This document shows, piece after piece, positions 1 to 60,189 of a DNA stretch of 60,189 nucleotides. The position numbers were made by a program, and so were the translations under genes. The notes under the pieces are model-generated. The model was not told the DNA's origin, ran no database searches, and saw nothing but the letters and a program-made list of their open reading frames with translations. This DNA comes from Pseudomonadales bacterium (GTDB taxonomy: Bacteria; Pseudomonadota; Gammaproteobacteria; Pseudomonadales; JAHRWD01), in the NCBI GenBank assembly GCA_016763075.1, contig JAESUM010000046.1:1-60189 (forward strand). The letters run 5' to 3'. Position 1 is the first letter of the stretch. Every line of letters starts with the position of its first letter.

Positions 1-60
1 AAAAGTGAGAACAGTGGCTAAATAACCGTACAAACGATAATTATTAAAAGGCCATTACAA

Positions 61-1842
61 ATGACCGTGACTAAAAAATTAGGCATTACCGAGGTCGTAT
101 TACGCGACGCTCATCAATCATTATTTGCGACCCGCATGCGTATCGACGATATGCTGCCGATTGCCGAAAAACTTGATCAAATTGGCTATTGGTCGATTGA
201 GTCATGGGGTGGCGCAACCTTTGACGCGTGTATTCGTTACCTTGGGGAAGACCCTTGGGATCGTATCCGTGAGCTCAAAAAAGTAATGCCCAACACGCCG
301 CAACAAATGTTGTTTCGTGGTCAAAATATACTGGGCTATCGCCACTACGCAGATGATGTAGTCGACAAGTTTGTTGAGCGAGCCGCTGTAAACGGCATTG
401 ATGTATTTCGTATCTTTGACGCGATGAGCGACCCGCGCAACCTCACTCAAGCCGTACGTGCAGTTGTGCGTCAGGGTAAGCATGCTCAAGGCACCATCTC
501 TTATACCGTAAGTCCGGTTCATACCCTCGAAAACTGGATAGACCTTGCGCGTAGGCTCGAAGACATGGGCGCGCACTCAATCTGTATTAAAGACATGGCA
601 GGGCTGCTTAAACCTTATGTGGCTTTCGAATTGGTCACATTGCTGAAAAAAGCCGTCAACATTCCTATCCACATGCAATGCCATGCAACCACTGGCCTTT
701 CAACGGCGTCAGCGCTTAAAGCGATTGAAGCCGGTGTTGATAACGTGGATACCGCAATCTCTTCAATGAGCATGACTTACGGCCATTCGCCAACCGAGTC
801 GTTGGTTGCCATGCTCGAAGACACCGACCGCAGTACGGGTTTAGACATTATTCAGCTAGAAGAAATCGCAGCGTACTTTCGTGGTGTGCGTACTAAATAC
901 GCACAATTTGAAGGCGCATTGAAAGGTGTAGATTCAAGAATTCTTGTTGCGCAGGTGCCCGGTGGCATGCTGACCAACATGGAAAACCAACTGCGTGAAC
1001 AAAACGCGCAAGACCGCCTTGATGAGGTGTTGGAAGAGATTCCACGGGTACGCAAAGACCTTGGGTATATTCCGCTTGTGACACCCACATCACAAATTGT
1101 GGGCACTCAAGCTGTGCTCAATATTCTGGCCGGCGAGTCGTATAAAACCATTACCAAAGAAACCGCAGGTGTATTGAAAGGCGAGTACGGCGCAGCGCCA
1201 GCAGCGGTCAATAAAGACCTTCAAGCGAAGGTGCTAGCAAAAGGCGAAGAGCCTATTACATGCCGCCCCGCGGATCGCTTAGAGCCCGAAATTTTAAGGC
1301 TTACCGATGAACTTCAAGAGCTGGCCAGTAAAAACGATATTAAGCTAGCTGATGACATCATCGACGACGTATTAACCTACGCTTTGTTCCCGCAAATTGG
1401 ATTACGCTTTCTTGAAAACAGAGGCAATCCAGATGCTTTCGAGCCTGCACCAGGCACGCAAAAGCCAGCGCCAGTTCAGCCCGCTGCAGCACTGGAGCCA
1501 AGTGACGTCGGGCAATATAGCGTACGGGTTAACGGTAAAGCCTATTCTGTTGAAGTATCCGAAGGCGGTGAACTGAGTGATATCACACCGGTACTGCCTG
1601 AAATGGGTGCAGCACCCACCACCGCTTCCGGTGAACCAATTGCCGCACCGTTGGCCGGCAATATTTTCAAAATACTCGTGTCTCCGGGCCAGCAAATACG
1701 TGAAGGTGACGTGATTGTTGTGATGGAAGCGATGAAAATGGAAACCGAAATTCGCTCCACCCGCGCTGGTATCGTAGATCTTATCAGCATAAAAGAAGGT
1801 GATGCGGTTGTGGTTGGTCAAACATTGATCAGCCTTAACTAG
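61..1842 (+). CDS. oadA: Oxaloacetate decarboxylase alpha subunit (biotin carboxyl carrier/carboxyltransferase)
   Basis: At 593 aa this is the usual length for OadA / pyruvate carboxylase subunit B. The N-terminal two thirds is a DRE-TIM-like carboxyltransferase barrel: [10 protein letters not shown] near residue 11, and the metal-site histidines in HMQCHATTG near residue 207. A Pro/Ala-rich linker (about residues 460-480) leads to a C-terminal biotinyl domain with the biotinylation motif EAMKMETE, the lysine being about residue 559. The enzyme moves CO2 from oxaloacetate to biotin, which is then decarboxylated by the membrane beta subunit encoded 16 bp downstream. The gamma subunit (oadG) would be expected just before the window. 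The first 60 bases hold no recognisable piece of it. Confidence 0.95.
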
Positions 1843-1858
1843 GCGGGGGATTGCGGCA

Positions 1859-2986
1859 ATGGATAAAGTAATACAACTGTGGACTGACTCAGGCGTTTAT
1901 CAAATGGATGGGGGCCAGGCCTTCATGCTGGTAACCGGCCTTTTTTTGCTGTACTTGGCGATCGCTAAAAAGTTTGAGCCTCTACTGTTACTACCGATCG
2001 GTTTTGGCGGCATTTTGGCCAATATTCCCGGTGCAGATATGGCAGTGGGAACCGGCATACTCCATATGATTTACGACGTAGGCATCAGTACTGGTGCCTT
2101 CCCGTTGATCATCTTTATGGGTGTTGGCGCGATGACAGACTTTGGCCCGTTGCTAGCCAACCCCAAAACACTGTTGCTTGGCGCAGCCGCTCAGTTTGGC
2201 ATTTTTGCAACGCTGCTGGGCGCTGTAGGTTTGACTGATCTTGGCTTGATGGAGTTCACCCTTAAAGAAGCCGCGGCTATTGGCATCATTGGAGGCGCGG
2301 ATGGACCCACGGCAATCTATGTTGCAAGCAAACTGGCCCCAGAGTTACTGGGGGCTATAGCCGTTGCGGCGTATTCTTACATGGCGCTGGTGCCACTGAT
2401 TCAACCGCCCATTATGCGAGCACTGACGACAGAAGCAGAACGTTCAATCGTTATGACTCAGCTGCGCGAAGTGTCGAAAATCGAAAAAATAATTTTCCCA
2501 TTGATGTTACTGCTATTGGTTGCTTTGCTGCTTCCAAGTGCTGCTCCGCTTCTGGGGATGTTTTGTTTCGGTAATCTGATGAAAGAGTCCGGTGTGGTCG
2601 ACCGTTTAAGCGACACCACACAAAATGCGCTGATCAATATCGTAACCATATTTCTAGGTTTAGGAGTCGGTTCAAAATTGATGGCCGACCAGTTTCTTGA
2701 TGTTCAAACGTTGGGGATTTTGGCCTTAGGTATTGTAGCTTTTTCTATTGGTACCGCTTCTGGCGTACTGATGGCCAAACTCATGAACAAAATCAGCGGC
2801 GGGATCAACCCATTGATTGGAGCTGCGGGGGTGTCTGCGGTGCCGATGGCCGCGCGAGTAGCCAATAAAGTAGGGTTGGAGTCAAATCCGCATAACTTTT
2901 TGTTGATGCATGCAATGGGTCCAAACGTAGCCGGTGTGATTGGCTCCGCAGTTGCAGCGGGCATCATGATTAACTACTTGGGGTAA
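1859..2986 (+). CDS. oadB: Oxaloacetate decarboxylase beta subunit, sodium-pumping membrane protein
   Basis: The 375 aa protein is hydrophobic throughout with about ten membrane segments. It carries the family's conserved [13 protein letters not shown] stretch near residue 140, whose Asp belongs to the Na+/carboxybiotin site, and the C-terminal [18 protein letters not shown] region. It decarboxylates carboxybiotin on OadA and uses the energy to export Na+. It starts at ATG 16 bp after oadA, so the two are co-transcribed. It ends only 10 bp from the end of the convergent GGDEF-EAL gene. Confidence 0.95.
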
Positions 2987-2992
2987 CGAATC

Positions 2993-3016
2993 AGCCCTAG
3001 AGAACAGGGTTGTTTT
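2993..3016 (+). terminator. Weak hairpin at the oadB / GGDEF-EAL convergence
   Basis: Arms AGCCCT (2993-2998) and AGGGTT (3006-3011, one G-U pair) enclose a 7-nt loop and are followed by GTTTTG. The hairpin overlaps the stop codon of the opposing gene. It is short and the T-tract is poor, so this is only a possible terminator for oadAB. Confidence 0.3.
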
Positions 3017-4964
3017 GCAGAGCAGTGAGGTCAGTGGTTTTTGCGCTTAAGTACTGGTCCAGCTGCTCTCGGGATAAAGGCTTACTGAACAGGTAGCCTT
3101 GGCCTATTTTACAGTGTTTAGCGCGTAGGAATTCCATCTGCTCGATCGTTTCAACGCCCTCAGCTACGGTCTCTAACCCTAGGCTTTCTGCCATCGCAAT
3201 GATCGCAGAAACAATCGCTGCATCTTCGCTGTTAGTGGTTACGTCTGACACAAACGCTTGATCGATTTTGATCACATCGATAGGGAATTTCTTCAGATAA
3301 CTAAGTGATGAATAGCCTGTTCCAAAATCATCAATCGATACTTTAATACCGAGTGTTTCCAGCTTTTTAAGAGTTTGTGTTGTGTCCTCAATATCGGACA
3401 TAACGACCCGCTCTGTAAGCTCTAATTCAAGTAAATGATGGGGTACGCTGTAACGATTTAACTGCGATAAAAGCCGTTCAATAAAGTCTGGTTGGCTAAA
3501 CTGACGCGCGGAAATATTCACTGCGATAGGGATATGAAAGCCCTTGTCGAGTAAATCGTTCACCTGTTTACAGGCTTGTTCGATCACCCAGTTGCCAATC
3601 GGAACGATAAGCCCAGATTCTTCCGCTAGCGGAATAAAATGATCCGGCGGAATCCGGTTTCCGTCGCGGTCTTTCCAGCGAATGAGCGCCTCTAATCCAA
3701 CTACAGAGCTGTCAATCATGTTTACCTGTGGTTGGTAATACATTTCAAACTCTTCACGCTCTAAAGCTTGATGTAACTTGCTCGATATTGTCAGGCTGCT
3801 GAGCGACTCTTGCTGCATCTTGTGATTGTAAATTAGGTGCTTGCCTCGGCCTTGTTCTTTGGCCTGGTACAGCGCTATATCTGCATGTTGTATGAGTTGT
3901 TCTGCATTTATGGAATGCTCAGGAAAAGAGGCAACTCCAGCACTAAATGACTGCGTGATTTCTCGATTAGCAATATGGAACGGCCGTGAAAGGCTGGTAC
4001 GTAAGCGCTCTAGAATCTGGTTGATGTTTTCACTTTCGCTTTTATCTGAAATCAGCAAACAGAATTCATCGCCGCCGTAATGGCACACCAAATCTTGGTG
4101 GGATGCGCCATTCATTCTTGCAACGGGGTCGTAGTCGCGTAGATTTTTGGTTAAGCGTGCGGCCACTTGCCTAAGAAGCTCATCGCCATTGGCATGGCCA
4201 AGGCCTTCGTTTACTCGTTTGAAAAAATCCAAATCAAGCAGAATAAGAGTAATGCTTTCGTTGTTTCTGGATGCTCTTGCAAGAGACAACTCTAGCTGTT
4301 GTTTGAAGCTTGAGCGGGATGGCAGGTTAGTGAGCGGGTCAAAGTTACTCGCATGCTCAAGCTGCTGAGTTTTTTCATCGATCAGGCTTTCTAAATAATT
4401 GTTTTGGACATTGATTTGCTGATATAAACGCTGGGAATGTAGCGCGTAAGCAATATGTTGAACAGCCGCCGTAAGCAACCGTTGGTGATGCTTTTTGAAC
4501 GCCGTTTGTGACGATACTTCGGCAATTAATATACCAAGAAATTTATCCGGTACAGCGATTCGGATTAAAATAATAGGCTGACCTAAAACAGTTTTTACTT
4601 CGCTTCGATCGCTTTTTGTAGCCCAACCAAAATCGCCATTTTCAATCATGGCGTCCATTACGCATTGCAGCGGGTGTTTCGATTCTTCGTGGTTTACCCA
4701 GTCCAATGAAAACTCTGCCGAGCGTTCATTGATCAAACAAAAACCGTATCGGCGCATTTCTGGAATGCGGTCGAGATAAGCCGCCGATTTTTGCAAAATT
4801 TCTTTTCTATTCGAGCAGTTTTTAATGTCTTCTTGAATTTGACTGATACCCGCAAGCACATCAAATTCTTGCAGGTGCCAGCGCTCCATAGACTCAAGAT
4901 AGTCCACGCGCTCTTGGAGGAACTGCTCGTTTGAGCGCTTAGATGGGGGCGAAAGGTTACGCAT
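2997..4964 (-). CDS. GGDEF-EAL bifunctional cyclic-di-GMP protein
   Basis: The 655 aa protein has an N-terminal GAF-like sensory region (about residues 25-185), a short coiled segment, a GGDEF domain with intact YGGDEF near residue 297, and an EAL domain starting near residue 390. The EAL domain keeps GLEALIRW, ELELTE, IDDFGTGYSSLSYL, KIDQ and EGVET, so metal and catalytic residues are present. No RxxD inhibitory site sits five residues before GGDEF. It could make or degrade c-di-GMP; intact EAL motifs favour phosphodiesterase activity. No membrane segment is visible, so it is probably cytoplasmic. It lies 11 bp downstream of the HDOD gene on the same strand and is probably co-transcribed with it. 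Confidence 0.9.
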   Translation of the reverse strand: MRNLSPPSKRSNEQFLQERVDYLESMERWHLQEFDVLAGISQIQEDIKNCSNRKEILQKSAAYLDRIPEMRRYGFCLINERSAEFSLDWVNHEESKHPLQCVMDAMIENGDFGWATKSDRSEVKTVLGQPIILIRIAVPDKFLGILIAEVSSQTAFKKHHQRLLTAAVQHIAYALHSQRLYQQINVQNNYLESLIDEKTQQLEHASNFDPLTNLPSRSSFKQQLELSLARASRNNESITLILLDLDFFKRVNEGLGHANGDELLRQVAARLTKNLRDYDPVARMNGASHQDLVCHYGGDEFCLLISDKSESENINQILERLRTSLSRPFHIANREITQSFSAGVASFPEHSINAEQLIQHADIALYQAKEQGRGKHLIYNHKMQQESLSSLTISSKLHQALEREEFEMYYQPQVNMIDSSVVGLEALIRWKDRDGNRIPPDHFIPLAEESGLIVPIGNWVIEQACKQVNDLLDKGFHIPIAVNISARQFSQPDFIERLLSQLNRYSVPHHLLELELTERVVMSDIEDTTQTLKKLETLGIKVSIDDFGTGYSSLSYLKKFPIDVIKIDQAFVSDVTTNSEDAAIVSAIIAMAESLGLETVAEGVETIEQMEFLRAKHCKIGQGYLFSKPLSREQLDQYLSAKTTDLTALQNNPVL

Positions 4965-4975
4965 TAGGCGGACAG

Positions 4976-5848
4976 CTACAAAAATAGCCCAGCTACATCT
5001 TGGTACTGTCGATCAGTTTGATCGATCAGTTCACCCAGTGCAGATTCAGGCATATCCAAGCGTTGCCAAAAGCTATCGATCAGCGGAGGAATATATTGCT
5101 CTCCGCTTGAGCCAATACTCAAGCCGTTTACCATCCAATCGGCGACATGTATCACCTCTGGCAAAATCGCCATAGGGATATCGGTTTGTGGTCCATGTTG
5201 GAAGTGCACGGCCTGCTGTTGAGGGATGGGTAAATTCCAGTTTTTAAGCAGCGCATGGCCAATGTGTGCGTGATTGAATCCCATAATTTGATTTTCCGCC
5301 TCGAATAGCGGGATCTTTTTTTCCAATGATAATGATGTCGTTTGTTCAGCTATTTCTGGGAATTCGGTGAATAAAATCAGTCTACCGATCGCGTGAAATA
5401 ATCCTGATAAATAATATTGTTCGTAATCTCGTTTGCCGAGATATATCGCAATAGCGCGGCATGCAATTCCGCAGGCGATGCTGTGTTCCCAGAAATCTTT
5501 CATTGAGATAAACGCGTTATCTGTGGTTTTGAACATATCAATAACCACGGTAGCCATCGCGAGCTCTTTGAGCTGGCGAGTGCCAATTAGCATCAGCGCT
5601 CTGTTCACCGTATTGATTTCGGTTGGATGACTATAAAAGGCACTGTTAGCAATTCTCAATAACCTTGCGGCTAGAGCAGGGTCCGACTGAATGATTTGTG
5701 CAGTATCGTCGAGAGATGAAGTGGGCGATGCAATGGTTTCTTCCAACTTAAAATAGAGGTCGGGCAAAGAGACTAAGTCCGGGTTGTGCCCCACAATAAC
5801 TTCAGCGGTTAATGCGATCATCTGGTCTTTACTCTTTAACTGCATCAT
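4976..5848 (-). CDS. HDOD domain signalling protein
   Basis: The 290 aa protein has an HDOD domain over about residues 20-215: SLPDLYFKLEETI, IIQSDPALAARLLRIANSA, then the HD-like region GLFHAIGRLILF, and IGHALLKNWNLP. HDOD proteins resemble HD-GYP phosphodiesterases but lack their catalytic set. Here the expected His-Asp pair is His-Ala, consistent with a non-enzymatic regulatory role. Two adjacent ATGs are possible; the second (first base 5845) sits better behind GGAG. The neighbouring GGDEF-EAL gene suggests a joint c-di-GMP or stress signalling unit. No output domain is recognisable. Confidence 0.85.
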   Translation of the reverse strand: MMQLKSKDQMIALTAEVIVGHNPDLVSLPDLYFKLEETIASPTSSLDDTAQIIQSDPALAARLLRIANSAFYSHPTEINTVNRALMLIGTRQLKELAMATVVIDMFKTTDNAFISMKDFWEHSIACGIACRAIAIYLGKRDYEQYYLSGLFHAIGRLILFTEFPEIAEQTTSLSLEKKIPLFEAENQIMGFNHAHIGHALLKNWNLPIPQQQAVHFQHGPQTDIPMAILPEVIHVADWMVNGLSIGSSGEQYIPPLIDSFWQRLDMPESALGELIDQTDRQYQDVAGLFL

Positions 5849-6249
5849 CGCTCCATCAATAGCTTTTTATTAATTCAACTACAGCTTTATGGTCAAGCTT
5901 GTCGTATTGAAATTGGTTAAGTTTTTTGTGAAATATTCATCTTCAAATTGTCGGTAAAGAACATGCCAGGTGGGCTTTCTTCAGCGGCCTGATGGGGTGT
6001 TTCAGGCAATATTTCTAATTTAAAGTATTGCTTATTCTTAAATTACAGTTGTTTAGCTACAGGTTTGTGACATTGAAAATTCCAAACATCAATTTTCCGA
6101 CTCGATTTATCTGTTTAAGTAGCCAAGAAATCACTTACAATTTGGTATAACTGGAGTTAAGGATAGACCAAATAATAAACTACGCACTTAAATGAGCGGC
6201 CAATAATAAAAACGCAGTTGCCGGGAAACCACCCACGGCGGCGCAAAAT
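5849..6249. other. Intergenic region between divergent HDOD and FadB-like genes
   Basis: About 400 bp, AT-rich, with no coding potential that I recognise. It must hold the promoters of both divergent units. The only candidate I can point to is an extended -10 (TGGTATAAC, 6143-6151) on the plus strand, without a good -35. I find no convincing FadR- or PsrA-type palindrome. Confidence 0.5.
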
Positions 6250-6261
6250 ATGGAGAATATG

Positions 6262-8355
6262 ATGAGTCAGTTGCTTCAAACCCAACTTATCGATGGAACC
6301 CTGGTACTTAAATTAGCACTCGAATTAGCGCCAACATTAGCCCCATTGGTGGGTTCGCAGGCGTGGTCTGAATGCCTTGAGGCGCTTGGGGCTGCCATTA
6401 CTGGCGCAGGCTCGGAAGTCACAGGTATTGTGCTTAACGGCGGCGACGCGCTGTATTTAAGGACGTCGGGTCAACAGCAGCAGGGTTATACGAAGTCGGA
6501 GCTACTATCAGCAGATAATCTCCTAACCGCCATCGCAAATAGCGCCGTGCCAGTGGTTGCAAGCATCACCGGCGCAGTGAACGATTTTGGCTGGCAATTA
6601 GCGCTGTGTTGCGACTACCGCGTGGCAAGCAGCGCCAGCACATTTGATCACGATTTGCTTAAGCATGGTACAACACCCGGGTTTGGCGGCAGCCAGCGTT
6701 TGCCACGGTTAGTTGGAATGAACGTCGCTACGCGCATACTCACGAGTCCTTCCCCAGTTTCAGCCACCAAAGCATTAGAGATAGGGCTCATCGACTTGAT
6801 CGACAGCCCGTCTGCCGACGGCGCAGTGAATATCTCTGTAATGGCTTCACTACTATCGCAAGGGCGTAAAGGTATAGATGCACAGGGGCAACTCAGCCGA
6901 GAGGCCGATAGCACTATCTTAGATAAACTCGCAGCCACGTTAGCGCGTAGACGCCGGGCTCAGTTTGCACCGCAACAATTGGTTGAAGCTTTGCGTATTG
7001 CCTCAAATACTGAGCTACTCCAAGGGCTGGATGCCGAGCGCGAAATTTACAAACAAGTGCAATCCCACGAGCAACGCGGCGCTTTAAGTTACCTTGCTCT
7101 GGGCGAGCAGCAAGCCGATGTTATTCCAGGGTTAGCCGAGGGCGTTGAAATTCCTGCAATCCGCAGCGCGGCTATTATTGGGTCTGGCACCATGGGTGGC
7201 GGCATTGCCATGTGCTTCGCCAATGTAGGTATTCCAGTGACCATCATTGATAACTCGGATGAAAACCTACAGCGAGGTTTGTCCGTCATTAAACGCAATT
7301 ACGAAATCAACGTTAAACGCGGCAGCATTAGCCAGTCGCAAATGGATCAGTGCTGGGGGCAGGTAAGCGGCTCGCTTGATTATCAAGATATTTCAGATGC
7401 AGATATCGTGATCGAGGCAGTATTTGAAGACATGCAGCTTAAGAAAAAAATCTTCGCAACGCTTGATGAAGTGATGAAGCCGGGCGCATTACTAGGCTCC
7501 AATACCTCTGGGTTAGATATCGATGAAATAGCATCCGCCACCAAACGGCCGGGAGATGTCATTGGCTTACACTTTTTTAGCCCCGCCAATGTGATGAAGC
7601 TGTTAGAAGTGGTACGCGGCACAAAAGTTAGTGACCAAACCATTTTGCGCGCAATGAGCCTTGCTAAAATCATTAACAAAGTGGCCGTGTTGGCGGGCAA
7701 TTGCCCGGGTTTCATTGGTAACCGCATGATACGAGGGTACATGCAGCAAGGTGCCAATTTAGTGTTAGAAGGCGCAACTATCGAACAAGTTGACCGCGTT
7801 ATGGTTGAGTTTGGAATGCCCATGGGCCCCTTCACAATGGGTGATCTCACCGGCTTAGACGTTGGCTGGCGAGCCCGTTTAGCCAGTGGTAAAGCAGCTG
7901 GACTTACCGACCATCTGCCAAATAAGTTGTGCGAAATGGAACGTTTCGGTCAAAAAAGCGCTGCGGGTTATTACCGCTATGAGGAGGGTAGCCGGAAGCC
8001 AATAGTAGACCCACTGGTTGCAAGCTGGGTAGAGCAAATCTCTGCCGAGCAAGGCATAGAGCGGCGAACATTTGATGACCAAGAAGTGCTGCGCCGCTGC
8101 CTGTACCCGCTGATTAACGAAGGCGCCAAAATTATTGAAGATGGTATTGCAATACGCGCCAGTGATATCGACACCGTATATGTGAACGGTTACGGTTTCC
8201 CAGCGTATCGCGGCGGCCCAATGTATTGGGCGAATCAAATTGGGTTGGATAAGGTGCATCAGGAGATAGAAAACTATCACCAACAATTTGGTGATACATG
8301 GAAACCAGCGAAACTACTGAAGCAACTGGCGCAAACCCAGCAGTCGTTTTCTTGA
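6262..8355 (+). CDS. FadB-like multifunctional protein: degenerate enoyl-CoA hydratase domain plus 3-hydroxyacyl-CoA dehydrogenase
   Basis: The N-terminal crotonase-like domain spans about residues 1-190. The NAD-binding 3-hydroxyacyl-CoA dehydrogenase domain starts near residue 300 with IIGSGTMGGG; it has SNTSGLDI, catalytic-His motif LHFFSPANVMKLLEVV near residue 436, and GNCPGFIGNRM. The C-terminal repeat keeps MPMGPFTMGDLTGLDVG. Aligned to FadB, both catalytic glutamates of the hydratase (E. coli Glu119 and Glu139) are replaced here, by Gln112 and Leu132, so the N-terminal half is probably inactive and the protein acts mainly as a dehydrogenase. The start at 6262 is preferred because GGAG lies six bases upstream; upstream in-frame ATGs (6250, 6259) exist. 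It heads an acyl-CoA cluster with a CoA-transferase and an acyl-CoA dehydrogenase. Confidence 0.88.
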   Translation: MSQLLQTQLIDGTLVLKLALELAPTLAPLVGSQAWSECLEALGAAITGAGSEVTGIVLNGGDALYLRTSGQQQQGYTKSELLSADNLLTAIANSAVPVVASITGAVNDFGWQLALCCDYRVASSASTFDHDLLKHGTTPGFGGSQRLPRLVGMNVATRILTSPSPVSATKALEIGLIDLIDSPSADGAVNISVMASLLSQGRKGIDAQGQLSREADSTILDKLAATLARRRRAQFAPQQLVEALRIASNTELLQGLDAEREIYKQVQSHEQRGALSYLALGEQQADVIPGLAEGVEIPAIRSAAIIGSGTMGGGIAMCFANVGIPVTIIDNSDENLQRGLSVIKRNYEINVKRGSISQSQMDQCWGQVSGSLDYQDISDADIVIEAVFEDMQLKKKIFATLDEVMKPGALLGSNTSGLDIDEIASATKRPGDVIGLHFFSPANVMKLLEVVRGTKVSDQTILRAMSLAKIINKVAVLAGNCPGFIGNRMIRGYMQQGANLVLEGATIEQVDRVMVEFGMPMGPFTMGDLTGLDVGWRARLASGKAAGLTDHLPNKLCEMERFGQKSAAGYYRYEEGSRKPIVDPLVASWVEQISAEQGIERRTFDDQEVLRRCLYPLINEGAKIIEDGIAIRASDIDTVYVNGYGFPAYRGGPMYWANQIGLDKVHQEIENYHQQFGDTWKPAKLLKQLAQTQQSFS

Positions 8356-8548
8356 AGAATCTAACATCAAATATAGCGGTATCGGTGGTTAGAATAGATT
8401 TCATCAGCAATGAATTTTATACTGCTGGTGTTAAGCAATTGTGCGCGGCTATACAAGTGGCGGGAAGAAGTGACCGGCAAGCGCGTAAATAATAATAAAT
8501 TACCGCAGACCTTTTTTAAGCAAACGGCTGACGGTAGGAGGCACTCAA

Positions 8549-9823
8549 ATGAAAGGCGGTCCCCTAGACGGAATTAGAGTACTTGAATTAAGCCAAATTA
8601 TTGCCGGGCCATTTTGTGGCCAGAACTTGGCAGATATGGGCGCAGATGTTGTAAAAATAGAGCCACCCGGCGGCGAAGGAATGCGAATCCTGGGGCAATT
8701 TACGCCCGGCGAAAGCAAATCATTTCATGCGTTAAATCGTGGTAAGCGCAGCATCGTGATGGATTTAAAAAACCCTGAAGCTCAAGCGGTTGTGCATAAA
8801 ATGATTGTTGAGTTTGACGTTTTTATCGTCAATTCAAGGTTCGGCGTAACCAAGCGCCTCAACGTTGATTACGACACACTTAAAAAATATCGCCCAGATA
8901 TCGTTTATTTCGATAACACGGGTTACGGAACCAGCGGCCCAAGCGCTAAAAGATCTGGCTCAGATATCGTTGCACAAGCGTTTTCTGGATTGATGGCCGG
9001 AGATAAAAAAATAGATGAAATTGGTGCGCCTTCAGCGATTTCCGCCTCACCTATTGGTGATTACACCGCAGGATTAGCGGGCGCAATGGGCATTGTATCA
9101 GCCTTGTTTCATCGACAAAAAACCGGCGAAGGTCAGTTGGTTACGGCTTCGTTGCTACAGGCAGCATTAGCTATACAAGGCACATCGGTTAGCAAACTGC
9201 CGATGGCCGATAAAATTTTACTCGACCCAATGCTTAAAAAAGTAAAAGCAATTCGCGAACGGGGGGGCAGTTACGCCGAGCAGTTGGCAGCAAAAACCCA
9301 TATGATGGGCGCTTCAATGCGACTTTATTATGGTGGTTACCCCGTTAAAGACGGCGCAATATTATTGGGTGCGCTAACACCGCGTAACCGCGAACAAATG
9401 CGCACAGCGTTGGGGCTTGAAGGCGAGCCAACGGGCTCACCAGGTTTTAACCCGCTAGACCCCGCCAATGACCCAGTGGTGGCCGAAGTATTTGAACAAA
9501 TTCAGGCCATCATGCGCACCAAAACCATGAATGAATGGATTGAAGTGTTTGACCAACATGGCGCACCAGTAGGCAAAGTAAACATGCCAGAAGAAATGGT
9601 GTACGAAGCACAGGTCAAAGAAATGGGCTACATGTACGAATATGACCACCCGGTTACCGGGCCAGAACTGATGCCCGGCCCAGTGGTTAATATGTCGTTG
9701 ACACCCACCGGCACAGAGAACCCATCACCGCCTTTGGGTTACCACACAGATCAAATATTGGCTGAACACGGATTTGATATACAAAAAATTTCCGCACTGC
9801 GAACGGCCGGAGCGGTCTGCTAG
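8549..9823 (+). CDS. Family III (CaiB/BaiF) CoA-transferase
   Basis: The 424 aa protein opens with GPLDGIRVLELSQIIAGPF and GADVVKIEPPGG, the signature of class III CoA-transferases such as formyl-CoA transferase and CaiB. The nucleophilic Asp is probably the one in SPIGDYTAGLAG near residue 173, which would form an aspartyl-CoA thioester. It swaps CoA between carboxylic acids; the substrate cannot be read from sequence. A strong Shine-Dalgarno (GGAGG) precedes the ATG by seven bases. Its place between a hydroxyacyl-CoA dehydrogenase and an acyl-CoA dehydrogenase suggests it activates the acid that these enzymes oxidise. Confidence 0.92.
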   Translation: MKGGPLDGIRVLELSQIIAGPFCGQNLADMGADVVKIEPPGGEGMRILGQFTPGESKSFHALNRGKRSIVMDLKNPEAQAVVHKMIVEFDVFIVNSRFGVTKRLNVDYDTLKKYRPDIVYFDNTGYGTSGPSAKRSGSDIVAQAFSGLMAGDKKIDEIGAPSAISASPIGDYTAGLAGAMGIVSALFHRQKTGEGQLVTASLLQAALAIQGTSVSKLPMADKILLDPMLKKVKAIRERGGSYAEQLAAKTHMMGASMRLYYGGYPVKDGAILLGALTPRNREQMRTALGLEGEPTGSPGFNPLDPANDPVVAEVFEQIQAIMRTKTMNEWIEVFDQHGAPVGKVNMPEEMVYEAQVKEMGYMYEYDHPVTGPELMPGPVVNMSLTPTGTENPSPPLGYHTDQILAEHGFDIQKISALRTAGAVC

Positions 9824-9886
9824 TTAATAAATGGCAAACACAAACAAACACACATACTAATAATTTACATGGAAGAGCACTACCGT

Positions 9887-11073
9887 ATGGCAAATTTGGA
9901 TCAATTTCGTACTGAAACACGCAGCTGGCTAGAAGCCAATTGCCCCGCCAGCATGCGTAAAAAAGGCGCAGATGCAGACAACCCCTACACACGTAAAAAG
10001 CGCTCCGGCGATTCTTTGTTATGGTTAGAAACCATGGCAGACAAAGGCTGGATTGCGCCTACTTGGCCTACCAAATATGGCGGCGGTGGGCTTTCTGACG
10101 CCGAGCAATTAATTCTTCGTGAAGAAATGGCAGCCATCAGTGCCCCTCCACCGTTGGCCGGCATGAGCTTAACCATGATTGGGCCAACCCTGCTTGAAAT
10201 GGGTAACGAAGAGCAAAAGCAACGACACCTTCCAGGCATAACCTCCGGTACCGTACATTGGTGCCAAGGTTACAGCGAGCCAAACGCCGGTTCGGATTTA
10301 GCCAACTTGCAAACCAAAGCAGAAGACAAAGGCGATCACTTCATCATTAATGGCAGCAAAATTTGGACGTCGGGCGCTATGCACGCCGACTGGATGTTTT
10401 GCCTAGTCCGAACCGACCCCAACGTACAAAAGCAAAAAGGCATTAGCTTTGTACTATTCCCAATGACAGACCCTGGTGTTAGCTATAAGCCAATCAGACT
10501 AATCAATGGCGAAGCGCCTTTCTGTCAAGTATTTTTGATGATGTTCGTGCAGACAAAAGCGAGCTAATCGGCAAAGTAAACGAAGGTTGGACGGTGGGCA
10601 AACGTTTGCTTCAACACGAGCGTAGCTCCATTGGCGGCGGCGGTAACCACCGCTTAGGCACAGAAATCACCCTGTTAGATATCGCACGCGAATACCGAGC
10701 GGATGAAAACGGCAAAATAGATGACCCAATTTTACGCCTGCAATTGGTTCAACAAGAGATGGATGTTGCGGCTTTTGGCGAAACCACAAGGCGTATTAAA
10801 GATGAAACTGAATCTGGCTTAACCCCAGGTTTTGCAACATCAATGATTAAACTCTACGGTTCTGAAATGAACAAAAACAATACCGAACTGATGGTTTCCA
10901 TTATGGGCCCGCAGGGTTTGGGTAGCTACAAAGACACCGATAACTTTAGCGCTAGAGAACAAATCGTGACCGCTGCCTGGTTAGGCAACAAAGCTTCTAC
11001 CATTGCTGGTGGTTGTTCTGAAGTGCAGTTGGATATTATTGCCAAACGCATCCTTGAATTGCCAAACGTGTAG
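9887..11073 (+). pseudogene. Acyl-CoA dehydrogenase, interrupted by a -1 frameshift
   Basis: Two adjacent open frames together make one full-length (about 395 aa) acyl-CoA dehydrogenase. The first ends with a scrambled tail after FCQV. The second carries the matching continuation, beginning RADKSELIGKVNEGWTVGK, and ends with the family's SEVQLDIIAKRIL. Restoring one T in the run at 10532-10536 (five T, six needed) gives FCQVFFDDVRADKSE in one frame. The N-terminal half has the flavin-site stretch HWCQGYSEPNAGSDLA. The start at 9887 (MANLDQF) fits the family better than the ATG at 9869. Either a real disruption or a homopolymer sequencing error; the rest is well conserved, which favours an error or a very recent lesion. 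Confidence 0.88.
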
Positions 11074-11080
11074 TTCTGTT

Positions 11081-11125
11081 AGCTGCCGGTAGAAATACCG
11101 GTGGCTATCTTTCGCGGGTTTTTCT
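11081..11125 (+). terminator. Rho-independent-type terminator after the acyl-CoA dehydrogenase
   Basis: An 11-bp stem (11081-11091 with 11096-11106, two G-U pairs) closed by a GAAA tetraloop starts 7 bp after the stop codon. T-rich sequence (ATCTTT, then GGGTTTTTCTC) follows. It separates the fatty-acid cluster from the convergent diguanylate cyclase gene. Confidence 0.6.
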
Positions 11126-11210
11126 CTTCCCTCAACAATTCCTCAATACTCGGATCGTTGCTCAGTACTTAATATGATTGCTGCAACGAAAGCATCATTG
11201 ATGCGCGCAA

Positions 11211-12359
11211 CTAACTTGAAAGGAAACAATTTTTACCATTTTGTTTGCACTGGTAAAGCGCTTGATCGGCTCGCTTAAATGCTTCTTTGAAATTATTATG
11301 ACCACCCATTTGCGTAGCTCCAATCGATACTGTTATCGAGTGATTGAGCCCGAGATGCGTGATGGGAGTTTGTTCGATAGATTCGCGCAGGCGTTGCAAC
11401 ATGGGTTCGGCTTCAGCCATATCCAATCCTGATATTAGAAAGATAAATTCTTCGCCACCCCAACGAGCAACCATATCTTTACTGCGTATTAGAGTAGACA
11501 TATTAAAGGCAATTGACCTTAGAATTTCATCGCCGCAGTCGTGACCATACTGATCGTTGAATTTTTTGAAATTGTCGATATCCGCAATGGCTAGCACGCC
11601 TTTAAAAATACTCTTTCCATGAGCATCTGTTTTTGTTGCAGATACTATTTGTCGCCTGTTCGGTAGCTGGGTAAGGCTGTCGGTGTGTGCCAGCATTTCA
11701 AGAGACTGTGCCTGTATTTTGATTTGGTTTCCTTGTTCGGTAATCATTCGATAAGACAGTGACGACAACAGATAAATCATCACCGATGTGCCAATCGCAT
11801 TTAAATAGACCATGCTGGTGAGTAGTTCAGCCGAGAGTTTTATCATTGCCAAGTCTCGAGTGAAGTAGCGATCGATAACAATAAAGAGCACTAGCGATAC
11901 GGCAATAAATATCAGGCGATAAATTTTTTGTTGGTCTGTGAAGACTAAAAAGGTGAATAACCCACCAGCCAGTAAGAAAATATGCATGCCAGATTCTGCA
12001 CTGATCAGAAAGCAAACCACGGGTACTTGAAATAACAGCGGGCCAGCCAACGCCATGCAAGCTGCGATTAGAAAATTACCTTTGGTATTTGCATAAAAGG
12101 CTGAGAGGTAAATCCCGGCAGCTACAGCGTGTACAAGGATGACCGGCATCATTTTCACCGGATCAAATAGCAGGTAATACAACTGGAACGCTAGGGTGAT
12201 TTCTAGCGCAAGTAATAAAAATTGATTGATGGATATCGCGCGCTCTCGCTCAGGTGATGCGAGCGATTCAATGCCGATATGAATGACCCATTGGTGAAAT
12301 TTAGAAATGGGTTTATATCGTCCAGAGAAGGTTTTATTTGATGATTTTGATGAGCGCAC
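11211..12359 (-). CDS. Membrane-bound diguanylate cyclase (GGDEF)
   Basis: The 382 aa protein has an N-terminal half with about six hydrophobic segments (residues about 45-215) and a C-terminal GGDEF domain with intact GGEEF near residue 310. The allosteric inhibitory site RxxD (RSKD) lies exactly five residues before GGEEF. Substrate-binding DIDNFKKFND and YGHDCGDE are present. It should make c-di-GMP from GTP with product inhibition. The membrane part is a sensor of unknown ligand and matches no named MASE domain that I can assign. It is followed on the plus strand by the convergent acyl-CoA dehydrogenase; the formaldehyde dehydrogenase gene lies 9 bp upstream of it on the same strand. Confidence 0.9.
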   Translation of the reverse strand: MRSSKSSNKTFSGRYKPISKFHQWVIHIGIESLASPERERAISINQFLLLALEITLAFQLYYLLFDPVKMMPVILVHAVAAGIYLSAFYANTKGNFLIAACMALAGPLLFQVPVVCFLISAESGMHIFLLAGGLFTFLVFTDQQKIYRLIFIAVSLVLFIVIDRYFTRDLAMIKLSAELLTSMVYLNAIGTSVMIYLLSSLSYRMITEQGNQIKIQAQSLEMLAHTDSLTQLPNRRQIVSATKTDAHGKSIFKGVLAIADIDNFKKFNDQYGHDCGDEILRSIAFNMSTLIRSKDMVARWGGEEFIFLISGLDMAEAEPMLQRLRESIEQTPITHLGLNHSITVSIGATQMGGHNNFKEAFKRADQALYQCKQNGKNCFLSS

Positions 12360-12368
12360 TGGATAACC

Positions 12369-13517
<1,149 letters not shown>

Positions 13518-13525
13518 CTAATAAG

Positions 13526-13807
13526 TTACTTTCTATTATTAAACGCAGCGAGCTGTTCTGGCGTCGCCTTTTTTTGATATTTTTGTTTCCACTCATCGTA
13601 TGGCATGCCGTAAACCATGGTGCGCGCTTCTTCGTATTCTACTTCTACGCCGCGCTCACTTGCTTCGGACACGTACCATTTGGATAAACAGTTACGGCAG
13701 AAATCAGCCAGATTCATGAGGTCAATATTTTGAACCTCTTTGCGCTCATCAAGATGCTTAAGTAATTTACGAAATACCGCAGCTTCGATTTCGGTGTTGT
13801 TTTCCAT
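13526..13807 (-). CDS. DUF1244 family protein
   Basis: A 93 aa protein with the family core LADFCRNCLSKWYV near residues 31-44 and a C-terminal YDEWKQKYQKKAT. DUF1244 proteins are small, alpha-helical and cytoplasmic. Their function is not known, though the paired Cys residues (FCRNC) are conserved. It lies 37 bp downstream of the arsenate-reductase-like gene on the same strand and is probably co-transcribed with it. Confidence 0.85.
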   Translation of the reverse strand: MENNTEIEAAVFRKLLKHLDERKEVQNIDLMNLADFCRNCLSKWYVSEASERGVEVEYEEARTMVYGMPYDEWKQKYQKKATPEQLAAFNNRK

Positions 13808-13844
13808 AGGGTGTTCTTCTTTTTGAAATTATAAAGGCGGGTGA

Positions 13845-14255
13845 TTAATCGATAGATTCAAGCAGCGCAATAACCCGCTGCTCAATTTCATCGCGCACCT
13901 GATTAAACTCATCCGGGTTCATATGTTTTGGGTCAGTAATGGCCCAGTCATCCCGGTGTTTGGCGTTCACCAATGGGCACTCATCACCACAACCCATGGT
14001 GATGGCATACTCGTATTCAATGGCCGGAATCTCTTCCAGCGATTTAGACTGATGCTGGCTAAGGTCGTAATTAAGTGCCCGCATCGACTGAATCGCTTTG
14101 GGGTTCACGACGCCCGATGGCCGTGATCCTGAACTGTGAGCGGCTACTTTATTATTCTCGCCCCGACCTTCACCATGAATATTGGCAAAGGCTTGGGCGA
14201 TTTGGCTGCGGCAAGAGTTTTCAACGCAGACAAATAAAATATGTTTGATCGACAT
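13845..14255 (-). CDS. arsC: Low-molecular-weight-phosphatase-fold arsenate reductase-like protein
   Basis: The 136 aa protein begins with the P-loop CVENSCRS (C-x5-R-S, residues 10-17) of the low-molecular-weight tyrosine phosphatase fold. It also has the Cys pair MGCGDECP near residues 93-100 seen in thioredoxin-coupled ArsC, and a DP pair (ITDPKH) that supplies the acid. These residues support arsenate reductase chemistry, but no arsR, arsB or arsH neighbour is present, so a phosphatase or general redox role is possible. It lies 14 bp after dapD on the same strand. Confidence 0.85.
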   Translation of the reverse strand: MSIKHILFVCVENSCRSQIAQAFANIHGEGRGENNKVAAHSSGSRPSGVVNPKAIQSMRALNYDLSQHQSKSLEEIPAIEYEYAITMGCGDECPLVNAKHRDDWAITDPKHMNPDEFNQVRDEIEQRVIALLESID

Positions 14256-14269
14256 GACTTCAGTGCTGT

Positions 14270-15307
14270 TTAGTTATGAGCATGTAGCTCAGCGTTTAAC
14301 TCAATGGCGCTTTTGTTGGTGCGACATTCGATGGTGCCGCTTTGTGAATTACGGATAAACAAAAGGTCTGGTTTGTTAGCCAGTTCGCGGGCTTTTACCA
14401 CTTCTACAAACTGGTTTTTGCTGTCCAAAACGCTGACCTTTGCGCCAGCAGTCAAATACAGACCGGCTTCAATGGTGCAACGGTCTCCCAATGGAATGCC
14501 GAGCCCGGCGTTGGCACCAATCAAGCAACCTTCGCCAACTGAAATGACAATGTTATTACCGCCAGAAAGCGTGCCAATAATACTGGCGCTGCCGCCTAAA
14601 TCGCTTCCGCTGTTAACCACAACACCCGCCGAGACTCGTCCTTCAATCATGCTTTCACCCATGGTGCCGGCGTTAAAGTTCACAAAGCCTTCGTGCATAA
14701 CGGTGGTGCCTTCGCCAATGTATGCGCCAAGCCTTACCCGTGCGGTGTGAGCAATTCGAACCCCTGTTGGCACCACGTAGTTGGTCATTTTAGGGAATTT
14801 ATCAACGCAGGAAACTTCGAGCAATTCGCCTTTTAAGCGTGCTTGCATTTGGCGTTGCGGTAGCTCACTAAGGTCGATGGCACCTTGATTTGTCCAAGCT
14901 ACATTGGGTAGGGTTGGGAAGATGCCCGCAAGGTCTAAATCGTGGGGTTTAACCAACCGGTGCGAAAGTAGGTGAAGCTTAAGATACGCCTCTGGTGTGC
15001 TGCTAAGCGCGGTGTCGGTTTCCAGCATCGTGAGAACCAATGGCTGTGTGCTGCTTGCCATGCCGCGAACTATTTGGGCTTGTTCTGGCGCAGCAGAATC
15101 AATAGCCGCTGCAATAGATTCAAGCTGGTCGGTGCTTAGGTTTAACGCCTGATTGCCACCTTTGTAATCGGTAGCGCTGCTGATGGCAGTAACCAGTGCG
15201 GCATCAGGGTTTAACAGCGGTGCTGGGTAGTACACTTCGAGCCAGCTGTCTTGTGTGTTTTTGGTACCAATGCCAAATGCGAGGCTGAAAAAAGAAGAAT
15301 TTGTCAT
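14270..15307 (-). CDS. dapD: 2,3,4,5-tetrahydropyridine-2,6-dicarboxylate N-succinyltransferase
   Basis: The 345 aa protein matches the long DapD type of Pseudomonas and relatives. An alpha/beta N-terminal region is followed by a left-handed beta-helix of hexapeptide repeats from about residue 180 (VRIAHTARVRLGAYIGEGT, GRVSAGVVVNSGSDLGGSAS). It transfers succinyl from succinyl-CoA to tetrahydrodipicolinate in lysine and meso-DAP synthesis. DapC, the next enzyme, is encoded about 0.5 kb upstream on the same strand, with a yffB-type gene between, as in related genomes. The 138-bp leader before its start codon contains a 33-bp tandem repeat. Confidence 0.95.
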   Translation of the reverse strand: MTNSSFFSLAFGIGTKNTQDSWLEVYYPAPLLNPDAALVTAISSATDYKGGNQALNLSTDQLESIAAAIDSAAPEQAQIVRGMASSTQPLVLTMLETDTALSSTPEAYLKLHLLSHRLVKPHDLDLAGIFPTLPNVAWTNQGAIDLSELPQRQMQARLKGELLEVSCVDKFPKMTNYVVPTGVRIAHTARVRLGAYIGEGTTVMHEGFVNFNAGTMGESMIEGRVSAGVVVNSGSDLGGSASIIGTLSGGNNIVISVGEGCLIGANAGLGIPLGDRCTIEAGLYLTAGAKVSVLDSKNQFVEVVKARELANKPDLLFIRNSQSGTIECRTNKSAIELNAELHAHN

Positions 15308-15349
15308 GTGAGTCTCTTTAAGTTTGTTCTGTGGCTTTCAAATAGATGA

Positions 15350-15424
15350 AACGAAATACGTGTAGAAAAATAGACGTAACGAATTAAATGTAACGGAATA
15401 CGTGTAAAAAAATAGAGGCAACGA
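15350..15424. repeat. 33-bp imperfect tandem repeat in the dapD leader
   Basis: Two 33-bp units (15350-15382 and 15392-15424) match at 29 of 33 positions, with a 42-bp period. Both contain AATACGTGTA and AATAGA and end in AACGA. A third degenerate copy seems to start at 15420 (AACGAAGCAGGGTA then A-rich). The repeats lie between the yffB-type stop and the dapD start, so on the minus strand they form the dapD 5' leader. The function is unknown. Confidence 0.8.
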
Positions 15425-15445
15425 AGCAGGGTAAAAAAATTAAAC

Positions 15446-15796
15446 TCAGCCAATCAGTGCTTGGTAATCGTCTTTTTTAAAGCCAAGGTGCACTGAATCT
15501 TTATATTCAAGTACTGGCCGTTTTATGAGTGTTGGGTATTGCTGCATCCACTGGATCATAGCGGCTTCATCTGCTGTTGCGCGCTCTTGTTCGGGCAATT
15601 GTTTCCAGGTGGTGCTGCGCTTGTTAAATAATTTATCTAGCCCAACCTCAGCGATCCAGCTTTCCAATAATGGTTGGTCTGGCGCAGTTTTTTTGAAGTC
15701 TACAAACTCAAAAGTTTGTCCGTTGGCTTCAAGCCATTTGACGGCTTTACGTACGGTGTCGCAATTTTTAATGCCGTATATTTTTGTGGCTGACAT
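15446..15796 (-). CDS. yffB: ArsC/Spx-family protein, YffB type
   Basis: The 116 aa thioredoxin-fold protein starts YGIKNCDTVRKAVKWLE, the single-Cys active-site motif of the YffB branch of the ArsC/Spx superfamily, and carries LIKRPVLEY near residue 90. YffB proteins are glutathione-dependent thiol reductase candidates without proven arsenate activity. It sits between dapC and dapD, 32 bp from dapC, an arrangement seen in many gammaproteobacteria. This suggests co-transcription with lysine biosynthesis rather than an arsenic role. Confidence 0.88.
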   Translation of the reverse strand: MSATKIYGIKNCDTVRKAVKWLEANGQTFEFVDFKKTAPDQPLLESWIAEVGLDKLFNKRSTTWKQLPEQERATADEAAMIQWMQQYPTLIKRPVLEYKDSVHLGFKKDDYQALIG

Positions 15797-15828
15797 GTTA
15801 TTTCCTGGCGTAAGTGGTTAGCGCTTTT

Positions 15829-17025
15829 CTAATGTTCTTGAATAAATTCACGAATCCGTTTGGCCGCATCGATGCATTCGCCGCGGGTGGCAACCAGCGC
15901 CATTCGAACGTGGTTTTTGCCCGGGTTATAGCCTTCAAATTCACGGGCTAAAAAGCTGCCTGGTAAAACCGTTACATGTTGTTGCCGGAACAGCTCGCGC
16001 ACAAAGGTTTGGTCGTCTATCGGCGTTTTGGGCCATAAATAGAAGCTGGCTTCAGGCTGGGTTAAATCCAGTGATTGGTCGAGTATGCCAAGCACGTCGT
16101 CAAATTTATAGCGATAAAGCTCGCGGTTTTGGATCACGTGCTGCTCGTCGCCCCAGGCCAATATGCTGGCTTTTTGTAACGGCAGTGGAATGGAGCACCC
16201 GTGGTAGGTTCGGTACAAACGAAATGCGCTAATGATAGCGGCATCGCCCACTGCAAAGCCGGAACGCAGGCCGGGTAAATTAGAGCGTTTAGACAGGCTA
16301 TTGAAGGTAATACAACGCGAAAAATCATGTCGCTCTAGTTTGGAGCAAGCTTCCATCAGGCCCGGTGGCGGGTTGTTCTCGTCGAAATAAAGCTCTGAAT
16401 AGCATTCGTCGCTGGCTACTGTGAAGTCGTATTTATCGGCTAATTGAATGATTTTTTGCAGTTGCTCAACCGGCATGACCGCACCGCTGGGGTTGCCCGG
16501 CGTGCAAATGAAAAACAGTTGGCAGCGCTTCAAAATATCTTCTGGAATAGCGTCTAAATCAGGCAAAAAACCATTGCTGGCATCGCAAGGATAAAACCAG
16601 GGTTTGGCTCCAGCCAACAAAGCTGCGCCTTCGTATATTTGATAAAACGGGTTGGGCATTAAAACCAGTGGTTCGGGCTGGTCGCGGTCTATCACTGCTT
16701 GAACAAAGGAGAACAGGCCTTCGCGTGTGCCGGTGACTGGCAACACCTGGGTTTCAGGGCAAAGGCCGTTCTCGGGTAGTGAGTAGCGCTTAATGTTCCA
16801 GCTGCTAATGGCCTGGCGTAACGCTGGAATACCGGCAATTGGCGGGTAGCCGCTAATTTGGCCAAGCTGCGCGGTAAGCTCATCCAGTACAAAAGCCGGT
16901 GGCGTATGTTTGGGCTCGCCAATGGACCATGCAATATGGGGTTTGTCTGCGGTTACAACGCCCTCTTTTAACGCTTTAAGTTTTTCAAAAGGGTAGGGGT
17001 TGAGCTGGTCTATTAATGGGTTCAT
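15829..17025 (-). CDS. dapC: Succinyldiaminopimelate transaminase
   Basis: The 398 aa fold-type I PLP aminotransferase begins NPLIDQLNPYPFEKL, typical of DapC. The PLP lysine is in FNSLSKRSNLPGLRSGF near residue 245, and the substrate-carboxylate Arg is in the C-terminal HVRMALV. It moves an amino group from glutamate to N-succinyl-2-amino-6-ketopimelate, the step after DapD. It is read toward yffB and dapD, forming a dapC-yffB-dapD group, and is separated from glnD by about 120 bp. Confidence 0.93.
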   Translation of the reverse strand: MNPLIDQLNPYPFEKLKALKEGVVTADKPHIAWSIGEPKHTPPAFVLDELTAQLGQISGYPPIAGIPALRQAISSWNIKRYSLPENGLCPETQVLPVTGTREGLFSFVQAVIDRDQPEPLVLMPNPFYQIYEGAALLAGAKPWFYPCDASNGFLPDLDAIPEDILKRCQLFFICTPGNPSGAVMPVEQLQKIIQLADKYDFTVASDECYSELYFDENNPPPGLMEACSKLERHDFSRCITFNSLSKRSNLPGLRSGFAVGDAAIISAFRLYRTYHGCSIPLPLQKASILAWGDEQHVIQNRELYRYKFDDVLGILDQSLDLTQPEASFYLWPKTPIDDQTFVRELFRQQHVTVLPGSFLAREFEGYNPGKNHVRMALVATRGECIDAAKRIREFIQEH

Positions 17026-17144
17026 GTGTACAGGTATATTTTTAGTGTGTGATTAATACGCTTGTTGAGCTGAGCGCAACGTGTTTTGTATGTGCTAGCT
17101 AAAGCCAACCAGTGCTAACTAGTAGTACTAGCAAGGGCGCGGTT

Positions 17145-19898
17145 CTATTTGTTATTTGGCTCGTCAAGCGCCAGCCGTATAGCACCACTTAGGGCTTCTA
17201 ATGCACCGGGTTCTGTGATCGGTTTGTGGCGAATATTAGTGATAAAAAAGATGTCGTCAACACGTTCACCAAGGGTGGCAATTTTGGCTTTATGCAGCAA
17301 AATCCCTTGCTCAACAAATACCCGCCCAACTTTGGCTAGCAAGCCTGGCCGGTCTGCGGTGATGACTTCCATTAATGTGTACCGAAGGTCATTGTGGCTG
17401 GTTGTTTGATGGCTAGGTTGATTGGCAGGTTGATCGGAGGTTTGGCCAGTATTTACCGCAGGCAAGTCCGCATCATCATTGCTTAATAACACTTGGGTTG
17501 GGGTATTGAAATGGCGCTTTTGTCTGGGGGTGTGGCGTTTAACCAGCGCCGGAAATTGGTGCGGGTCGGCCAAGTCTTGCAGCAACAGCTGTTTAACTTT
17601 TTCGTGAATATCCGGGGCATCACCAAGAGATTTACCCTCGTGATCAAGCACAATATAGGTATTAAGCACCATGTTGCGCCCTGATGTGATGATGCGGGCA
17701 TCATGAATATTCAGGTTTAACGAATCCAGCGCAGAGGCGCTAGCGGCAAACAGGTTGTCTTGATTTGCGGTGTAGATGAAAATCTGGGTGCCGCCATCAA
17801 AATTACGGTTGGTGGTCTCGTTGATGACAATTAACGGTTCGCGGCTCTTACCATGGTTGGCGATAGCCTCGGTGTGGCCGGCTATGGTTTGGGCGGTCTC
17901 GCGCAAGAAGTATTCGTCGCCGGCGTTGTTCCAAATGTCTAAGCATTTTTCAGCGCTGATTTTACCGTTTAGCAGTGTAATAGCAGCCGCTTGGCGTTCG
18001 GCGATAAGCTCGTGTTTATCGGTTGGGTTTTCTAACCCGCGACGCAGCGCTCGGCGTGTTTCTAAGTAGAGCTGGCGCATTAAAGAGGCGCGCCAGTCAT
18101 TCCAAAGTTCGGCGTTGGTGGCGTTAATATCCGCAACTGTCAGCAAAAACAAATGGTCAAGATGGTGCTGATCGCCAACCAATGCGGCGAAGGCGTGAAT
18201 TTCGTCGGGGTCAGAAATATCTTTACGTTGTGCTGTCATCGACATGGTTAAGTGCTGCCGCACCAACCAGGCAACAAGCTTGCCGTCACGTTTGGATAGC
18301 TGGATACGCTCGCAAAACTCCAAAGCATCTCGTTCGCCCAATAGCGAATGATTGCCGCCTTGGCCTTTGGCTATATCGTGAAATAGCCCGGCTAAAAAGA
18401 GCAGCTCGACCTGTTCTATCGATTTAATAACCCGGTTAACCAGCGGAAATTTAGCCTCTAAAGCCGGGTTGGTGAATTGCCGTAAAAAGCGCATCAGCAG
18501 TAATGTGTGGGCATCTACCGTGTAGGTGTGAAAAAGATCATGTTGCATTTGGCCAATGATGCGGCCGTACTCGGGGATATATAGCCCCAATATTCCGTAG
18601 CGCTGCATGCGCTGAAGTTGGGTGACCATGCTGTAGGGCGCGCGCAGCAGCCGCATAAATAGTTGGCCGTTTTCAGCATCGCAGCGAAAGGTATCGTCGA
18701 TACGCGGCAAGCTTTTGCGCAGCAGCCGAATGGTTGGTGCGGTAATACCTTTTAATGCGCGGTTTTCTGCCAGTATTACAAAAATCTCTAAAATGGTTTT
18801 GGGCTGTTGTTCAAATAGCTGATCATTATTGGCTTCAATGTATTGGTTGCAAACATTAAAGCGGCCGTTGATCGATGTGGTTTTACGCGGTGATTGGCTG
18901 CTTAAAATGCGCTCTTCAAAATGTTGCAGTAGCATTTCGTTAAGAGCGCTGGTGCGGCCAACGGCGTTGTAATAATCCCGCATGAACTGCTCAACCGCTA
19001 GCAGGTTTTCGTCGTCGGTATATCCGAGTATTTCGGCCAAATTGCGCTGATGGTCAAACAGCAGCCGGTCTTCTGGGCGCCGCGCCAACATGTGTAAACC
19101 GTACCGGACTTTCCAAAGAAACAGCCTGCATTCTTTGAGTGCGTTAAGCTCTTCCCAGGTGAATAATTCATCGTCTACGAATTCAGATAAACGATTCTGG
19201 CTGGGGAAATAATAACGCGATATCCACACAATAATATGAATGTCGCGCAGTGCGCCGGGGGAGCTTTTTACATTGGGCTCCAAGTCATACGCCGTATCAT
19301 TGTATTTTTCATGCCTGCGGTGTTGCTCGGCTGTTTTGGTATCAAAGAAGCCAGAGCCGGGCCAGGTTTTATCCGAATGAACCGCAGTCAATACCATATC
19401 AAGTGAGGCAGACTCGCCAATCAGTAGCCGCGCTTCAATTAAATTGGTGCAGACCGTGATATCTGCCTGGGCCAGCTCAATGCATTGCTGCGGTGAGCGT
19501 ATGGCATGGCCAACTTCTAAATTAATGTCCCATGCAAACTGAATAAACTCAGAGATCGCTTCTTGAAAACTTTGGTCAACCTCTGCATCGCTAAGAATCA
19601 ATAAATCGATATCAGAGTAGGGGTGCAATTCACCGCGCCCATACCCACCAACCGCAATTAAACTGGTCTGCGCTGGCCAGTTTAATTTATTCCAGCAATG
19701 AGCCAATGTTTGGTCAATCAGCCATGAGCGCCCTTCAATAATGAGCTGAACATCAATGGCGTCGCGAAAGAACTGATCCATCAATTGTTGGCTGTCGCCA
19801 ATCATCTCGCGGCAGGTTTTTATATCTGCGTTGGGGGTATGCTGGAATTGATCAAAACGGTTAGACAGCGCGTCAATAACGAGGTTGGTTGTTGGCAT
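17145..19898 (-). CDS. glnD: PII uridylyltransferase / uridylyl-removing enzyme
   Basis: At 917 aa it is slightly longer than E. coli GlnD (890). The nucleotidyltransferase motif GGYGRGELHPYSDIDLLIL is near residue 84, the HD phosphohydrolase motif LFHDIAKGQGGNHS near residue 500, and two C-terminal ACT domains follow near 700 and 840. A Gln/Asn/Thr/Ser-rich linker (about residues 800-825) between the ACT domains probably explains the extra length. It senses glutamine and modifies PII, controlling NtrBC, whose genes are also in this window. It is 17 bp downstream of map on the same strand. Confidence 0.96.
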   Translation of the reverse strand: MPTTNLVIDALSNRFDQFQHTPNADIKTCREMIGDSQQLMDQFFRDAIDVQLIIEGRSWLIDQTLAHCWNKLNWPAQTSLIAVGGYGRGELHPYSDIDLLILSDAEVDQSFQEAISEFIQFAWDINLEVGHAIRSPQQCIELAQADITVCTNLIEARLLIGESASLDMVLTAVHSDKTWPGSGFFDTKTAEQHRRHEKYNDTAYDLEPNVKSSPGALRDIHIIVWISRYYFPSQNRLSEFVDDELFTWEELNALKECRLFLWKVRYGLHMLARRPEDRLLFDHQRNLAEILGYTDDENLLAVEQFMRDYYNAVGRTSALNEMLLQHFEERILSSQSPRKTTSINGRFNVCNQYIEANNDQLFEQQPKTILEIFVILAENRALKGITAPTIRLLRKSLPRIDDTFRCDAENGQLFMRLLRAPYSMVTQLQRMQRYGILGLYIPEYGRIIGQMQHDLFHTYTVDAHTLLLMRFLRQFTNPALEAKFPLVNRVIKSIEQVELLFLAGLFHDIAKGQGGNHSLLGERDALEFCERIQLSKRDGKLVAWLVRQHLTMSMTAQRKDISDPDEIHAFAALVGDQHHLDHLFLLTVADINATNAELWNDWRASLMRQLYLETRRALRRGLENPTDKHELIAERQAAAITLLNGKISAEKCLDIWNNAGDEYFLRETAQTIAGHTEAIANHGKSREPLIVINETTNRNFDGGTQIFIYTANQDNLFAASASALDSLNLNIHDARIITSGRNMVLNTYIVLDHEGKSLGDAPDIHEKVKQLLLQDLADPHQFPALVKRHTPRQKRHFNTPTQVLLSNDDADLPAVNTGQTSDQPANQPSHQTTSHNDLRYTLMEVITADRPGLLAKVGRVFVEQGILLHKAKIATLGERVDDIFFITNIRHKPITEPGALEALSGAIRLALDEPNNK

Positions 19899-19915
19899 AA
19901 GAAATAGCTCTTACC

Positions 19916-20692
19916 TTAGGCGGGGATCTGTTCGTCAGACCTAAGCGATAAAACATCGCAGCCATCTTCAGTGACCAGCAACGTGTGCTCCCACTGGGCG
20001 GTAAGTTTGCGGTCTTTGGTGATCACGGTCCATTCGTCCGGTAGCAATTTAACGTGACGTTTACCGGCATTGAGCATGGGCTCAATGGTGAAGGTCATGC
20101 CCGGCTGCATTTCCATGCCCGTACCAGCTTTGCCGTAATGCAAAATTTGTGGCTCTTCGTGGAAAACCTCGCCCAAGCCGTGGCCGCAGTATTCACGAAC
20201 GATAGAAAAGTGGTTTGATTCAGCGTGCTTTTGAATGATCTCGCCGATATCGCCAAGGTGCGCGCCAGGCTTAACCACCGAAATACCTTTATATAAGCAT
20301 TCTTGGGTAATTCTGATCAGCCGCTCCGCCAAAATGCTGGGCTTGCCAACGCAAAACATCACACTGCTGTCACCGTGAAAACCATCCTTAATCGTGGTGA
20401 CATCAATATTGATGATATCGCCCTTTTTAAGAATTTTGGTGTCCGAAGGTATGCCGTGGCACACAACATGATTAACCGAAGTGCAGATCGATTTAGGGAA
20501 ACCGTTATAATTCAGCGGTGCAGGGATCGCTTTTTGAATATTGACCGTGTAGTCATGCGCAATGCGGTCAAGCTCACCGGTGCTAACCCCAGGCTGAACA
20601 TATTGCCCAATCATCTCTAAGGTTTCTGCCGCAAGCCGTGAGGCTACACGCATTTTTTCGATCTGCTCGGGGTTTTTTATCAGGTTGCTCAT
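19916..20692 (-). CDS. map: Methionine aminopeptidase, type I
   Basis: The 258 aa protein has the five metal ligands of MetAP: Asp in INIDVTTIKDGFHGDSS (two Asp), His in YCGHGLGEVFHEEP, Glu in FTIEPML and Glu in WTVITKDRKLTAQWEHT. It removes the initiator Met from nascent proteins. It is divergent from rpsB across a 431-bp gap, the arrangement found across gammaproteobacteria, and is probably co-transcribed with glnD. Confidence 0.97.
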   Translation of the reverse strand: MSNLIKNPEQIEKMRVASRLAAETLEMIGQYVQPGVSTGELDRIAHDYTVNIQKAIPAPLNYNGFPKSICTSVNHVVCHGIPSDTKILKKGDIINIDVTTIKDGFHGDSSVMFCVGKPSILAERLIRITQECLYKGISVVKPGAHLGDIGEIIQKHAESNHFSIVREYCGHGLGEVFHEEPQILHYGKAGTGMEMQPGMTFTIEPMLNAGKRHVKLLPDEWTVITKDRKLTAQWEHTLLVTEDGCDVLSLRSDEQIPA

Positions 20693-20937
20693 AAATTAGG
20701 TCTTATTAAAGGGTGTGGGTCTGAATATCTTTGCTTCCATTCTAGGCTGAACTGCCGAGAAAACTCGAGCCGTATTGTACCAGAATACGGTAGTTGTTCG
20801 TGATTTACCGATAGATCGAGTTATCGTGCCAAGTGTGGGGTTAGAGCGGTTTTCATGCCGTTACGAAGCGTCATTCAGAAGTTTTTGCGCAGATTGGGGT
20901 TGTTTCGCGGTGAATCGGCTAAAACAGGTCTTTAATA

Positions 20938-20966
20938 TTTAATTACGGCTCTATTTATGGTATAAA
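20938..20966 (+). promoter_or_regulatory. Probable rpsB promoter with GC-rich discriminator
   Basis: An extended -10 (TGG-TATAAA, hexamer 20961-20966) has a weak -35 (TTTAAT, 20938-20943) at 17 bp spacing. The bases just after the -10 are GCCCGCCC, a GC-rich discriminator of the kind found at stringently controlled rRNA and ribosomal-protein promoters. Transcription would start near 20973 and run through a leader of about 150 nt. Confidence 0.5.
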
Positions 20967-20971
20967 GCCCG

Positions 20972-21123
20972 CCCTTGAAGTCGCCTCGTTTGGCGGTGTT
21001 AAGGTAAATCAATGTCGCGTACTTATCGTCACGTCATCTTGGGTGCTTGATACAACTACTGTATCGGGTTGGATGATGGGGTTTGTACAAGATTTTAACC
21101 CTAATCAAAAATAGGAAATTCGC
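20972..21123 (+). ncRNA. Structured rpsB leader, probable S2 autoregulatory element (t44-like)
   Basis: The about 150-nt leader before rpsB holds a CGCC/GGCG hairpin (20982-20995) and an 8-bp stem (21046-21053 with 21061-21068, 7-nt loop). A GGGTT/AACCC pairing (21066-21070 with 21097-21101) overlaps the stem base and could form a pseudoknot. It ends with AACCCTAATCAAAA just before the start codon, which I recall as typical of the rpsB leader family. S2 repression through the leader is known in E. coli; here it is inferred from position and pairing. Confidence 0.55.
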
Positions 21124-21915
21124 ATGACTCAAGTAACCATGAAAGAGATGCTCCAGGCGGGCGTTCACTTTGGGCACCAGACCCGTTACTGGAACCCGAA
21201 AATGAAACCATACATTTTCGGTGCACGTAATAAGATTCACATCATCAACCTTGATCAAACAGTCCCCGCATTCAATGCAGTGCTGAATGAAATTAAGAAG
21301 ATGTCGCAAAAGAACAATAAGATTCTGATCGTTGGCACTAAGCGTGCGGCGAGCAAAACAGTTAAAGAGCAGGCGCTTCGTTGCGGCATGCCTTATGTAC
21401 ATCACCGCTGGTTGGGCGGCATGTTGACCAACTACAAAACGATCCGTGCTTCTATTCGCCGTTATAACGAACTACAAGTTCAAAGCGAAGACGGTACTTT
21501 TGAGCAGCTGACTAAGAAAGAGGCGCTGATGCGTACTCGTCAGATGGAAAAGCTCGAGAAGAGTATTGGTGGTATTAAAGATATGGGCGGCTTACCCGAT
21601 GCATTGTTTGTGGTAGATGTTGATCACGAAAGGATCGCAATCTCTGAAGCGAACAAGCTTGGAATCCCCGTTATTGGAATCGTTGATAGTAACAGTAACC
21701 CAGATGGCGTTGATTACGTTATTGCTGCGAACGACGATGCGATCCGAGCGATCCGATTGTACGTGACTGCGGTTGCCGATACGGTGATTGAAGGTCAGAC
21801 GGAAACGCAAACAGAAATGCAGAATGAGTTTGTTGAAGTCGCTACAGACGCAGAGAGTGAAGAAGCTCCTGCTGCAGTAGAAGAAAAAGAAGAGAAGAAA
21901 GACGCCGCACAATAG
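21124..21915 (+). CDS. rpsB: 30S ribosomal protein S2
   Basis: The 263 aa protein opens [20 protein letters not shown] and carries [13 protein letters not shown] and [12 protein letters not shown], all diagnostic of S2. It is about 20 residues longer than E. coli S2 because of an acidic Glu/Ala-rich C-terminal tail (about residues 225-263). S2 binds the small subunit late in assembly near S1. First gene of the rpsB-tsf-pyrH-frr run, preceded by a structured leader and followed by a hairpin. Confidence 0.98.
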
Positions 21916-21924
21916 GTAGTTATG

Positions 21925-21954
21925 GGGCCACTGATGTTTGTTCGTCAGTGGCCC
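21925..21954 (+). terminator. Hairpin between rpsB and tsf, probable attenuator
   Basis: A perfect 10-bp stem (GGGCCACTGA at 21925-21934, TCAGTGGCCC at 21945-21954) has a 10-nt loop and is followed only by TTATTG. The weak T-tract fits partial termination, which would set the S2 to EF-Ts ratio; rpsB-tsf attenuation of this kind is known in E. coli. Confidence 0.65.
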
Positions 21955-22046
21955 TTATTGCGTTTTGGGCAAGCAGATATTTTAAATTCCTTACGCGTAG
22001 CACCAAACTTGGTCTGCGGTAATTGAGAACAGTTTGGAGCACAGAA

Positions 22047-22919
22047 ATGGCTAAAATTTCAGCAGCAACAGTTAAAGAACTGCGTGATCGTACCGGCCTC
22101 GGCATGATGGATTGCAAAAAAGCATTGGTTGCCGCAGAGGGTGATATTGAGCAAGCTATCGAAGATTTACGCAAATCAAGCGGCATGAAGGCAGCTAAGA
22201 AAGCAGGCCGAGTGGCTGCTGAAGGCGTGGTCGCGACTAAGTTATCTGACGATGGTAGCTTTGGCATCATGGTTGAAGTGAACAGCGAAACAGATTTTGC
22301 TGCTCGTGATGACAACTTCCTTGGTTTCGTTTCAGTGGTTACTGATCAGGTTTTTGATGCTAAAGATTCAAATGTTGAGAAGTTGTTAGAAGCTGGCCTT
22401 GAAGGAACACGTGAAGCGTTGGTTCAAAAAATTGGCGAGAATATCAGTGTTCGCCGTGCAGAAGTTAGAACAGCTGAGGGTGGCGTGGTTGGAAGTTACG
22501 TACACGGCAACTCACGTATTGCGGTATTGGTTGAGCTAAAGGGCGGAGACGTTGAGCTGGCTAAAAACATTGCAATGCATGTTGCGGCAATCAATCCAGC
22601 GGTTGTTAGCCCAGATCAAATGGACAAAGAGCAAGTGGCTAAAGAGCGCGATATCTTTTCTGCTCAAGCAGCTGAAAGCGGCAAGCCACCAGAAATCGTC
22701 GAGAAAATGGTTGAAGGGCGTATCCGTAAGTTTTTGGCTGAAGTAAGCCTGACTGAGCAGCCGTTTGTTAAAGACCCGGATGTTAAAGTTGGAAAACTAC
22801 TCAAAGATGCTGGCGCTTCTGTAGTTTCTTTTGTTCGCTATGAAGTGGGCGAAGGGATCGAAAAAGAAGAGATTGATTTCGCAGAAGAAGTTGCAGCACA
22901 AGTAGGCGCGTCTAGCTAA
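22047..22919 (+). CDS. tsf: Translation elongation factor Ts
   Basis: The 290 aa protein starts [17 protein letters not shown] and has the [14 protein letters not shown] core that contacts EF-Tu, plus the C-terminal coiled region. It is the guanine nucleotide exchange factor for EF-Tu. A longer open frame begins at 22023, but the family start and a GGAG seven bases upstream favour ATG 22047. Second gene of the rpsB operon. Confidence 0.97.
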
Positions 22920-22992
22920 AGCACTCGGTAATAGTTGATAACTGACTAAGAAATTGCATACGAATATTAACGCTCACTCAGGAAATCTGGAT

Positions 22993-23712
22993 ATGTCTAA
23001 GCCCGAACATCGCTATAAGAGAGTACTGCTGAAGCTCAGTGGAGAAGCGCTCGTTGGCGGTGAACGTTTTGGGATAGATCCAAAAGTACTCGATCAAATG
23101 GCTCTGGAAATAGGCCAGCTGATTGGTATTGGTGTTCAGGTGGGTGTTGTTATTGGTGGCGGTAATTTGTTTCGTGGGGCTGCTTTGCAAGAAGCTGGCC
23201 TCGACCGGGTTACCGGCGACCACATGGGTATGTTAGCAACGGTTATGAACGGTTTGGCGTTTCGTGACGCACTTGAGCGCTCCGGTATTCCTAGCCGTGT
23301 AATGTCCGCTATTCCGATGAGTGGTGTGGTGGATCATTACGATCGTAGAAATGCGATGCGATTTTTAGACAGCGGCGATGTTGTCATATTTACTGCCGGA
23401 ATCGGTAGCCCATTTTTCACTACAGACACCGCAGCGTGTTTGCGCGGTATTGAAATAGGCGCTGATATTGTACTCAAAGCGACCAAAGTGGATGGCGTGT
23501 ACGACAAAGATCCAATGAGAAATGACGACGCCAAGATGTTTCAGAACCTGACTTATGATCAGGTGCTAGCGCAGAAGCTAGGTGTGATGGACCTTACGGC
23601 GATCTGCTTATGCCAGGATAATAAGCTTCCGCTGAGAGTGTTCAAAATGGACAAACCCGGTGCGCTGTTAAATATTATTCGTGGTGCAGACGAAGGTACA
23701 TTGATTAGTTGA
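22993..23712 (+). CDS. pyrH: UMP kinase
   Basis: 239 aa, the normal length. [14 protein letters not shown] near residue 9 and GGGNLFRG near residue 57 bind nucleotide and phosphate, and GTGSPFF-like [13 protein letters not shown] lies near residue 136. It belongs to the amino-acid kinase fold and phosphorylates UMP to UDP. An open frame extends upstream to 22954, but ATG 22993 has AGGA in front and matches the family start. It sits between tsf and frr. Confidence 0.97.
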
Positions 23713-23789
23713 ATACGGGTTAATCGAACGCGAATTCGTACTAGAACGCACATTCGACGTAAGAATAATCGGTTTTGGAGATTAGGAAG

Positions 23790-24347
23790 ATGATTAACGA
23801 AATTAAGAAGGATGCGGAAGAACGGATGCAAAAAAGCCTGGTCGCGTTAGGCACTGCATTTAACAAAATTCGTACCGGTAGAGCCCACCCCAGTATTCTT
23901 GATTCAGTGATGGTTTCCTATTATGGGGCCGATACTCCACTTTCACAGGTAGCCAACATCTCTGTTGAAAACGGCCGTACATTAGCTGTTTCGCCATGGG
24001 AAAAGCCAATGATCCCAGAAGTAGAAAAAGCGATCATGTCGTCGGACTTGGGTTTAAACCCCGTAACCACCGGCGAGCTGATCCGAGTGCCTATGCCACC
24101 TCTGACCGAGGAAACACGTAAAAACTATTTGCGTCAGGCTAAAAAAGAAGCTGAAAACAGCCGCATTGCTGTTCGAAATATTCGACGCGATGCCAACGGC
24201 GACATCAAAGATTTACTCAAAGATAAAGACATCAGCGAAGACGAAGAACGCTCTGGCCAGGATGCTATTCAAAAACTAACTGATCGCTACGTTTCCGAGA
24301 TTGAAGCAGCTCTTGAGAAAAAAGAAGCGGATCTGATGGTTATCTAG
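23790..24347 (+). CDS. frr: Ribosome recycling factor
   Basis: 185 aa, as in E. coli. It starts [17 protein letters not shown], and has [13 protein letters not shown] and [16 protein letters not shown] at the family positions. With EF-G it splits post-termination ribosomes. The start at 23790 follows a purine-rich Shine-Dalgarno (GGAG, AGGAAG) and matches the family N-terminus. Confidence 0.97.
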
Positions 24348-24366
24348 TTCTGTTCAGGACAGTGAT

Positions 24367-25125
24367 ATGAGCAGCATACCGTCGAGAGAAGAATTTAAAA
24401 AACAGCGTACATTGCCGCGCCACGTGGCGATTGTAATGGATGGCAATAGCCGCTGGGCTACTGCGAACCGTAAGTCGGTTCGTGCTGGCCATAAAGCCGG
24501 TGTTGATGCTGTACGCGAGCTGATTGAATGTTGCCCAAAATACGATATAGAAGTACTGACGTTGTTTGCTTTCAGTACGGAAAATTGGCAACGTCCGGCC
24601 CGCGAAGTTAAAACCCTACTGGCTCTATTGTCATGGGCTTTGCGCGCAGAAACACCCCGTCTAAACAAAAATAATGTTCGTTTAAAGATTATCGGTAACC
24701 GCGATAATTTCCCGCCGCGCGTGATTGCCCGAATTGAAGAAGCAGAGCGCCTCACCGCAGGTAATACCGCTTGGACGCTGGTTGTGGCGGTTGACTACGG
24801 TGGCCGCTGGGATCTTTCGCAGGCGACCAAGCAGATTGCCCTGGACTTGGCATCGAACAAAATTTCTGAACAACAAATCACGCCTGAGTTGATCGGCCAA
24901 TATACTTGCTTGTCGGATATGCCAGACCCTGATCTGTGCATTCGCACCGCAGGCGACCACCGTATCAGTAATTTTATGCTGTGGCAGTTTGCTTATACCG
25001 AGCTTTATTTTACTGATCTTTTTTGGCCCGACTTTGATGAACAAGCGTTTAAAGCCGCACTCTATGAGTTTGCCAGCCGCCAACGGCGTTTCGGTAAACG
25101 CGATGATGACACTTCTAATGAGTGA
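24367..25125 (+). CDS. uppS: Undecaprenyl diphosphate synthase
   Basis: The 252 aa cis-prenyltransferase has VAIVMDGNSRWA near residue 19 with the catalytic Asp, GHKAGVDAVRE, TLFAFSTENWQRP, and the C-terminal PDLCIRTAGDHRISNFMLWQ. It makes the C55 lipid carrier for peptidoglycan and O-antigen. It starts 20 bp after frr and runs directly into cdsA. Confidence 0.97.
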   Translation: MSSIPSREEFKKQRTLPRHVAIVMDGNSRWATANRKSVRAGHKAGVDAVRELIECCPKYDIEVLTLFAFSTENWQRPAREVKTLLALLSWALRAETPRLNKNNVRLKIIGNRDNFPPRVIARIEEAERLTAGNTAWTLVVAVDYGGRWDLSQATKQIALDLASNKISEQQITPELIGQYTCLSDMPDPDLCIRTAGDHRISNFMLWQFAYTELYFTDLFWPDFDEQAFKAALYEFASRQRRFGKRDDDTSNE

Positions 25126-25131
25126 CCAACC

Positions 25132-25950
25132 TTGTTAAAACAGCGCGTAATTACCGGAATTATCATGGCTTTGGTGGTGGTTGCTGCGCTCGTTAAGTTG
25201 GATGGGTTTTGGTTTGCACTCGCTTGCGGCGCAGTAATGAGCGTAGCTGCAGTCGAATGGGCAAATTTGGCCGGTTTAGATAAACTTGCTGCACGGTGGG
25301 CTTTTGGTGCTTTCTTTGCATTAACGCTGATTGCCATTGAGTACTTCCTTTCTGACAATCTAATAGCTATACAGCAAATACTTGGCGTAGCGGTTGCGTG
25401 GTGGTTGTTAGCCTGTTTTCTGGTGTTACGTTTCCCTGCAAATAAAGAACTGTGGGCTGGCTGCATACTGCGTTTAGGCATTGGTGTGGTCGTATTGGCC
25501 GCAACCTGGCTTAGTTTGGTTGACCTGCAACAACGCAGTATTGGCTTGGTGTTTTTTGCCATTGCTCTTATCGCCTTTGCCGATATTGGCGCTTATTTCA
25601 CTGGCCGTACTCTTGGTCGTCGCAAGTTGGCACCACAAATTAGCCCGGGGAAAACTTGGGAAGGGCTGTTCGGCGGAGCAGTGGCTAGCATGGCGCTTTC
25701 ACTGGGCACGGGATTGTTGTTTGGCGTGCCTATGTTGCACATAACCATATTGCTTGGTGTTACCGTTGTGGTTGTGATTTTCTCCGTTGTTGGGGATCTC
25801 ACCGTTAGCATGCTTAAGCGCGACCGTGGGCTAGAAGATTGCGGCAATATACTTCCCGGTCACGGTGGGTTGATGGACCGATTAGATAGCATTTGCGCAG
25901 CTATTCCTCTTATCGGATTTTTGATGACTTTTAGCGACTGGGGTCTCTAA
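25132..25950 (+). CDS. cdsA: Phosphatidate cytidylyltransferase (CDP-diglyceride synthetase)
   Basis: 272 aa with about eight membrane segments. The C-terminal CdsA signature runs SMLKRDRGLEDCGNILPGHG then GLMDRLDS near residue 230; one position that is normally Lys (the K of KD) is Glu here. It makes CDP-diacylglycerol from phosphatidate and CTP. The start is TTG (MLKQRVITG), 6 bp after the uppS stop, with no strong Shine-Dalgarno; this fits translational coupling to uppS. Confidence 0.94.
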   Translation: MLKQRVITGIIMALVVVAALVKLDGFWFALACGAVMSVAAVEWANLAGLDKLAARWAFGAFFALTLIAIEYFLSDNLIAIQQILGVAVAWWLLACFLVLRFPANKELWAGCILRLGIGVVVLAATWLSLVDLQQRSIGLVFFAIALIAFADIGAYFTGRTLGRRKLAPQISPGKTWEGLFGGAVASMALSLGTGLLFGVPMLHITILLGVTVVVVIFSVVGDLTVSMLKRDRGLEDCGNILPGHGGLMDRLDSICAAIPLIGFLMTFSDWGL

Positions 25951-25951
25951 C

Positions 25952-27148
25952 GTGAGCCCGCAGGCAGTTACGATTCTTGGCTCTACTGGCTCAATTGGCA
26001 AAAGCACGCTTGATGTTATCAAGCAGCATCCGCAGCGTTTCAGTGTGTTTGCTATTACCGCAAACACCCAGGTAGAGCTATTGCTCGAACAAATCACGCT
26101 CTTTTCTCCCCGTTACGCGGTTATGGCATCAACCCGTTGCGCCGAACAGCTTGATAAAAATGTGCGTGAATTAGGGCTTGAAACCCAAGTGTTGGCAGGC
26201 GCAGATGGCTTGGCAACGGTATCGTCACACGATGCTGTTGACGTGGTCATGGCGGCCATCGTTGGTGCTGCTGGGTTGTTGCCAACTCTGGCTGCTGCCA
26301 AAGCAGGAAAGAAAATACTGCTGGCAAATAAAGAAGCCTTGGTAATGGCCGGCCAACTGTTTATGGACACAGTTCGTGATCATGACGCTGAGTTACTACC
26401 AATAGACAGCGAGCACAATGCGGTTTTTCAGTGTATTCACGGCAGCCGTAGCGATTCGTTATCTGACTTGGGTATCAATAAAATCACCCTGACGGCCTCC
26501 GGTGGTCCGTTCCGACAAACTCCTATTGCTCAGCTGCGTGATGTAACCCCAGAAATGGCTTGTGCGCACCCGAACTGGTCAATGGGCCGAAAAATATCGG
26601 TGGATTCAGCCTCGATGCTCAATAAGGGCCTTGAGCTGATAGAAGCCTGTTGGCTTTTTTCAGCGTCTCCTGAGCAAGTTGATACGGTCATACACCCTCA
26701 AAGCATTGTCCACGCATTGGTCAGTTATATAGACGGATCGGTTCTGGCCCACCTTGGTAACCCCGACATGCGCGTGCCTATTGCCGCTGCTATGTCATGG
26801 CCTAAACGTATTACTTCGGGTGTGAAATCGTTAGATTTGGTTGAGCTGGCTCAGCTTGATTTTAGCAAGCCAGACTTGGAGCGTTTCCCCTGTTTACAGC
26901 TTTCAATGGATGCCATGACAGCTGGTGGCGTAGCGACTGTAGTACTCAACGCAGCGAATGAAGTCGCTGTTGAAGCCTTTCTTCAAAAGAAAATTAGATT
27001 CACAGATATACCCATATTGCTCGAAGAGCTGCTGGGTAAATCAGTAAATAAAAACCTAGCAAGCATTGGCGCGGTGCTTGAACAAGACCAACTTGCCAGA
27101 GCCGCGGCGCAGCAATGGGTGTTTGATCGCTCCGGAGCAGGGTTGTGA
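25952..27148 (+). CDS. dxr: 1-deoxy-D-xylulose 5-phosphate reductoisomerase
   Basis: The 398 aa protein begins VTILGSTGSIGKSTLDVI (NADPH site), with ANKEALVMAG, the metal-binding PIDSEHNAVFQCI, and ASGGPFRQTP. It makes MEP, the first committed step of the non-mevalonate isoprenoid route that supplies UppS. Start codon GTG, one base after the cdsA stop. A 135-bp gap follows before rseP. Confidence 0.97.
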   Translation: MSPQAVTILGSTGSIGKSTLDVIKQHPQRFSVFAITANTQVELLLEQITLFSPRYAVMASTRCAEQLDKNVRELGLETQVLAGADGLATVSSHDAVDVVMAAIVGAAGLLPTLAAAKAGKKILLANKEALVMAGQLFMDTVRDHDAELLPIDSEHNAVFQCIHGSRSDSLSDLGINKITLTASGGPFRQTPIAQLRDVTPEMACAHPNWSMGRKISVDSASMLNKGLELIEACWLFSASPEQVDTVIHPQSIVHALVSYIDGSVLAHLGNPDMRVPIAAAMSWPKRITSGVKSLDLVELAQLDFSKPDLERFPCLQLSMDAMTAGGVATVVLNAANEVAVEAFLQKKIRFTDIPILLEELLGKSVNKNLASIGAVLEQDQLARAAAQQWVFDRSGAGL

Positions 27149-27283
27149 TACTGGTAACTGGCAGCTCGTCGTCGGTCATAATCGAGCCTTCACAGGCAGT
27201 CACAGTCTTAAACTGCTTAGCGCGTTCAATAGCAGCGTATTGTCTAAAAACGAACTCAATAATCACGAGGCACGCCTAACGTA

Positions 27284-28639
27284 ATGGATATTCTGTTTTC
27301 CGTATTTAGCCTTGTTTTGACGTTAAGCATCATCGTAACGATCCATGAATTTGGCCATTTCTATTTCGCGCGCCGTTATGGGGTGATGGTAAAGCGGTTT
27401 TCAATTGGTTTTGGGAATCCAATTTTTTCACGTACCGATAAAAAAGGTACTGAATTTAGCATTGCCGCCATTCCCCTTGGTGGTTATGTCAGCATGCTCG
27501 ATACGCGGGTAGAAGATGTTCCAGAAGAACTGCTACCTCAGACGTTCAATAACAAGCCGGTTTGGCAGAAAATGGTCATCGTTGCTGCAGGGCCAGCGGC
27601 TAATTTTCTATTGGCCATATTGGTGTACTGGTTTTTATTCGTACTTGGGGTTTCGTCTGTAATCCCAGTTGTTGGCGAGTTAAATGCAGAGTCGCCGGCG
27701 TACCAAGCCGGCGTTAGGTCTAATCAAGAGCTTGTTTCTGTTGATGGTAATGGCACCAATAGCTGGCAAGAAATCTATATCCAGTTGTTGTCTCGTATGG
27801 GTGAAACTGGAAGCTTGAAGTTGGAGCTTCGTGAGCTTGATACTCAAACCGTACATTTAGTAGATATCCCAATTACCAAATGGATGTCTGAACAAGATAA
27901 ACCTGCGCCGCTAAAATCTTTGGGTATTCGGCCTTATTATCCGGAGATCCCCGCAATCATTGGTGTTGTTTCTGGTGATGGGCGCGCCGCACAAGCGGGT
28001 TTGGAGAGTGCAGACCATGTAATAGCTATCGATGGTGTACCTGTTGAAGATTGGCAGGCGATGGTTGAGGTGGTGCGTCACCAAGCGAATACCCCGTTGT
28101 TATTCAAAGTTAACCGCAATGATCAAACGATAACTATTGAAGTGACGCCCGCTAACAAACTACTGGAAGATGGCAGTTCAATTGGCTATTTAGGTGTTGG
28201 AGTTCAAGCCGTTAACTGGCCTGATTCTCTCAAACGAAACATACAATATTCTGTGATTTCAGCTTGGGTTCCTGCGGTAAGCAAGACATGGCAAATGACT
28301 CGGCTAACCTTCGACTCTTTTGGTAAGATGCTGAGCGGCTTGGTTTCTGTTAAGAATCTGGGTGGCCCCATAAGTATTGCTAAGATGGCCAGTAGCAACC
28401 TTGAGTCGGGTTTTCATGCGTTTCTTGGTTTTATCGCATATTTCAGTATTAGTCTTGGTATCCTGAATTTACTACCAATACCGGTGCTTGATGGCGGCCA
28501 TCTGTTCTTTTATACCATCGAGTTGATAACCGGCAAACCAGTACCGGAAAAGCTCCAAATGGTGGCTTACCGAGTGGGTATAATTTTGATTGGCGCATTG
28601 ATGTTCACGGCTATCTACAATGACTTAGCGCAGCTATAA
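27284..28639 (+). CDS. rseP: Site-2 intramembrane metalloprotease RseP
   Basis: The 451 aa protein has zinc-binding HEFGH near residue 22 in the first membrane helix, and the second metal motif NLLPIPVLDGGH near residue 397. Two PDZ domains lie between (about residues 125-205 and 220-300). RseP cleaves anti-sigma factor RseA after DegS and also clears signal-peptide remnants. It sits directly before bamA, so outer-membrane assembly and its stress response are encoded together. Confidence 0.97.
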   Translation: MDILFSVFSLVLTLSIIVTIHEFGHFYFARRYGVMVKRFSIGFGNPIFSRTDKKGTEFSIAAIPLGGYVSMLDTRVEDVPEELLPQTFNNKPVWQKMVIVAAGPAANFLLAILVYWFLFVLGVSSVIPVVGELNAESPAYQAGVRSNQELVSVDGNGTNSWQEIYIQLLSRMGETGSLKLELRELDTQTVHLVDIPITKWMSEQDKPAPLKSLGIRPYYPEIPAIIGVVSGDGRAAQAGLESADHVIAIDGVPVEDWQAMVEVVRHQANTPLLFKVNRNDQTITIEVTPANKLLEDGSSIGYLGVGVQAVNWPDSLKRNIQYSVISAWVPAVSKTWQMTRLTFDSFGKMLSGLVSVKNLGGPISIAKMASSNLESGFHAFLGFIAYFSISLGILNLLPIPVLDGGHLFFYTIELITGKPVPEKLQMVAYRVGIILIGALMFTAIYNDLAQL

Positions 28640-28732
28640 ATATTTGTAAGCAAGAAGTTTGGTTGGTATTAAGAATAAAGTTTGCAGCTCGATTGAAGCT
28701 ACATAAACAATAAATTCTCGTAGTAATTTTAA

Positions 28733-31048
28733 ATGGTAAAGAATTTTTTTAGGGCAGTTGTTTGGTTGCCCGTAATATTAGGTATAACGGGCTACTCTCA
28801 TTTCGTTTCTGCATTTGTAGTTAGCGATATCCGCGTGGAAGGCCTGCAACGTGTATCTGCCGGAACGGTGTTTAGCGCTCTGCCCATAGAAGTAGGCGAC
28901 GACGCAGATGCAGCATTGCTTGCACAGGCGAATCGCTCACTATTTAAAACGGGTTACTTTCACCAAATTCTTATTGGCCGCGACGATGATGTATTGGTTG
29001 TTCGAGTCAAAGAACGTCCATCCATTGCCAAGCTGTCATTTGAAGGTAACGAAGCGATTCAAACCGAGCAACTTGAAGATGCTCTTAAACGTTCAGGCCT
29101 CGCCGAAGGGTTAATATTCAAGCGCGCAGTACTTGAAAAAATCCAGCAGGAGCTTTCTCGGCAGTATATTTCTCAAGGCCGATACAGCGTTAAGGTAGAA
29201 GCAACCGCAGAAATGAAACCGCGTAACCGTGTTGAAATCGCCATCAATGTGGTTGAAGGCGATGTCGCTAAAATCAAAAAAATCAATATTATCGGAAGCT
29301 CAATATATTCCGAAGCGCGCCTGCTCAAGTTGTTTGAACTCGAACAAACTGGGTTTTTAGCGTTTTGGTCTGATGATAAATATTCACGTGAGAAGCTCTC
29401 CGGTGATCTTGAGCGGTTAAAAACGTTTTACCTGGATAATGGCTATATTAAATTCGCAATGCAGTCGGTGCAGGTTGCGTTAACCCCTGATCGAAAAAGT
29501 GTGTTCATCACCATAAATATTGAAGAAGGTGCTCAATATACGGTGAGTAGTTATCGCATCTCTGGTGACTTGGTAGTGCCAGAATCTGAATTGACGCCTT
29601 ATGTCTTTACTAAAGAAGGCGCAATATTCTCCCGGAAAATGATGAATGCTTCTAGCGAAAGTATGACTATCCGGATGGGTAACGATGGTTATGCCTTTGC
29701 GAATATCAACGGTATTCCCGAAATAGACGATGAAAAGCATCAAGTGGCAATTGCCTATTTGATCAACCCAGGTAAACGTACCTATGTTAACCGTATAAAC
29801 TTTTTCGGTAATGTAGGCACGCAAGATGAAGTTCTACGCCGTGAAATGGTTCAGCTCGAAGGCGCGTTGGCCTCAACCTTTAGAATTGAACACTCAAAAA
29901 CTCGGATTGAACGGCTCGGGTTTTTCAAAAACGTCACGGTAGAAACGGTACCGGTTCCTGGTGCTAGCGATCAAATTGATGTGAACTATACGGTTGAAGA
30001 ACAACCTTCTGGGAGTATCGGAGCAAGCGTTGGTTTTGGTGGCGGTACCGGGGTTATCTTCGGTGCAAACGTATCGCAAAAGAATTTTATTGGTACCGGA
30101 AATGACGTCAGTTTCAATATCAACTCCAGTGACTTCCAAGAAAATTATAATTTCAGCTTTTTTGATCCTTATTATACCGTTGACGGGTTAAGCCGCGGTT
30201 TCAGTGTTTATTATCAAAAAACCAATTTTGACGAAGCGAATGTCTCCAGCTTTTTGACCGACACATTGGGTGTCAGTTTGAGATACAGCTACCCAATTAG
30301 CGATATAACTCGGATTGGTTTTGAAGTGCGGGCAGAAAACGACAACCTAAAACTAGGCGTATATCCTGCCGCCGAAATTGCGAATTTTGTAACTACCGAG
30401 GGAGATCAATTCCGCACCTATTCGATGTCTTTTTCGTGGACTCAATCAACGCTAAATGGCGGAATACTGGCTAACCGTGGTTCTAAGCACCGGCTTTCAA
30501 CTCAAGTTACTTTGCCAGGAACGGACATAGGGTATTTTGTATTTTCCTACACGGGAGAAAAATACTTTCCGTTATCAAAAACCTATACGGTACGGCTTAA
30601 AACTAGGCTTGCTCAGGGTGAAGGCTTTGGCGACGCGCCATTTCCTTTTTATGAACACTTTTTTGCCGGTGGCTTTGGTTCGGTACGTGGCTACCGTGAC
30701 AATACCATCGGGCCCAAAAGTACGCCTGGGGCGTTGGACCCGGATCAAACTCCACAGTCGTTTGGTGGTAATATTCTTACTGAGTTCACGGCGGAGCTGA
30801 TTTTTAGATTACCCTTTGTTGAAGATCACAGCTCATTTCGGTCGATGTTATTTGTGGATGTCGGTAACGTATTTGATTCGGATCGTGGGTATGATCTAAA
30901 GGCTTCCGAGCTAAAATATTCTGCTGGAATAAGTGCAATATGGGTTACTGCTCTGGCGCCGATGACGTTTAGCTTTGGTAAAGCGCTCAACGTCGACGAC
31001 GATGACCGCACTCAGAATTTTCAATTTACGCTGGGTACTGGTTTCTAA
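28733..31048 (+). CDS. bamA: Outer membrane protein assembly factor BamA
   Basis: The 771 aa protein has an N-terminal signal peptide (cleavage near HFVSAF, about residue 26), five POTRA repeats to about residue 420, and a C-terminal 16-strand beta-barrel ending in Phe (FQFTLGTGF). The barrel keeps the loop-6 motif VRGYRDNTIGP (VRGF/Y type) near residue 648. It inserts beta-barrel proteins into the outer membrane. I find no sigma-E type promoter immediately upstream, unlike E. coli. Confidence 0.97.
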   Translation: MVKNFFRAVVWLPVILGITGYSHFVSAFVVSDIRVEGLQRVSAGTVFSALPIEVGDDADAALLAQANRSLFKTGYFHQILIGRDDDVLVVRVKERPSIAKLSFEGNEAIQTEQLEDALKRSGLAEGLIFKRAVLEKIQQELSRQYISQGRYSVKVEATAEMKPRNRVEIAINVVEGDVAKIKKINIIGSSIYSEARLLKLFELEQTGFLAFWSDDKYSREKLSGDLERLKTFYLDNGYIKFAMQSVQVALTPDRKSVFITINIEEGAQYTVSSYRISGDLVVPESELTPYVFTKEGAIFSRKMMNASSESMTIRMGNDGYAFANINGIPEIDDEKHQVAIAYLINPGKRTYVNRINFFGNVGTQDEVLRREMVQLEGALASTFRIEHSKTRIERLGFFKNVTVETVPVPGASDQIDVNYTVEEQPSGSIGASVGFGGGTGVIFGANVSQKNFIGTGNDVSFNINSSDFQENYNFSFFDPYYTVDGLSRGFSVYYQKTNFDEANVSSFLTDTLGVSLRYSYPISDITRIGFEVRAENDNLKLGVYPAAEIANFVTTEGDQFRTYSMSFSWTQSTLNGGILANRGSKHRLSTQVTLPGTDIGYFVFSYTGEKYFPLSKTYTVRLKTRLAQGEGFGDAPFPFYEHFFAGGFGSVRGYRDNTIGPKSTPGALDPDQTPQSFGGNILTEFTAELIFRLPFVEDHSSFRSMLFVDVGNVFDSDRGYDLKASELKYSAGISAIWVTALAPMTFSFGKALNVDDDDRTQNFQFTLGTGF

Positions 31049-31123
31049 ATACTCCTTTTAACACTGTTTTCGTTTTACTTTAAATATTCAAATTATAACT
31101 ATCGCCTGAACTGGAGGCATTCT

Positions 31124-31636
31124 GTGAAAAAATTTAATTTTAAGATTTGTGCATTGGTATTGTTACCTGGCCTGTTATTCGCAAACTTTGCTTTTGCAGA
31201 ACTAAAAATTGTGGTGCTTGATGTGCAACGTGCCATTTTGGCCTCGGATGAAGCCGTTCGTTTTATTGAACAGGTTCAAAAAGAAGTTGCACCGGATGCC
31301 GAGAAAGTTAAAAAAATTGAGACTTCTGCCAAGAAACTACAAACGCAATTGGCGAATAGCGGTGCAATTATGTCAGAAGCTGAAAAGAAAAAGCTGACTG
31401 AAAGCATCGAAGAAAAAGTGGTGAATTACAAATATCTGGTGGGTAAATTACAAAATACTCAGAAACAAAAACAGCAAGAACTCTTAAAGCTGATGAACCC
31501 GAAAGTTGAAATGGCTATCAAAAAACTATTGGAAGAAAATAAGTACGATTTGGTATTGCAGCGACAAGCTTTGATTTTCGCGAACTCAGAATTGGATATC
31601 ACCTCAAAACTTACTGACATGCTCAACGCGCAGTAA
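31124..31636 (+). CDS. skp: Periplasmic chaperone Skp/OmpH
   Basis: The 170 aa protein has a signal peptide (cleavage after FAFA, residue about 25) followed by KIVVLDVQRAILAS and a long Lys/Glu/Gln-rich coiled coil (about residues 50-125), the tentacles of the trimeric chaperone. It carries unfolded outer-membrane proteins to BamA, encoded just upstream. Start codon GTG with a strong GGAGG Shine-Dalgarno. Confidence 0.94.
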   Translation: MKKFNFKICALVLLPGLLFANFAFAELKIVVLDVQRAILASDEAVRFIEQVQKEVAPDAEKVKKIETSAKKLQTQLANSGAIMSEAEKKKLTESIEEKVVNYKYLVGKLQNTQKQKQQELLKLMNPKVEMAIKKLLEENKYDLVLQRQALIFANSELDITSKLTDMLNAQ

Positions 31637-31691
31637 ACGTTATTGTTTGCTTGTAAACAACATTAGATAGCCCGTCGGCAGAGGTGTATAC

Positions 31692-32735
31692 GTGACGAGT
31701 AAGGTTTATACGCTTGCTGAGTTAGCGAATTTTATCGATGCTCAGCTTGTCGGCGACTCTAATGTAGAGATTTCTGACTTGGCCGCACTTCAATCGGCTT
31801 CGGCTGGCCAGCTTAGTTTCTTAGCTAATCCAAAGTATCTGCAGTTTCTAGAAACGACTCGCGCTAGTGCGGTTATTGTCGACCATGCCAGCGCTGAGCA
31901 CTGCACGGTTGGTGCTTTGGTAGTTAAAGACCCGTACATGGCTTACGCCAAAATCACTCAATTGTTCGATCAATCCATTCACCGCTCACCGGGTATTCAT
32001 TCATCTGCAGTGATTGAAGCTGGCTGCGATATTGGTAGCGAAGTTACCATTGCTGCCAATGTTGTGATTGAGCAGGGCTGCACCATTGGAAATAACGTCA
32101 TCATTGGTGCTGGCTGCGTTATTGGCGCTAACTGCATTATTGGTGAGAGCTCTACGCTCAATGCCAACGTGACTCTCTATCACAGCGTAAAGGTTGGCTG
32201 TAGGGCGGTACTTCATAGTGGTGTGGTGATTGGCGCTGACGGTTTTGGTTTTGCTAACGATCAAGGCCGCTGGGAAAAAATATATCAATTGGGCGCGGTT
32301 TGTATCGGCGATGATGTTGAGGTCGGCGCGAACACGTGCATTGATCGTGGAGCATTGTCTGATACTAAAATTGGCAACGGCGTTAAGCTCGATAACCACA
32401 TTCAAATTGGCCACAACGTAATCATAGGCGAACACAGCGCCGTGGCAGCCGGAACCGCTATCGCGGGCAGCGCGGAAATAGGTAAGAATTGTACGATTGC
32501 TGGAGCAGTGGGTATTGCGGGCCATCTAAGTATTGCCGACAACGTACATGTTACTGGCATGTCAATGGTTTCCAGTTCGTTGAAAACAGCTGGGGTATAC
32601 TCCTCTGGCACAGCGCTGACCGATAACAAAACTTGGCGTAAAAATACCGCCCGTTTAAGAAAACTGGATGAGTATATGAAACGCTTACTTAAGCTTGAAA
32701 AGAAAATGGGACAAGCTGTAGAGCCACGAAAATAG
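31692..32735 (+). CDS. lpxD: UDP-3-O-(3-hydroxyacyl)glucosamine N-acyltransferase
   Basis: The 347 aa protein has an N-terminal uridine-binding domain (YTLAELANFIDAQLVGD, FLANPKY), then a left-handed beta-helix of hexapeptide repeats from about residue 110, with the catalytic His in LDNHIQIGHNVIIG near residue 240. It performs the third step of lipid A synthesis. Start codon GTG, 55 bp after skp. Confidence 0.97.
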   Translation: MTSKVYTLAELANFIDAQLVGDSNVEISDLAALQSASAGQLSFLANPKYLQFLETTRASAVIVDHASAEHCTVGALVVKDPYMAYAKITQLFDQSIHRSPGIHSSAVIEAGCDIGSEVTIAANVVIEQGCTIGNNVIIGAGCVIGANCIIGESSTLNANVTLYHSVKVGCRAVLHSGVVIGADGFGFANDQGRWEKIYQLGAVCIGDDVEVGANTCIDRGALSDTKIGNGVKLDNHIQIGHNVIIGEHSAVAAGTAIAGSAEIGKNCTIAGAVGIAGHLSIADNVHVTGMSMVSSSLKTAGVYSSGTALTDNKTWRKNTARLRKLDEYMKRLLKLEKKMGQAVEPRK

Positions 32736-32808
32736 ACGAGTTTATAGCCGCGTAGCCTATAAAAGGAGCGTGTAGTAAGACAATAAATTGAGTGATTAGG
32801 AATATTGA

Positions 32809-33240
32809 ATGTTAGACATTAATGAAATCCGCGAATATTTACCGCACCGCTACCCGATGCTGTTGGTTGACCGAGTGGTTGAACTCACTGAAGGCGAATC
32901 AATTTCTGCATATAAAAACATGTCGATTAACGAAACTGTTTTTCAGGGGCACTTTCCAGATCATCCGGTATTTCCCGGCGTGCTTATTATTGAAGCTATG
33001 GCGCAAGCAGCCGGAATTTTAGGGTTTAAAACCATGGGTAAAAAACCTGCCGATGGGTCCATTTATTACTTTGTTGGCATCGATAAAGTCCGATTTCGGC
33101 GTCCAGTAGTACCGGGTGACCGGCTTGATCTAACAGCGGCGATTGTTTCCGAGCGACGTGGTATTTGGAAGTTTGATTGCACCGCTAAAGTAGATGGCGA
33201 AGCAGTGTGTGATGCCATTATTTTGTGTGCGGACCGCTAA
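32809..33240 (+). CDS. fabZ: 3-hydroxyacyl-[acyl-carrier-protein] dehydratase FabZ
   Basis: The 143 aa hotdog-fold protein starts with [17 protein letters not shown]. The catalytic His is in [13 protein letters not shown] (near residue 49) and the Glu in [10 protein letters not shown] (near 63). It dehydrates 3-hydroxyacyl-ACP in fatty-acid synthesis and competes with LpxA, encoded two bases downstream, for the same substrate. Confidence 0.97.
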
Positions 33241-33242
33241 GC

Positions 33243-34019
33243 GTGAGTTTGATTGACCCACGAGCGATTATTGACCCAAGCGCAAAGCTCGCTAAAGGAG
33301 TGAGCGTAGGGCCGTGGACGATTATTGGCCCCGACGTCGAAATTGGCGAAAACACATCAATCAGCTCCCATGTGGTTATTCGCAAATCAACCAAGATTGG
33401 ACGCGATAATAAAATTTTCCAGTTTTCCTCGGTGGGTGAAGATTGCCAAGATAAAAAGTACAACGGCGAAGAAACGTTCCTTGAAATTGGCGACCGAAAT
33501 GTCATTCGGGAAGGGTGTACATTAAACCGTGGTACCGTTCAAGATAGCGGTATCACCCGAGTAGGTAGTGATAACCTGCTGATGGCTTATGTTCATATTC
33601 CGCATGATTGCGTGGTTGGCAATCATTGTATTCTTGCGAACAACGTTGCATTAGCTGGGCACGTACAAATTTCTGACTGGGCTATTTTAGGCGGCTACAC
33701 GCTGGTACATCAATTTTGTAAAATTGGCGCACATGCTTTTTGTGGCACCGGCAGTGTCGTACTAAAAGACGTGCCTGCTTACGTTACCGTGAACGGTAAT
33801 AGCGCCGAGCCGCACGGTACCAATAGCGAAGGGCTGCGTCGCCGTGGTTTTTCTGATGAAGCCATCACAGCAATAAAGCGCGCTTACCGTATTACCTATA
33901 GAAAAGGTTTAAAACTGGATCAAGCACTCGAGCAATTGGATAAAATTGCCGAACAACAGCCTGAAGTCGTGGCTTTTGTTGAATCCTTACGTTCCTCTAC
34001 ACGCGGAATTGTCCGCTAA
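33243..34019 (+). CDS. lpxA: UDP-N-acetylglucosamine acyltransferase
   Basis: 258 aa, beginning MSLIDPRAIIDPSAKLAKGV. Hexapeptide-repeat beta-helix to about residue 185, with the catalytic His in NNVALAGHVQI near residue 139, then a helical C-terminal region. It is the first enzyme of lipid A synthesis. GTG at 33243, two bases after the fabZ stop, matches the family start; an upstream in-frame GTG at 33225 overlaps fabZ and is less likely. Confidence 0.97.
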   Translation: MSLIDPRAIIDPSAKLAKGVSVGPWTIIGPDVEIGENTSISSHVVIRKSTKIGRDNKIFQFSSVGEDCQDKKYNGEETFLEIGDRNVIREGCTLNRGTVQDSGITRVGSDNLLMAYVHIPHDCVVGNHCILANNVALAGHVQISDWAILGGYTLVHQFCKIGAHAFCGTGSVVLKDVPAYVTVNGNSAEPHGTNSEGLRRRGFSDEAITAIKRAYRITYRKGLKLDQALEQLDKIAEQQPEVVAFVESLRSSTRGIVR

Positions 34020-34054
34020 ATTAGCGCTGCTGTTAACAGACCCAGGAGGTCGGT

Positions 34055-35200
34055 ATGAGTAGACCTCTCAAGATTGCCATCATTGCCGGAGAAGCCTCGG
34101 GCGATATCCTTGGCGCTGGTCTTATTGAACAAATCCTTCAGCGCTATCCAGATGCTACCTTTGAAGGTATCGCTGGGCCATTGATGCTTGAGTACAATGT
34201 GGTCAGTCTGGCGCCAATGGAGCGGTTGTCCGTTATGGGATTGGTTGAGGTGCTGGGGCGCCTTCGAGAGTTACTCAAGTTACGTAAAAAACTTGTAAAG
34301 CACTGGGTTGAAAATCCACCGGATGTATTTATCGGCATTGATGCGCCGGAGTTTAATCTGGGTTTGGAGCGCTCACTTCACAAAGAAGGTATTAAGACGG
34401 TTCATTATGTCAGCCCGTCGGTTTGGGCATGGCGTAGTGGTCGGGTCAAAAAAATCAAGGGTACCATCGATCTGATGCTGACCCTTTTCCCCTTTGAAGC
34501 AAAATTTTATCAGCAACATCAAATTCCGGTTCAGTTTGTTGGCCATCCCTTGGCTGATCAAATCCCATTAGAAACCGACCGCACACAAATACGTGCAGAA
34601 ATGGGTTTATCGCAAACAACGGATATTATCGCATTGCTGCCGGGTAGCCGAGCCGGTGAAATCGATAAATTAGGCCGGTTGTTTTTAGAGGTAGCACATT
34701 GGTGTTTGACGCAAAATTCCAACCTTGATTTTGTTTTGCCCTGTGTAAATGCCGAGCGTAAAACGCAGGTTGAAAAAATTCTTGAAGAGCTTCCTTTTAC
34801 ACTGCCAATAATGGTTACCGACGGCGAATCCCGCAATGCGATGATCGCATCGAACGCCGTGCTAATGGCATCTGGCACGGCTGCGCTAGAAGGCATGCTA
34901 TTAAAACGGCCGATGGTCGTAGCGTATAAGTTATCCAATATTAGTTTCTTCATTTTGTCGCGTATGGTCAAAGTAGATCATGTGTCGCTGCCGAACTTGT
35001 TGGCAGATACAGAAGTAGTACCGGAGTTTTTACAAAACGACGCCACGGTTGAAAATATCGGCACTGCCTTGATGACTCAATTGGAATGTGGCACCGAAAC
35101 GACTGCACTTATGACGCAATTTGATCAGCAGCATCAGGCGTTACGTAAAGATGCTAGTTTTTGCGCTGCGCAGGCTGTTTTAGAGCTGCTCGGGCGTTAA
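34055..35200 (+). CDS. lpxB: Lipid-A-disaccharide synthase
   Basis: 381 aa, family GT19. IAIIAGEASGDILGAGLI lies at the N-terminus, FIGIDAPEFNLG near residue 92, SPSVWAWRSGRVKKI near 123, and LLPGSRAGEID near 195. It joins UDP-2,3-diacylglucosamine and lipid X. Strong AGGAGGT Shine-Dalgarno. In many relatives rnhB and dnaE follow; here sbcB does. Confidence 0.97.
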   Translation: MSRPLKIAIIAGEASGDILGAGLIEQILQRYPDATFEGIAGPLMLEYNVVSLAPMERLSVMGLVEVLGRLRELLKLRKKLVKHWVENPPDVFIGIDAPEFNLGLERSLHKEGIKTVHYVSPSVWAWRSGRVKKIKGTIDLMLTLFPFEAKFYQQHQIPVQFVGHPLADQIPLETDRTQIRAEMGLSQTTDIIALLPGSRAGEIDKLGRLFLEVAHWCLTQNSNLDFVLPCVNAERKTQVEKILEELPFTLPIMVTDGESRNAMIASNAVLMASGTAALEGMLLKRPMVVAYKLSNISFFILSRMVKVDHVSLPNLLADTEVVPEFLQNDATVENIGTALMTQLECGTETTALMTQFDQQHQALRKDASFCAAQAVLELLGR

Positions 35201-35253
35201 CTTAGTCACCTTAACTTAGAACCACAGTCACTATAAATCCACAGGGAGCTGAT

Positions 35254-36705
35254 GTGAAAACCCTCTATTGGCATGATTACGAAACCTTTGGCATAGACCC
35301 TAAGACAGATCGACCCAGTCAATTCGCTGGTGTGCGCACCGACGAAAACTTGGAGGTAATTGAAGAGCCGCTAGTTTTGTACTGCCAACCTGCGAAGGAT
35401 TATTTACCTTCGCCAGAATCTGTGTTGATTACCGGTATCACGCCGCAGCTCTGTTTAGAAAAAGGTGTATCAGAGCAGCAGTTTGCCGCACAAATTCATC
35501 ACGAATTTAGCCGCCCGGATACCTGCGCTGTGGGGTATAACAGTATTCGTTTTGACGATGAATTCACTCGGTTTATGCTTTATCGTAACCTATATGACCC
35601 GTATGAGCGTGAGTGGAAAAACGGTAATTCTCGCTGGGATATTATCGACATGCTGCGTTTAGCGCGGGCGCTACGCCCCGAGGGTATCCATTGGCCCAAC
35701 TATGCAGATGGCACGCCTAGTTTTCGGCTGGAGGACCTCAGTAAAGCCAATGGCATTTCGCATGCCAACGCTCACGATGCGTTGTCTGATGTCATGGCAA
35801 CCATTGCAATGGCAAAACTGCTCAAAAGAGCACAGCCGAAGCTTTATGATTACCTGTATGAGCTTCGCAATAAACGCAAAGTTGCAGCTATGTTGCCAGT
35901 GGACTATCAAACCGTGGTTGTTCACACCTCGTCTAAATACTCCTCTGAGCATGGAAAAACCGCACTTGTCATGCCGCTGGCGCATCACCCGAGCAATAAA
36001 AATGGTGTAGTGGTTTTTGATTTAAAGTACGACCCGAAGGCTCTGTTAGAGCTTTCTGCCGATGAAATTAAAAATAGATTGTTTACACCGCGGCGGTTGC
36101 TACCAGAAGGGCAGGACCCAATACCGTTAAAAACGATTCACTTAAATCGCTCACCAGCAATTGCTCCGTTTTCTACGTTTAGCGTGGAAGCCGAAGAACG
36201 CTTGAATATTGACCGTGAACAGGCTGAGAAGCATTACCAAATATTGCAGAACAATCCCCAGCTTGAACAAAAGTTAGCGCAGGTATTTGCACAAAGTGAT
36301 GGTTTAGTCGCTCCACAAGATCCAGAGCAACAACTCTACAGCGGTGGTTTTTGCAGTGATCACGACAAATATCAGATGCAAGAGCTCCGTAATTTGATAC
36401 CTGCGCAGCACGATGAGTATCAACCAGAGTTTGATGAAAAACGTTACGATGAGCTTTATTTTCGCTACCGCGCAAAGAATTTCTCGGCAGGCATGACAGA
36501 TGCCGATACGGCCAGGTGGTTCCAGCACTGTAAAAACAAGCTTAACGAGCTATCAGACACTCACCGAACCTTTATGATGTTCGAGTCAGAGCTGAATGAA
36601 GCTCTGGCCACTGTTGAGGGTGATGCAAAAAAAGTGCAGTTATTGGCAGAATTACGCCGTTACGCACAGCAGTTAAACGATCAATTATCCAGCAACAGCG
36701 GATGA
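35254..36705 (+). CDS. sbcB: Exodeoxyribonuclease I
   Basis: The 483 aa protein (E. coli 475) begins LYWHDYETFGIDPKTDRPSQ with the DEDD metal residues Asp-Glu, followed by VGYNSIRFDDEFTRFMLYRN and SHANAHDALSDV, completing a DnaQ-like 3'-5' exonuclease. The C-terminal half is the SH3-like and helical ExoI extension. It degrades single-stranded DNA. Start codon GTG with GGGAG upstream. It lies 53 bp after lpxB, where rnhB is often found. Confidence 0.95.
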   Translation: MKTLYWHDYETFGIDPKTDRPSQFAGVRTDENLEVIEEPLVLYCQPAKDYLPSPESVLITGITPQLCLEKGVSEQQFAAQIHHEFSRPDTCAVGYNSIRFDDEFTRFMLYRNLYDPYEREWKNGNSRWDIIDMLRLARALRPEGIHWPNYADGTPSFRLEDLSKANGISHANAHDALSDVMATIAMAKLLKRAQPKLYDYLYELRNKRKVAAMLPVDYQTVVVHTSSKYSSEHGKTALVMPLAHHPSNKNGVVVFDLKYDPKALLELSADEIKNRLFTPRRLLPEGQDPIPLKTIHLNRSPAIAPFSTFSVEAEERLNIDREQAEKHYQILQNNPQLEQKLAQVFAQSDGLVAPQDPEQQLYSGGFCSDHDKYQMQELRNLIPAQHDEYQPEFDEKRYDELYFRYRAKNFSAGMTDADTARWFQHCKNKLNELSDTHRTFMMFESELNEALATVEGDAKKVQLLAELRRYAQQLNDQLSSNSG

Positions 36706-36802
36706 AGGCATAGACAATGCCATGAGCTTGAATATAATTGCATTAACTTGATGGGGCTTTAACCAGCGCTATCAAAAATACTATAACAATAAGGGTTAGA
36801 TC

Positions 36803-37711
36803 ATGATTAGAATTCTGGTGGTAGGGGAGCAAACACCCGGTAATGACGAAGTAAAATCGATTACCGAACTACTGGATCAGAAAGGCTATACGTTCTCGGT
36901 AGCATCAAAACTCGATGGTCAAACGAGCCGCATGGGTGGGGGATTTCCTGATCTGATTCTTGCAGTAAGTGATATTGAACACACGTTAGCGGCGGTTGAA
37001 AGTAACCCTTATTTGATTGATACACCGGTTTTAGCCGTTGTCGACGATCTTAATTCTGCAGAAAAGCTGCTTGGGCTAGGCGCGTATGACTTGATTGAAA
37101 CTCCTACGAATCAGGTTCTATTGGCGAAACGAATAGAGAATTGCGCCAAAACACGAGATTTAGCGGCGCAATTCGAAGGCGCAAAAAAGCAGATGCGCGA
37201 AATGACAATGTACGATTCGCTGACAGACTTGCTAACCAGACGGTACTTCTTAAGCCAAGCATTACGTGAGTTAGCTCGGGCATTACGTTTTGGGCACTCC
37301 TATTCAATGATCATCGTTGAGCCGGATCACTTCAAACAAATCAACGACGAAAAAGGCTCCGATGCCGGCGATGAAGTCTTAAAGCATCTGGCAAATATTT
37401 GCTCTGATATGGCGCGACAAATTGATATGGTTGGCCGTCTTAGCGGCAGCGAATTTGTAATTTGCTGCGCCGAAACTGGTTCAGGCGGAGCCCGCGTGGT
37501 TGCCGACAGGATTTTAGCAAAGGTTGAAAAATCAGTTATTCCAACACCGGCTGGAGCTGTGGAATACAGCGTCAGTATTGGTGTTTCACAATTGGGCCCA
37601 TTAGAAATGGATATTTCACCTTTACTGCAACGGGCGGATAGCGCATTGGTTGATGCAAAAGCTCGTGGCGGAGACCAAGTGGGTGTCGAATTGCTGCCAG
37701 AAGAAGATTAG
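36803..37711 (+). CDS. Pseudo-receiver plus degenerate GGDEF protein
   Basis: The 302 aa protein has an N-terminal response-regulator-like domain (about residues 1-115) lacking the expected phospho-Asp at the end of strand 3 (FPDLILAVS), then a GGDEF domain (about 135-300). Its signature is SGSEF near residue 214 instead of GG(D/E)EF, so cyclase activity is doubtful. The inhibitory c-di-GMP site RxxD (RQID) lies exactly five residues before it. It could be a c-di-GMP-binding effector rather than an enzyme. It is followed by a CDGSH protein and stands alone after sbcB. Confidence 0.85.
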   Translation: MIRILVVGEQTPGNDEVKSITELLDQKGYTFSVASKLDGQTSRMGGGFPDLILAVSDIEHTLAAVESNPYLIDTPVLAVVDDLNSAEKLLGLGAYDLIETPTNQVLLAKRIENCAKTRDLAAQFEGAKKQMREMTMYDSLTDLLTRRYFLSQALRELARALRFGHSYSMIIVEPDHFKQINDEKGSDAGDEVLKHLANICSDMARQIDMVGRLSGSEFVICCAETGSGGARVVADRILAKVEKSVIPTPAGAVEYSVSIGVSQLGPLEMDISPLLQRADSALVDAKARGGDQVGVELLPEED

Positions 37712-37775
37712 TTAAATACCGATTAGCTAAATACTTAAGTGCCAAAAAATAAAAACAATAATTACGGAGAGAGAA

Positions 37776-38015
37776 ATGAGTCAAGGTCACATGGAAAGTA
37801 AACAACCCTATCCAGTAGATGTAGTTGCGGGAAAAACCTATTACTGGTGTGCTTGTGGGTTAAGCAAGAAGCAACCATTGTGCGATGGAACGCACAAAGA
37901 TACCGAGTTTTCTCCGGTTACCTTTACGCCTGAAAAAGATAAAACAGTTTATTTGTGCGGGTGTCGGCAGTCTAAGAAGGCTCCTTTTTGTGATGGTACC
38001 CATAATTCACTGTAA
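37776..38015 (+). CDS. Dual CDGSH iron-sulfur protein
   Basis: The 79 aa protein is almost entirely two CDGSH motifs: CACGLSKKQPLCDGTH (residues about 25-40) and CGCRQSKKAPFCDGTH (about 61-76). Each supplies three Cys and one His for a [2Fe-2S] cluster, so the monomer should hold two clusters, like other bacterial dual-CDGSH proteins. It has no signal peptide or membrane segment. The exact role is unknown; electron or cluster transfer is likely. Good GGAGAG Shine-Dalgarno. Confidence 0.92.
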   Translation: MSQGHMESKQPYPVDVVAGKTYYWCACGLSKKQPLCDGTHKDTEFSPVTFTPEKDKTVYLCGCRQSKKAPFCDGTHNSL

Positions 38016-38049
38016 CGCGTGATTATGCTGTAACGAGTACATAATAAAG

Positions 38050-38083
38050 CGTTGGCATAGACCTATTCTGGTTTGTGCCAACG
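38050..38083 (-). terminator. Inverted repeat at the end of the yfgD-wrbA-DUF2069 unit
   Basis: Perfect 8-bp arms CGTTGGCA (38050-38057) and TGCCAACG (38076-38083) enclose an 18-nt loop and overlap the DUF2069 stop codon. On the minus strand CTTTATTA follows. The large loop and weak T-tract make termination plausible but not certain. Confidence 0.45.
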
Positions 38084-38422
38084 AATATAAAGGGTGCTGC
38101 TAATAAACAGCGTGGTTGAAAACAATGTAATAAACGCCCCTTCCAATTTATTCGTTCGACTGAATAGCTCTAAAATTCCTAGCGTAAAATAGACTAACAC
38201 CACAAAGCACATCCATGCGTGGGTTCGGTCTGTGCCTTTAAGCAAACCCGGTATAAATATCAGTAGTGGAAGTAGGTAAAACGCCAGCACTTTCCATGGG
38301 AAGCCATCTGCCGCGTTAGCCCCTGTAGCAATAAACCAAAACAGAATTCCAATTAAAAGCACGTAGCTTAATGCGCTAATGGTTCTGCATATTCGTACAG
38401 ATAATGGCGAGGATGCACTCAT
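38063..38422 (-). CDS. DUF2069 membrane protein
   Basis: The 119 aa protein has four hydrophobic segments (about residues 12-32, 43-60, 68-88, 95-112), no catalytic motif, and a short basic C-terminus. It matches the DUF2069 pattern (FPWKVLAFYLLPLLIFIPGLLKG). The function is unknown. It lies 6 bp downstream of wrbA, a conserved pairing in Pseudomonas and relatives. Confidence 0.85.
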   Translation of the reverse strand: MSASSPLSVRICRTISALSYVLLIGILFWFIATGANAADGFPWKVLAFYLLPLLIFIPGLLKGTDRTHAWMCFVVLVYFTLGILELFSRTNKLEGAFITLFSTTLFISSTLYIRWHKPE

Positions 38423-38428
38423 TAGTAA

Positions 38429-39384
<956 letters not shown>

Positions 39385-39763
39385 TCGAGCGTCTCCATAT
39401 TTCGAACTGGGTTGTACCCAGGTAATTACTGCGTTTGCCAAGTTGGTGGCTTTGTTGGCCTACATGCTGATGTTTGGCGCTAGCAACACTTACAGCCACG
39501 AACGAATAACAGCCAAAATTGAGGTGCATTACAGCCGCGCTAAAATAGCATAAAACGGCGTTCAGAGCATTACTCAAGCGCGATAAAATCAGCAATATAA
39601 AACTCTTTTTGAGTCGTGAATCAAAAATTACTGCCGTCATGCAGCACGAGTTGTAAGCCATCACGCAAGGCGTTGCTGGGTGCTTGTTGGATGGTTGCTA
39701 GGTGGTATGACATATGTTCAACTAACTGGCTATTTGACCTGTAAATAACAAACTGAGGTTTTT
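39385..39763. other. Intergenic region between yfgD-type gene and the Nudix gene
   Basis: About 380 bp between divergent genes. Short open frames here show no recognisable family. It must hold promoters for both sides; a TTGACC hexamer lies near 39735 but has no good -10. No RNA gene or repeat is visible. Confidence 0.5.
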
Positions 39764-40318
39764 ATGGCGAAGGCAATTCCAGCAGCGACTGTTGCGCCAC
39801 TACGTGATGGCCCCGATGGGCTTGAAGTATTATTATTGCGCCGTAATGCGAAGTTGGAATTTGTTGGCGGTGCTTGGGTTTTCCCCGGTGGAAGAATTGA
39901 CCCCGAAGATTACGATACCCCGGCCTCCACTGAGCTCGATGCAGCCTACCGCGCTGCAGTTCGTGAATGCAGCGAAGAAGCAGATTTAGATATAAAGGCA
40001 TCTGATTTGGTCTGCATCTCCCATTGGACCACGCCGGAAGCTGCACCCAAACGATTCGCCACTTGGTTTTTTATCACGCCTGCCAATGTTCAACAACAAG
40101 TGGTGATTGATGGCGGCGAAATTCACGGCTACCAATGGGTGCGTCCCGCTAAAGCTATTGAGCAATATCACGCGGGAGAAATTCTAATAATTTTGCCAAC
40201 GTACCGAACATTAGAGCAGTTGACTGAGTTCTCGACAGTAGCTGGTGCAATAGCTGCGTATGCAGATAAAGACCCTGTGATTGTGCCGGTATCTGAATCG
40301 AGCGCAGCGGCTCCTTAA
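39764..40318 (+). CDS. Nudix hydrolase (NUDT19-like arrangement)
   Basis: The 184 aa protein has a Nudix box split by an insertion: GGAWVFPGGRIDPEDYD near residue 34, and then AVRECSEEADLDI (the RExxEE part) near residue 67. This spacing is typical of the NUDT19-like branch, which includes CoA-ester and nucleotide diphosphatases. Substrate unknown. GAGG Shine-Dalgarno eight bases before the ATG. Confidence 0.87.
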   Translation: MAKAIPAATVAPLRDGPDGLEVLLLRRNAKLEFVGGAWVFPGGRIDPEDYDTPASTELDAAYRAAVRECSEEADLDIKASDLVCISHWTTPEAAPKRFATWFFITPANVQQQVVIDGGEIHGYQWVRPAKAIEQYHAGEILIILPTYRTLEQLTEFSTVAGAIAAYADKDPVIVPVSESSAAAP

Positions 40319-40366
40319 TTTATTGTGCCAGCGACACTTTAATTTACTCTTTAAGAAGTATAAAAA

Positions 40367-41692
40367 ATGCCCTTACTAAAAATTAACTGGCGCAGGCTAG
40401 TGCGGCTACAGCGCGTAATATTAGCAGCTGTTATTTTGTTTCCTGCTACAGCTCACGCGCTTGAATTAGAGCCGCGGCATCGTCCGGACTCACCTCTGCC
40501 TGTTATAGAGTACAGCGCTGAGTTGAGTTACAGCGACTATGTCGAGCAGGCTAGAGACATCATATTAAACCGGCATCCGCACGCCGATAAAATATTACCC
40601 GGTACCAATGGGTTGAAAGTTGTAGATTTAATCGCACCTAAACAATGGCCCCGCGCAAGTACATGCGGTACACCGAAGAAAGGGATACTGCTGATACACG
40701 GTTTGTCTGATTCGCCGTATACCGTTGGTGATGTGGGTGATGACCTCAATCGAGATTGCGCGTTAGTGCGCTCAGTTTTATTACCAGGTCATAGTACAGT
40801 ACCAGGGGATTTGGTCGCGGTAACCGATCAAGATTGGATAAATGCCAGCAATTGGGCCATACAGAGTTTTGCTGGTGAAGTAGAAGAACTTGTCATATTA
40901 GGGTATTCCACAGGGGCAACCTTAGCGCTCGAATATGTGATTCGAAACCAATCTAAAACAGCTGCTTCGCGCTCATTAGCGCTAGGTGGTAGTCATGATA
41001 AAGCAGCCACTCAAACAACAAAAATTACCGGGTTAATACTGTTGTCATCGGCGATAGCTATTAATACATCGGTGTCATTTATGGCAGGTTGGGTCGATTG
41101 TTTAGGTTCAATCTTTAATGAGCGCTGGCGCTGGGCATCCATTGACAAGGATCTAGATTTTGCAAAATATGAATCGTTTCCTATGAATGCCGCGGCGCAG
41201 ATTCATAATTTAATTAAACGTATGGGTGAAAGGGACGATAAAGCTAACCCGGTTTCTGTGCCAGTATTGATGATTTCATCCAAACAAGATACAACTATCA
41301 ATGCCATAAAAACGATTGAGTTTTTTGAAAATAGAACCACTTCAAATAGCAAGATGTTGCTGTATAACAGTGATATAACAAAAATTACTGATACGAGAAT
41401 TGAAGTGCGTGACAGTACTAACCACGCAAAAAATATATTGAGTTTGGGTCATACCTCCATGTCGATGAAGCCTTCGAATGCTCATTACGGTGAAAATGGC
41501 GATTACGTTAGCTGCCTGCATTATGGCTCTGGCTCAGAGCAAGAAAGCTGCTTAGACCGCTCCAATACCGATATTCGGTATGGTGAAGTCACCGAAGAAA
41601 ATAAAGCCAAAGGCACACTTCGTCGTATCAGTTGGAACCATGATTATGACTATGCACTTGATCGTATGAATCAGTTTTTAGAATCGCTCTAA
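40367..41692 (+). CDS. Secreted alpha/beta hydrolase (esterase-like)
   Basis: The 441 aa protein has an N-terminal signal peptide (hydrophobic residues about 17-30, cleavage after AHA near 33). The oxyanion-hole motif LLIHGLSDSPYT lies near residue 110 and the nucleophile elbow GYSTGATLALEYV near 184. Asp in SSKQDTTINA (near 308) and His in SLGHTSMSM (near 365) are the likely acid and base. It resembles periplasmic carboxylesterases or lipases; substrate unknown. It lies 48 bp after the Nudix gene and is followed by the K+ channel. Confidence 0.8.
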   Translation: MPLLKINWRRLVRLQRVILAAVILFPATAHALELEPRHRPDSPLPVIEYSAELSYSDYVEQARDIILNRHPHADKILPGTNGLKVVDLIAPKQWPRASTCGTPKKGILLIHGLSDSPYTVGDVGDDLNRDCALVRSVLLPGHSTVPGDLVAVTDQDWINASNWAIQSFAGEVEELVILGYSTGATLALEYVIRNQSKTAASRSLALGGSHDKAATQTTKITGLILLSSAIAINTSVSFMAGWVDCLGSIFNERWRWASIDKDLDFAKYESFPMNAAAQIHNLIKRMGERDDKANPVSVPVLMISSKQDTTINAIKTIEFFENRTTSNSKMLLYNSDITKITDTRIEVRDSTNHAKNILSLGHTSMSMKPSNAHYGENGDYVSCLHYGSGSEQESCLDRSNTDIRYGEVTEENKAKGTLRRISWNHDYDYALDRMNQFLESL

Positions 41693-41777
41693 TATGCTGG
41701 CTTATATGTTGATGCATATGATTTTTCGCATACGTATAGGTGTAATGATGCGTAGCAAAGGTTCGTGTTGGTAGCTT

Positions 41778-42638
41778 ATGAATTCAGCACCCAATTCAGT
41801 CGAAGACTCCGAACAAGTTTTGACGTTACGTGAAAAAATATATCGAGTTATATTCGGTACCGAAACCCCGATGGGGCGGTTGTTCGACGAAATATTACTG
41901 ATCGCCATTTTAATAAGTGTATCGATAGTTGTGTTCAGCAGTGTAACGTTTCTGTCACACACTTATGGGCAGTGGTTTAGTTTTGCCGAATGGTTTTTTA
42001 CCATCGCCTTTACGATCGAATATGGCTTTAGATTATATTGTTCTCCTAATCCATTCCGGTATGCACGAAGTTTTTTTGGGTTGGTCGATTTTTTTTCAAT
42101 CATTCCAACCTATGTCGCGTTTTTATTTTTCCCTGGCGCTGAGTATTTACTTATTATTCGACTACTACGTGTGCTGCGTGTATTTCGTGTACTTAAATTA
42201 ATACGGTACCTGCAAGAAGCCAATGTTTTGGGGCGTTCAATTTATAATTCACGCCGTAAAATATTGGTGTTTTCCTTTTCTATTTTGGTACTAGTTACCA
42301 TCTACGGTGCGCTGATGTATGCCATAGAAGGGCCTGAAAATGGCTTCACAAGCATACCCAAAGGGATGTATTGGGCTATCGTAACGATCACCACGGTTGG
42401 TTACGGCGATATCGCACCTCATACCGAGCTGGGCCGCATGTTGGCGGCCTTAGTTATGATTACCGGTTACGCCATTATTGCGGTGCCAACCGGTATTATT
42501 ACTGCAGAGTTATCGAACGAAATGCAGTTGGAGCGAAACCTTCGAACGTGTTCAAACTGCGAAAGATTTGGACACGATACCAACGCCGTTTACTGCAAAC
42601 ACTGTGGCGTTATGATGGAGCCGAGCGAGGAACCATAA
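41778..42638 (+). CDS. Voltage-gated potassium channel subunit with C-terminal zinc ribbon
   Basis: The 286 aa six-helix channel has an S4-like voltage sensor with regularly spaced Arg (IIRLLRVLRVFRVLKLIRYL, about residues 126-145) and the K+ selectivity filter TTVGYGDIAPHTELGRM near residue 209. After S6 a short tail carries two Cys pairs, CSNCERFGHDTNAVYCKHCG (about 257-276), which look like a zinc ribbon. It should form a K+-selective tetramer in the inner membrane. The ribbon could help tetramerise the channel or sense redox state. Confidence 0.9.
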   Translation: MNSAPNSVEDSEQVLTLREKIYRVIFGTETPMGRLFDEILLIAILISVSIVVFSSVTFLSHTYGQWFSFAEWFFTIAFTIEYGFRLYCSPNPFRYARSFFGLVDFFSIIPTYVAFLFFPGAEYLLIIRLLRVLRVFRVLKLIRYLQEANVLGRSIYNSRRKILVFSFSILVLVTIYGALMYAIEGPENGFTSIPKGMYWAIVTITTVGYGDIAPHTELGRMLAALVMITGYAIIAVPTGIITAELSNEMQLERNLRTCSNCERFGHDTNAVYCKHCGVMMEPSEEP

Positions 42639-42681
42639 CCTAAAAAAGCGTTAGCGGTTATGGTTAGTGATGCAAATAAGC

Positions 42682-42719
42682 ACAATAAATAGGCCACTTT
42701 TCAGTGGCCTATTTATTGT
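42682..42719. terminator. Bidirectional terminator between K+ channel and acyl-CoA synthetase genes
   Basis: A perfect 17-bp stem (42682-42698 with 42703-42719) closed by a TTTC loop. The AT-rich outer arms give an A-tract on one side and a T-tract on the other (ATTTATTGTT then GGTTTTG), so it can stop transcription from both convergent genes. Confidence 0.85.
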
Positions 42720-42747
42720 TGGTTTTGTTGAGTTTCAACTACATGGA

Positions 42748-44295
42748 TTAGACAATTTTAGAATCCATCTTGCCCCAATAACGGTCTCGAACTAAACGTT
42801 TGTACATCTTGCCATTGGGATGACGTGGTAGTTCAGCGTCAAAATCTACCGAGCGTGGACACTTCACATGGGAGATATGATCCTTACAAAATTGGATCAG
42901 TTCCTCACCAAAGGCTTCAGTGGCATCTGCCATATCTATCGGCTGAATCACGGCTTTTACTTCTTCGCCAAAGTCTTCATTGGGTACACCAATAACCGCA
43001 ACATCCGCCACCTTTGGATGAGTGATTAGATGGTTTTCAACTTCTTGAGGGTAAATGTTGACACCGCCAGAGATGATCATGAAAGCCTTACGGTCAGTCA
43101 AATACAGGTAACCATCTTCGTCCATACGGCCAACATCACCCAGCGTGCTCCACTCGGGATTAGTGGGGTGGTAGGAATCTTTGGTTTTCTCGGGGTCATT
43201 GTGATATGCAAAAACTTGTCCGCTTTCGAAGTAGATAGTACCTGCTTCTCCGATTGGAAGTTCATTGCCTTCATCATCGCAAATATGCATTCCGCCCATT
43301 GCGCTAGTACCCACTGAGCCTTTGTGCTCAAGCCATTCTTGCGGGCCAATTGCGGTGCTGCCGTTGCCCTCTGAGCCGCCGTAATATTCGTAAATAATCG
43401 GGCCCCACCAATCCATCATTTGCTCTTTAATTTTCACGGGGCAAGGTGCAGCGGCGTGAATAGCGCATCGGTGGCTGGATAAGTCGTATTTTGTACGCAG
43501 CTCTGCAGGCATTTTGAGCATGCGTACAAACATGGTGGGCACCCACTGGCTGTCGGTGACCTTGTATTCTTCGATCAGCTTTAGCGAGCCTTCAGCGTCA
43601 AACTTTCTCATGATAATTACGGTGCCGCCAATCGCTAAAATACAGCGTGAGTAGCCTAGTGGCGCAGCGTGGTATAGCGGAGCTGGCGACAGATAAACCG
43701 TATTTTCATCAAAACCATACCGCGGTGGTAGCATTTCAGTCATACGGTTTAGCGTTGTGATAGATCCACCGGGAATAGGTTTTCGTACCCCTTTTGGTCT
43801 GCCAGTAGTACCCGATGAATAAAGCATCTCAGTGCCTGCAGATTCATCTGCAAGTGGTTCTATTGATTGCGTGGCGCAGGCTGCTTCGAGCCCTTCGTAG
43901 CCAGCGATTGGGTCATCCAGCATATATTTGACAGAAGTGCCGGCTAATTTATCGACTAATTTTTCGGCTATATCGACCATTGCTCGGCTGGTAATAAATG
44001 CTTTTGCACCGCAATCAGTAACGATGTAGTCGACTTCGTCTTCGGTTAGTTTGTCGCTAATGGGTGTGAAGTACAGGCCTACTCGGTGCGCGGCTGCAAC
44101 GATGATATGGAACCATTTATGGTTTTCCATAAAGAACGCCATTCCGTCTCCGGGTTGCAACCCTGCGTCACGAAAGACCCTAGAGAGCTGAATCGATTTA
44201 TCGTTAAGCTCTTTGTAGCTGATTTTCTCGCCGGTGTCCGCTAATACAAATGCGATTTTATCCGGGTTGTTGGCGGCATGAATTGAAATATGCAT
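42748..44295 (-). CDS. Acyl-CoA synthetase (AMP-forming), copy 1
   Basis: 515 aa from ATG 44295 (MHISIHAANNPDK). The ANL-family P-loop-like motif SSGTTGRPKGVR lies near residue 160, YEYYGGSEGNG near 300, TLGDVGRMDEDGYLYLTDR near 390, and the catalytic Lys in PRHPNGKMYKRL near 495. It activates a carboxylic acid to its acyl-CoA through an adenylate; probably medium/long-chain or an aromatic acid, not decidable here. The open frame extends 15 codons upstream, but the start chosen aligns with copy 2. Paralogue of the gene at 44594-46141: the last about 115 residues are nearly identical. Confidence 0.9.
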   Translation of the reverse strand: MHISIHAANNPDKIAFVLADTGEKISYKELNDKSIQLSRVFRDAGLQPGDGMAFFMENHKWFHIIVAAAHRVGLYFTPISDKLTEDEVDYIVTDCGAKAFITSRAMVDIAEKLVDKLAGTSVKYMLDDPIAGYEGLEAACATQSIEPLADESAGTEMLYSSGTTGRPKGVRKPIPGGSITTLNRMTEMLPPRYGFDENTVYLSPAPLYHAAPLGYSRCILAIGGTVIIMRKFDAEGSLKLIEEYKVTDSQWVPTMFVRMLKMPAELRTKYDLSSHRCAIHAAAPCPVKIKEQMMDWWGPIIYEYYGGSEGNGSTAIGPQEWLEHKGSVGTSAMGGMHICDDEGNELPIGEAGTIYFESGQVFAYHNDPEKTKDSYHPTNPEWSTLGDVGRMDEDGYLYLTDRKAFMIISGGVNIYPQEVENHLITHPKVADVAVIGVPNEDFGEEVKAVIQPIDMADATEAFGEELIQFCKDHISHVKCPRSVDFDAELPRHPNGKMYKRLVRDRYWGKMDSKIV

Positions 44296-44540
44296 CCTGA
44301 CTTCTCCAATACATCGTTGGTTTGGGGTCAAAAGCTTCACATTGCACAGATTTTTACCGCGCAGATGGGCCCGACGGCGCGATGCCGAGCATCAATTTTT
44401 ATAAATATAACTATGAGGTTTTTGACTTTATTATTATATTTTGCGCATAAGTACAATATTCAAGTCAAGGGGAAAAAGCAACGTCAGATATGCAGAGTCG
44501 AAATCTCCTTTATGTTGATCCCTGGCGTGAAAAAGCAGCC

Positions 44541-44566
44541 AAAAAAAAGACCGCTAATAAGCGGCC
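44541..44566 (-). terminator. Rho-independent terminator after acyl-CoA synthetase copy 2
   Basis: On the minus strand, GGCCGCT-TATT-AGCGGTC (7-bp stem, one G-U pair) is followed by eight T. It lies 28 bp after the stop of copy 2, so the two synthetase genes are probably separate transcripts. The remaining stretch to 44340 is AT-rich and probably holds the promoter for copy 1 (minus-strand TTGTAC, 17 bp, TAATAA; weak). Confidence 0.85.
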
Positions 44567-44593
44567 TTTTAATGTCTACAGGATTAAATCGAA

Positions 44594-46141
44594 TTAGACG
44601 ATTTTAGAATCCATTTTCCCCCAATAACGATCCCGAACCAAACGTTTGTACATTTTACCGTTTGGATGACGTGGAAGCTCAGCGTCAAAATCGACTGACC
44701 TCGGGCATTTCACATGGGAGATGTGATCTTTACAGAACTGAATCAGCTCTGCTGCAAATTCTTCAGTCGCATCCGCCATATCCATAGGTTGGATGACCGC
44801 TTTAACTTCTTCGCCAAAGTCTTCGTTAGGTACGCCAATAACCGCAACATCGGCTACTTTTGGATGCGTAATCAGGTGGTTTTCTACTTCTTGCGGGTAA
44901 ATGTTTACACCACCAGAGATAATCATGAAGGCCTTACGGTCGGTCAGATACAGATAACCATCTTCATCAACACGGCCGACATCGCCCAGGGTGCTCCAGT
45001 CAGGGTGTTGCGGGTGGTAGCTGCCGGCGGTTTTACCTTCGTCGTTGTGATAGGTAAACACCACGCCACTTTCAAAATAAATAGTGCCTGGCTCGTTTGC
45101 AGGTAGTTCTTTACCGTCGTCATCGCAAATATGAATGGGAGCACCGGCGGTTTGCCCCACAGAACCTTTATGCTCAAGCCAGTCTGCTGAGTTGATAATG
45201 GTGGTGCCATTGCCCTCTGAGCCAGCGTAATATTCGTGAATAATGGGCCCCCACCATTCGATCATCTGTTCCTTGATTTTAACCGGGCAAGGCGCGGCAG
45301 CATGGATCGCAACCTTATGTGAAGAAAGGTCATATTTAGTACGCAGCTCGACAGGGTCTTTGAGGAATCGAACAAACATCGTGGGGACCCATTGGCTACA
45401 GGTTACTTTGTACTTTTCGATCAACCTTAGTGCTTCATCGGTGCCGAACTTATCCATGATGATGACGGTGCCGCCCACGGCTAAAATACAGCGCGAATAC
45501 CCCAGTGGCGCTGCGTGATACAAGGGCGCTGGGCAAAGATAGATTGAACTTTCGTCAAACCCGTAGCGAGGGGGAATAGTTTCTGTCAATGGCGAGGGTG
45601 AACCCAATGGTGTTCCTGGCAGGGGTCTTCGCACTCCCTTTGGACGGCCAGTGGTGCCGGATGAGTAAAGCATTTCAGAGCCGGATGTTTCATCTTCCAG
45701 TGGTTCTATAGATTGCTTCGCTGTGGCATCCTCAAGTGATTCATAGCCATCAATGGTTCCACTCAACATGAACTTGTCGGCTACGCCAGGCATCAGACTG
45801 GTCATTTCAGCCGCTAGTTCTTTATATTCGGTAGAGGTGATGAACAGTTTTGCGCCGCAATCCGCGACAATATAGGCCACTTCTTCAGCGGTCAGTTTGT
45901 TGCTGATCGGCGTGAAATAAAGCCCAGCTCGGTGAGCGGCACAGGCGATAATGTGGAAATACTTATGGTTCTCTAAATAAAACGCAATGGCATCACCCAC
46001 TTGCAGACCTTGCTCGCGAAATACTCGTGACATCTGAATGGAGATATTGTTGAGTTCGCCATAGGTAACGACGTCACCGGTGGTTGCCATAATAAAGGCT
46101 GGTTTATCAGGGTTCTTTGCCGCGTGTATCGAAGGGTGCAT
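44594..46141 (-). CDS. Acyl-CoA synthetase (AMP-forming), copy 2
   Basis: 515 aa, starting MHPSIHAAKNPDKPAF. It has the same motif order as copy 1: SSGTTGRPKGVR near 160, YEYYAGSEGNG near 300, GDVGRVDEDGYLYLTDR near 390, and catalytic Lys in HPNGKMYKRL. The AMP-binding core differs more from copy 1 than the C-terminal lid does, suggesting different acyl substrates. At DNA level the near-identical C-termini differ at many third positions, so the duplication is not recent. Confidence 0.9.
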   Translation of the reverse strand: MHPSIHAAKNPDKPAFIMATTGDVVTYGELNNISIQMSRVFREQGLQVGDAIAFYLENHKYFHIIACAAHRAGLYFTPISNKLTAEEVAYIVADCGAKLFITSTEYKELAAEMTSLMPGVADKFMLSGTIDGYESLEDATAKQSIEPLEDETSGSEMLYSSGTTGRPKGVRRPLPGTPLGSPSPLTETIPPRYGFDESSIYLCPAPLYHAAPLGYSRCILAVGGTVIIMDKFGTDEALRLIEKYKVTCSQWVPTMFVRFLKDPVELRTKYDLSSHKVAIHAAAPCPVKIKEQMIEWWGPIIHEYYAGSEGNGTTIINSADWLEHKGSVGQTAGAPIHICDDDGKELPANEPGTIYFESGVVFTYHNDEGKTAGSYHPQHPDWSTLGDVGRVDEDGYLYLTDRKAFMIISGGVNIYPQEVENHLITHPKVADVAVIGVPNEDFGEEVKAVIQPMDMADATEEFAAELIQFCKDHISHVKCPRSVDFDAELPRHPNGKMYKRLVRDRYWGKMDSKIV

Positions 46142-46290
46142 CTAGTATCGCTCCATCATTTCTAGTTGAACAACTACCCGTGGAATCGCAGGGTAAAATT
46201 GAGGTTTTTATAATTTTTGTAGCCGATAATGATATTAAAGTTACATGCGCAATGCAATTTGCACCGCAAGTTGAACCCTAATAATAAGTT

Positions 46291-46755
46291 CTAGTGATTG
46301 CCTTCGAAGTCATTTTGGCGCCAAGCTTCGTAGCTGAGAATGGCCACGGTATTGGACAAATTTAAGCTGCGGCTATCGGGTTTCATTGGGATGCGAAGAA
46401 TGTTGTTTGGCTCCAAGCGGTTAAGAATCTCTAGCGGTAAACCGCGGGTTTCAGGGCCAAATAAAAATGTATCGCCTGCTTGATATGTAATGTCGCTGTA
46501 ACAACGACTACCCTTTGTGCTGACAGCAAACAGTCTGGTAGGGGCCTCAGAGCTTAAAAAAGCTTCGAAATTAGCGTGTACTTTGAGGCTGGCTGTTTCG
46601 TGGTAATCCAACCCGGCTCGGCGTAATTGTTTGTCGCTTAGGTTAAACCCAAGCGGCTCAATCAAGTGCAATTGAAAGCCATTGTTAGAGCACAGGCGAA
46701 TAATATTACCGGTGTTCGGTGGGATTTCAGGCTCGAATAATACAATGTGGAACAT
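46291..46755 (-). CDS. trmL: tRNA (cytidine(34)-2'-O)-methyltransferase
   Basis: 154 aa, the typical short SPOUT protein. [20 protein letters not shown] at the N-terminus, [11 protein letters not shown] near residue 95 and [26 protein letters not shown] near 120 form the knotted SAM site. It methylates the wobble base of two leucine tRNAs. It lies 93 bp downstream of ntrC on the other side of its start, on the same strand. Confidence 0.95.
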
Positions 46756-46848
46756 GTGGATGATTACCGGTTATTGCGATAGTAGCGTTTTTGACGGGTA
46801 CCAATTTTACGCAAATTCATATGTACATTGCAGCTGAACTACCCGAAT

Positions 46849-48279
46849 TTATTCCTCTGCTTCTTGATCGTCATTAGCGTCTTTATCTAACAAGCCAAGC
46901 TCTTTGATTTTTCTGGTGAGGGTATTTCTGCCCCAGCCTAGTAAATCAGATGCATCTCGTTTGCGGCCAGCGGTTTGCTTGAGTGCGCTTTCTATCATCA
47001 CCCGTTCAAATTGCGGTAACACAGTATCGAGAAGGTCTTGTTTGCCGGTGGCCAGCTCGCGTTCAACCCAAAGGCGCAATGATTGCTGCCAGTTTTCGCC
47101 AATGGCTTCTTGGCTGGTTTGGGTTTGTAATTCTGGGGGTAGGTCGCTGATATGCACTTCTCGGCCTGAGGCCATCACGGTGATCCAGCGGCAAGTGTTT
47201 TGTAACTGGCGCACGTTGCCGGGCCAGCTGAGGTTACATAAATAGTCTTGGGTTTCAGGTTTGAGCACTTTGATTTCAACTTCAATTTCTTTCGCTGCGC
47301 TTTGCAAAAAGTACTGGGTCAGCTTGGGGATATCTTCTCGGCGTTGAGAGAGCGTGGGGATATGAATCCGGATCACGTTGAGCCGGTGAAACAGGTCTTC
47401 GCGAAAACGGCCTTGTTTAACCAGTTCTTCTAAATCTTGATGGGTTGCTGCGATGATTCGTACATTGGCTTTTTTGGGGGTATGGCCACCCACCCGATAG
47501 AACTCATTGTCTGCCAACACTCTGAGCAAGCGGGTTTGGGTTTCGGCGGGCATATCGCCAATCTCATCTAAAAACAAGGTGCCGCCATCGGCTTGTTCAA
47601 AACGCCCGACGCGGTGTTGGTTGGCCCCAGTAAATGCACCCTTTTCGTGGCCAAATAGTTCGGACTCGACCAGATCTTTAGGGATAGCAGCCATATTTAA
47701 TGCAATAAAGGGTGCGTTTTTACGTGGGCTATGGCGGTGTAGCGCCAGCGCTACCAGCTCTTTTCCGGTTCCCGACTGGCCGTTAATCAACACCGTAATG
47801 TTTGATTTTGAAAGCCTGCCAATGGCACGAAACACTTCCTGCATGGCCGGGGCTTCGCCGATGATTTCTTCATCGGGCCCAATAATGGGAGCATCTGTGG
47901 CTTCTTGGTTTTTACTGGCGTGTGCCAATGCACGGTTGACGATATTAGTGGCATCGTCGATATCAAAAGGCTTGGGCAGGTATTCGAACGCACCGCCTTG
48001 GTATGCCGATACAGCGCTGTCGAGGTCTGAATGCGCGGTCATAATAATGACCGGTAGTTCAGGGTAGTTTTGGTGGATTTTGGCGAGTAGCTCGAGCCCG
48101 TCGGTGCCTGGCATACGAATGTCGCTGAGTAATACATCGGGTTTGTTGTGCTGCAATTGCTCCAGTGCGGCATCGGCACTTTCAAAACAAGTCAGTTCTA
48201 ATGCGGTACTTTGTAGGGCTTTTTCAAGCACCCAGCGAATCGATTTATCATCGTCAATAATCCAAACTTTTTGTCGCAT
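46849..48279 (-). CDS. ntrC: Nitrogen regulatory response regulator NtrC (sigma-54 activator)
   Basis: The 476 aa protein has a receiver domain with phospho-Asp in VLLSDIRMPGTDGLELL near residue 54. The AAA+ domain has Walker A NGQSGTGKELV near 169 (the usual Glu of GESGTGKE is Gln here), GHEKGAFTGAN near 212, and DEIGDMPAETQTRLLRVL. A Fis-type helix-turn-helix lies at the C-terminus (GRKRDASDLLGWGRNTLTRK). It activates sigma-54 promoters under nitrogen limitation. It lies 70 bp downstream of ntrB. Confidence 0.97.
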   Translation of the reverse strand: MRQKVWIIDDDKSIRWVLEKALQSTALELTCFESADAALEQLQHNKPDVLLSDIRMPGTDGLELLAKIHQNYPELPVIIMTAHSDLDSAVSAYQGGAFEYLPKPFDIDDATNIVNRALAHASKNQEATDAPIIGPDEEIIGEAPAMQEVFRAIGRLSKSNITVLINGQSGTGKELVALALHRHSPRKNAPFIALNMAAIPKDLVESELFGHEKGAFTGANQHRVGRFEQADGGTLFLDEIGDMPAETQTRLLRVLADNEFYRVGGHTPKKANVRIIAATHQDLEELVKQGRFREDLFHRLNVIRIHIPTLSQRREDIPKLTQYFLQSAAKEIEVEIKVLKPETQDYLCNLSWPGNVRQLQNTCRWITVMASGREVHISDLPPELQTQTSQEAIGENWQQSLRLWVERELATGKQDLLDTVLPQFERVMIESALKQTAGRKRDASDLLGWGRNTLTRKIKELGLLDKDANDDQEAEE

Positions 48280-48349
48280 GCTGTCTCTCGGTGTTGTGTT
48301 TTAAATAGTAATTATTTTTGTGCTTTGCGCCGAACTGCGTATACCAGTG

Positions 48350-49417
48350 CTACTGCTGAATCGGCAAATGGATCGAAAAACGGGTGTTTCCGGGGTTGCT
48401 GTCGCATTCAATCGAGCCATGGTGTTGGTTGATGATGGAGCGGCTCAGCGGCAGCCCCAAACCTGTGCCATTGGCTCTTCCGCTCACCATCGGGTAAAAA
48501 ATACTGTCGATAAGTTTTTCATTAATGCCGGGGCCGTTGTCTATGACTTCGATCAAACAAGTAAGCCGATACCGGCTGGTTCCAATGGTGAACTGTCTGA
48601 GCGTTCGGGTGCGCAATGTAATGCGTGGGTTAAGCGATGGGTCGTCACATCGCTCGAGCGACTCCATGGCGTTACGCACGATATTGAGTATGGCTTGAAT
48701 CAGGAGTTCACGGTCTGCGGTGATGTCTGGAATACTGGGGTCGTAGTCGCGGATAAACTCAATCGGGTTTGGCGATTCAACCTCAACCAGTAACCGTACG
48801 CGCTCTAATACTTCGTGGATCGACAGCGGCACCATATTGGGTAAATTGTTGGGTCCGAGCATTCGATCCACCAAATTTCGGAGCCTGTCGGCTTCCTCAA
48901 TAATGACTTGGGTGTACTCTTTGTCTTCTTCTGGCAGTTGTCGCGCCAACAGTTGAGCTGCACCACGAATGCCACCTAACGGGTTTTTAATTTCATGCGC
49001 AAGGCCACGAATCAAGGTTTTGTTGGCTTGATTGGAAAAGACCGAAGCTTCTTCACGAGCGATTCGTAATAACCTGTCGAGGGGTTGGATCTCCATTAAC
49101 AAATCAGTGCCGGTCGACGAAGCAATAGGTGTGACGGTGTAGTCGACGGTGATGCTTTTTTCATTAGCTAGCGTGATTTTTGTTCGACGTTTGCTAAAGG
49201 GATTGTTAAAGGCAATGGCATTTTTAAGCGACTGAAGCGACTCTTCAGTTTCACGTAGGATGTGGGATATGTCGGTTCCCATGACACGGTTGCCACTGAC
49301 ATCGAGCAGGTTTTCGGCTGCCGGATTGATGTATCGCAACTTCAAGTCTGAATTAAGCAACAACACTGAAGTGGATAAGTCTTCCAGAATCAGTTGGTAA
49401 ACTTCCGAATTATTCAT
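48350..49417 (-). CDS. ntrB: Nitrogen regulation sensor histidine kinase NtrB (GlnL)
   Basis: The 355 aa cytosolic kinase has a PAS domain (about residues 5-115), H-box RGLAHEIKNPLGGIRGAAQL with His near residue 140, N-box NIVRNAMESLER near 240, and G-boxes DNGPGINE and GTGLGLPLSRSI near 290-325. It phosphorylates and dephosphorylates NtrC under control of PII, which GlnD (also in this window) modifies. A candidate NtrC box lies about 170 bp upstream. Confidence 0.97.
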   Translation of the reverse strand: MNNSEVYQLILEDLSTSVLLLNSDLKLRYINPAAENLLDVSGNRVMGTDISHILRETEESLQSLKNAIAFNNPFSKRRTKITLANEKSITVDYTVTPIASSTGTDLLMEIQPLDRLLRIAREEASVFSNQANKTLIRGLAHEIKNPLGGIRGAAQLLARQLPEEDKEYTQVIIEEADRLRNLVDRMLGPNNLPNMVPLSIHEVLERVRLLVEVESPNPIEFIRDYDPSIPDITADRELLIQAILNIVRNAMESLERCDDPSLNPRITLRTRTLRQFTIGTSRYRLTCLIEVIDNGPGINEKLIDSIFYPMVSGRANGTGLGLPLSRSIINQHHGSIECDSNPGNTRFSIHLPIQQ

Positions 49418-49819
49418 TTAGCTTCTCAAATGCACGTTAATGTGGACTAAGCAAAAATTGAACCAATGTATCGATTCTCTACAACGCACGAATATTGCGC
49501 GTATTGGCCGCTTTGATGTGAATAAAATCATGAGGCGCTGCGCTCGGCGGGCAAATATTTGCGAATACGTTAAGTATTGCACATATTTGGTGCGCTGTAG
49601 TGGCAAGGTATTGAGATGTTTTCAGAGTTATAGCGGGTAGATTTTGTTATTTGCCTGGACAGAGCTGGGCTGAACAAGCCCACGGGCCGAATATATTCAG
49701 TTGACGCTTAGGTGGCGTATTCAATCGTTGGTGCGATCAAAGCATTGGTTTTGCGAGGTTGGGGTAACGGATAGTGCAGAGGAAAAGAGCAGTAACAAGG
49801 CGCAAATGAGACGTTGAGA
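49418..49819. other. Intergenic region upstream of ntrB
   Basis: About 400 bp between ntrB and the DUF4124 gene, both on the minus strand. It contains a candidate NtrC box and a 6-bp inverted repeat TGGGCT/AGCCCA (near 49667-49683) without a T-tract. Short open frames here resemble no family. No sigma-54 -24/-12 element is convincing. Confidence 0.5.
49578..49594 (-). promoter_or_regulatory. Candidate NtrC binding site upstream of ntrB
   Basis: TGCACATATTTGGTGCG has both half-sites (TGCAC and GGTGC) at the spacing of the classical 17-bp NtrC palindrome (TGCAC, 6 bp, GGTGCA). The centre differs from the consensus. It lies about 170 bp before the ntrB start, so autoregulation of ntrBC is plausible. 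Inference from sequence only. Confidence 0.45.
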
Positions 49820-50398
49820 TCAAGGGCGCTTAAAATGTTGTTTTACGTGAACCGTAATCGCGGAACTGCTTTTTAACACTACGCCGGTAGTGCTGTCGAT
49901 CACCTGCGCGGTTATTTGGTATGTGCCACGGTTGATCTCATTCAGTTCAAAACGACCGCTTTGTTGAGGCTCTGATGCGGCGCTGCCGTCCAGTAAAATT
50001 TGTATTTGATGCTGGCTCAGCAGTGCTGGCGTAATAGCCACCGCAACGGATAATTGCCCTGACTGGTTACGGATCACTTGGTCGTGGCTAGGGGATTGAA
50101 TAGACAGGGTTTCGTAGTTGTTTAAAGGCGTGTTCGTAGGTTCCGTGCTGGTAGCTGCAAAGGGGAAACCAGCCGTCTTTGCAGGGGTATGGGTATTGAG
50201 TGGCTCTAACACCATAGGTTTGGCGTTATTAGTTTGAATATCGCTAAATACAGCAGCCCCTGTTCTGTCTTTCGACTGATATATTTCAGCGCTAGCGATG
50301 CTTGAGCAGCCCAAACTCAGTATTAAGCCCGCGAGCAAGGGCATTGCTTTCATCGCTATGAAGCGGGTAACCGTAAAAAACTGTTTGGCGATTTTCAT
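49820..50398 (-). CDS. DUF4124 family periplasmic protein
   Basis: About 192 aa from ATG 50398. A long N-terminal region ends in a signal-like segment (LLAGLILSLG, then SIASA) and the typical DUF4124 motif IYQSKDRTGAAVFSD, in which an aromatic/Lys/Asp/Gly beta-hairpin is expected. The rest has beta-rich, low-conservation sequence resembling an Ig-like fold. A second ATG at 50353 gives a shorter signal peptide and could be the true start. Function unknown; a DUF4124 gene next to ntrBC is common in relatives. Confidence 0.7.
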   Translation of the reverse strand: MKIAKQFFTVTRFIAMKAMPLLAGLILSLGCSSIASAEIYQSKDRTGAAVFSDIQTNNAKPMVLEPLNTHTPAKTAGFPFAATSTEPTNTPLNNYETLSIQSPSHDQVIRNQSGQLSVAVAITPALLSQHQIQILLDGSAASEPQQSGRFELNEINRGTYQITAQVIDSTTGVVLKSSSAITVHVKQHFKRP

Positions 50399-50681
50399 GG
50401 TGTGCAGGCACTCGGCGTTAAAATAATGAACAAAACCAAATTCTAGTGATTTGGAGCAGGGATGCAATGGCAGCCCATTCACTTGTGCGGGCTGATGCTA
50501 GTTTTGGTTAAAACGTTGCGCTGGCTTTGGGCTGAAGTGGTTATGTTTTGAGTCAACTATGGCTGCAAATGGCTGGGGCTTAAAGCGGCACTATTTTAAG
50601 TGCCACTATTTTAATGCAGGGCCAGTTCAAGTGGCTTTAGTTATAAGTAGTTATAGTTTTAAGCGCCTCAAACAAAAGCGA

Positions 50682-50921
50682 TCAGTCTTCCTCTTCGTGT
50701 ACCACTTCTATTTCAAGTGTAATAATTCTGCCGGTTTGCCCGCTATCTAGCAGTTTATGACCGTTTATGCGGCACCAAGCGGGAATATCGCTTAATACGC
50801 CTGGGTCTGTACAAGTGACTTCCAGAATGTCACCCGATTGCAGCGTAGCTATTTTATCCTGCGTTCGGATCACTGGCATGGGGCACAATAGGTTTTCGGC
50901 ATTCAGTTGGAAAGTGCTCAT
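50682..50921 (-). CDS. TusA-like sulfur carrier protein
   Basis: The 79 aa protein has NAENLLCPMPVIRTQDKIATL near residues 7-27; the Cys of CPxP is the persulfide carrier of the TusA family. The rest fits the two-layer alpha/beta fold (ILEVTCTDPGVLSDIPAWCR). It overlaps the stop of the PP-loop gene by 4 bp, so the two are coupled. The pairing suggests it hands sulfur to that enzyme, as TusA does through TusBCD-E to MnmA. Confidence 0.9.
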   Translation of the reverse strand: MSTFQLNAENLLCPMPVIRTQDKIATLQSGDILEVTCTDPGVLSDIPAWCRINGHKLLDSGQTGRIITLEIEVVHEEED

Positions 50922-51958
50922 ATGTACCAGCTCTGCGGGATCTCTGTTGGGAGTATCGGTGTGACTTCAAGTACTTTAGATTGGCCGTCTGGGAATGTTG
51001 CCTTCACCTGAACTAGTTCAGCTTGTTTACCTTGGCTGAACCGAGCCGCAATACGCGCTGCAACTTCAATGTTGTCTGCGGTAGGTTCACCATCAATCAA
51101 GGTTAATGGGCCGTTGTGGCTTATTGTGCGCAGGTGCAAAAACTGCTTTCGGTACCCTTCGAGGAAGTTATTTTCCCCCTCTTCGCGGCTGATGATCATT
51201 TTGAAATTAGGCGCTGGGCGTATATGACGGCCAATTTTTAATAACATAATGTCGTCAAGTTCGTAGCGTTTTTCACCACGAAACTCCCATAAATCCGCGA
51301 GTTTTTTGGAATAGGCTTCGTCAGTTAAAAAGCAGCAACCGCCCGCAGGTTGTGCGAACTCTTCGAACCCAAGTTTGTCTGCCAGCTCAATTTGCGGTTT
51401 ACGGCTACGGCCACTAAAGCCAAATAGCTCATCACGCTTAATCCAGCCTTCTCGTTCCGGCAGGGTAGCAGGTAAGTTTTGCGCGCAAAGTGGCCGTAAT
51501 AGACGGTCGTGAGCACCGGACTCCCGGGCGATAATGGGCATGGTTTCTTTACGCTGAGACTTTGGCCGTTGACCAATCACTTCGCCTGTAATGATGAAAT
51601 CAAAGCCGTTATCGTTGGCCCAATCTAGCGCCTTATTGACCATAAATATTTTGCAGTCCAGGCACGGGTTAAGGTGCGCGCCGTAGCCATGCTTGGGGTT
51701 GATGACAATATCTTTGTATTCTTCAGCAATGTCGATGATGTGTAGCTTCATCCCCAGCTGTTCAGCGCTCCAAAGGGCGTTGTTGCGCTTTGGTTTGGCT
51801 TTGTCTTTTTTGCGGATTGCGTGGGTGTGGCCCTCTACACAAAACCCCGTGTAGAAATTGATGCCTTCAACATGAATACCTTGGTCTTGAATTACTTTTG
51901 CAGCTAAAAGTGAATCCAGTCCGCCGGAAATGAGCGCGACCGCTTTACGTTTTGTCAT
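50918..51958 (-). CDS. MnmA-like PP-loop ATPase, probable tRNA or small-molecule thiolation enzyme
   Basis: The 346 aa protein starts with the PP-loop ALISGGLDSLLAAKVI (residues about 8-23), typical of adenylating thiolases and N-type ATP pyrophosphatases. A Cys pair NPCLDCKIFM lies near residue 98 and another, AGGCCFLTD, near 205, matching the two catalytic Cys positions of MnmA-like enzymes. The last about 120 residues form an extra domain of unknown role. It is not the canonical MnmA and is coupled to a TusA-like gene, so sulfur insertion into an unknown substrate (tRNA is the leading guess) is inferred. Confidence 0.75.
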   Translation of the reverse strand: MTKRKAVALISGGLDSLLAAKVIQDQGIHVEGINFYTGFCVEGHTHAIRKKDKAKPKRNNALWSAEQLGMKLHIIDIAEEYKDIVINPKHGYGAHLNPCLDCKIFMVNKALDWANDNGFDFIITGEVIGQRPKSQRKETMPIIARESGAHDRLLRPLCAQNLPATLPEREGWIKRDELFGFSGRSRKPQIELADKLGFEEFAQPAGGCCFLTDEAYSKKLADLWEFRGEKRYELDDIMLLKIGRHIRPAPNFKMIISREEGENNFLEGYRKQFLHLRTISHNGPLTLIDGEPTADNIEVAARIAARFSQGKQAELVQVKATFPDGQSKVLEVTPILPTEIPQSWYI

Positions 51959-52549
51959 AATATGAATGGTTTTAAATGGAAGTAGTAGGGAGTGTGAAAA
52001 ACGTCAGGTACTGTAGATCAAAGTAGGTTATCAGCGGAATTTTTTGCCAATTAACATTAAATACAAAAAAGTTAGCGAGCGATTGCTGATGTCTGAATCT
52101 ATGAGGCCTGTATGGTTAAAACTAAGAGTTAAAGTGCCGCCGCGCAAAGCGATAGGCGTTGCTATAAACAAGGCTCGAATTGTAACAGAATTCCTAGAGG
52201 CGCCGGCCCAATAGATGAAATATTGTTCGGTGGCTGTGCTATCTTTGTCGGTATAAACATAATTTAGCGTTAAACATATGTTAAACCTAACCGCGTTACG
52301 GCATTCACAAATACCTTCGGGTACGCGTTGGGTAAGCATTGAGTGCTTGCTCAGCACCGTGAAAAGTGTCAGGAAATTATACAAAATCATTGTTCACTAT
52401 GCGGTGTTTTGGCTTAAGCGCCTGATAAGTATGTGTATTTTTTAGATGGTATGGTAATTGCTTTGATTGGCGTATAACTGTAATTTGGCATACCGCAGTA
52501 TATGTAATAAGTCGGTATGCGAATAAATTTTATTTGAGCGAGATACGAA
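51959..52549. other. Intergenic region before the HPr-rel-A-type cassette
   Basis: About 590 bp between divergent units, AT-rich. A 119-codon minus-strand open frame (52031-52390) and a 41-codon plus-strand frame (52089-52214) resemble no family and I do not call them. A minus-strand TACAAT near 52175-52180 might be a -10 for the PP-loop gene. The end near 52490 carries an inverted repeat listed separately. Confidence 0.5.
52488..52520. promoter_or_regulatory. Inverted repeat upstream of the HPr-rel-A-type cassette
   Basis: Perfect 8-bp arms GCATACCG (52488-52495) and CGGTATGC (52513-52520) are separated by 17 bp, ending 29 bp before the first start codon. A TTGGCA hexamer overlaps the left arm. 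It could be an operator or a 5'-leader hairpin; the sequence does not decide. Confidence 0.45.
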
Positions 52550-53398
52550 ATGAGTGACAAAATTCCAGGCCAAACCGAAAGCGAAGCTGAAAACAACCAG
52601 GTTGTTGATGTGTCGGTCGAATCTAATTTGAACCCTTCGCGAAGAAAGTTTGCTAAGGCCGGAATCATTGCACCTATTGTATTAACGGTTGGTGCTCGGC
52701 CAGCATTTGCCAATATGTGTAGTATCTCTGGCGGCGGAAGCCCCGGCTCTAATCAACAACAACCAGATGCTTGTTTGGGTTGTACACCTGGGTACTGGAA
52801 GCGCAACGTTCACGCTTGGCCCAATATTATGAGTGCAGGTATTACCGGCGTTGATGGTTTGGAACCGGCTGAAGGTACTTGCAGTCCGACTTCTACCGGT
52901 AACGTAAACTCAACATGTAAAGTTTACTTGAACGACGGTACTAGATTTGACGATATATTCACCAATGCTCAGAACCTCCTGTTGTCGGGAGTTACATTCG
53001 GTACGTTGGAACTTAATGGTGTAACTCCTGGCCAGGGCGACTTGGTTGATGGAAGCGTGGTAGAGGGTGACTATTTCGTTCAGGTCAACGATGCGAGTGC
53101 TACTCCGGCGGTTCCAACCTTAGGTTATTACGATATTAGTATTATGCAGGTGCTCTGGTTAGATAAAAGCAGCGCCCCTGTTACGGTTGCATTGGCCTTT
53201 CATCTTGCGGCTGCGTTTCTTAACGCCATGAGCTTTCCGGATGAGTACGGTTATAACCCTGCCGATATTATTAAAATTTATGATGATGCTATGGCTGGAG
53301 TATTTCCTGTAGGCATTAGTGATCTTGAAGGACTTAAAAACCAGCTGGATACTATGAATAACCGAGGCTGTCCTCTGTCGGGCAACGCTAACGCGTAG
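52550..53398 (+). CDS. Tat-exported Cys-containing protein of the HPr-rel-A-type cassette
   Basis: 282 aa. A polar N-terminal leader of 30 residues is followed by the Tat motif SRRKFAKAG (Arg 31-32), a hydrophobic stretch IIAPIVLTVG, and a cleavage site after ARPAFA (residue 54). The mature part has six Cys (near residues 57, 75, 78, 114, 122 and 275) and CLGCTPGYWKRNVHAWP near 75-91, a motif seen in assorted exported proteins of unknown function. No catalytic motif is visible. It is the first gene of a four-gene cassette with a PqqD-like protein, HprK-like kinase and nucleotidyltransferase, so it is the natural candidate substrate of that machinery. I infer this; no function is known. Confidence 0.75.
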   Translation: MSDKIPGQTESEAENNQVVDVSVESNLNPSRRKFAKAGIIAPIVLTVGARPAFANMCSISGGGSPGSNQQQPDACLGCTPGYWKRNVHAWPNIMSAGITGVDGLEPAEGTCSPTSTGNVNSTCKVYLNDGTRFDDIFTNAQNLLLSGVTFGTLELNGVTPGQGDLVDGSVVEGDYFVQVNDASATPAVPTLGYYDISIMQVLWLDKSSAPVTVALAFHLAAAFLNAMSFPDEYGYNPADIIKIYDDAMAGVFPVGISDLEGLKNQLDTMNNRGCPLSGNANA

Positions 53399-53411
53399 TG
53401 ACCAGCCTTCG

Positions 53412-53696
53412 GTGACAGTGTTCTGGAAAAAATCCCAGCAATTTCAGTGGGGTCAGCGGCAATGGAGTAATGGTGCGCTGCTTTATAATCAAAGCTCAGG
53501 CGATACGCACTATTTAGACCACGTATCAATGTTGATCGTGAGTTTACTTGAAGATGCTCCTCTAGATATTACGAATATTCAGAGCGAGCTGGCGGAACAG
53601 TCAGCAGAAATTATAGAATTGCCCAATAATCATTTCGCATTGCAGACCATGGTTGCTAACTTGCAGCGCATAGGTCTCATCGAAGTCTCATCTTGA
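53412..53696 (+). CDS. PqqD-like protein of the HPr-rel-A system
   Basis: 94 aa from GTG 53412. The sequence SNGALLYNQSSGDTHYLDHVSMLIVSLLED is the winged-helix PqqD fold (beta strands then helices), which in RiPP systems binds precursor leader peptides. It matches the PqqD branch defined for the HPr-rel-A cassette. Its TGA stop overlaps the TTG start of the kinase gene (TTGA, 53693-53696), so translation is coupled. It starts 13 bp after the Tat-exported protein. Confidence 0.8.
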   Translation: MTVFWKKSQQFQWGQRQWSNGALLYNQSSGDTHYLDHVSMLIVSLLEDAPLDITNIQSELAEQSAEIIELPNNHFALQTMVANLQRIGLIEVSS

Positions 53697-54601
53697 ATAT
53701 ATCTGAAATTACAGAAAGCCAGCTTTCTGAACGCTTAAGCGGCCCAGGCCTGATTCTTCAGGCTGGCCCTTTCGTTACACGCCTGCATTCCTCTATTGCG
53801 CTTTTGGCCAAAGGTATTCACGGGCTTTACGCTGACTACCCCATTATCGACGAAGATCTTTTTGTCGATTTTCACGTCCGAGTGAACCCACCTGTTGGGC
53901 TGCGTCGTTGGTTTCGGCCGCAAGCACGTTTTAGGTTTGATAACTTTAAGCCCTTTACGCCTTTACCCCTTAATCAAGCGGTTCCTATTTTTGAGTGGGG
54001 GCTGAACTGGTGTATTTCTAATTACGCACATCAATACCTCATTGTTCACTCAGCGGTTGTAGAGCGAAACGGCGTTTCTATTATATTCCCGGCACCGCCG
54101 GGTTCTGGCAAAAGCACACTGTGCGCGGCGCTGGTTTCTAAAGGCTGGCGGCTGTTATCGGATGAAATGGCGCTGGTAGATCGTAAAGATATGCAACTAG
54201 TGCCCGTGCCCCGGCCTGTAAGCTTAAAAAACCAATCTATTGACCTGATTCGCGATTACGCGCCAGACATGTATGTAGGAAGCTCAACACCCGGCACAAC
54301 TAAAGGAACCATTGCTCATCTGGCAGTGCCAGAAAGCTCTATTAAGCGCCAGCACGAAAAGGTAAAGCCCAGCTATATTGTATTTCCAAAATACAGCGCC
54401 GGCGCCGAGCCAGTATTGCAACAAATGTCTAAACCGTTAGCAGGCATCCGGCTGATTGAAAACTGCTTTAACTACCATGTGCTTGGTGAAGAAGGCTTTG
54501 ATCTAATTACTGAACTGGTTGATGTTTGCGAGTGCCTCGAATTTAATTACTCAAAATTAGATGACGCATTGAGCATTTTTAATGAGTTATCTGAGCAATG
54601 A
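53693..54601 (+). CDS. HprK-related kinase A
   Basis: The 302 aa protein has the Walker A motif FPAPPGSGKSTL with Lys about residue 140, and LLSDEMALVDR near 162 (an acidic Walker B-like motif). Both match the C-terminal domain of HPr Ser kinase/phosphorylase. The N-terminal about 110 residues are not the usual HprK N-terminal domain. No HPr (ptsH) gene is in the window. It probably phosphorylates a small molecule or protein, perhaps the exported protein or a shared substrate. TTG start coupled to the PqqD-like gene; the ATGA overlap with the next gene (54598-54601) couples that too. Confidence 0.85.
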   Translation: MNISEITESQLSERLSGPGLILQAGPFVTRLHSSIALLAKGIHGLYADYPIIDEDLFVDFHVRVNPPVGLRRWFRPQARFRFDNFKPFTPLPLNQAVPIFEWGLNWCISNYAHQYLIVHSAVVERNGVSIIFPAPPGSGKSTLCAALVSKGWRLLSDEMALVDRKDMQLVPVPRPVSLKNQSIDLIRDYAPDMYVGSSTPGTTKGTIAHLAVPESSIKRQHEKVKPSYIVFPKYSAGAEPVLQQMSKPLAGIRLIENCFNYHVLGEEGFDLITELVDVCECLEFNYSKLDDALSIFNELSEQ

Positions 54602-55713
54602 AAAAGTCAGCAGAGCTACGCAGTTATCCGCTTTTGTTAAGCATACTGGCCAACCCAAAGGCGATCAGTGACCTAACGATTACCCAATGGAACGAGCTGA
54701 TAAGGCTTGCTCGGGTATCGGATCTTTTAGCTAATTTATATGCAAGTTTTGAGCGGCTTAACTTGCTAGAAGCTATTCCAGAAAAACCGCTGCTGCATCT
54801 GCGCTCTGCGCAAACCATGACCGATAAACACGAGCAAACCATCGTGTGGGAAGCTGTGCAAATTAGCGCAGCGCTACAGCCGCTGAATGCACCGGTGGTG
54901 CTGTTAAAAGGCGCGGCCTATTTACTCCAAGGGTTAACTGCATCGAAAGGGCGAGTTTTTCACGATGTCGACGTCATGGTGCCAAAAGCCAGTATTGATG
55001 CCGCGGAACCAGCGTTTAAAGATGCCGGTTGGATGGGCGCCAAACAAGATGCCTACGACCAGCGCTACTACCGTGAATGGATGCACGAGCTACCACCGAT
55101 GAGCCACTATGCGCGTTGTGTCACCTTAGATCTTCATCACACTATTATTCCCCCTACTGCAGCGCTGAAACCAGATGCGTCAAAGTTATTTGATGCAATT
55201 GTTCCAGTGAAAAGTCATCCGGGGCTATATACCTTAAGCCCTGTCGATATGGTTTTACACAGCGCAACACACCTGTTCTACGACGACGAAATTGGCCGCG
55301 GCATGCGAGATTTAGTCGACTTACATCACTTATTAACTGAGTTTTCCGCACGGCCCGATTTTTGGCCCAAATTGTTAGATAGATCGTTAGAGCTAGACTT
55401 AGATTACCCGCTGGCCTGCGCGCTCAAGTATTGCAAAGAGCTACTGCAAACGGATATTCCGAATGATGTGTTCACGAAAGCAAAGCAAAAACTACGCTTC
55501 CCCAACTGGATGATGGATAAATTGTTTGTGTATGGGCTAAAACCTGAGCACGAGCTGTGCGATAACTGGCCAACCAGTACCGCGCGTTTTGTGTTGTATG
55601 TGCGCTCACACTACTTGCGAATGCCGCTCTATTTGCTGGTGCCGCACCTGCTACGTAAGGCATTTCGCGAAGAGACCATCGAACCCATCGAAAATCCAAG
55701 ACCCCTCGGTTAA
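54598..55713 (+). CDS. Nucleotidyltransferase family protein (NTP_transf_5-like)
   Basis: 371 aa. The nucleotidyltransferase core is VVLLKGAAYLLQGLTAS followed by RVFHDVDVMVPK (residues about 98-127); the Asp pair in DVD probably binds metal. Downstream VTLDLHHTIIPP and HSATHLFYDDEIGRGMRDLVDLHHLL are typical of this uncharacterised nucleotidyltransferase family, often found beside HprK-like kinases or in capsule and RiPP-like loci. Start ATG overlaps the kinase stop by 4 bp. It may add a nucleotide to the product of the kinase. Substrate unknown. Confidence 0.8.
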   Translation: MKKSAELRSYPLLLSILANPKAISDLTITQWNELIRLARVSDLLANLYASFERLNLLEAIPEKPLLHLRSAQTMTDKHEQTIVWEAVQISAALQPLNAPVVLLKGAAYLLQGLTASKGRVFHDVDVMVPKASIDAAEPAFKDAGWMGAKQDAYDQRYYREWMHELPPMSHYARCVTLDLHHTIIPPTAALKPDASKLFDAIVPVKSHPGLYTLSPVDMVLHSATHLFYDDEIGRGMRDLVDLHHLLTEFSARPDFWPKLLDRSLELDLDYPLACALKYCKELLQTDIPNDVFTKAKQKLRFPNWMMDKLFVYGLKPEHELCDNWPTSTARFVLYVRSHYLRMPLYLLVPHLLRKAFREETIEPIENPRPLG

Positions 55714-55745
55714 AATCAAAACCAAAATCAGAGTAAAGGCGCGTT

Positions 55746-56138
55746 ATGTTTAGTGTGTTAGGGCTTGATCACCTCGTATTGCGAACCTCTAATTCTGCTG
55801 AACTTATACACTTCTACTGCAATGTATTGGGCTGCGCCGTTGCGCGCGAGCAACCTGCAATGGGTTTAACTCAGCTGCGAGCGGGCGATTCATTGATCGA
55901 TATTCTAGCGGTGAACGACGCGTTACGTGGCGAGCTAGCCACTGTAAATATGGACCATTTTTGCCTTCGCATCGAACCCTTTGATGAGGAGATGATTCGG
56001 GCGCATTTGTCCCTTCATAACATTGAGGGTAGTAAAGTGCGAAATGTATACGGAGCGCAGGGTAAAGGGCCCGCCATCTATATTACTGATCCAGATGGAA
56101 ATGCGGTTGAGTTGAAGGGGAAGGCAGGCGCTAGCTAG
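55746..56138 (+). CDS. VOC/glyoxalase-fold metalloprotein
   Basis: The 130 aa protein has two beta-alpha-beta-beta-beta modules. Likely metal ligands are His in LGLDHLVLRT (residue about 7), His in NMDHFCLRI (about 74) and Glu in DGNAVELKG (about 122). It belongs to the vicinal oxygen chelate family (glyoxalase I, fosfomycin resistance and dioxygenase types); substrate unknown. It lies 32 bp after the nucleotidyltransferase gene and may be part of the same transcript, though VOC genes are not a fixed part of HPr-rel-A cassettes as far as I know. Confidence 0.85.
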   Translation: MFSVLGLDHLVLRTSNSAELIHFYCNVLGCAVAREQPAMGLTQLRAGDSLIDILAVNDALRGELATVNMDHFCLRIEPFDEEMIRAHLSLHNIEGSKVRNVYGAQGKGPAIYITDPDGNAVELKGKAGAS

Positions 56139-56168
56139 GTTGGTTTTGAGCTAAAAGATAAGAGCACT

Positions 56169-56547
56169 TTAGAAAATTGGATGCTGCTCATATGCAACCA
56201 ATGCTCAAACCAACCCGATCAAACACATGCTGCTAAACACAGCCGGAGAGGCGATATCTTTGGCACGGCCAGAGAGCTCGTGGCGCTCCAGCCCTATTCG
56301 GTGAACGGTGGCTTCGATCGCGCTATTGAGCAGCTCTACAATCAAAAGAAGTACGAAACTGCCAATTAACAGGCTTCTCTAAGTGGTGTTTTGGCCCTAG
56401 CCATAACACAACAGGCACAATCACTAGCATTAAGCTGCCCTCTATTCGAAGCGCCTCTTCGTTTGTTCATGCGGCGCTAAAGCCAGCTGCTGAGTTGGGA
56501 AGCGCTGCTTTCATTCGTGGGGTGCCGGCTAAGTTTTGTCCTGCCAT
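56169..56547 (-). pseudogene. dgkA: Diacylglycerol kinase, broken by two nonsense codons and a frameshift
   Basis: Reading the minus strand from ATG 56547 (after TAGGAAG) gives a DgkA N-terminus that stops at TGA 56469-56467, exactly where the conserved Trp after the Ala-Ala of the family (RAAW) belongs. The frame continues NEEALRIEGSLMLVIVPVVL. A one-base gain (or two-base loss) near 56368-56371 shifts it. The next frame reads VELLNSAIEATVHRIGLERH followed by ELSGRAKDIASPAVF, the diagnostic DgkA core, then a second TGA (56207-56205) at another likely Trp position, and ends at 56169. Total length matches DgkA (about 125 codons). Not translatable as one protein, so a recent pseudogene. It lies 25 bp downstream of nth. 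Confidence 0.88.
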
Positions 56548-56571
56548 AGCTTGCTTCCTAGCGCGCGGTGA

Positions 56572-57206
56572 TCAGCCTGTTGCTTTTGGTTTGTAGTCGC
56601 ACAGGTCAGAGATTTGGCATTCGTAACACAGTGGTCTGCGCGCGGTGCACACATAGCGGCCATGCAATATTAGCCAGTGATGAGCATCGACCATAAATTC
56701 ACTGGGTATACGTTTAACCAATTTTTTTTCGACTTCTAGAACCGTTTTTCCTGGGGCAATACCCGTGCGGTTTGATACGCGGAAAATATGTGTATCTACC
56801 GCCATGGTCGGATGACCAAAGGCGGTGTTTAGTACGACATTGGCGGTTTTTCGGCCCACTCCGGGTAGCGCTTCAAGTGCTTCGCGCTCATCCGGTACAA
56901 CAGAGCTATGTTCATTCACCAAGATGTGGCAGGTTTTGAGGATGTTCTCGGCTTTGGTGTTGTATAAGCCGATGGTTTGCACCATTTTTTGAGCTTAGTG
57001 ATTCCCAAGTCGATAATAGCCTGGGGCGTATTAGCAACCGAGTACAGTTTTGCCGTGGCTTTGTTGACGCCGACATCGGTTGCTTGAGCAGACAGAATTA
57101 CCGAAATGAGTAATTCAAAGGTGCTGTTGTAGACCAGTTCGGTTTTTGGGTGTGGGTTTGCATCCCTAAAGCGGCCGAAGATCAGCCGCCTTTTTTCTTG
57201 GTTCAT
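56572..57206 (-). pseudogene. nth: Endonuclease III, interrupted by a single-base frameshift
   Basis: Two overlapping frames rebuild full-length Nth. The first (from ATG 57206) carries ILSAQATDVGVNKATAKLY and ends scrambled after ITKLKK. The second continues MVQTIGLYNTKAENI, the helix-hairpin-helix LPGVGRKTANVV with the catalytic Lys, and the Asp in AVDTHIFRV. It also holds the [4Fe-4S] Cys set C-x6-C-x2-C-x5-C near the C-terminus. One A is missing from a run of six (T at 56985-56990 on the plus strand); seven would restore the frame. This may be a sequencing error, because every key residue is intact. Confidence 0.9.
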
Positions 57207-57227
57207 TTTGCAGGCTCGGTAAAAGGT

Positions 57228-58055
57228 TCAGTCCGTTGGGTTTTCAATAAAATGCGGCTGAATGTTAGCCAATAATCCTTTAAAGCATTTGGGTGAACCG
57301 CAGACAATGTTGCCTGTTTCGTAATAGGCTGAGCCGCCTTTGAAGTCTGAAACCAAACCACCAGCTTCTAGTACCAGTAGCGCACCGGCAGCAATATCCC
57401 ACTCTTTTAGGCCCATTTCCCAATAGCCATCGTAGCGACCCGCTGCAACGTATGCCAAATCGAGCGCTGCGGATCCATTGCGGCGAATGCCAGCAGGCTC
57501 TGAAGACAATTTTTTGAAGATGGCCATATGATCGTTGAGATGTTTGGCTTGGTGTGGCTTGAATGGGAAACCGGTAGCAAGCAGCGCACCATCAAGGCCG
57601 GCTCGTTTGCTGACGCGGATTCGCTTGCCATTTAGCTGAGCGCCATCGCCCCGCGATGCGATGAATTCTTCGTTACGCATCGGGTCTATAATAACCGCAT
57701 GTTCCATTCGGCCATTGCGTAAACAGCCTACCGATACGCAAAAGTGTGGCAAGCCATGAATGAAATTAGTGGTGCCATCAAGCGGGTCAATAACCCACAA
57801 ATACTCTTCCTTGCCGCTTTTGGCAGGGTCAGAGCCGGCGATAAAACCAGACTCTTCGCCAAGAATAGCGTGTTCAGGGTAGGTGCGTTGTAGCTCAGCA
57901 ATGATGATTTTTTCTGCTGCGCGGTCTACTTCAGTTACAAAATCGTTTACACCTTTTGAGGTGATTTCAATTCGGTCAAGTTGTCCGACTGAGCGGGAAA
58001 CGAGGGTAGCGGCTTTGCGAGCTGCTCGCAGAGCAATGGTTAGCATCGGTTGCAT
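57228..58055 (-). CDS. suhB: Inositol-1-monophosphatase family protein SuhB
   Basis: 275 aa with the metal-binding motifs in order: GEESGFIAG near residue 68, WVIDPLDGTTNFIHG near 88, and KEWDIAAGALLVLEAGG near 216. Besides hydrolysing inositol phosphates, SuhB acts in rRNA antitermination in E. coli. It diverges from trmJ across a 185-bp gap, as in Pseudomonas. It lies 21 bp upstream of nth on the same strand. Confidence 0.96.
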   Translation of the reverse strand: MQPMLTIALRAARKAATLVSRSVGQLDRIEITSKGVNDFVTEVDRAAEKIIIAELQRTYPEHAILGEESGFIAGSDPAKSGKEEYLWVIDPLDGTTNFIHGLPHFCVSVGCLRNGRMEHAVIIDPMRNEEFIASRGDGAQLNGKRIRVSKRAGLDGALLATGFPFKPHQAKHLNDHMAIFKKLSSEPAGIRRNGSAALDLAYVAAGRYDGYWEMGLKEWDIAAGALLVLEAGGLVSDFKGGSAYYETGNIVCGSPKCFKGLLANIQPHFIENPTD

Positions 58056-58240
58056 GGTGTGGAATTCTTTTGTGTGAGGAGTAAAAGGGCGCGCATCATA
58101 ACAAAAATGTTAGTCTTTCGTTTGATTGAGATTAGCTTAATTTCATGGCTCGTCGATAAAAAAATAGCGTCCGATAAAGCTGTAATCTGTTAATGTTCGG
58201 CCCCAAAAATTGGTACGGGTTCTAAAGTAGACATATAAGT

Positions 58241-59041
58241 ATGAGTGAGAGTGGTTTTTTACAGAATGTACGGGTCGTTTTGGTTGGCACGAGCCATCCG
58301 GGGAATATCGGCGCATCTGCCAGAGCGATGAAAAATATGGGTTTGAGTCAGTTGGTTTTGGTTAACCCGCTAGAATTTCCAAGCGATCAGGCGGTTTGGC
58401 GGGCAGTTGGCGCCGCCGATTTGCTCGAGAACGCCCGTGTGGTGTCTAGTCTTGATGAGGCAGTAGAGGATTGCACGCTTGTGATTGGGACCAGCGCTCG
58501 CGGGCGCCGTATACCATGGCCGGTTTTTGAGCCGCGACGTTGCGCAGAAGTCATCGCTAGCGAGCCAGCTGGAAGCGCCATTGCGGTGGTTTTCGGGGGT
58601 GAGAAGATGGGTCTATCTAATGAAGACCTGCATCGCTGTAATTACCACTTAACCATTCCGGTTAACCCTGAATACAGCTCGCTTAACCTGGGCGCCGCTG
58701 TGCAGGTGGTTTGTTATGAATTGCGCATGAAGCAGCTTGAGCTGCTGCAGTCTGAGCCTGCCGCCGAAATGGATGGTTGGGACAGTGAATTTTGTCGGGC
58801 CGACCAAATGGAGCATTTCTACGAGCATTTGGAGCAAACCATGATCGATGTTGATTTTCACGACCCAGAAAACCCGCGCCAGCTGATGACGCGTTTGCGC
58901 CGCTTATTCAGCCGAACACGGCTCGATAAAATGGAGCTCAGTATCTTGCGGGGTATTTTGACCAATACTCAGCGCAACGCGTCTATCAATAAAGCTACGA
59001 ACCAGCCCGCGAAACCTAGGGGCAAACGAAAAGATAAGTAG
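58241..59041 (+). CDS. trmJ: tRNA (cytidine/uridine-2'-O-)-methyltransferase TrmJ
   Basis: 266 aa. The SPOUT N-terminal domain has VRVVLVGTSHPGNIGASARA at residues about 9-28, VVFGGEKMGLSNEDL near 112 and IPVNPEYSSLNLGAAVQVV near 134. The C-terminal about 80 residues form the extra TrmJ domain with basic tail. It methylates position 32 of several tRNAs. First gene of a trmJ-cysE-iscR run. Confidence 0.95.
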   Translation: MSESGFLQNVRVVLVGTSHPGNIGASARAMKNMGLSQLVLVNPLEFPSDQAVWRAVGAADLLENARVVSSLDEAVEDCTLVIGTSARGRRIPWPVFEPRRCAEVIASEPAGSAIAVVFGGEKMGLSNEDLHRCNYHLTIPVNPEYSSLNLGAAVQVVCYELRMKQLELLQSEPAAEMDGWDSEFCRADQMEHFYEHLEQTMIDVDFHDPENPRQLMTRLRRLFSRTRLDKMELSILRGILTNTQRNASINKATNQPAKPRGKRKDK

Positions 59042-59081
59042 CCGCTCGCAAGTCGCTAGTTAAGTTACTCAGGCACAAATT

Positions 59082-59852
59082 ATGTTTGAAAAAATTAAAG
59101 AAGATATTCAGTCGGTGTTTGACCGAGACCCGGCTGCACGTAACAGTTTTGATGTGTTGACGTTGTATCCGGGTTTGCACGCAATATGGCTGCATCGGTT
59201 GAGCCACATATTGTGGCGTAACGGCCTGAAATGGCTGGCGCGTTTTGTATCGAATATTGCCCGTACGCTAACCGGAATTGAAATTCACCCTGGCGCGACG
59301 ATTGGCCGGCGGTTTTTTATCGATCACGGTACCGGTGTAGTGATTGGCGAGACCGCTGAAATAGGTGACAACTGCACCCTTTATCATGGGGTTACCCTTG
59401 GTGGAACCAGTTGGGATGCCGGAAAGCGCCATCCTACTTTAGAAGACGATGTTGTCGTTGGGGCTGGAGCCAAAATATTGGGGCCAATTACCATCGGAAG
59501 AGGGGCGCGAGTTGGCTCCAATGCGGTGGTAACCAAAAATGCGCCACCTGAATCGACCGTTGTCGGAATTCCTGGTCGGGTCATCATTAAGGCCGTCGAA
59601 GAAGATTCAGAAAGTCGTAAAGCCTTGAATGAAAAGTATGGCTTTAACGCCTATGGTGTTGGCAATGGCGCAGAAGATCCGGTGGCACGCTCAGTTCATG
59701 CGATATTGGATCACCTGCATGCGGTTGATACCAAGATAGAAGGGATGTGTGGCGCGCTTTCTTCAATGGGAAATGACTACTGTGCAGAGGCGTTGCCCAA
59801 GCTCGAAGACGACCTCATCGAGCTTGGTGAAAAAAACCAATCTAATACTTGA
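59082..59852 (+). CDS. cysE: Serine O-acetyltransferase
   Basis: 256 aa, the shorter EpsC-like type with a brief N-terminal helical domain. The left-handed beta-helix carries [20 protein letters not shown] near residue 65 and [20 protein letters not shown] near 88, with active-site His residues. It makes O-acetylserine for cysteine synthesis, so cysteine and Fe-S cluster genes sit together. Its last codons overlap the IscR operator. Confidence 0.95.
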
Positions 59853-59869
59853 GTTATTTAGTCGGGTAT
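59845..59869 (+). promoter_or_regulatory. IscR type 1 binding site in front of iscR
   Basis: The 25-bp site matches the published type 1 IscR consensus at 23 positions. The right half TAGTCGGGTAT (59859-59869) is exact; the left half starts ATACTTGAG with two mismatches. It overlaps the cysE stop codon and lies across the -35 to -10 region of the iscR promoter, where [2Fe-2S]-IscR binding would repress transcription (autoregulation, as known in E. coli). Confidence 0.8.
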
Positions 59870-59877
59870 TCGATAAT
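59849..59877 (+). promoter_or_regulatory. iscR promoter (sigma-70)
   Basis: TTGAGT (59849-59854) and GATAAT (59872-59877) are separated by exactly 17 bp, close to the sigma-70 consensus. The IscR operator covers the -35 and most of the spacer. Transcription would start near 59884, leaving about a 29-nt leader with an AGGA Shine-Dalgarno before ATG 59913. Confidence 0.7.
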
Positions 59878-59912
59878 TGCAGCATATCCGATTGCGATTC
59901 TCAGGAATTCCT

Positions 59913-60189
59913 ATGCGTTTAACGACAAAAGGACGATACGCTGTATCTTCAATGCTCGATCTTGCCCTTAACTGCGAAGCAGGGCCAGTTAGCTTGGCAT
60001 CGATCTCGAAGCGCCAAGAGATATCACTTTCATATTTAGAGCAGCTGTTTTCAAAGTTGCGCCGTGCAGAGCTAGTAACCAGTATTCGTGGTCCTGGCGG
60101 CGGTTATCGGTTAAGCCGTGGAGCTGCAGAAATACACGTTGCAGCGGTAATAGACGCAGTAAACGAATCGATTGATGCAACCCAATGCG
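59913..60189 (+). CDS. iscR: Iron-sulfur cluster assembly regulator IscR (partial, runs off the window)
   Basis: The first 92 codons: [20 protein letters not shown], then [15 protein letters not shown] and GPGGGYRL, the Rrf2-family winged helix. The last complete codon is Cys92, the first of the three [2Fe-2S] ligands (92, 98, 104 in E. coli). The rest, and presumably iscS-iscU, lie beyond the window edge. It has its own IscR-box promoter, so it is probably autoregulated. Confidence 0.96.

Follow-up and report, generated by a model that had tools for sequence, protein, structure and literature searches.

A four-gene HPr-rel-A cassette, often linked to exopolysaccharide genes, that may modify its own exported protein

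Organization of the cassette

The window, a 60,189-nucleotide stretch of DNA from a Pseudomonadales bacterium (contig JAESUM010000046.1), carries at 52550-55713 a plus-strand run of four genes. The first (52550..53398, + strand; ATG start, 282 aa) encodes an exported partner, the predicted substrate. Thirteen base pairs further on (53399-53411) lies the gene for PqqD_rel_X (TIGR04353; 53412..53696, +; GTG start, 94 aa), a putative RRE-like peptide-binding protein by profile match and fold model. Profile matches assign the third gene (53693..54601, +; TTG start, 302 aa) to HprK_rel_A (TIGR04352), a predicted peptide-serine kinase, and the fourth (54598..55713, +; ATG start, 371 aa) to NTP_transf_5 (PF14907), a nucleotidyltransferase-like protein and predicted phosphoserine capper. 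The last three genes are joined by 4-bp overlaps, TTGA at 53693-53696 (PqqD/kinase) and ATGA at 54598-54601 (kinase/nucleotidyltransferase). Both overlaps, and the four plus-strand genes, are as the initial annotation had them.

How general is this arrangement? We compared 163 distinct loci, 124 in a first set (after removal of the duplicates L094, L122, L131 and L149) and 39 in a second set, taken in from 47 new phylum genomes over the kinase cut-off; L294, with a kinase below the cut-off, was excluded. Named loci were limited to the best 80 of 580, a choice biased towards the query, and their kinases were confirmed by tblastn, without TIGR04352 scoring. Cultured carriers of the cassette include Massilia aurea and Thiobacillus thioparus. 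Locus counts stand raw, shared descent included. Among the 124 first-set loci an exact -4 overlap is available 74 times between the PqqD-like and kinase genes and 73 times between the kinase and nucleotidyltransferase genes, in a count that picks the start codon nearest -4 and so favours that value. Since the next commonest offsets occur only 16 and 11 times, respectively, the overlaps are beyond chance.

The peptide binder and the enzymes

The PqqD-like protein scores 39.6 bits against TIGR04353 (cut-off 35) and the kinase 394.5 bits against TIGR04352 (cut-off 200); by these curated cut-offs both are members of HPr-rel-A. The Pfam model PqqD (PF05402) does not match the PqqD-like protein. Its AlphaFold2 model is confident (pLDDT 91.3), and its best Foldseek matches in the PDB are TbiB1 with leader peptide (5v1u/5v1v), followed by another lasso B1 protein (6jx3), at probability 1.00, TM 0.63-0.74 and E 3.0e-3 to 8.5e-3, none at E<=0.001. 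The model thus supports an RRE fold and a leader-binding role like that of lasso B1 proteins, in agreement with the initial annotation, which had taken the PqqD-like protein for a leader binder.

Are the enzymes equipped for catalysis? In the kinase, H119, G139, K140, T142, D157 and E158 are identical in 163/163 loci. BsfK and its relatives are reported to share an H-G-G-G-K-S-D-D motif (PMC10368454). Across our 163 kinases the His, the second and third Gly, the Lys and the first Asp of that motif are kept in 162-163 and the Ser in 161; the sites that differ are the last acid, which is Glu in every one, and the first Gly, which is replaced by Ala in 101 and kept in 62. The nucleotidyltransferase matches PF14907 over its full length (183.5 bits, cut-off 31.2; profile positions 3-248 of 249) and is the sole match to that model in the window's genome. 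Its residues K104, G105, R119, D123, D125 and H180 are kept in 153 of 155 aligned rows (154 loci); a sequence search for a solved relative returned none at E<=1. As far as sequence can tell, the catalytic residues of the cassette enzymes are intact.

The exported partner

The initial annotation held that an exported partner should recur beside other copies of the kinase, and it does. A partner with an RR signal adjoins the kinase in 156 of the 163 distinct loci (122/124 in the first set, 34/39 in the second). The seven with no partner within reach are L084 (at a contig end), L114, L270, L271, L283, L287 and L293. None of the partners tested is covered by a Pfam or NCBIfam model. For the window protein a Pfam search gave nothing at E<=1, and an NCBIfam search gave a single match (E 0.23), far under the cut-off of that model; its fold model has a pLDDT of 68.3, with no match in the PDB at E<=0.001.

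The twin-arginine-type signal, RRKFAKAGIIAPIVLTVGARPAFAN, spans residues 31-55 (52640..52714, +). It is of the S-R-R-x-F-x-K type (SRRKFAK) and fits the twin-arginine consensus. Of 148 cassette signals, 142 have RRx[FLM] and 103 the longer RRx[FLM]x[KR]. Partners of both types repeat RRx[FL]xK, frequently continued by P-hhh-T-L-x-S-R-P. T[LV]x[SN] is present in 99/148 cassette signals versus 1/30 in a control set, roughly half of which is read in the wrong frame. This recurrence across partner types makes the signal itself a candidate recognition element for the PqqD-like protein. The polar 30 residues ahead of it, to which the initial annotation had tentatively given that role, were rejected for lack of conservation: in a 35-row alignment only Met1 is conserved before RR, and one partner carries just five residues there.

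Does the protein then leave by the Tat route, as was first proposed? The RR-type signal stands, but a search of the window's genome (95%-complete) found no TatC, in a test whose control was positive in 11/14; the gene could sit in the missing part. At thresholds as lax as E<=1, the window protein is missing from the matches to TIGR01409, the generic TAT-signal model. The RR pair may therefore serve the PqqD-like protein or another export route, and the Tat route is uncertain in this organism.

Two unrelated partner types share a Cys-x-x-Ser. In type 1, that of the window, C-x2-S and two further serines lie just past the signal in 99 of 111 partners (shuffles 5.6%); in type 2, 37 of 41 partners have C-x2-S within their last 25 residues (shuffles 6.1%), with 1-14 residues after it. 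The motif as written is absent from 12 type 1 and 4 type 2 partners, and four second-set partners that are TPGYW-like or odd (L255, L269, L281 and L288) stand outside both counts, the type 1 pattern fitting L269 only. In the window the C-x2-S-x3-S-x2-S motif comprises Cys57, Ser60, Ser64 and Ser67 (52718..52750, +), by its conservation a predicted phosphoacceptor region, and is modelled at low pLDDT (blocks 54-55). Alignment A2 (45 rows, 19% mean identity) has five invariant columns, three of them Ser, and a second Cys, column C45, is nearly invariant in type 1; A2, like the 35-row alignment A3, consists of chosen rows from the type 1 set and omits its more divergent proteins.

Residues 75-282 (52772..53395, +) align as a CxxCTPGYW ... 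NNRGCPL domain. Copies of this domain also occur free in other proteins, with neither signal nor Ser motif, and for this reason it was rejected as a hallmark of the system.

Promoter and exopolysaccharide genes

Upstream of the cassette we matched a 17-nt PrsR-box-like enhancer, TGTCAGGAAATTATACA (52367..52383, +), which resembles motif 1 of the PEP-CTERM regulon. A sigma-54-type -24/-12 element, TGGTATGGTAATTGC (52447..52461, +), follows the box at a distance of 63 nt and precedes the ATG by 88 nt. The regulon as described has a motif 1 box, a spacer of 32-92 nt (mean 62.8) and a -24/-12 element (PMC1569441); the window box ends TATACA, where that source gives TTTACA. The pattern TGT-N8-T[TA]TACA has one plus-strand match in the window, the cassette box. 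By pattern, then, the window cassette carries a PrsR-box/sigma-54 promoter.

Is this promoter shared? We counted 152 of the 156 partner loci, leaving out L280 and L289-L291, whose partners were found by eye. The box occurs in 69 of the 152 upstream regions, where shuffles expect 0.9, and 51 of these 69 also carry the -24/-12 element at 77.9 ± 10.7 nt (shuffles 1.0). Half-site gaps of 6, 7, 9 and 10 gave 2, 4, 3 and 1 matches in boxed loci. Among 30 second-set loci tested only L255 has the box, so the promoter claim does not extend to the bulk of type 2 loci from other classes.

The window's genome encodes XrtA (338.4 bits) and PrsK (746.2 bits), both over their cut-offs. Across 369 class genomes, XrtA is over cut-off in 35 of the 41 with the kinase versus 38 of the other 328; of the six kinase genomes that fall short, three still show a weaker match and the other three lack any. 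Genes of the XrtA-system families (eight, with one representative of each tested) adjoin 65 of the 163 cassettes. By these counts the cassette is often linked to XrtA/PEP-CTERM exopolysaccharide genes, and within the window's own class and allied groups it often carries the PrsR-box/sigma-54 promoter. Neither the CxxS motif nor the PrsR/sigma-54 exopolysaccharide regulon had figured in the initial annotation.

Relation to known systems

The closest likeness is to the tailoring sets of lasso peptides (bsf, pseudomycoidin, paeninodin), which likewise combine a B1 protein (PqqD/RRE), an HprK-like kinase and a nucleotidyltransferase, and in which the peptide binder speeds the Ser kinase. BsfK, an HprK-like kinase, phosphorylates Ser3 of a lasso precursor, the PqqD-type BsfB1 greatly accelerates the reaction, and the cluster also holds bsfN, whose product is a predicted nucleotidyltransferase (PMC10368454). 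On pseudomycoidin, PsmK and PsmN lead to a Ser that is phosphorylated and then hexosylated (PMC9266682, PMC8498205). In the paeninodin and pseudomycoidin precursors the Ser lies near the C-terminus, as in type 2 partners. The lasso sets differ in their substrate, a short precursor; here it would be a protein with a signal, 74 to about 300 aa long as judged by the longest ORFs. Among nine neighbouring proteins tested (48350-59852) there was no lasso cyclase or leader peptidase.

The cassette also resembles the PEP-CTERM/XrtA system with its PrsK/PrsR/sigma-54 regulon (PMC1569441, PMC9850573) in its enhancer box, spacing and -24/-12 element; the two mostly share genomes and often a locus. Unlike PEP-CTERM proteins, the window protein ends ...NNRGCPLSGNANA, without a PEP-CTERM tail, and has its own modification genes alongside. 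SynChlorMet (ScmC, ScmD) couples an HprK-like to a PqqD-like protein as well, but its models score 30.8 and 15.7 bits here, far under their cut-offs of 125 and 100.

Is the system new? Its families had already been named in silico by NCBIfam, which qualifies the initial suggestion of an undescribed system. In the literature searched, no paper uses HPr-rel-A or TIGR04352/TIGR04353, and none was found for TPGYWK or for exosortase with PqqD. Compared by names alone, the HPr-rel-A models point to no exported partner, and neither a CxxS motif nor a regulon appears in them. Those names give neither substrate nor reaction; we propose one of each, with the Ser of CxxS as the residue concerned, and tie the cassette to an exopolysaccharide regulon of environmental bacteria.

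A proposed mechanism and its alternatives

With moderate confidence we read the cassette as making an exported protein together with the machinery that modifies that protein before export. The partner's serine pattern fits a serine kinase, which supports the partner as substrate, and we infer its modification on these grounds. The PqqD-like protein would likely bind the conserved signal segment and so present the precursor; the kinase would then likely phosphorylate the CxxS serine, in the window Ser60 first, with Ser64 and Ser67 as alternatives. The NTP_transf_5 protein may put a hexose or a nucleotidyl group on the phosphate, by analogy with PsmN, although this chemistry is uncertain. The marked protein would leave via its twin-arginine-type signal and might act in the exopolysaccharide matrix, a role suggested because the cassette and the XrtA/PEP-CTERM system share promoter type, genomes and often a locus. 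If so, tailoring enzymes of small antimicrobial-type peptides would mark far larger exported proteins too, and one secretion signal would serve also as a modification leader. In that exopolysaccharide regulon of environmental bacteria, a sigma-54-dependent PEP-CTERM protein is required for floc formation (PMC9850573).

What does the transferase add? It is conceivable, if rather less probable than not, that the partner is the substrate but that NTP_transf_5 adds a nucleotide (AMP, UMP or similar) and not a hexose, to the phosphoserine or to another residue. The family name and the conserved K-G and DxD residues would fit. PsmN we take to be a PF14907 member. Gene removal tied PsmN to the hexose on phosphorylated Ser (PMC9266682, PMC8498205), which speaks against a nucleotide; a review allows that PsmN could yet be a nucleotidyltransferase and that the sugar is added by a host enzyme (PMC9266682).

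Could the partner be a bystander? The true substrate of the kinase and nucleotidyltransferase might be a small molecule or a lipid-linked exopolysaccharide sugar, the exported protein being a separate matrix protein that shares only the operon and regulon. Exopolysaccharide neighbours do recur, 6 of the 124 first-set loci have a nucleotidyltransferase gene that points away from the kinase, and two loci have no visible partner: the L271 kinase directly follows a TIGR03087-cluster glycosyltransferase gene, and L270 adjoins a TIGR03108-cluster gene. We nonetheless think it unlikely, given the PqqD-like peptide binder in 157 of 163 loci, the CxxS serine common to two unrelated partner types and the peptide substrates of the closest characterised kinases.

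Two further readings fare worse. In the first, phosphoserine is an intermediate that is activated and eliminated, after which the C-x-x-S Cys forms a thioether ring on the protein; the fixed, conserved Cys-Ser distance of both partner types suits it, but the most recurrent neighbour clusters (ten representatives named) show no recognised lyase or cyclase and the second type 1 Cys (C45) could pair with the first, and we regard it as very improbable. The second, a carbon-sensing switch with the kinase as a metabolic regulator like HPr(Ser) kinase/phosphatase, draws on a distant homology in which HPr kinase chains align with the window kinase across the P-loop region, and deserves hardly any credence against 22.2 bits for TIGR00679 (HprK; cut-off 240), a second acidic residue that is always Glu and a steady linkage to the PqqD-like and exported proteins.

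Returning to modification of the partner, we mention an extension that is speculative and has a small chance of being right: HPr-rel-A could be a bacterial protein-to-polysaccharide linker. A Ser-phospho-sugar stub at CxxS of an exported matrix protein, built by the RRE-guided kinase and the phosphoserine-capping transferase, would anchor or prime the XrtA exopolysaccharide, and the signal peptide, doubling as modification leader, would confine the mark to protein bound for export.

Reach of the partner profile

The type 1 partner profile was built iteratively from the first loci and is therefore not independent of them. In 299 phylum genomes it finds 9, whereas 51 carry the kinase; it was rejected as a test for the whole system, and because it misses most kinase genomes, type 2 partners were looked for and found. 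As support for our main reading we also count 7 of the 369 class genomes in which the profile matches without a kinase over cut-off. Four of these match only from profile position 44-49, and so lack the signal and Ser motif. The other three match only positions 1-38 to 1-55, and two of them (L211 and L213) have short RR peptides adjoining PqqD and divergent HprK-like genes.

Recurrence of the cassette

Is the four-gene cassette a system in its own right? Its plus-strand open reading frames, the 13-bp gap and the two 4-bp overlaps reported in the initial annotation were all found again. An exported protein of 282 residues (52550–53398) is followed by a PqqD_rel_X protein (53412–53696; NCBIfam TIGR04353), an HprK_rel_A kinase (53693–54601; NCBIfam TIGR04352) and an NTP_transf_5 nucleotidyltransferase-like protein, NT (54598–55713; Pfam PF14907). 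The source is contig 31 of a 2.65 Mb assembly, 95% complete. On the minus strand an endonuclease-III-like gene (56572–57206) is, by eye, apparently split across two overlapping frames, seemingly a frameshift or assembly error.

Of 56 relatives, 8 have a kinase passing the TIGR04352 cut-off; so do 41 of 369 genomes of the class, the window's genome being included in both counts, and 51 of 299 genomes of a phylum sample. For the first set of loci, 12–14 kb, or the contig's extent, was fetched around 47 class or relative kinases and 80 named loci (the best 80 of 580); with the window, and with four duplicates removed, this gave 124 distinct kinases. Of these, 122 have an exported partner bearing an RR signal: a profile iterated on the same loci found 120, one more lies downstream of the cassette (L160) and another was picked out by eye (L173). 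No partner was found in the remaining loci of this set, L084, which stops at a contig edge, and L114. The second set, 39 loci fetched from 47 new phylum genomes, yielded 34 partners (30 by profile, four by eye). Pooled, the 163 distinct loci contain the partner in 156, PqqD in 157 and NT in 154, several NT gaps being contig ends or lying outside the fetched stretch. The co-occurrence check that the initial annotation had suggested thus came out in its favour, and we conclude that the cassette is a real and steady system. Judged by sequence, it belongs to the already named HPr-rel-A system.

The exported partner

The partners are of two types, the signal being the sole part they share. In type 1, to which the window's protein belongs, the signal precedes C-x2-S-x3-S-x2/3-S and a CxGxTPGYW domain. 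In an alignment of 45 chosen rows (19% mean identity), which leaves out divergent members, R2, C27, S30, S34 and S37 are invariant. The C-S-S-S pattern occurs in 99 of 111 first-set type 1 proteins versus 5.6% of shuffled bodies, and in type 2 a CxxS lies within the last 25 residues, followed by 1 to 14 residues, in 37 of 41 versus 6.1% of shuffles; these controls ignore shared descent. The type 2 C-terminal motif is typically [ST]-C-W-x-S-[FLI], and [ST]C[WLFYM]xS[FLI] fits 32 of 41. Four second-set partners (L255, L269, L281 and L288) stand outside both counts; only L269 matches the type 1 pattern. A partner subgroup (L289, L290, L291 and L292) ends throughout in FTCFASLQMPRG, with the CxxS set within this identical tail. 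The CxxS serine of the partner is the more likely target of the kinase.

Does the partner occur away from the kinase? The type 1 model matches 40 of 369 class genomes, seven of which lack a kinase that passes the cut-off. Four of these match only from model position 44–49; they are free TPGYW domains in larger proteins, with signal and serine motif both missing. Two kinase genomes (G069 and G302) have free TPGYW domains as well, and one genome, G348, has an additional full partner copy away from its cassette. The domain is C-terminal in larger proteins lacking RR signal and serine motif at L205:4026–5453, L206:4920–6812 and L209:1507–5493; that of L205 is covered by no Pfam model. The other three of the seven (L211, L212 and L213) match at the signal end only. 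L211 and L213 have short RR-signal peptides of 66–87 residues that lie beside PqqD and divergent HprK-like genes or between them, possibly a peptide-sized branch of the same system; on the 8-kb contig of L212, no PqqD or HprK-like gene was found. The HprK-like neighbours of L213:5653–6885 (three peptides in a row) and L211:4946–5209 fall below the TIGR04352 cut-off.

The putative modifying enzymes

The PqqD-like protein has a confident predicted structure (pLDDT 91.3). Among solved structures, its top hits are leader-bound lasso B1 proteins (TbiB1, 5v1u and 5v1v; then 6jx3), at probability 1.00 but with E no better than 3e-3. In the kinase, the His, the P-loop GxGK and the first Asp are kept in 162–163 of 163 and the Ser in 161; the second acidic residue is Glu in all 163. 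HPr kinase itself is ruled out, at 22.2 bits versus a cut-off of 240. The K-G, R and DxD of NT are kept in 153 of 155 aligned rows.

In two divergent loci, L216 and L217, the PqqD and kinase regions lie within a single open frame (the Pfam match is PqqD for L217 and Hpr_kinase_C for L216); because both are fused in one frame, these loci support cooperation between PqqD and kinase. In L217 a 71-residue RR-signal peptide adjoins the frame. An NTP_transf_5-like gene adjoins the fused frame in both (L217:1559–3065, L216:2095–3261).

What might these enzymes do? The HprK-like BsfK phosphorylates a lasso precursor strictly at Ser3, greatly sped up by the PqqD-type BsfB1; bsfN, a predicted nucleotidyltransferase of the bsf cluster, is not characterised in that account (PMC10368454). 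The C-terminal Ser of pseudomycoidin is phosphorylated by PsmK, and the one or two hexoses on it require PsmN, according to reviews (PMC9266682, PMC8498205); alternatively, PsmN may be a true nucleotidyltransferase, with a host glycosyltransferase adding the sugar (PMC9266682). From these precedents we propose that the PqqD-like protein would bind the partner, the HprK-like kinase would phosphorylate it, NT would cap the phosphoserine and the modified partner would then be exported. The earlier logic that the machinery modifies its own exported protein is thereby largely retained, with PqqD, kinase and NT predicted to act on the partner; its choice of the polar N-terminal tail as the PqqD recognition element is not, the signal being judged likelier. 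A generic-signal control, 30 readings set against 148 cassette signals for T[LV]x[SN], was poor, about half of the readings being wrong-frame by eye. We file the cassette as a new form of RRE-guided kinase/nucleotidyltransferase tailoring, the modification being predicted; lasso, PEP-CTERM and HPr kinase were all set aside as its identity.

Export route and regulatory setting

The initial annotation called the partner Tat-exported. Signals of the family fit the twin-arginine consensus, other cassette genomes carry TAT-signal matches, and TIGR01409 is over cut-off in 11 of 12 genomes, the window's own being the sole exception. Since TatC had no match in that 95%-complete genome and TIGR01409 did not match the window's exported protein, a Tat route is doubtful in this organism.

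Clustering of neighbours around the 163 loci gave recurrent families, with representatives over the cut-offs of eight XrtA/PEP-CTERM exopolysaccharide models (TIGR03108, 03027, 03088, 02917, 03016, 03087, 03007 and 02916); 65 of the cassettes have at least one of these clusters alongside. XrtA passes its cut-off in 35 of the 41 genomes with a kinase versus 38 of the 328 others, an odds ratio of 44.5 that ignores shared descent. The window's genome has XrtA and PrsK, on contigs other than the window's.

The region preceding PEP-CTERM genes in proteobacteria is described as having a 17-nt motif that ends in TTTACA, then a spacer averaging 62.8 nt and a sigma-54 element (PMC1569441). Of 152 regions upstream of cassettes, 69 contain a TGT-N8-T[TA]TACA box versus 0.9 in shuffles, which again ignore shared descent, and 51 of the 69 have a −24/−12 element at 77.9 ± 10.7 nt; wrong half-site gaps yield just 1–4. 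The sole plus-strand match in the window, TGTCAGGAAATTATACA (52367–52383), is followed 63 nt later by the sigma-54-type element TGGTATGGTAATTGC (52447–52461, plus strand). In the first set, 62 of the 111 type 1 loci and 6 of the 11 type 2 loci carry the box; in the second set just 1 of 30 does. We conclude that the cassette's setting, as read from the DNA, is a sigma-54 exopolysaccharide regulon. A trypsin-like/HtrA-like protease cluster occurs in the fetched flanks of 31 of the 163 cassettes (L093:7611–8390 and 30 others).
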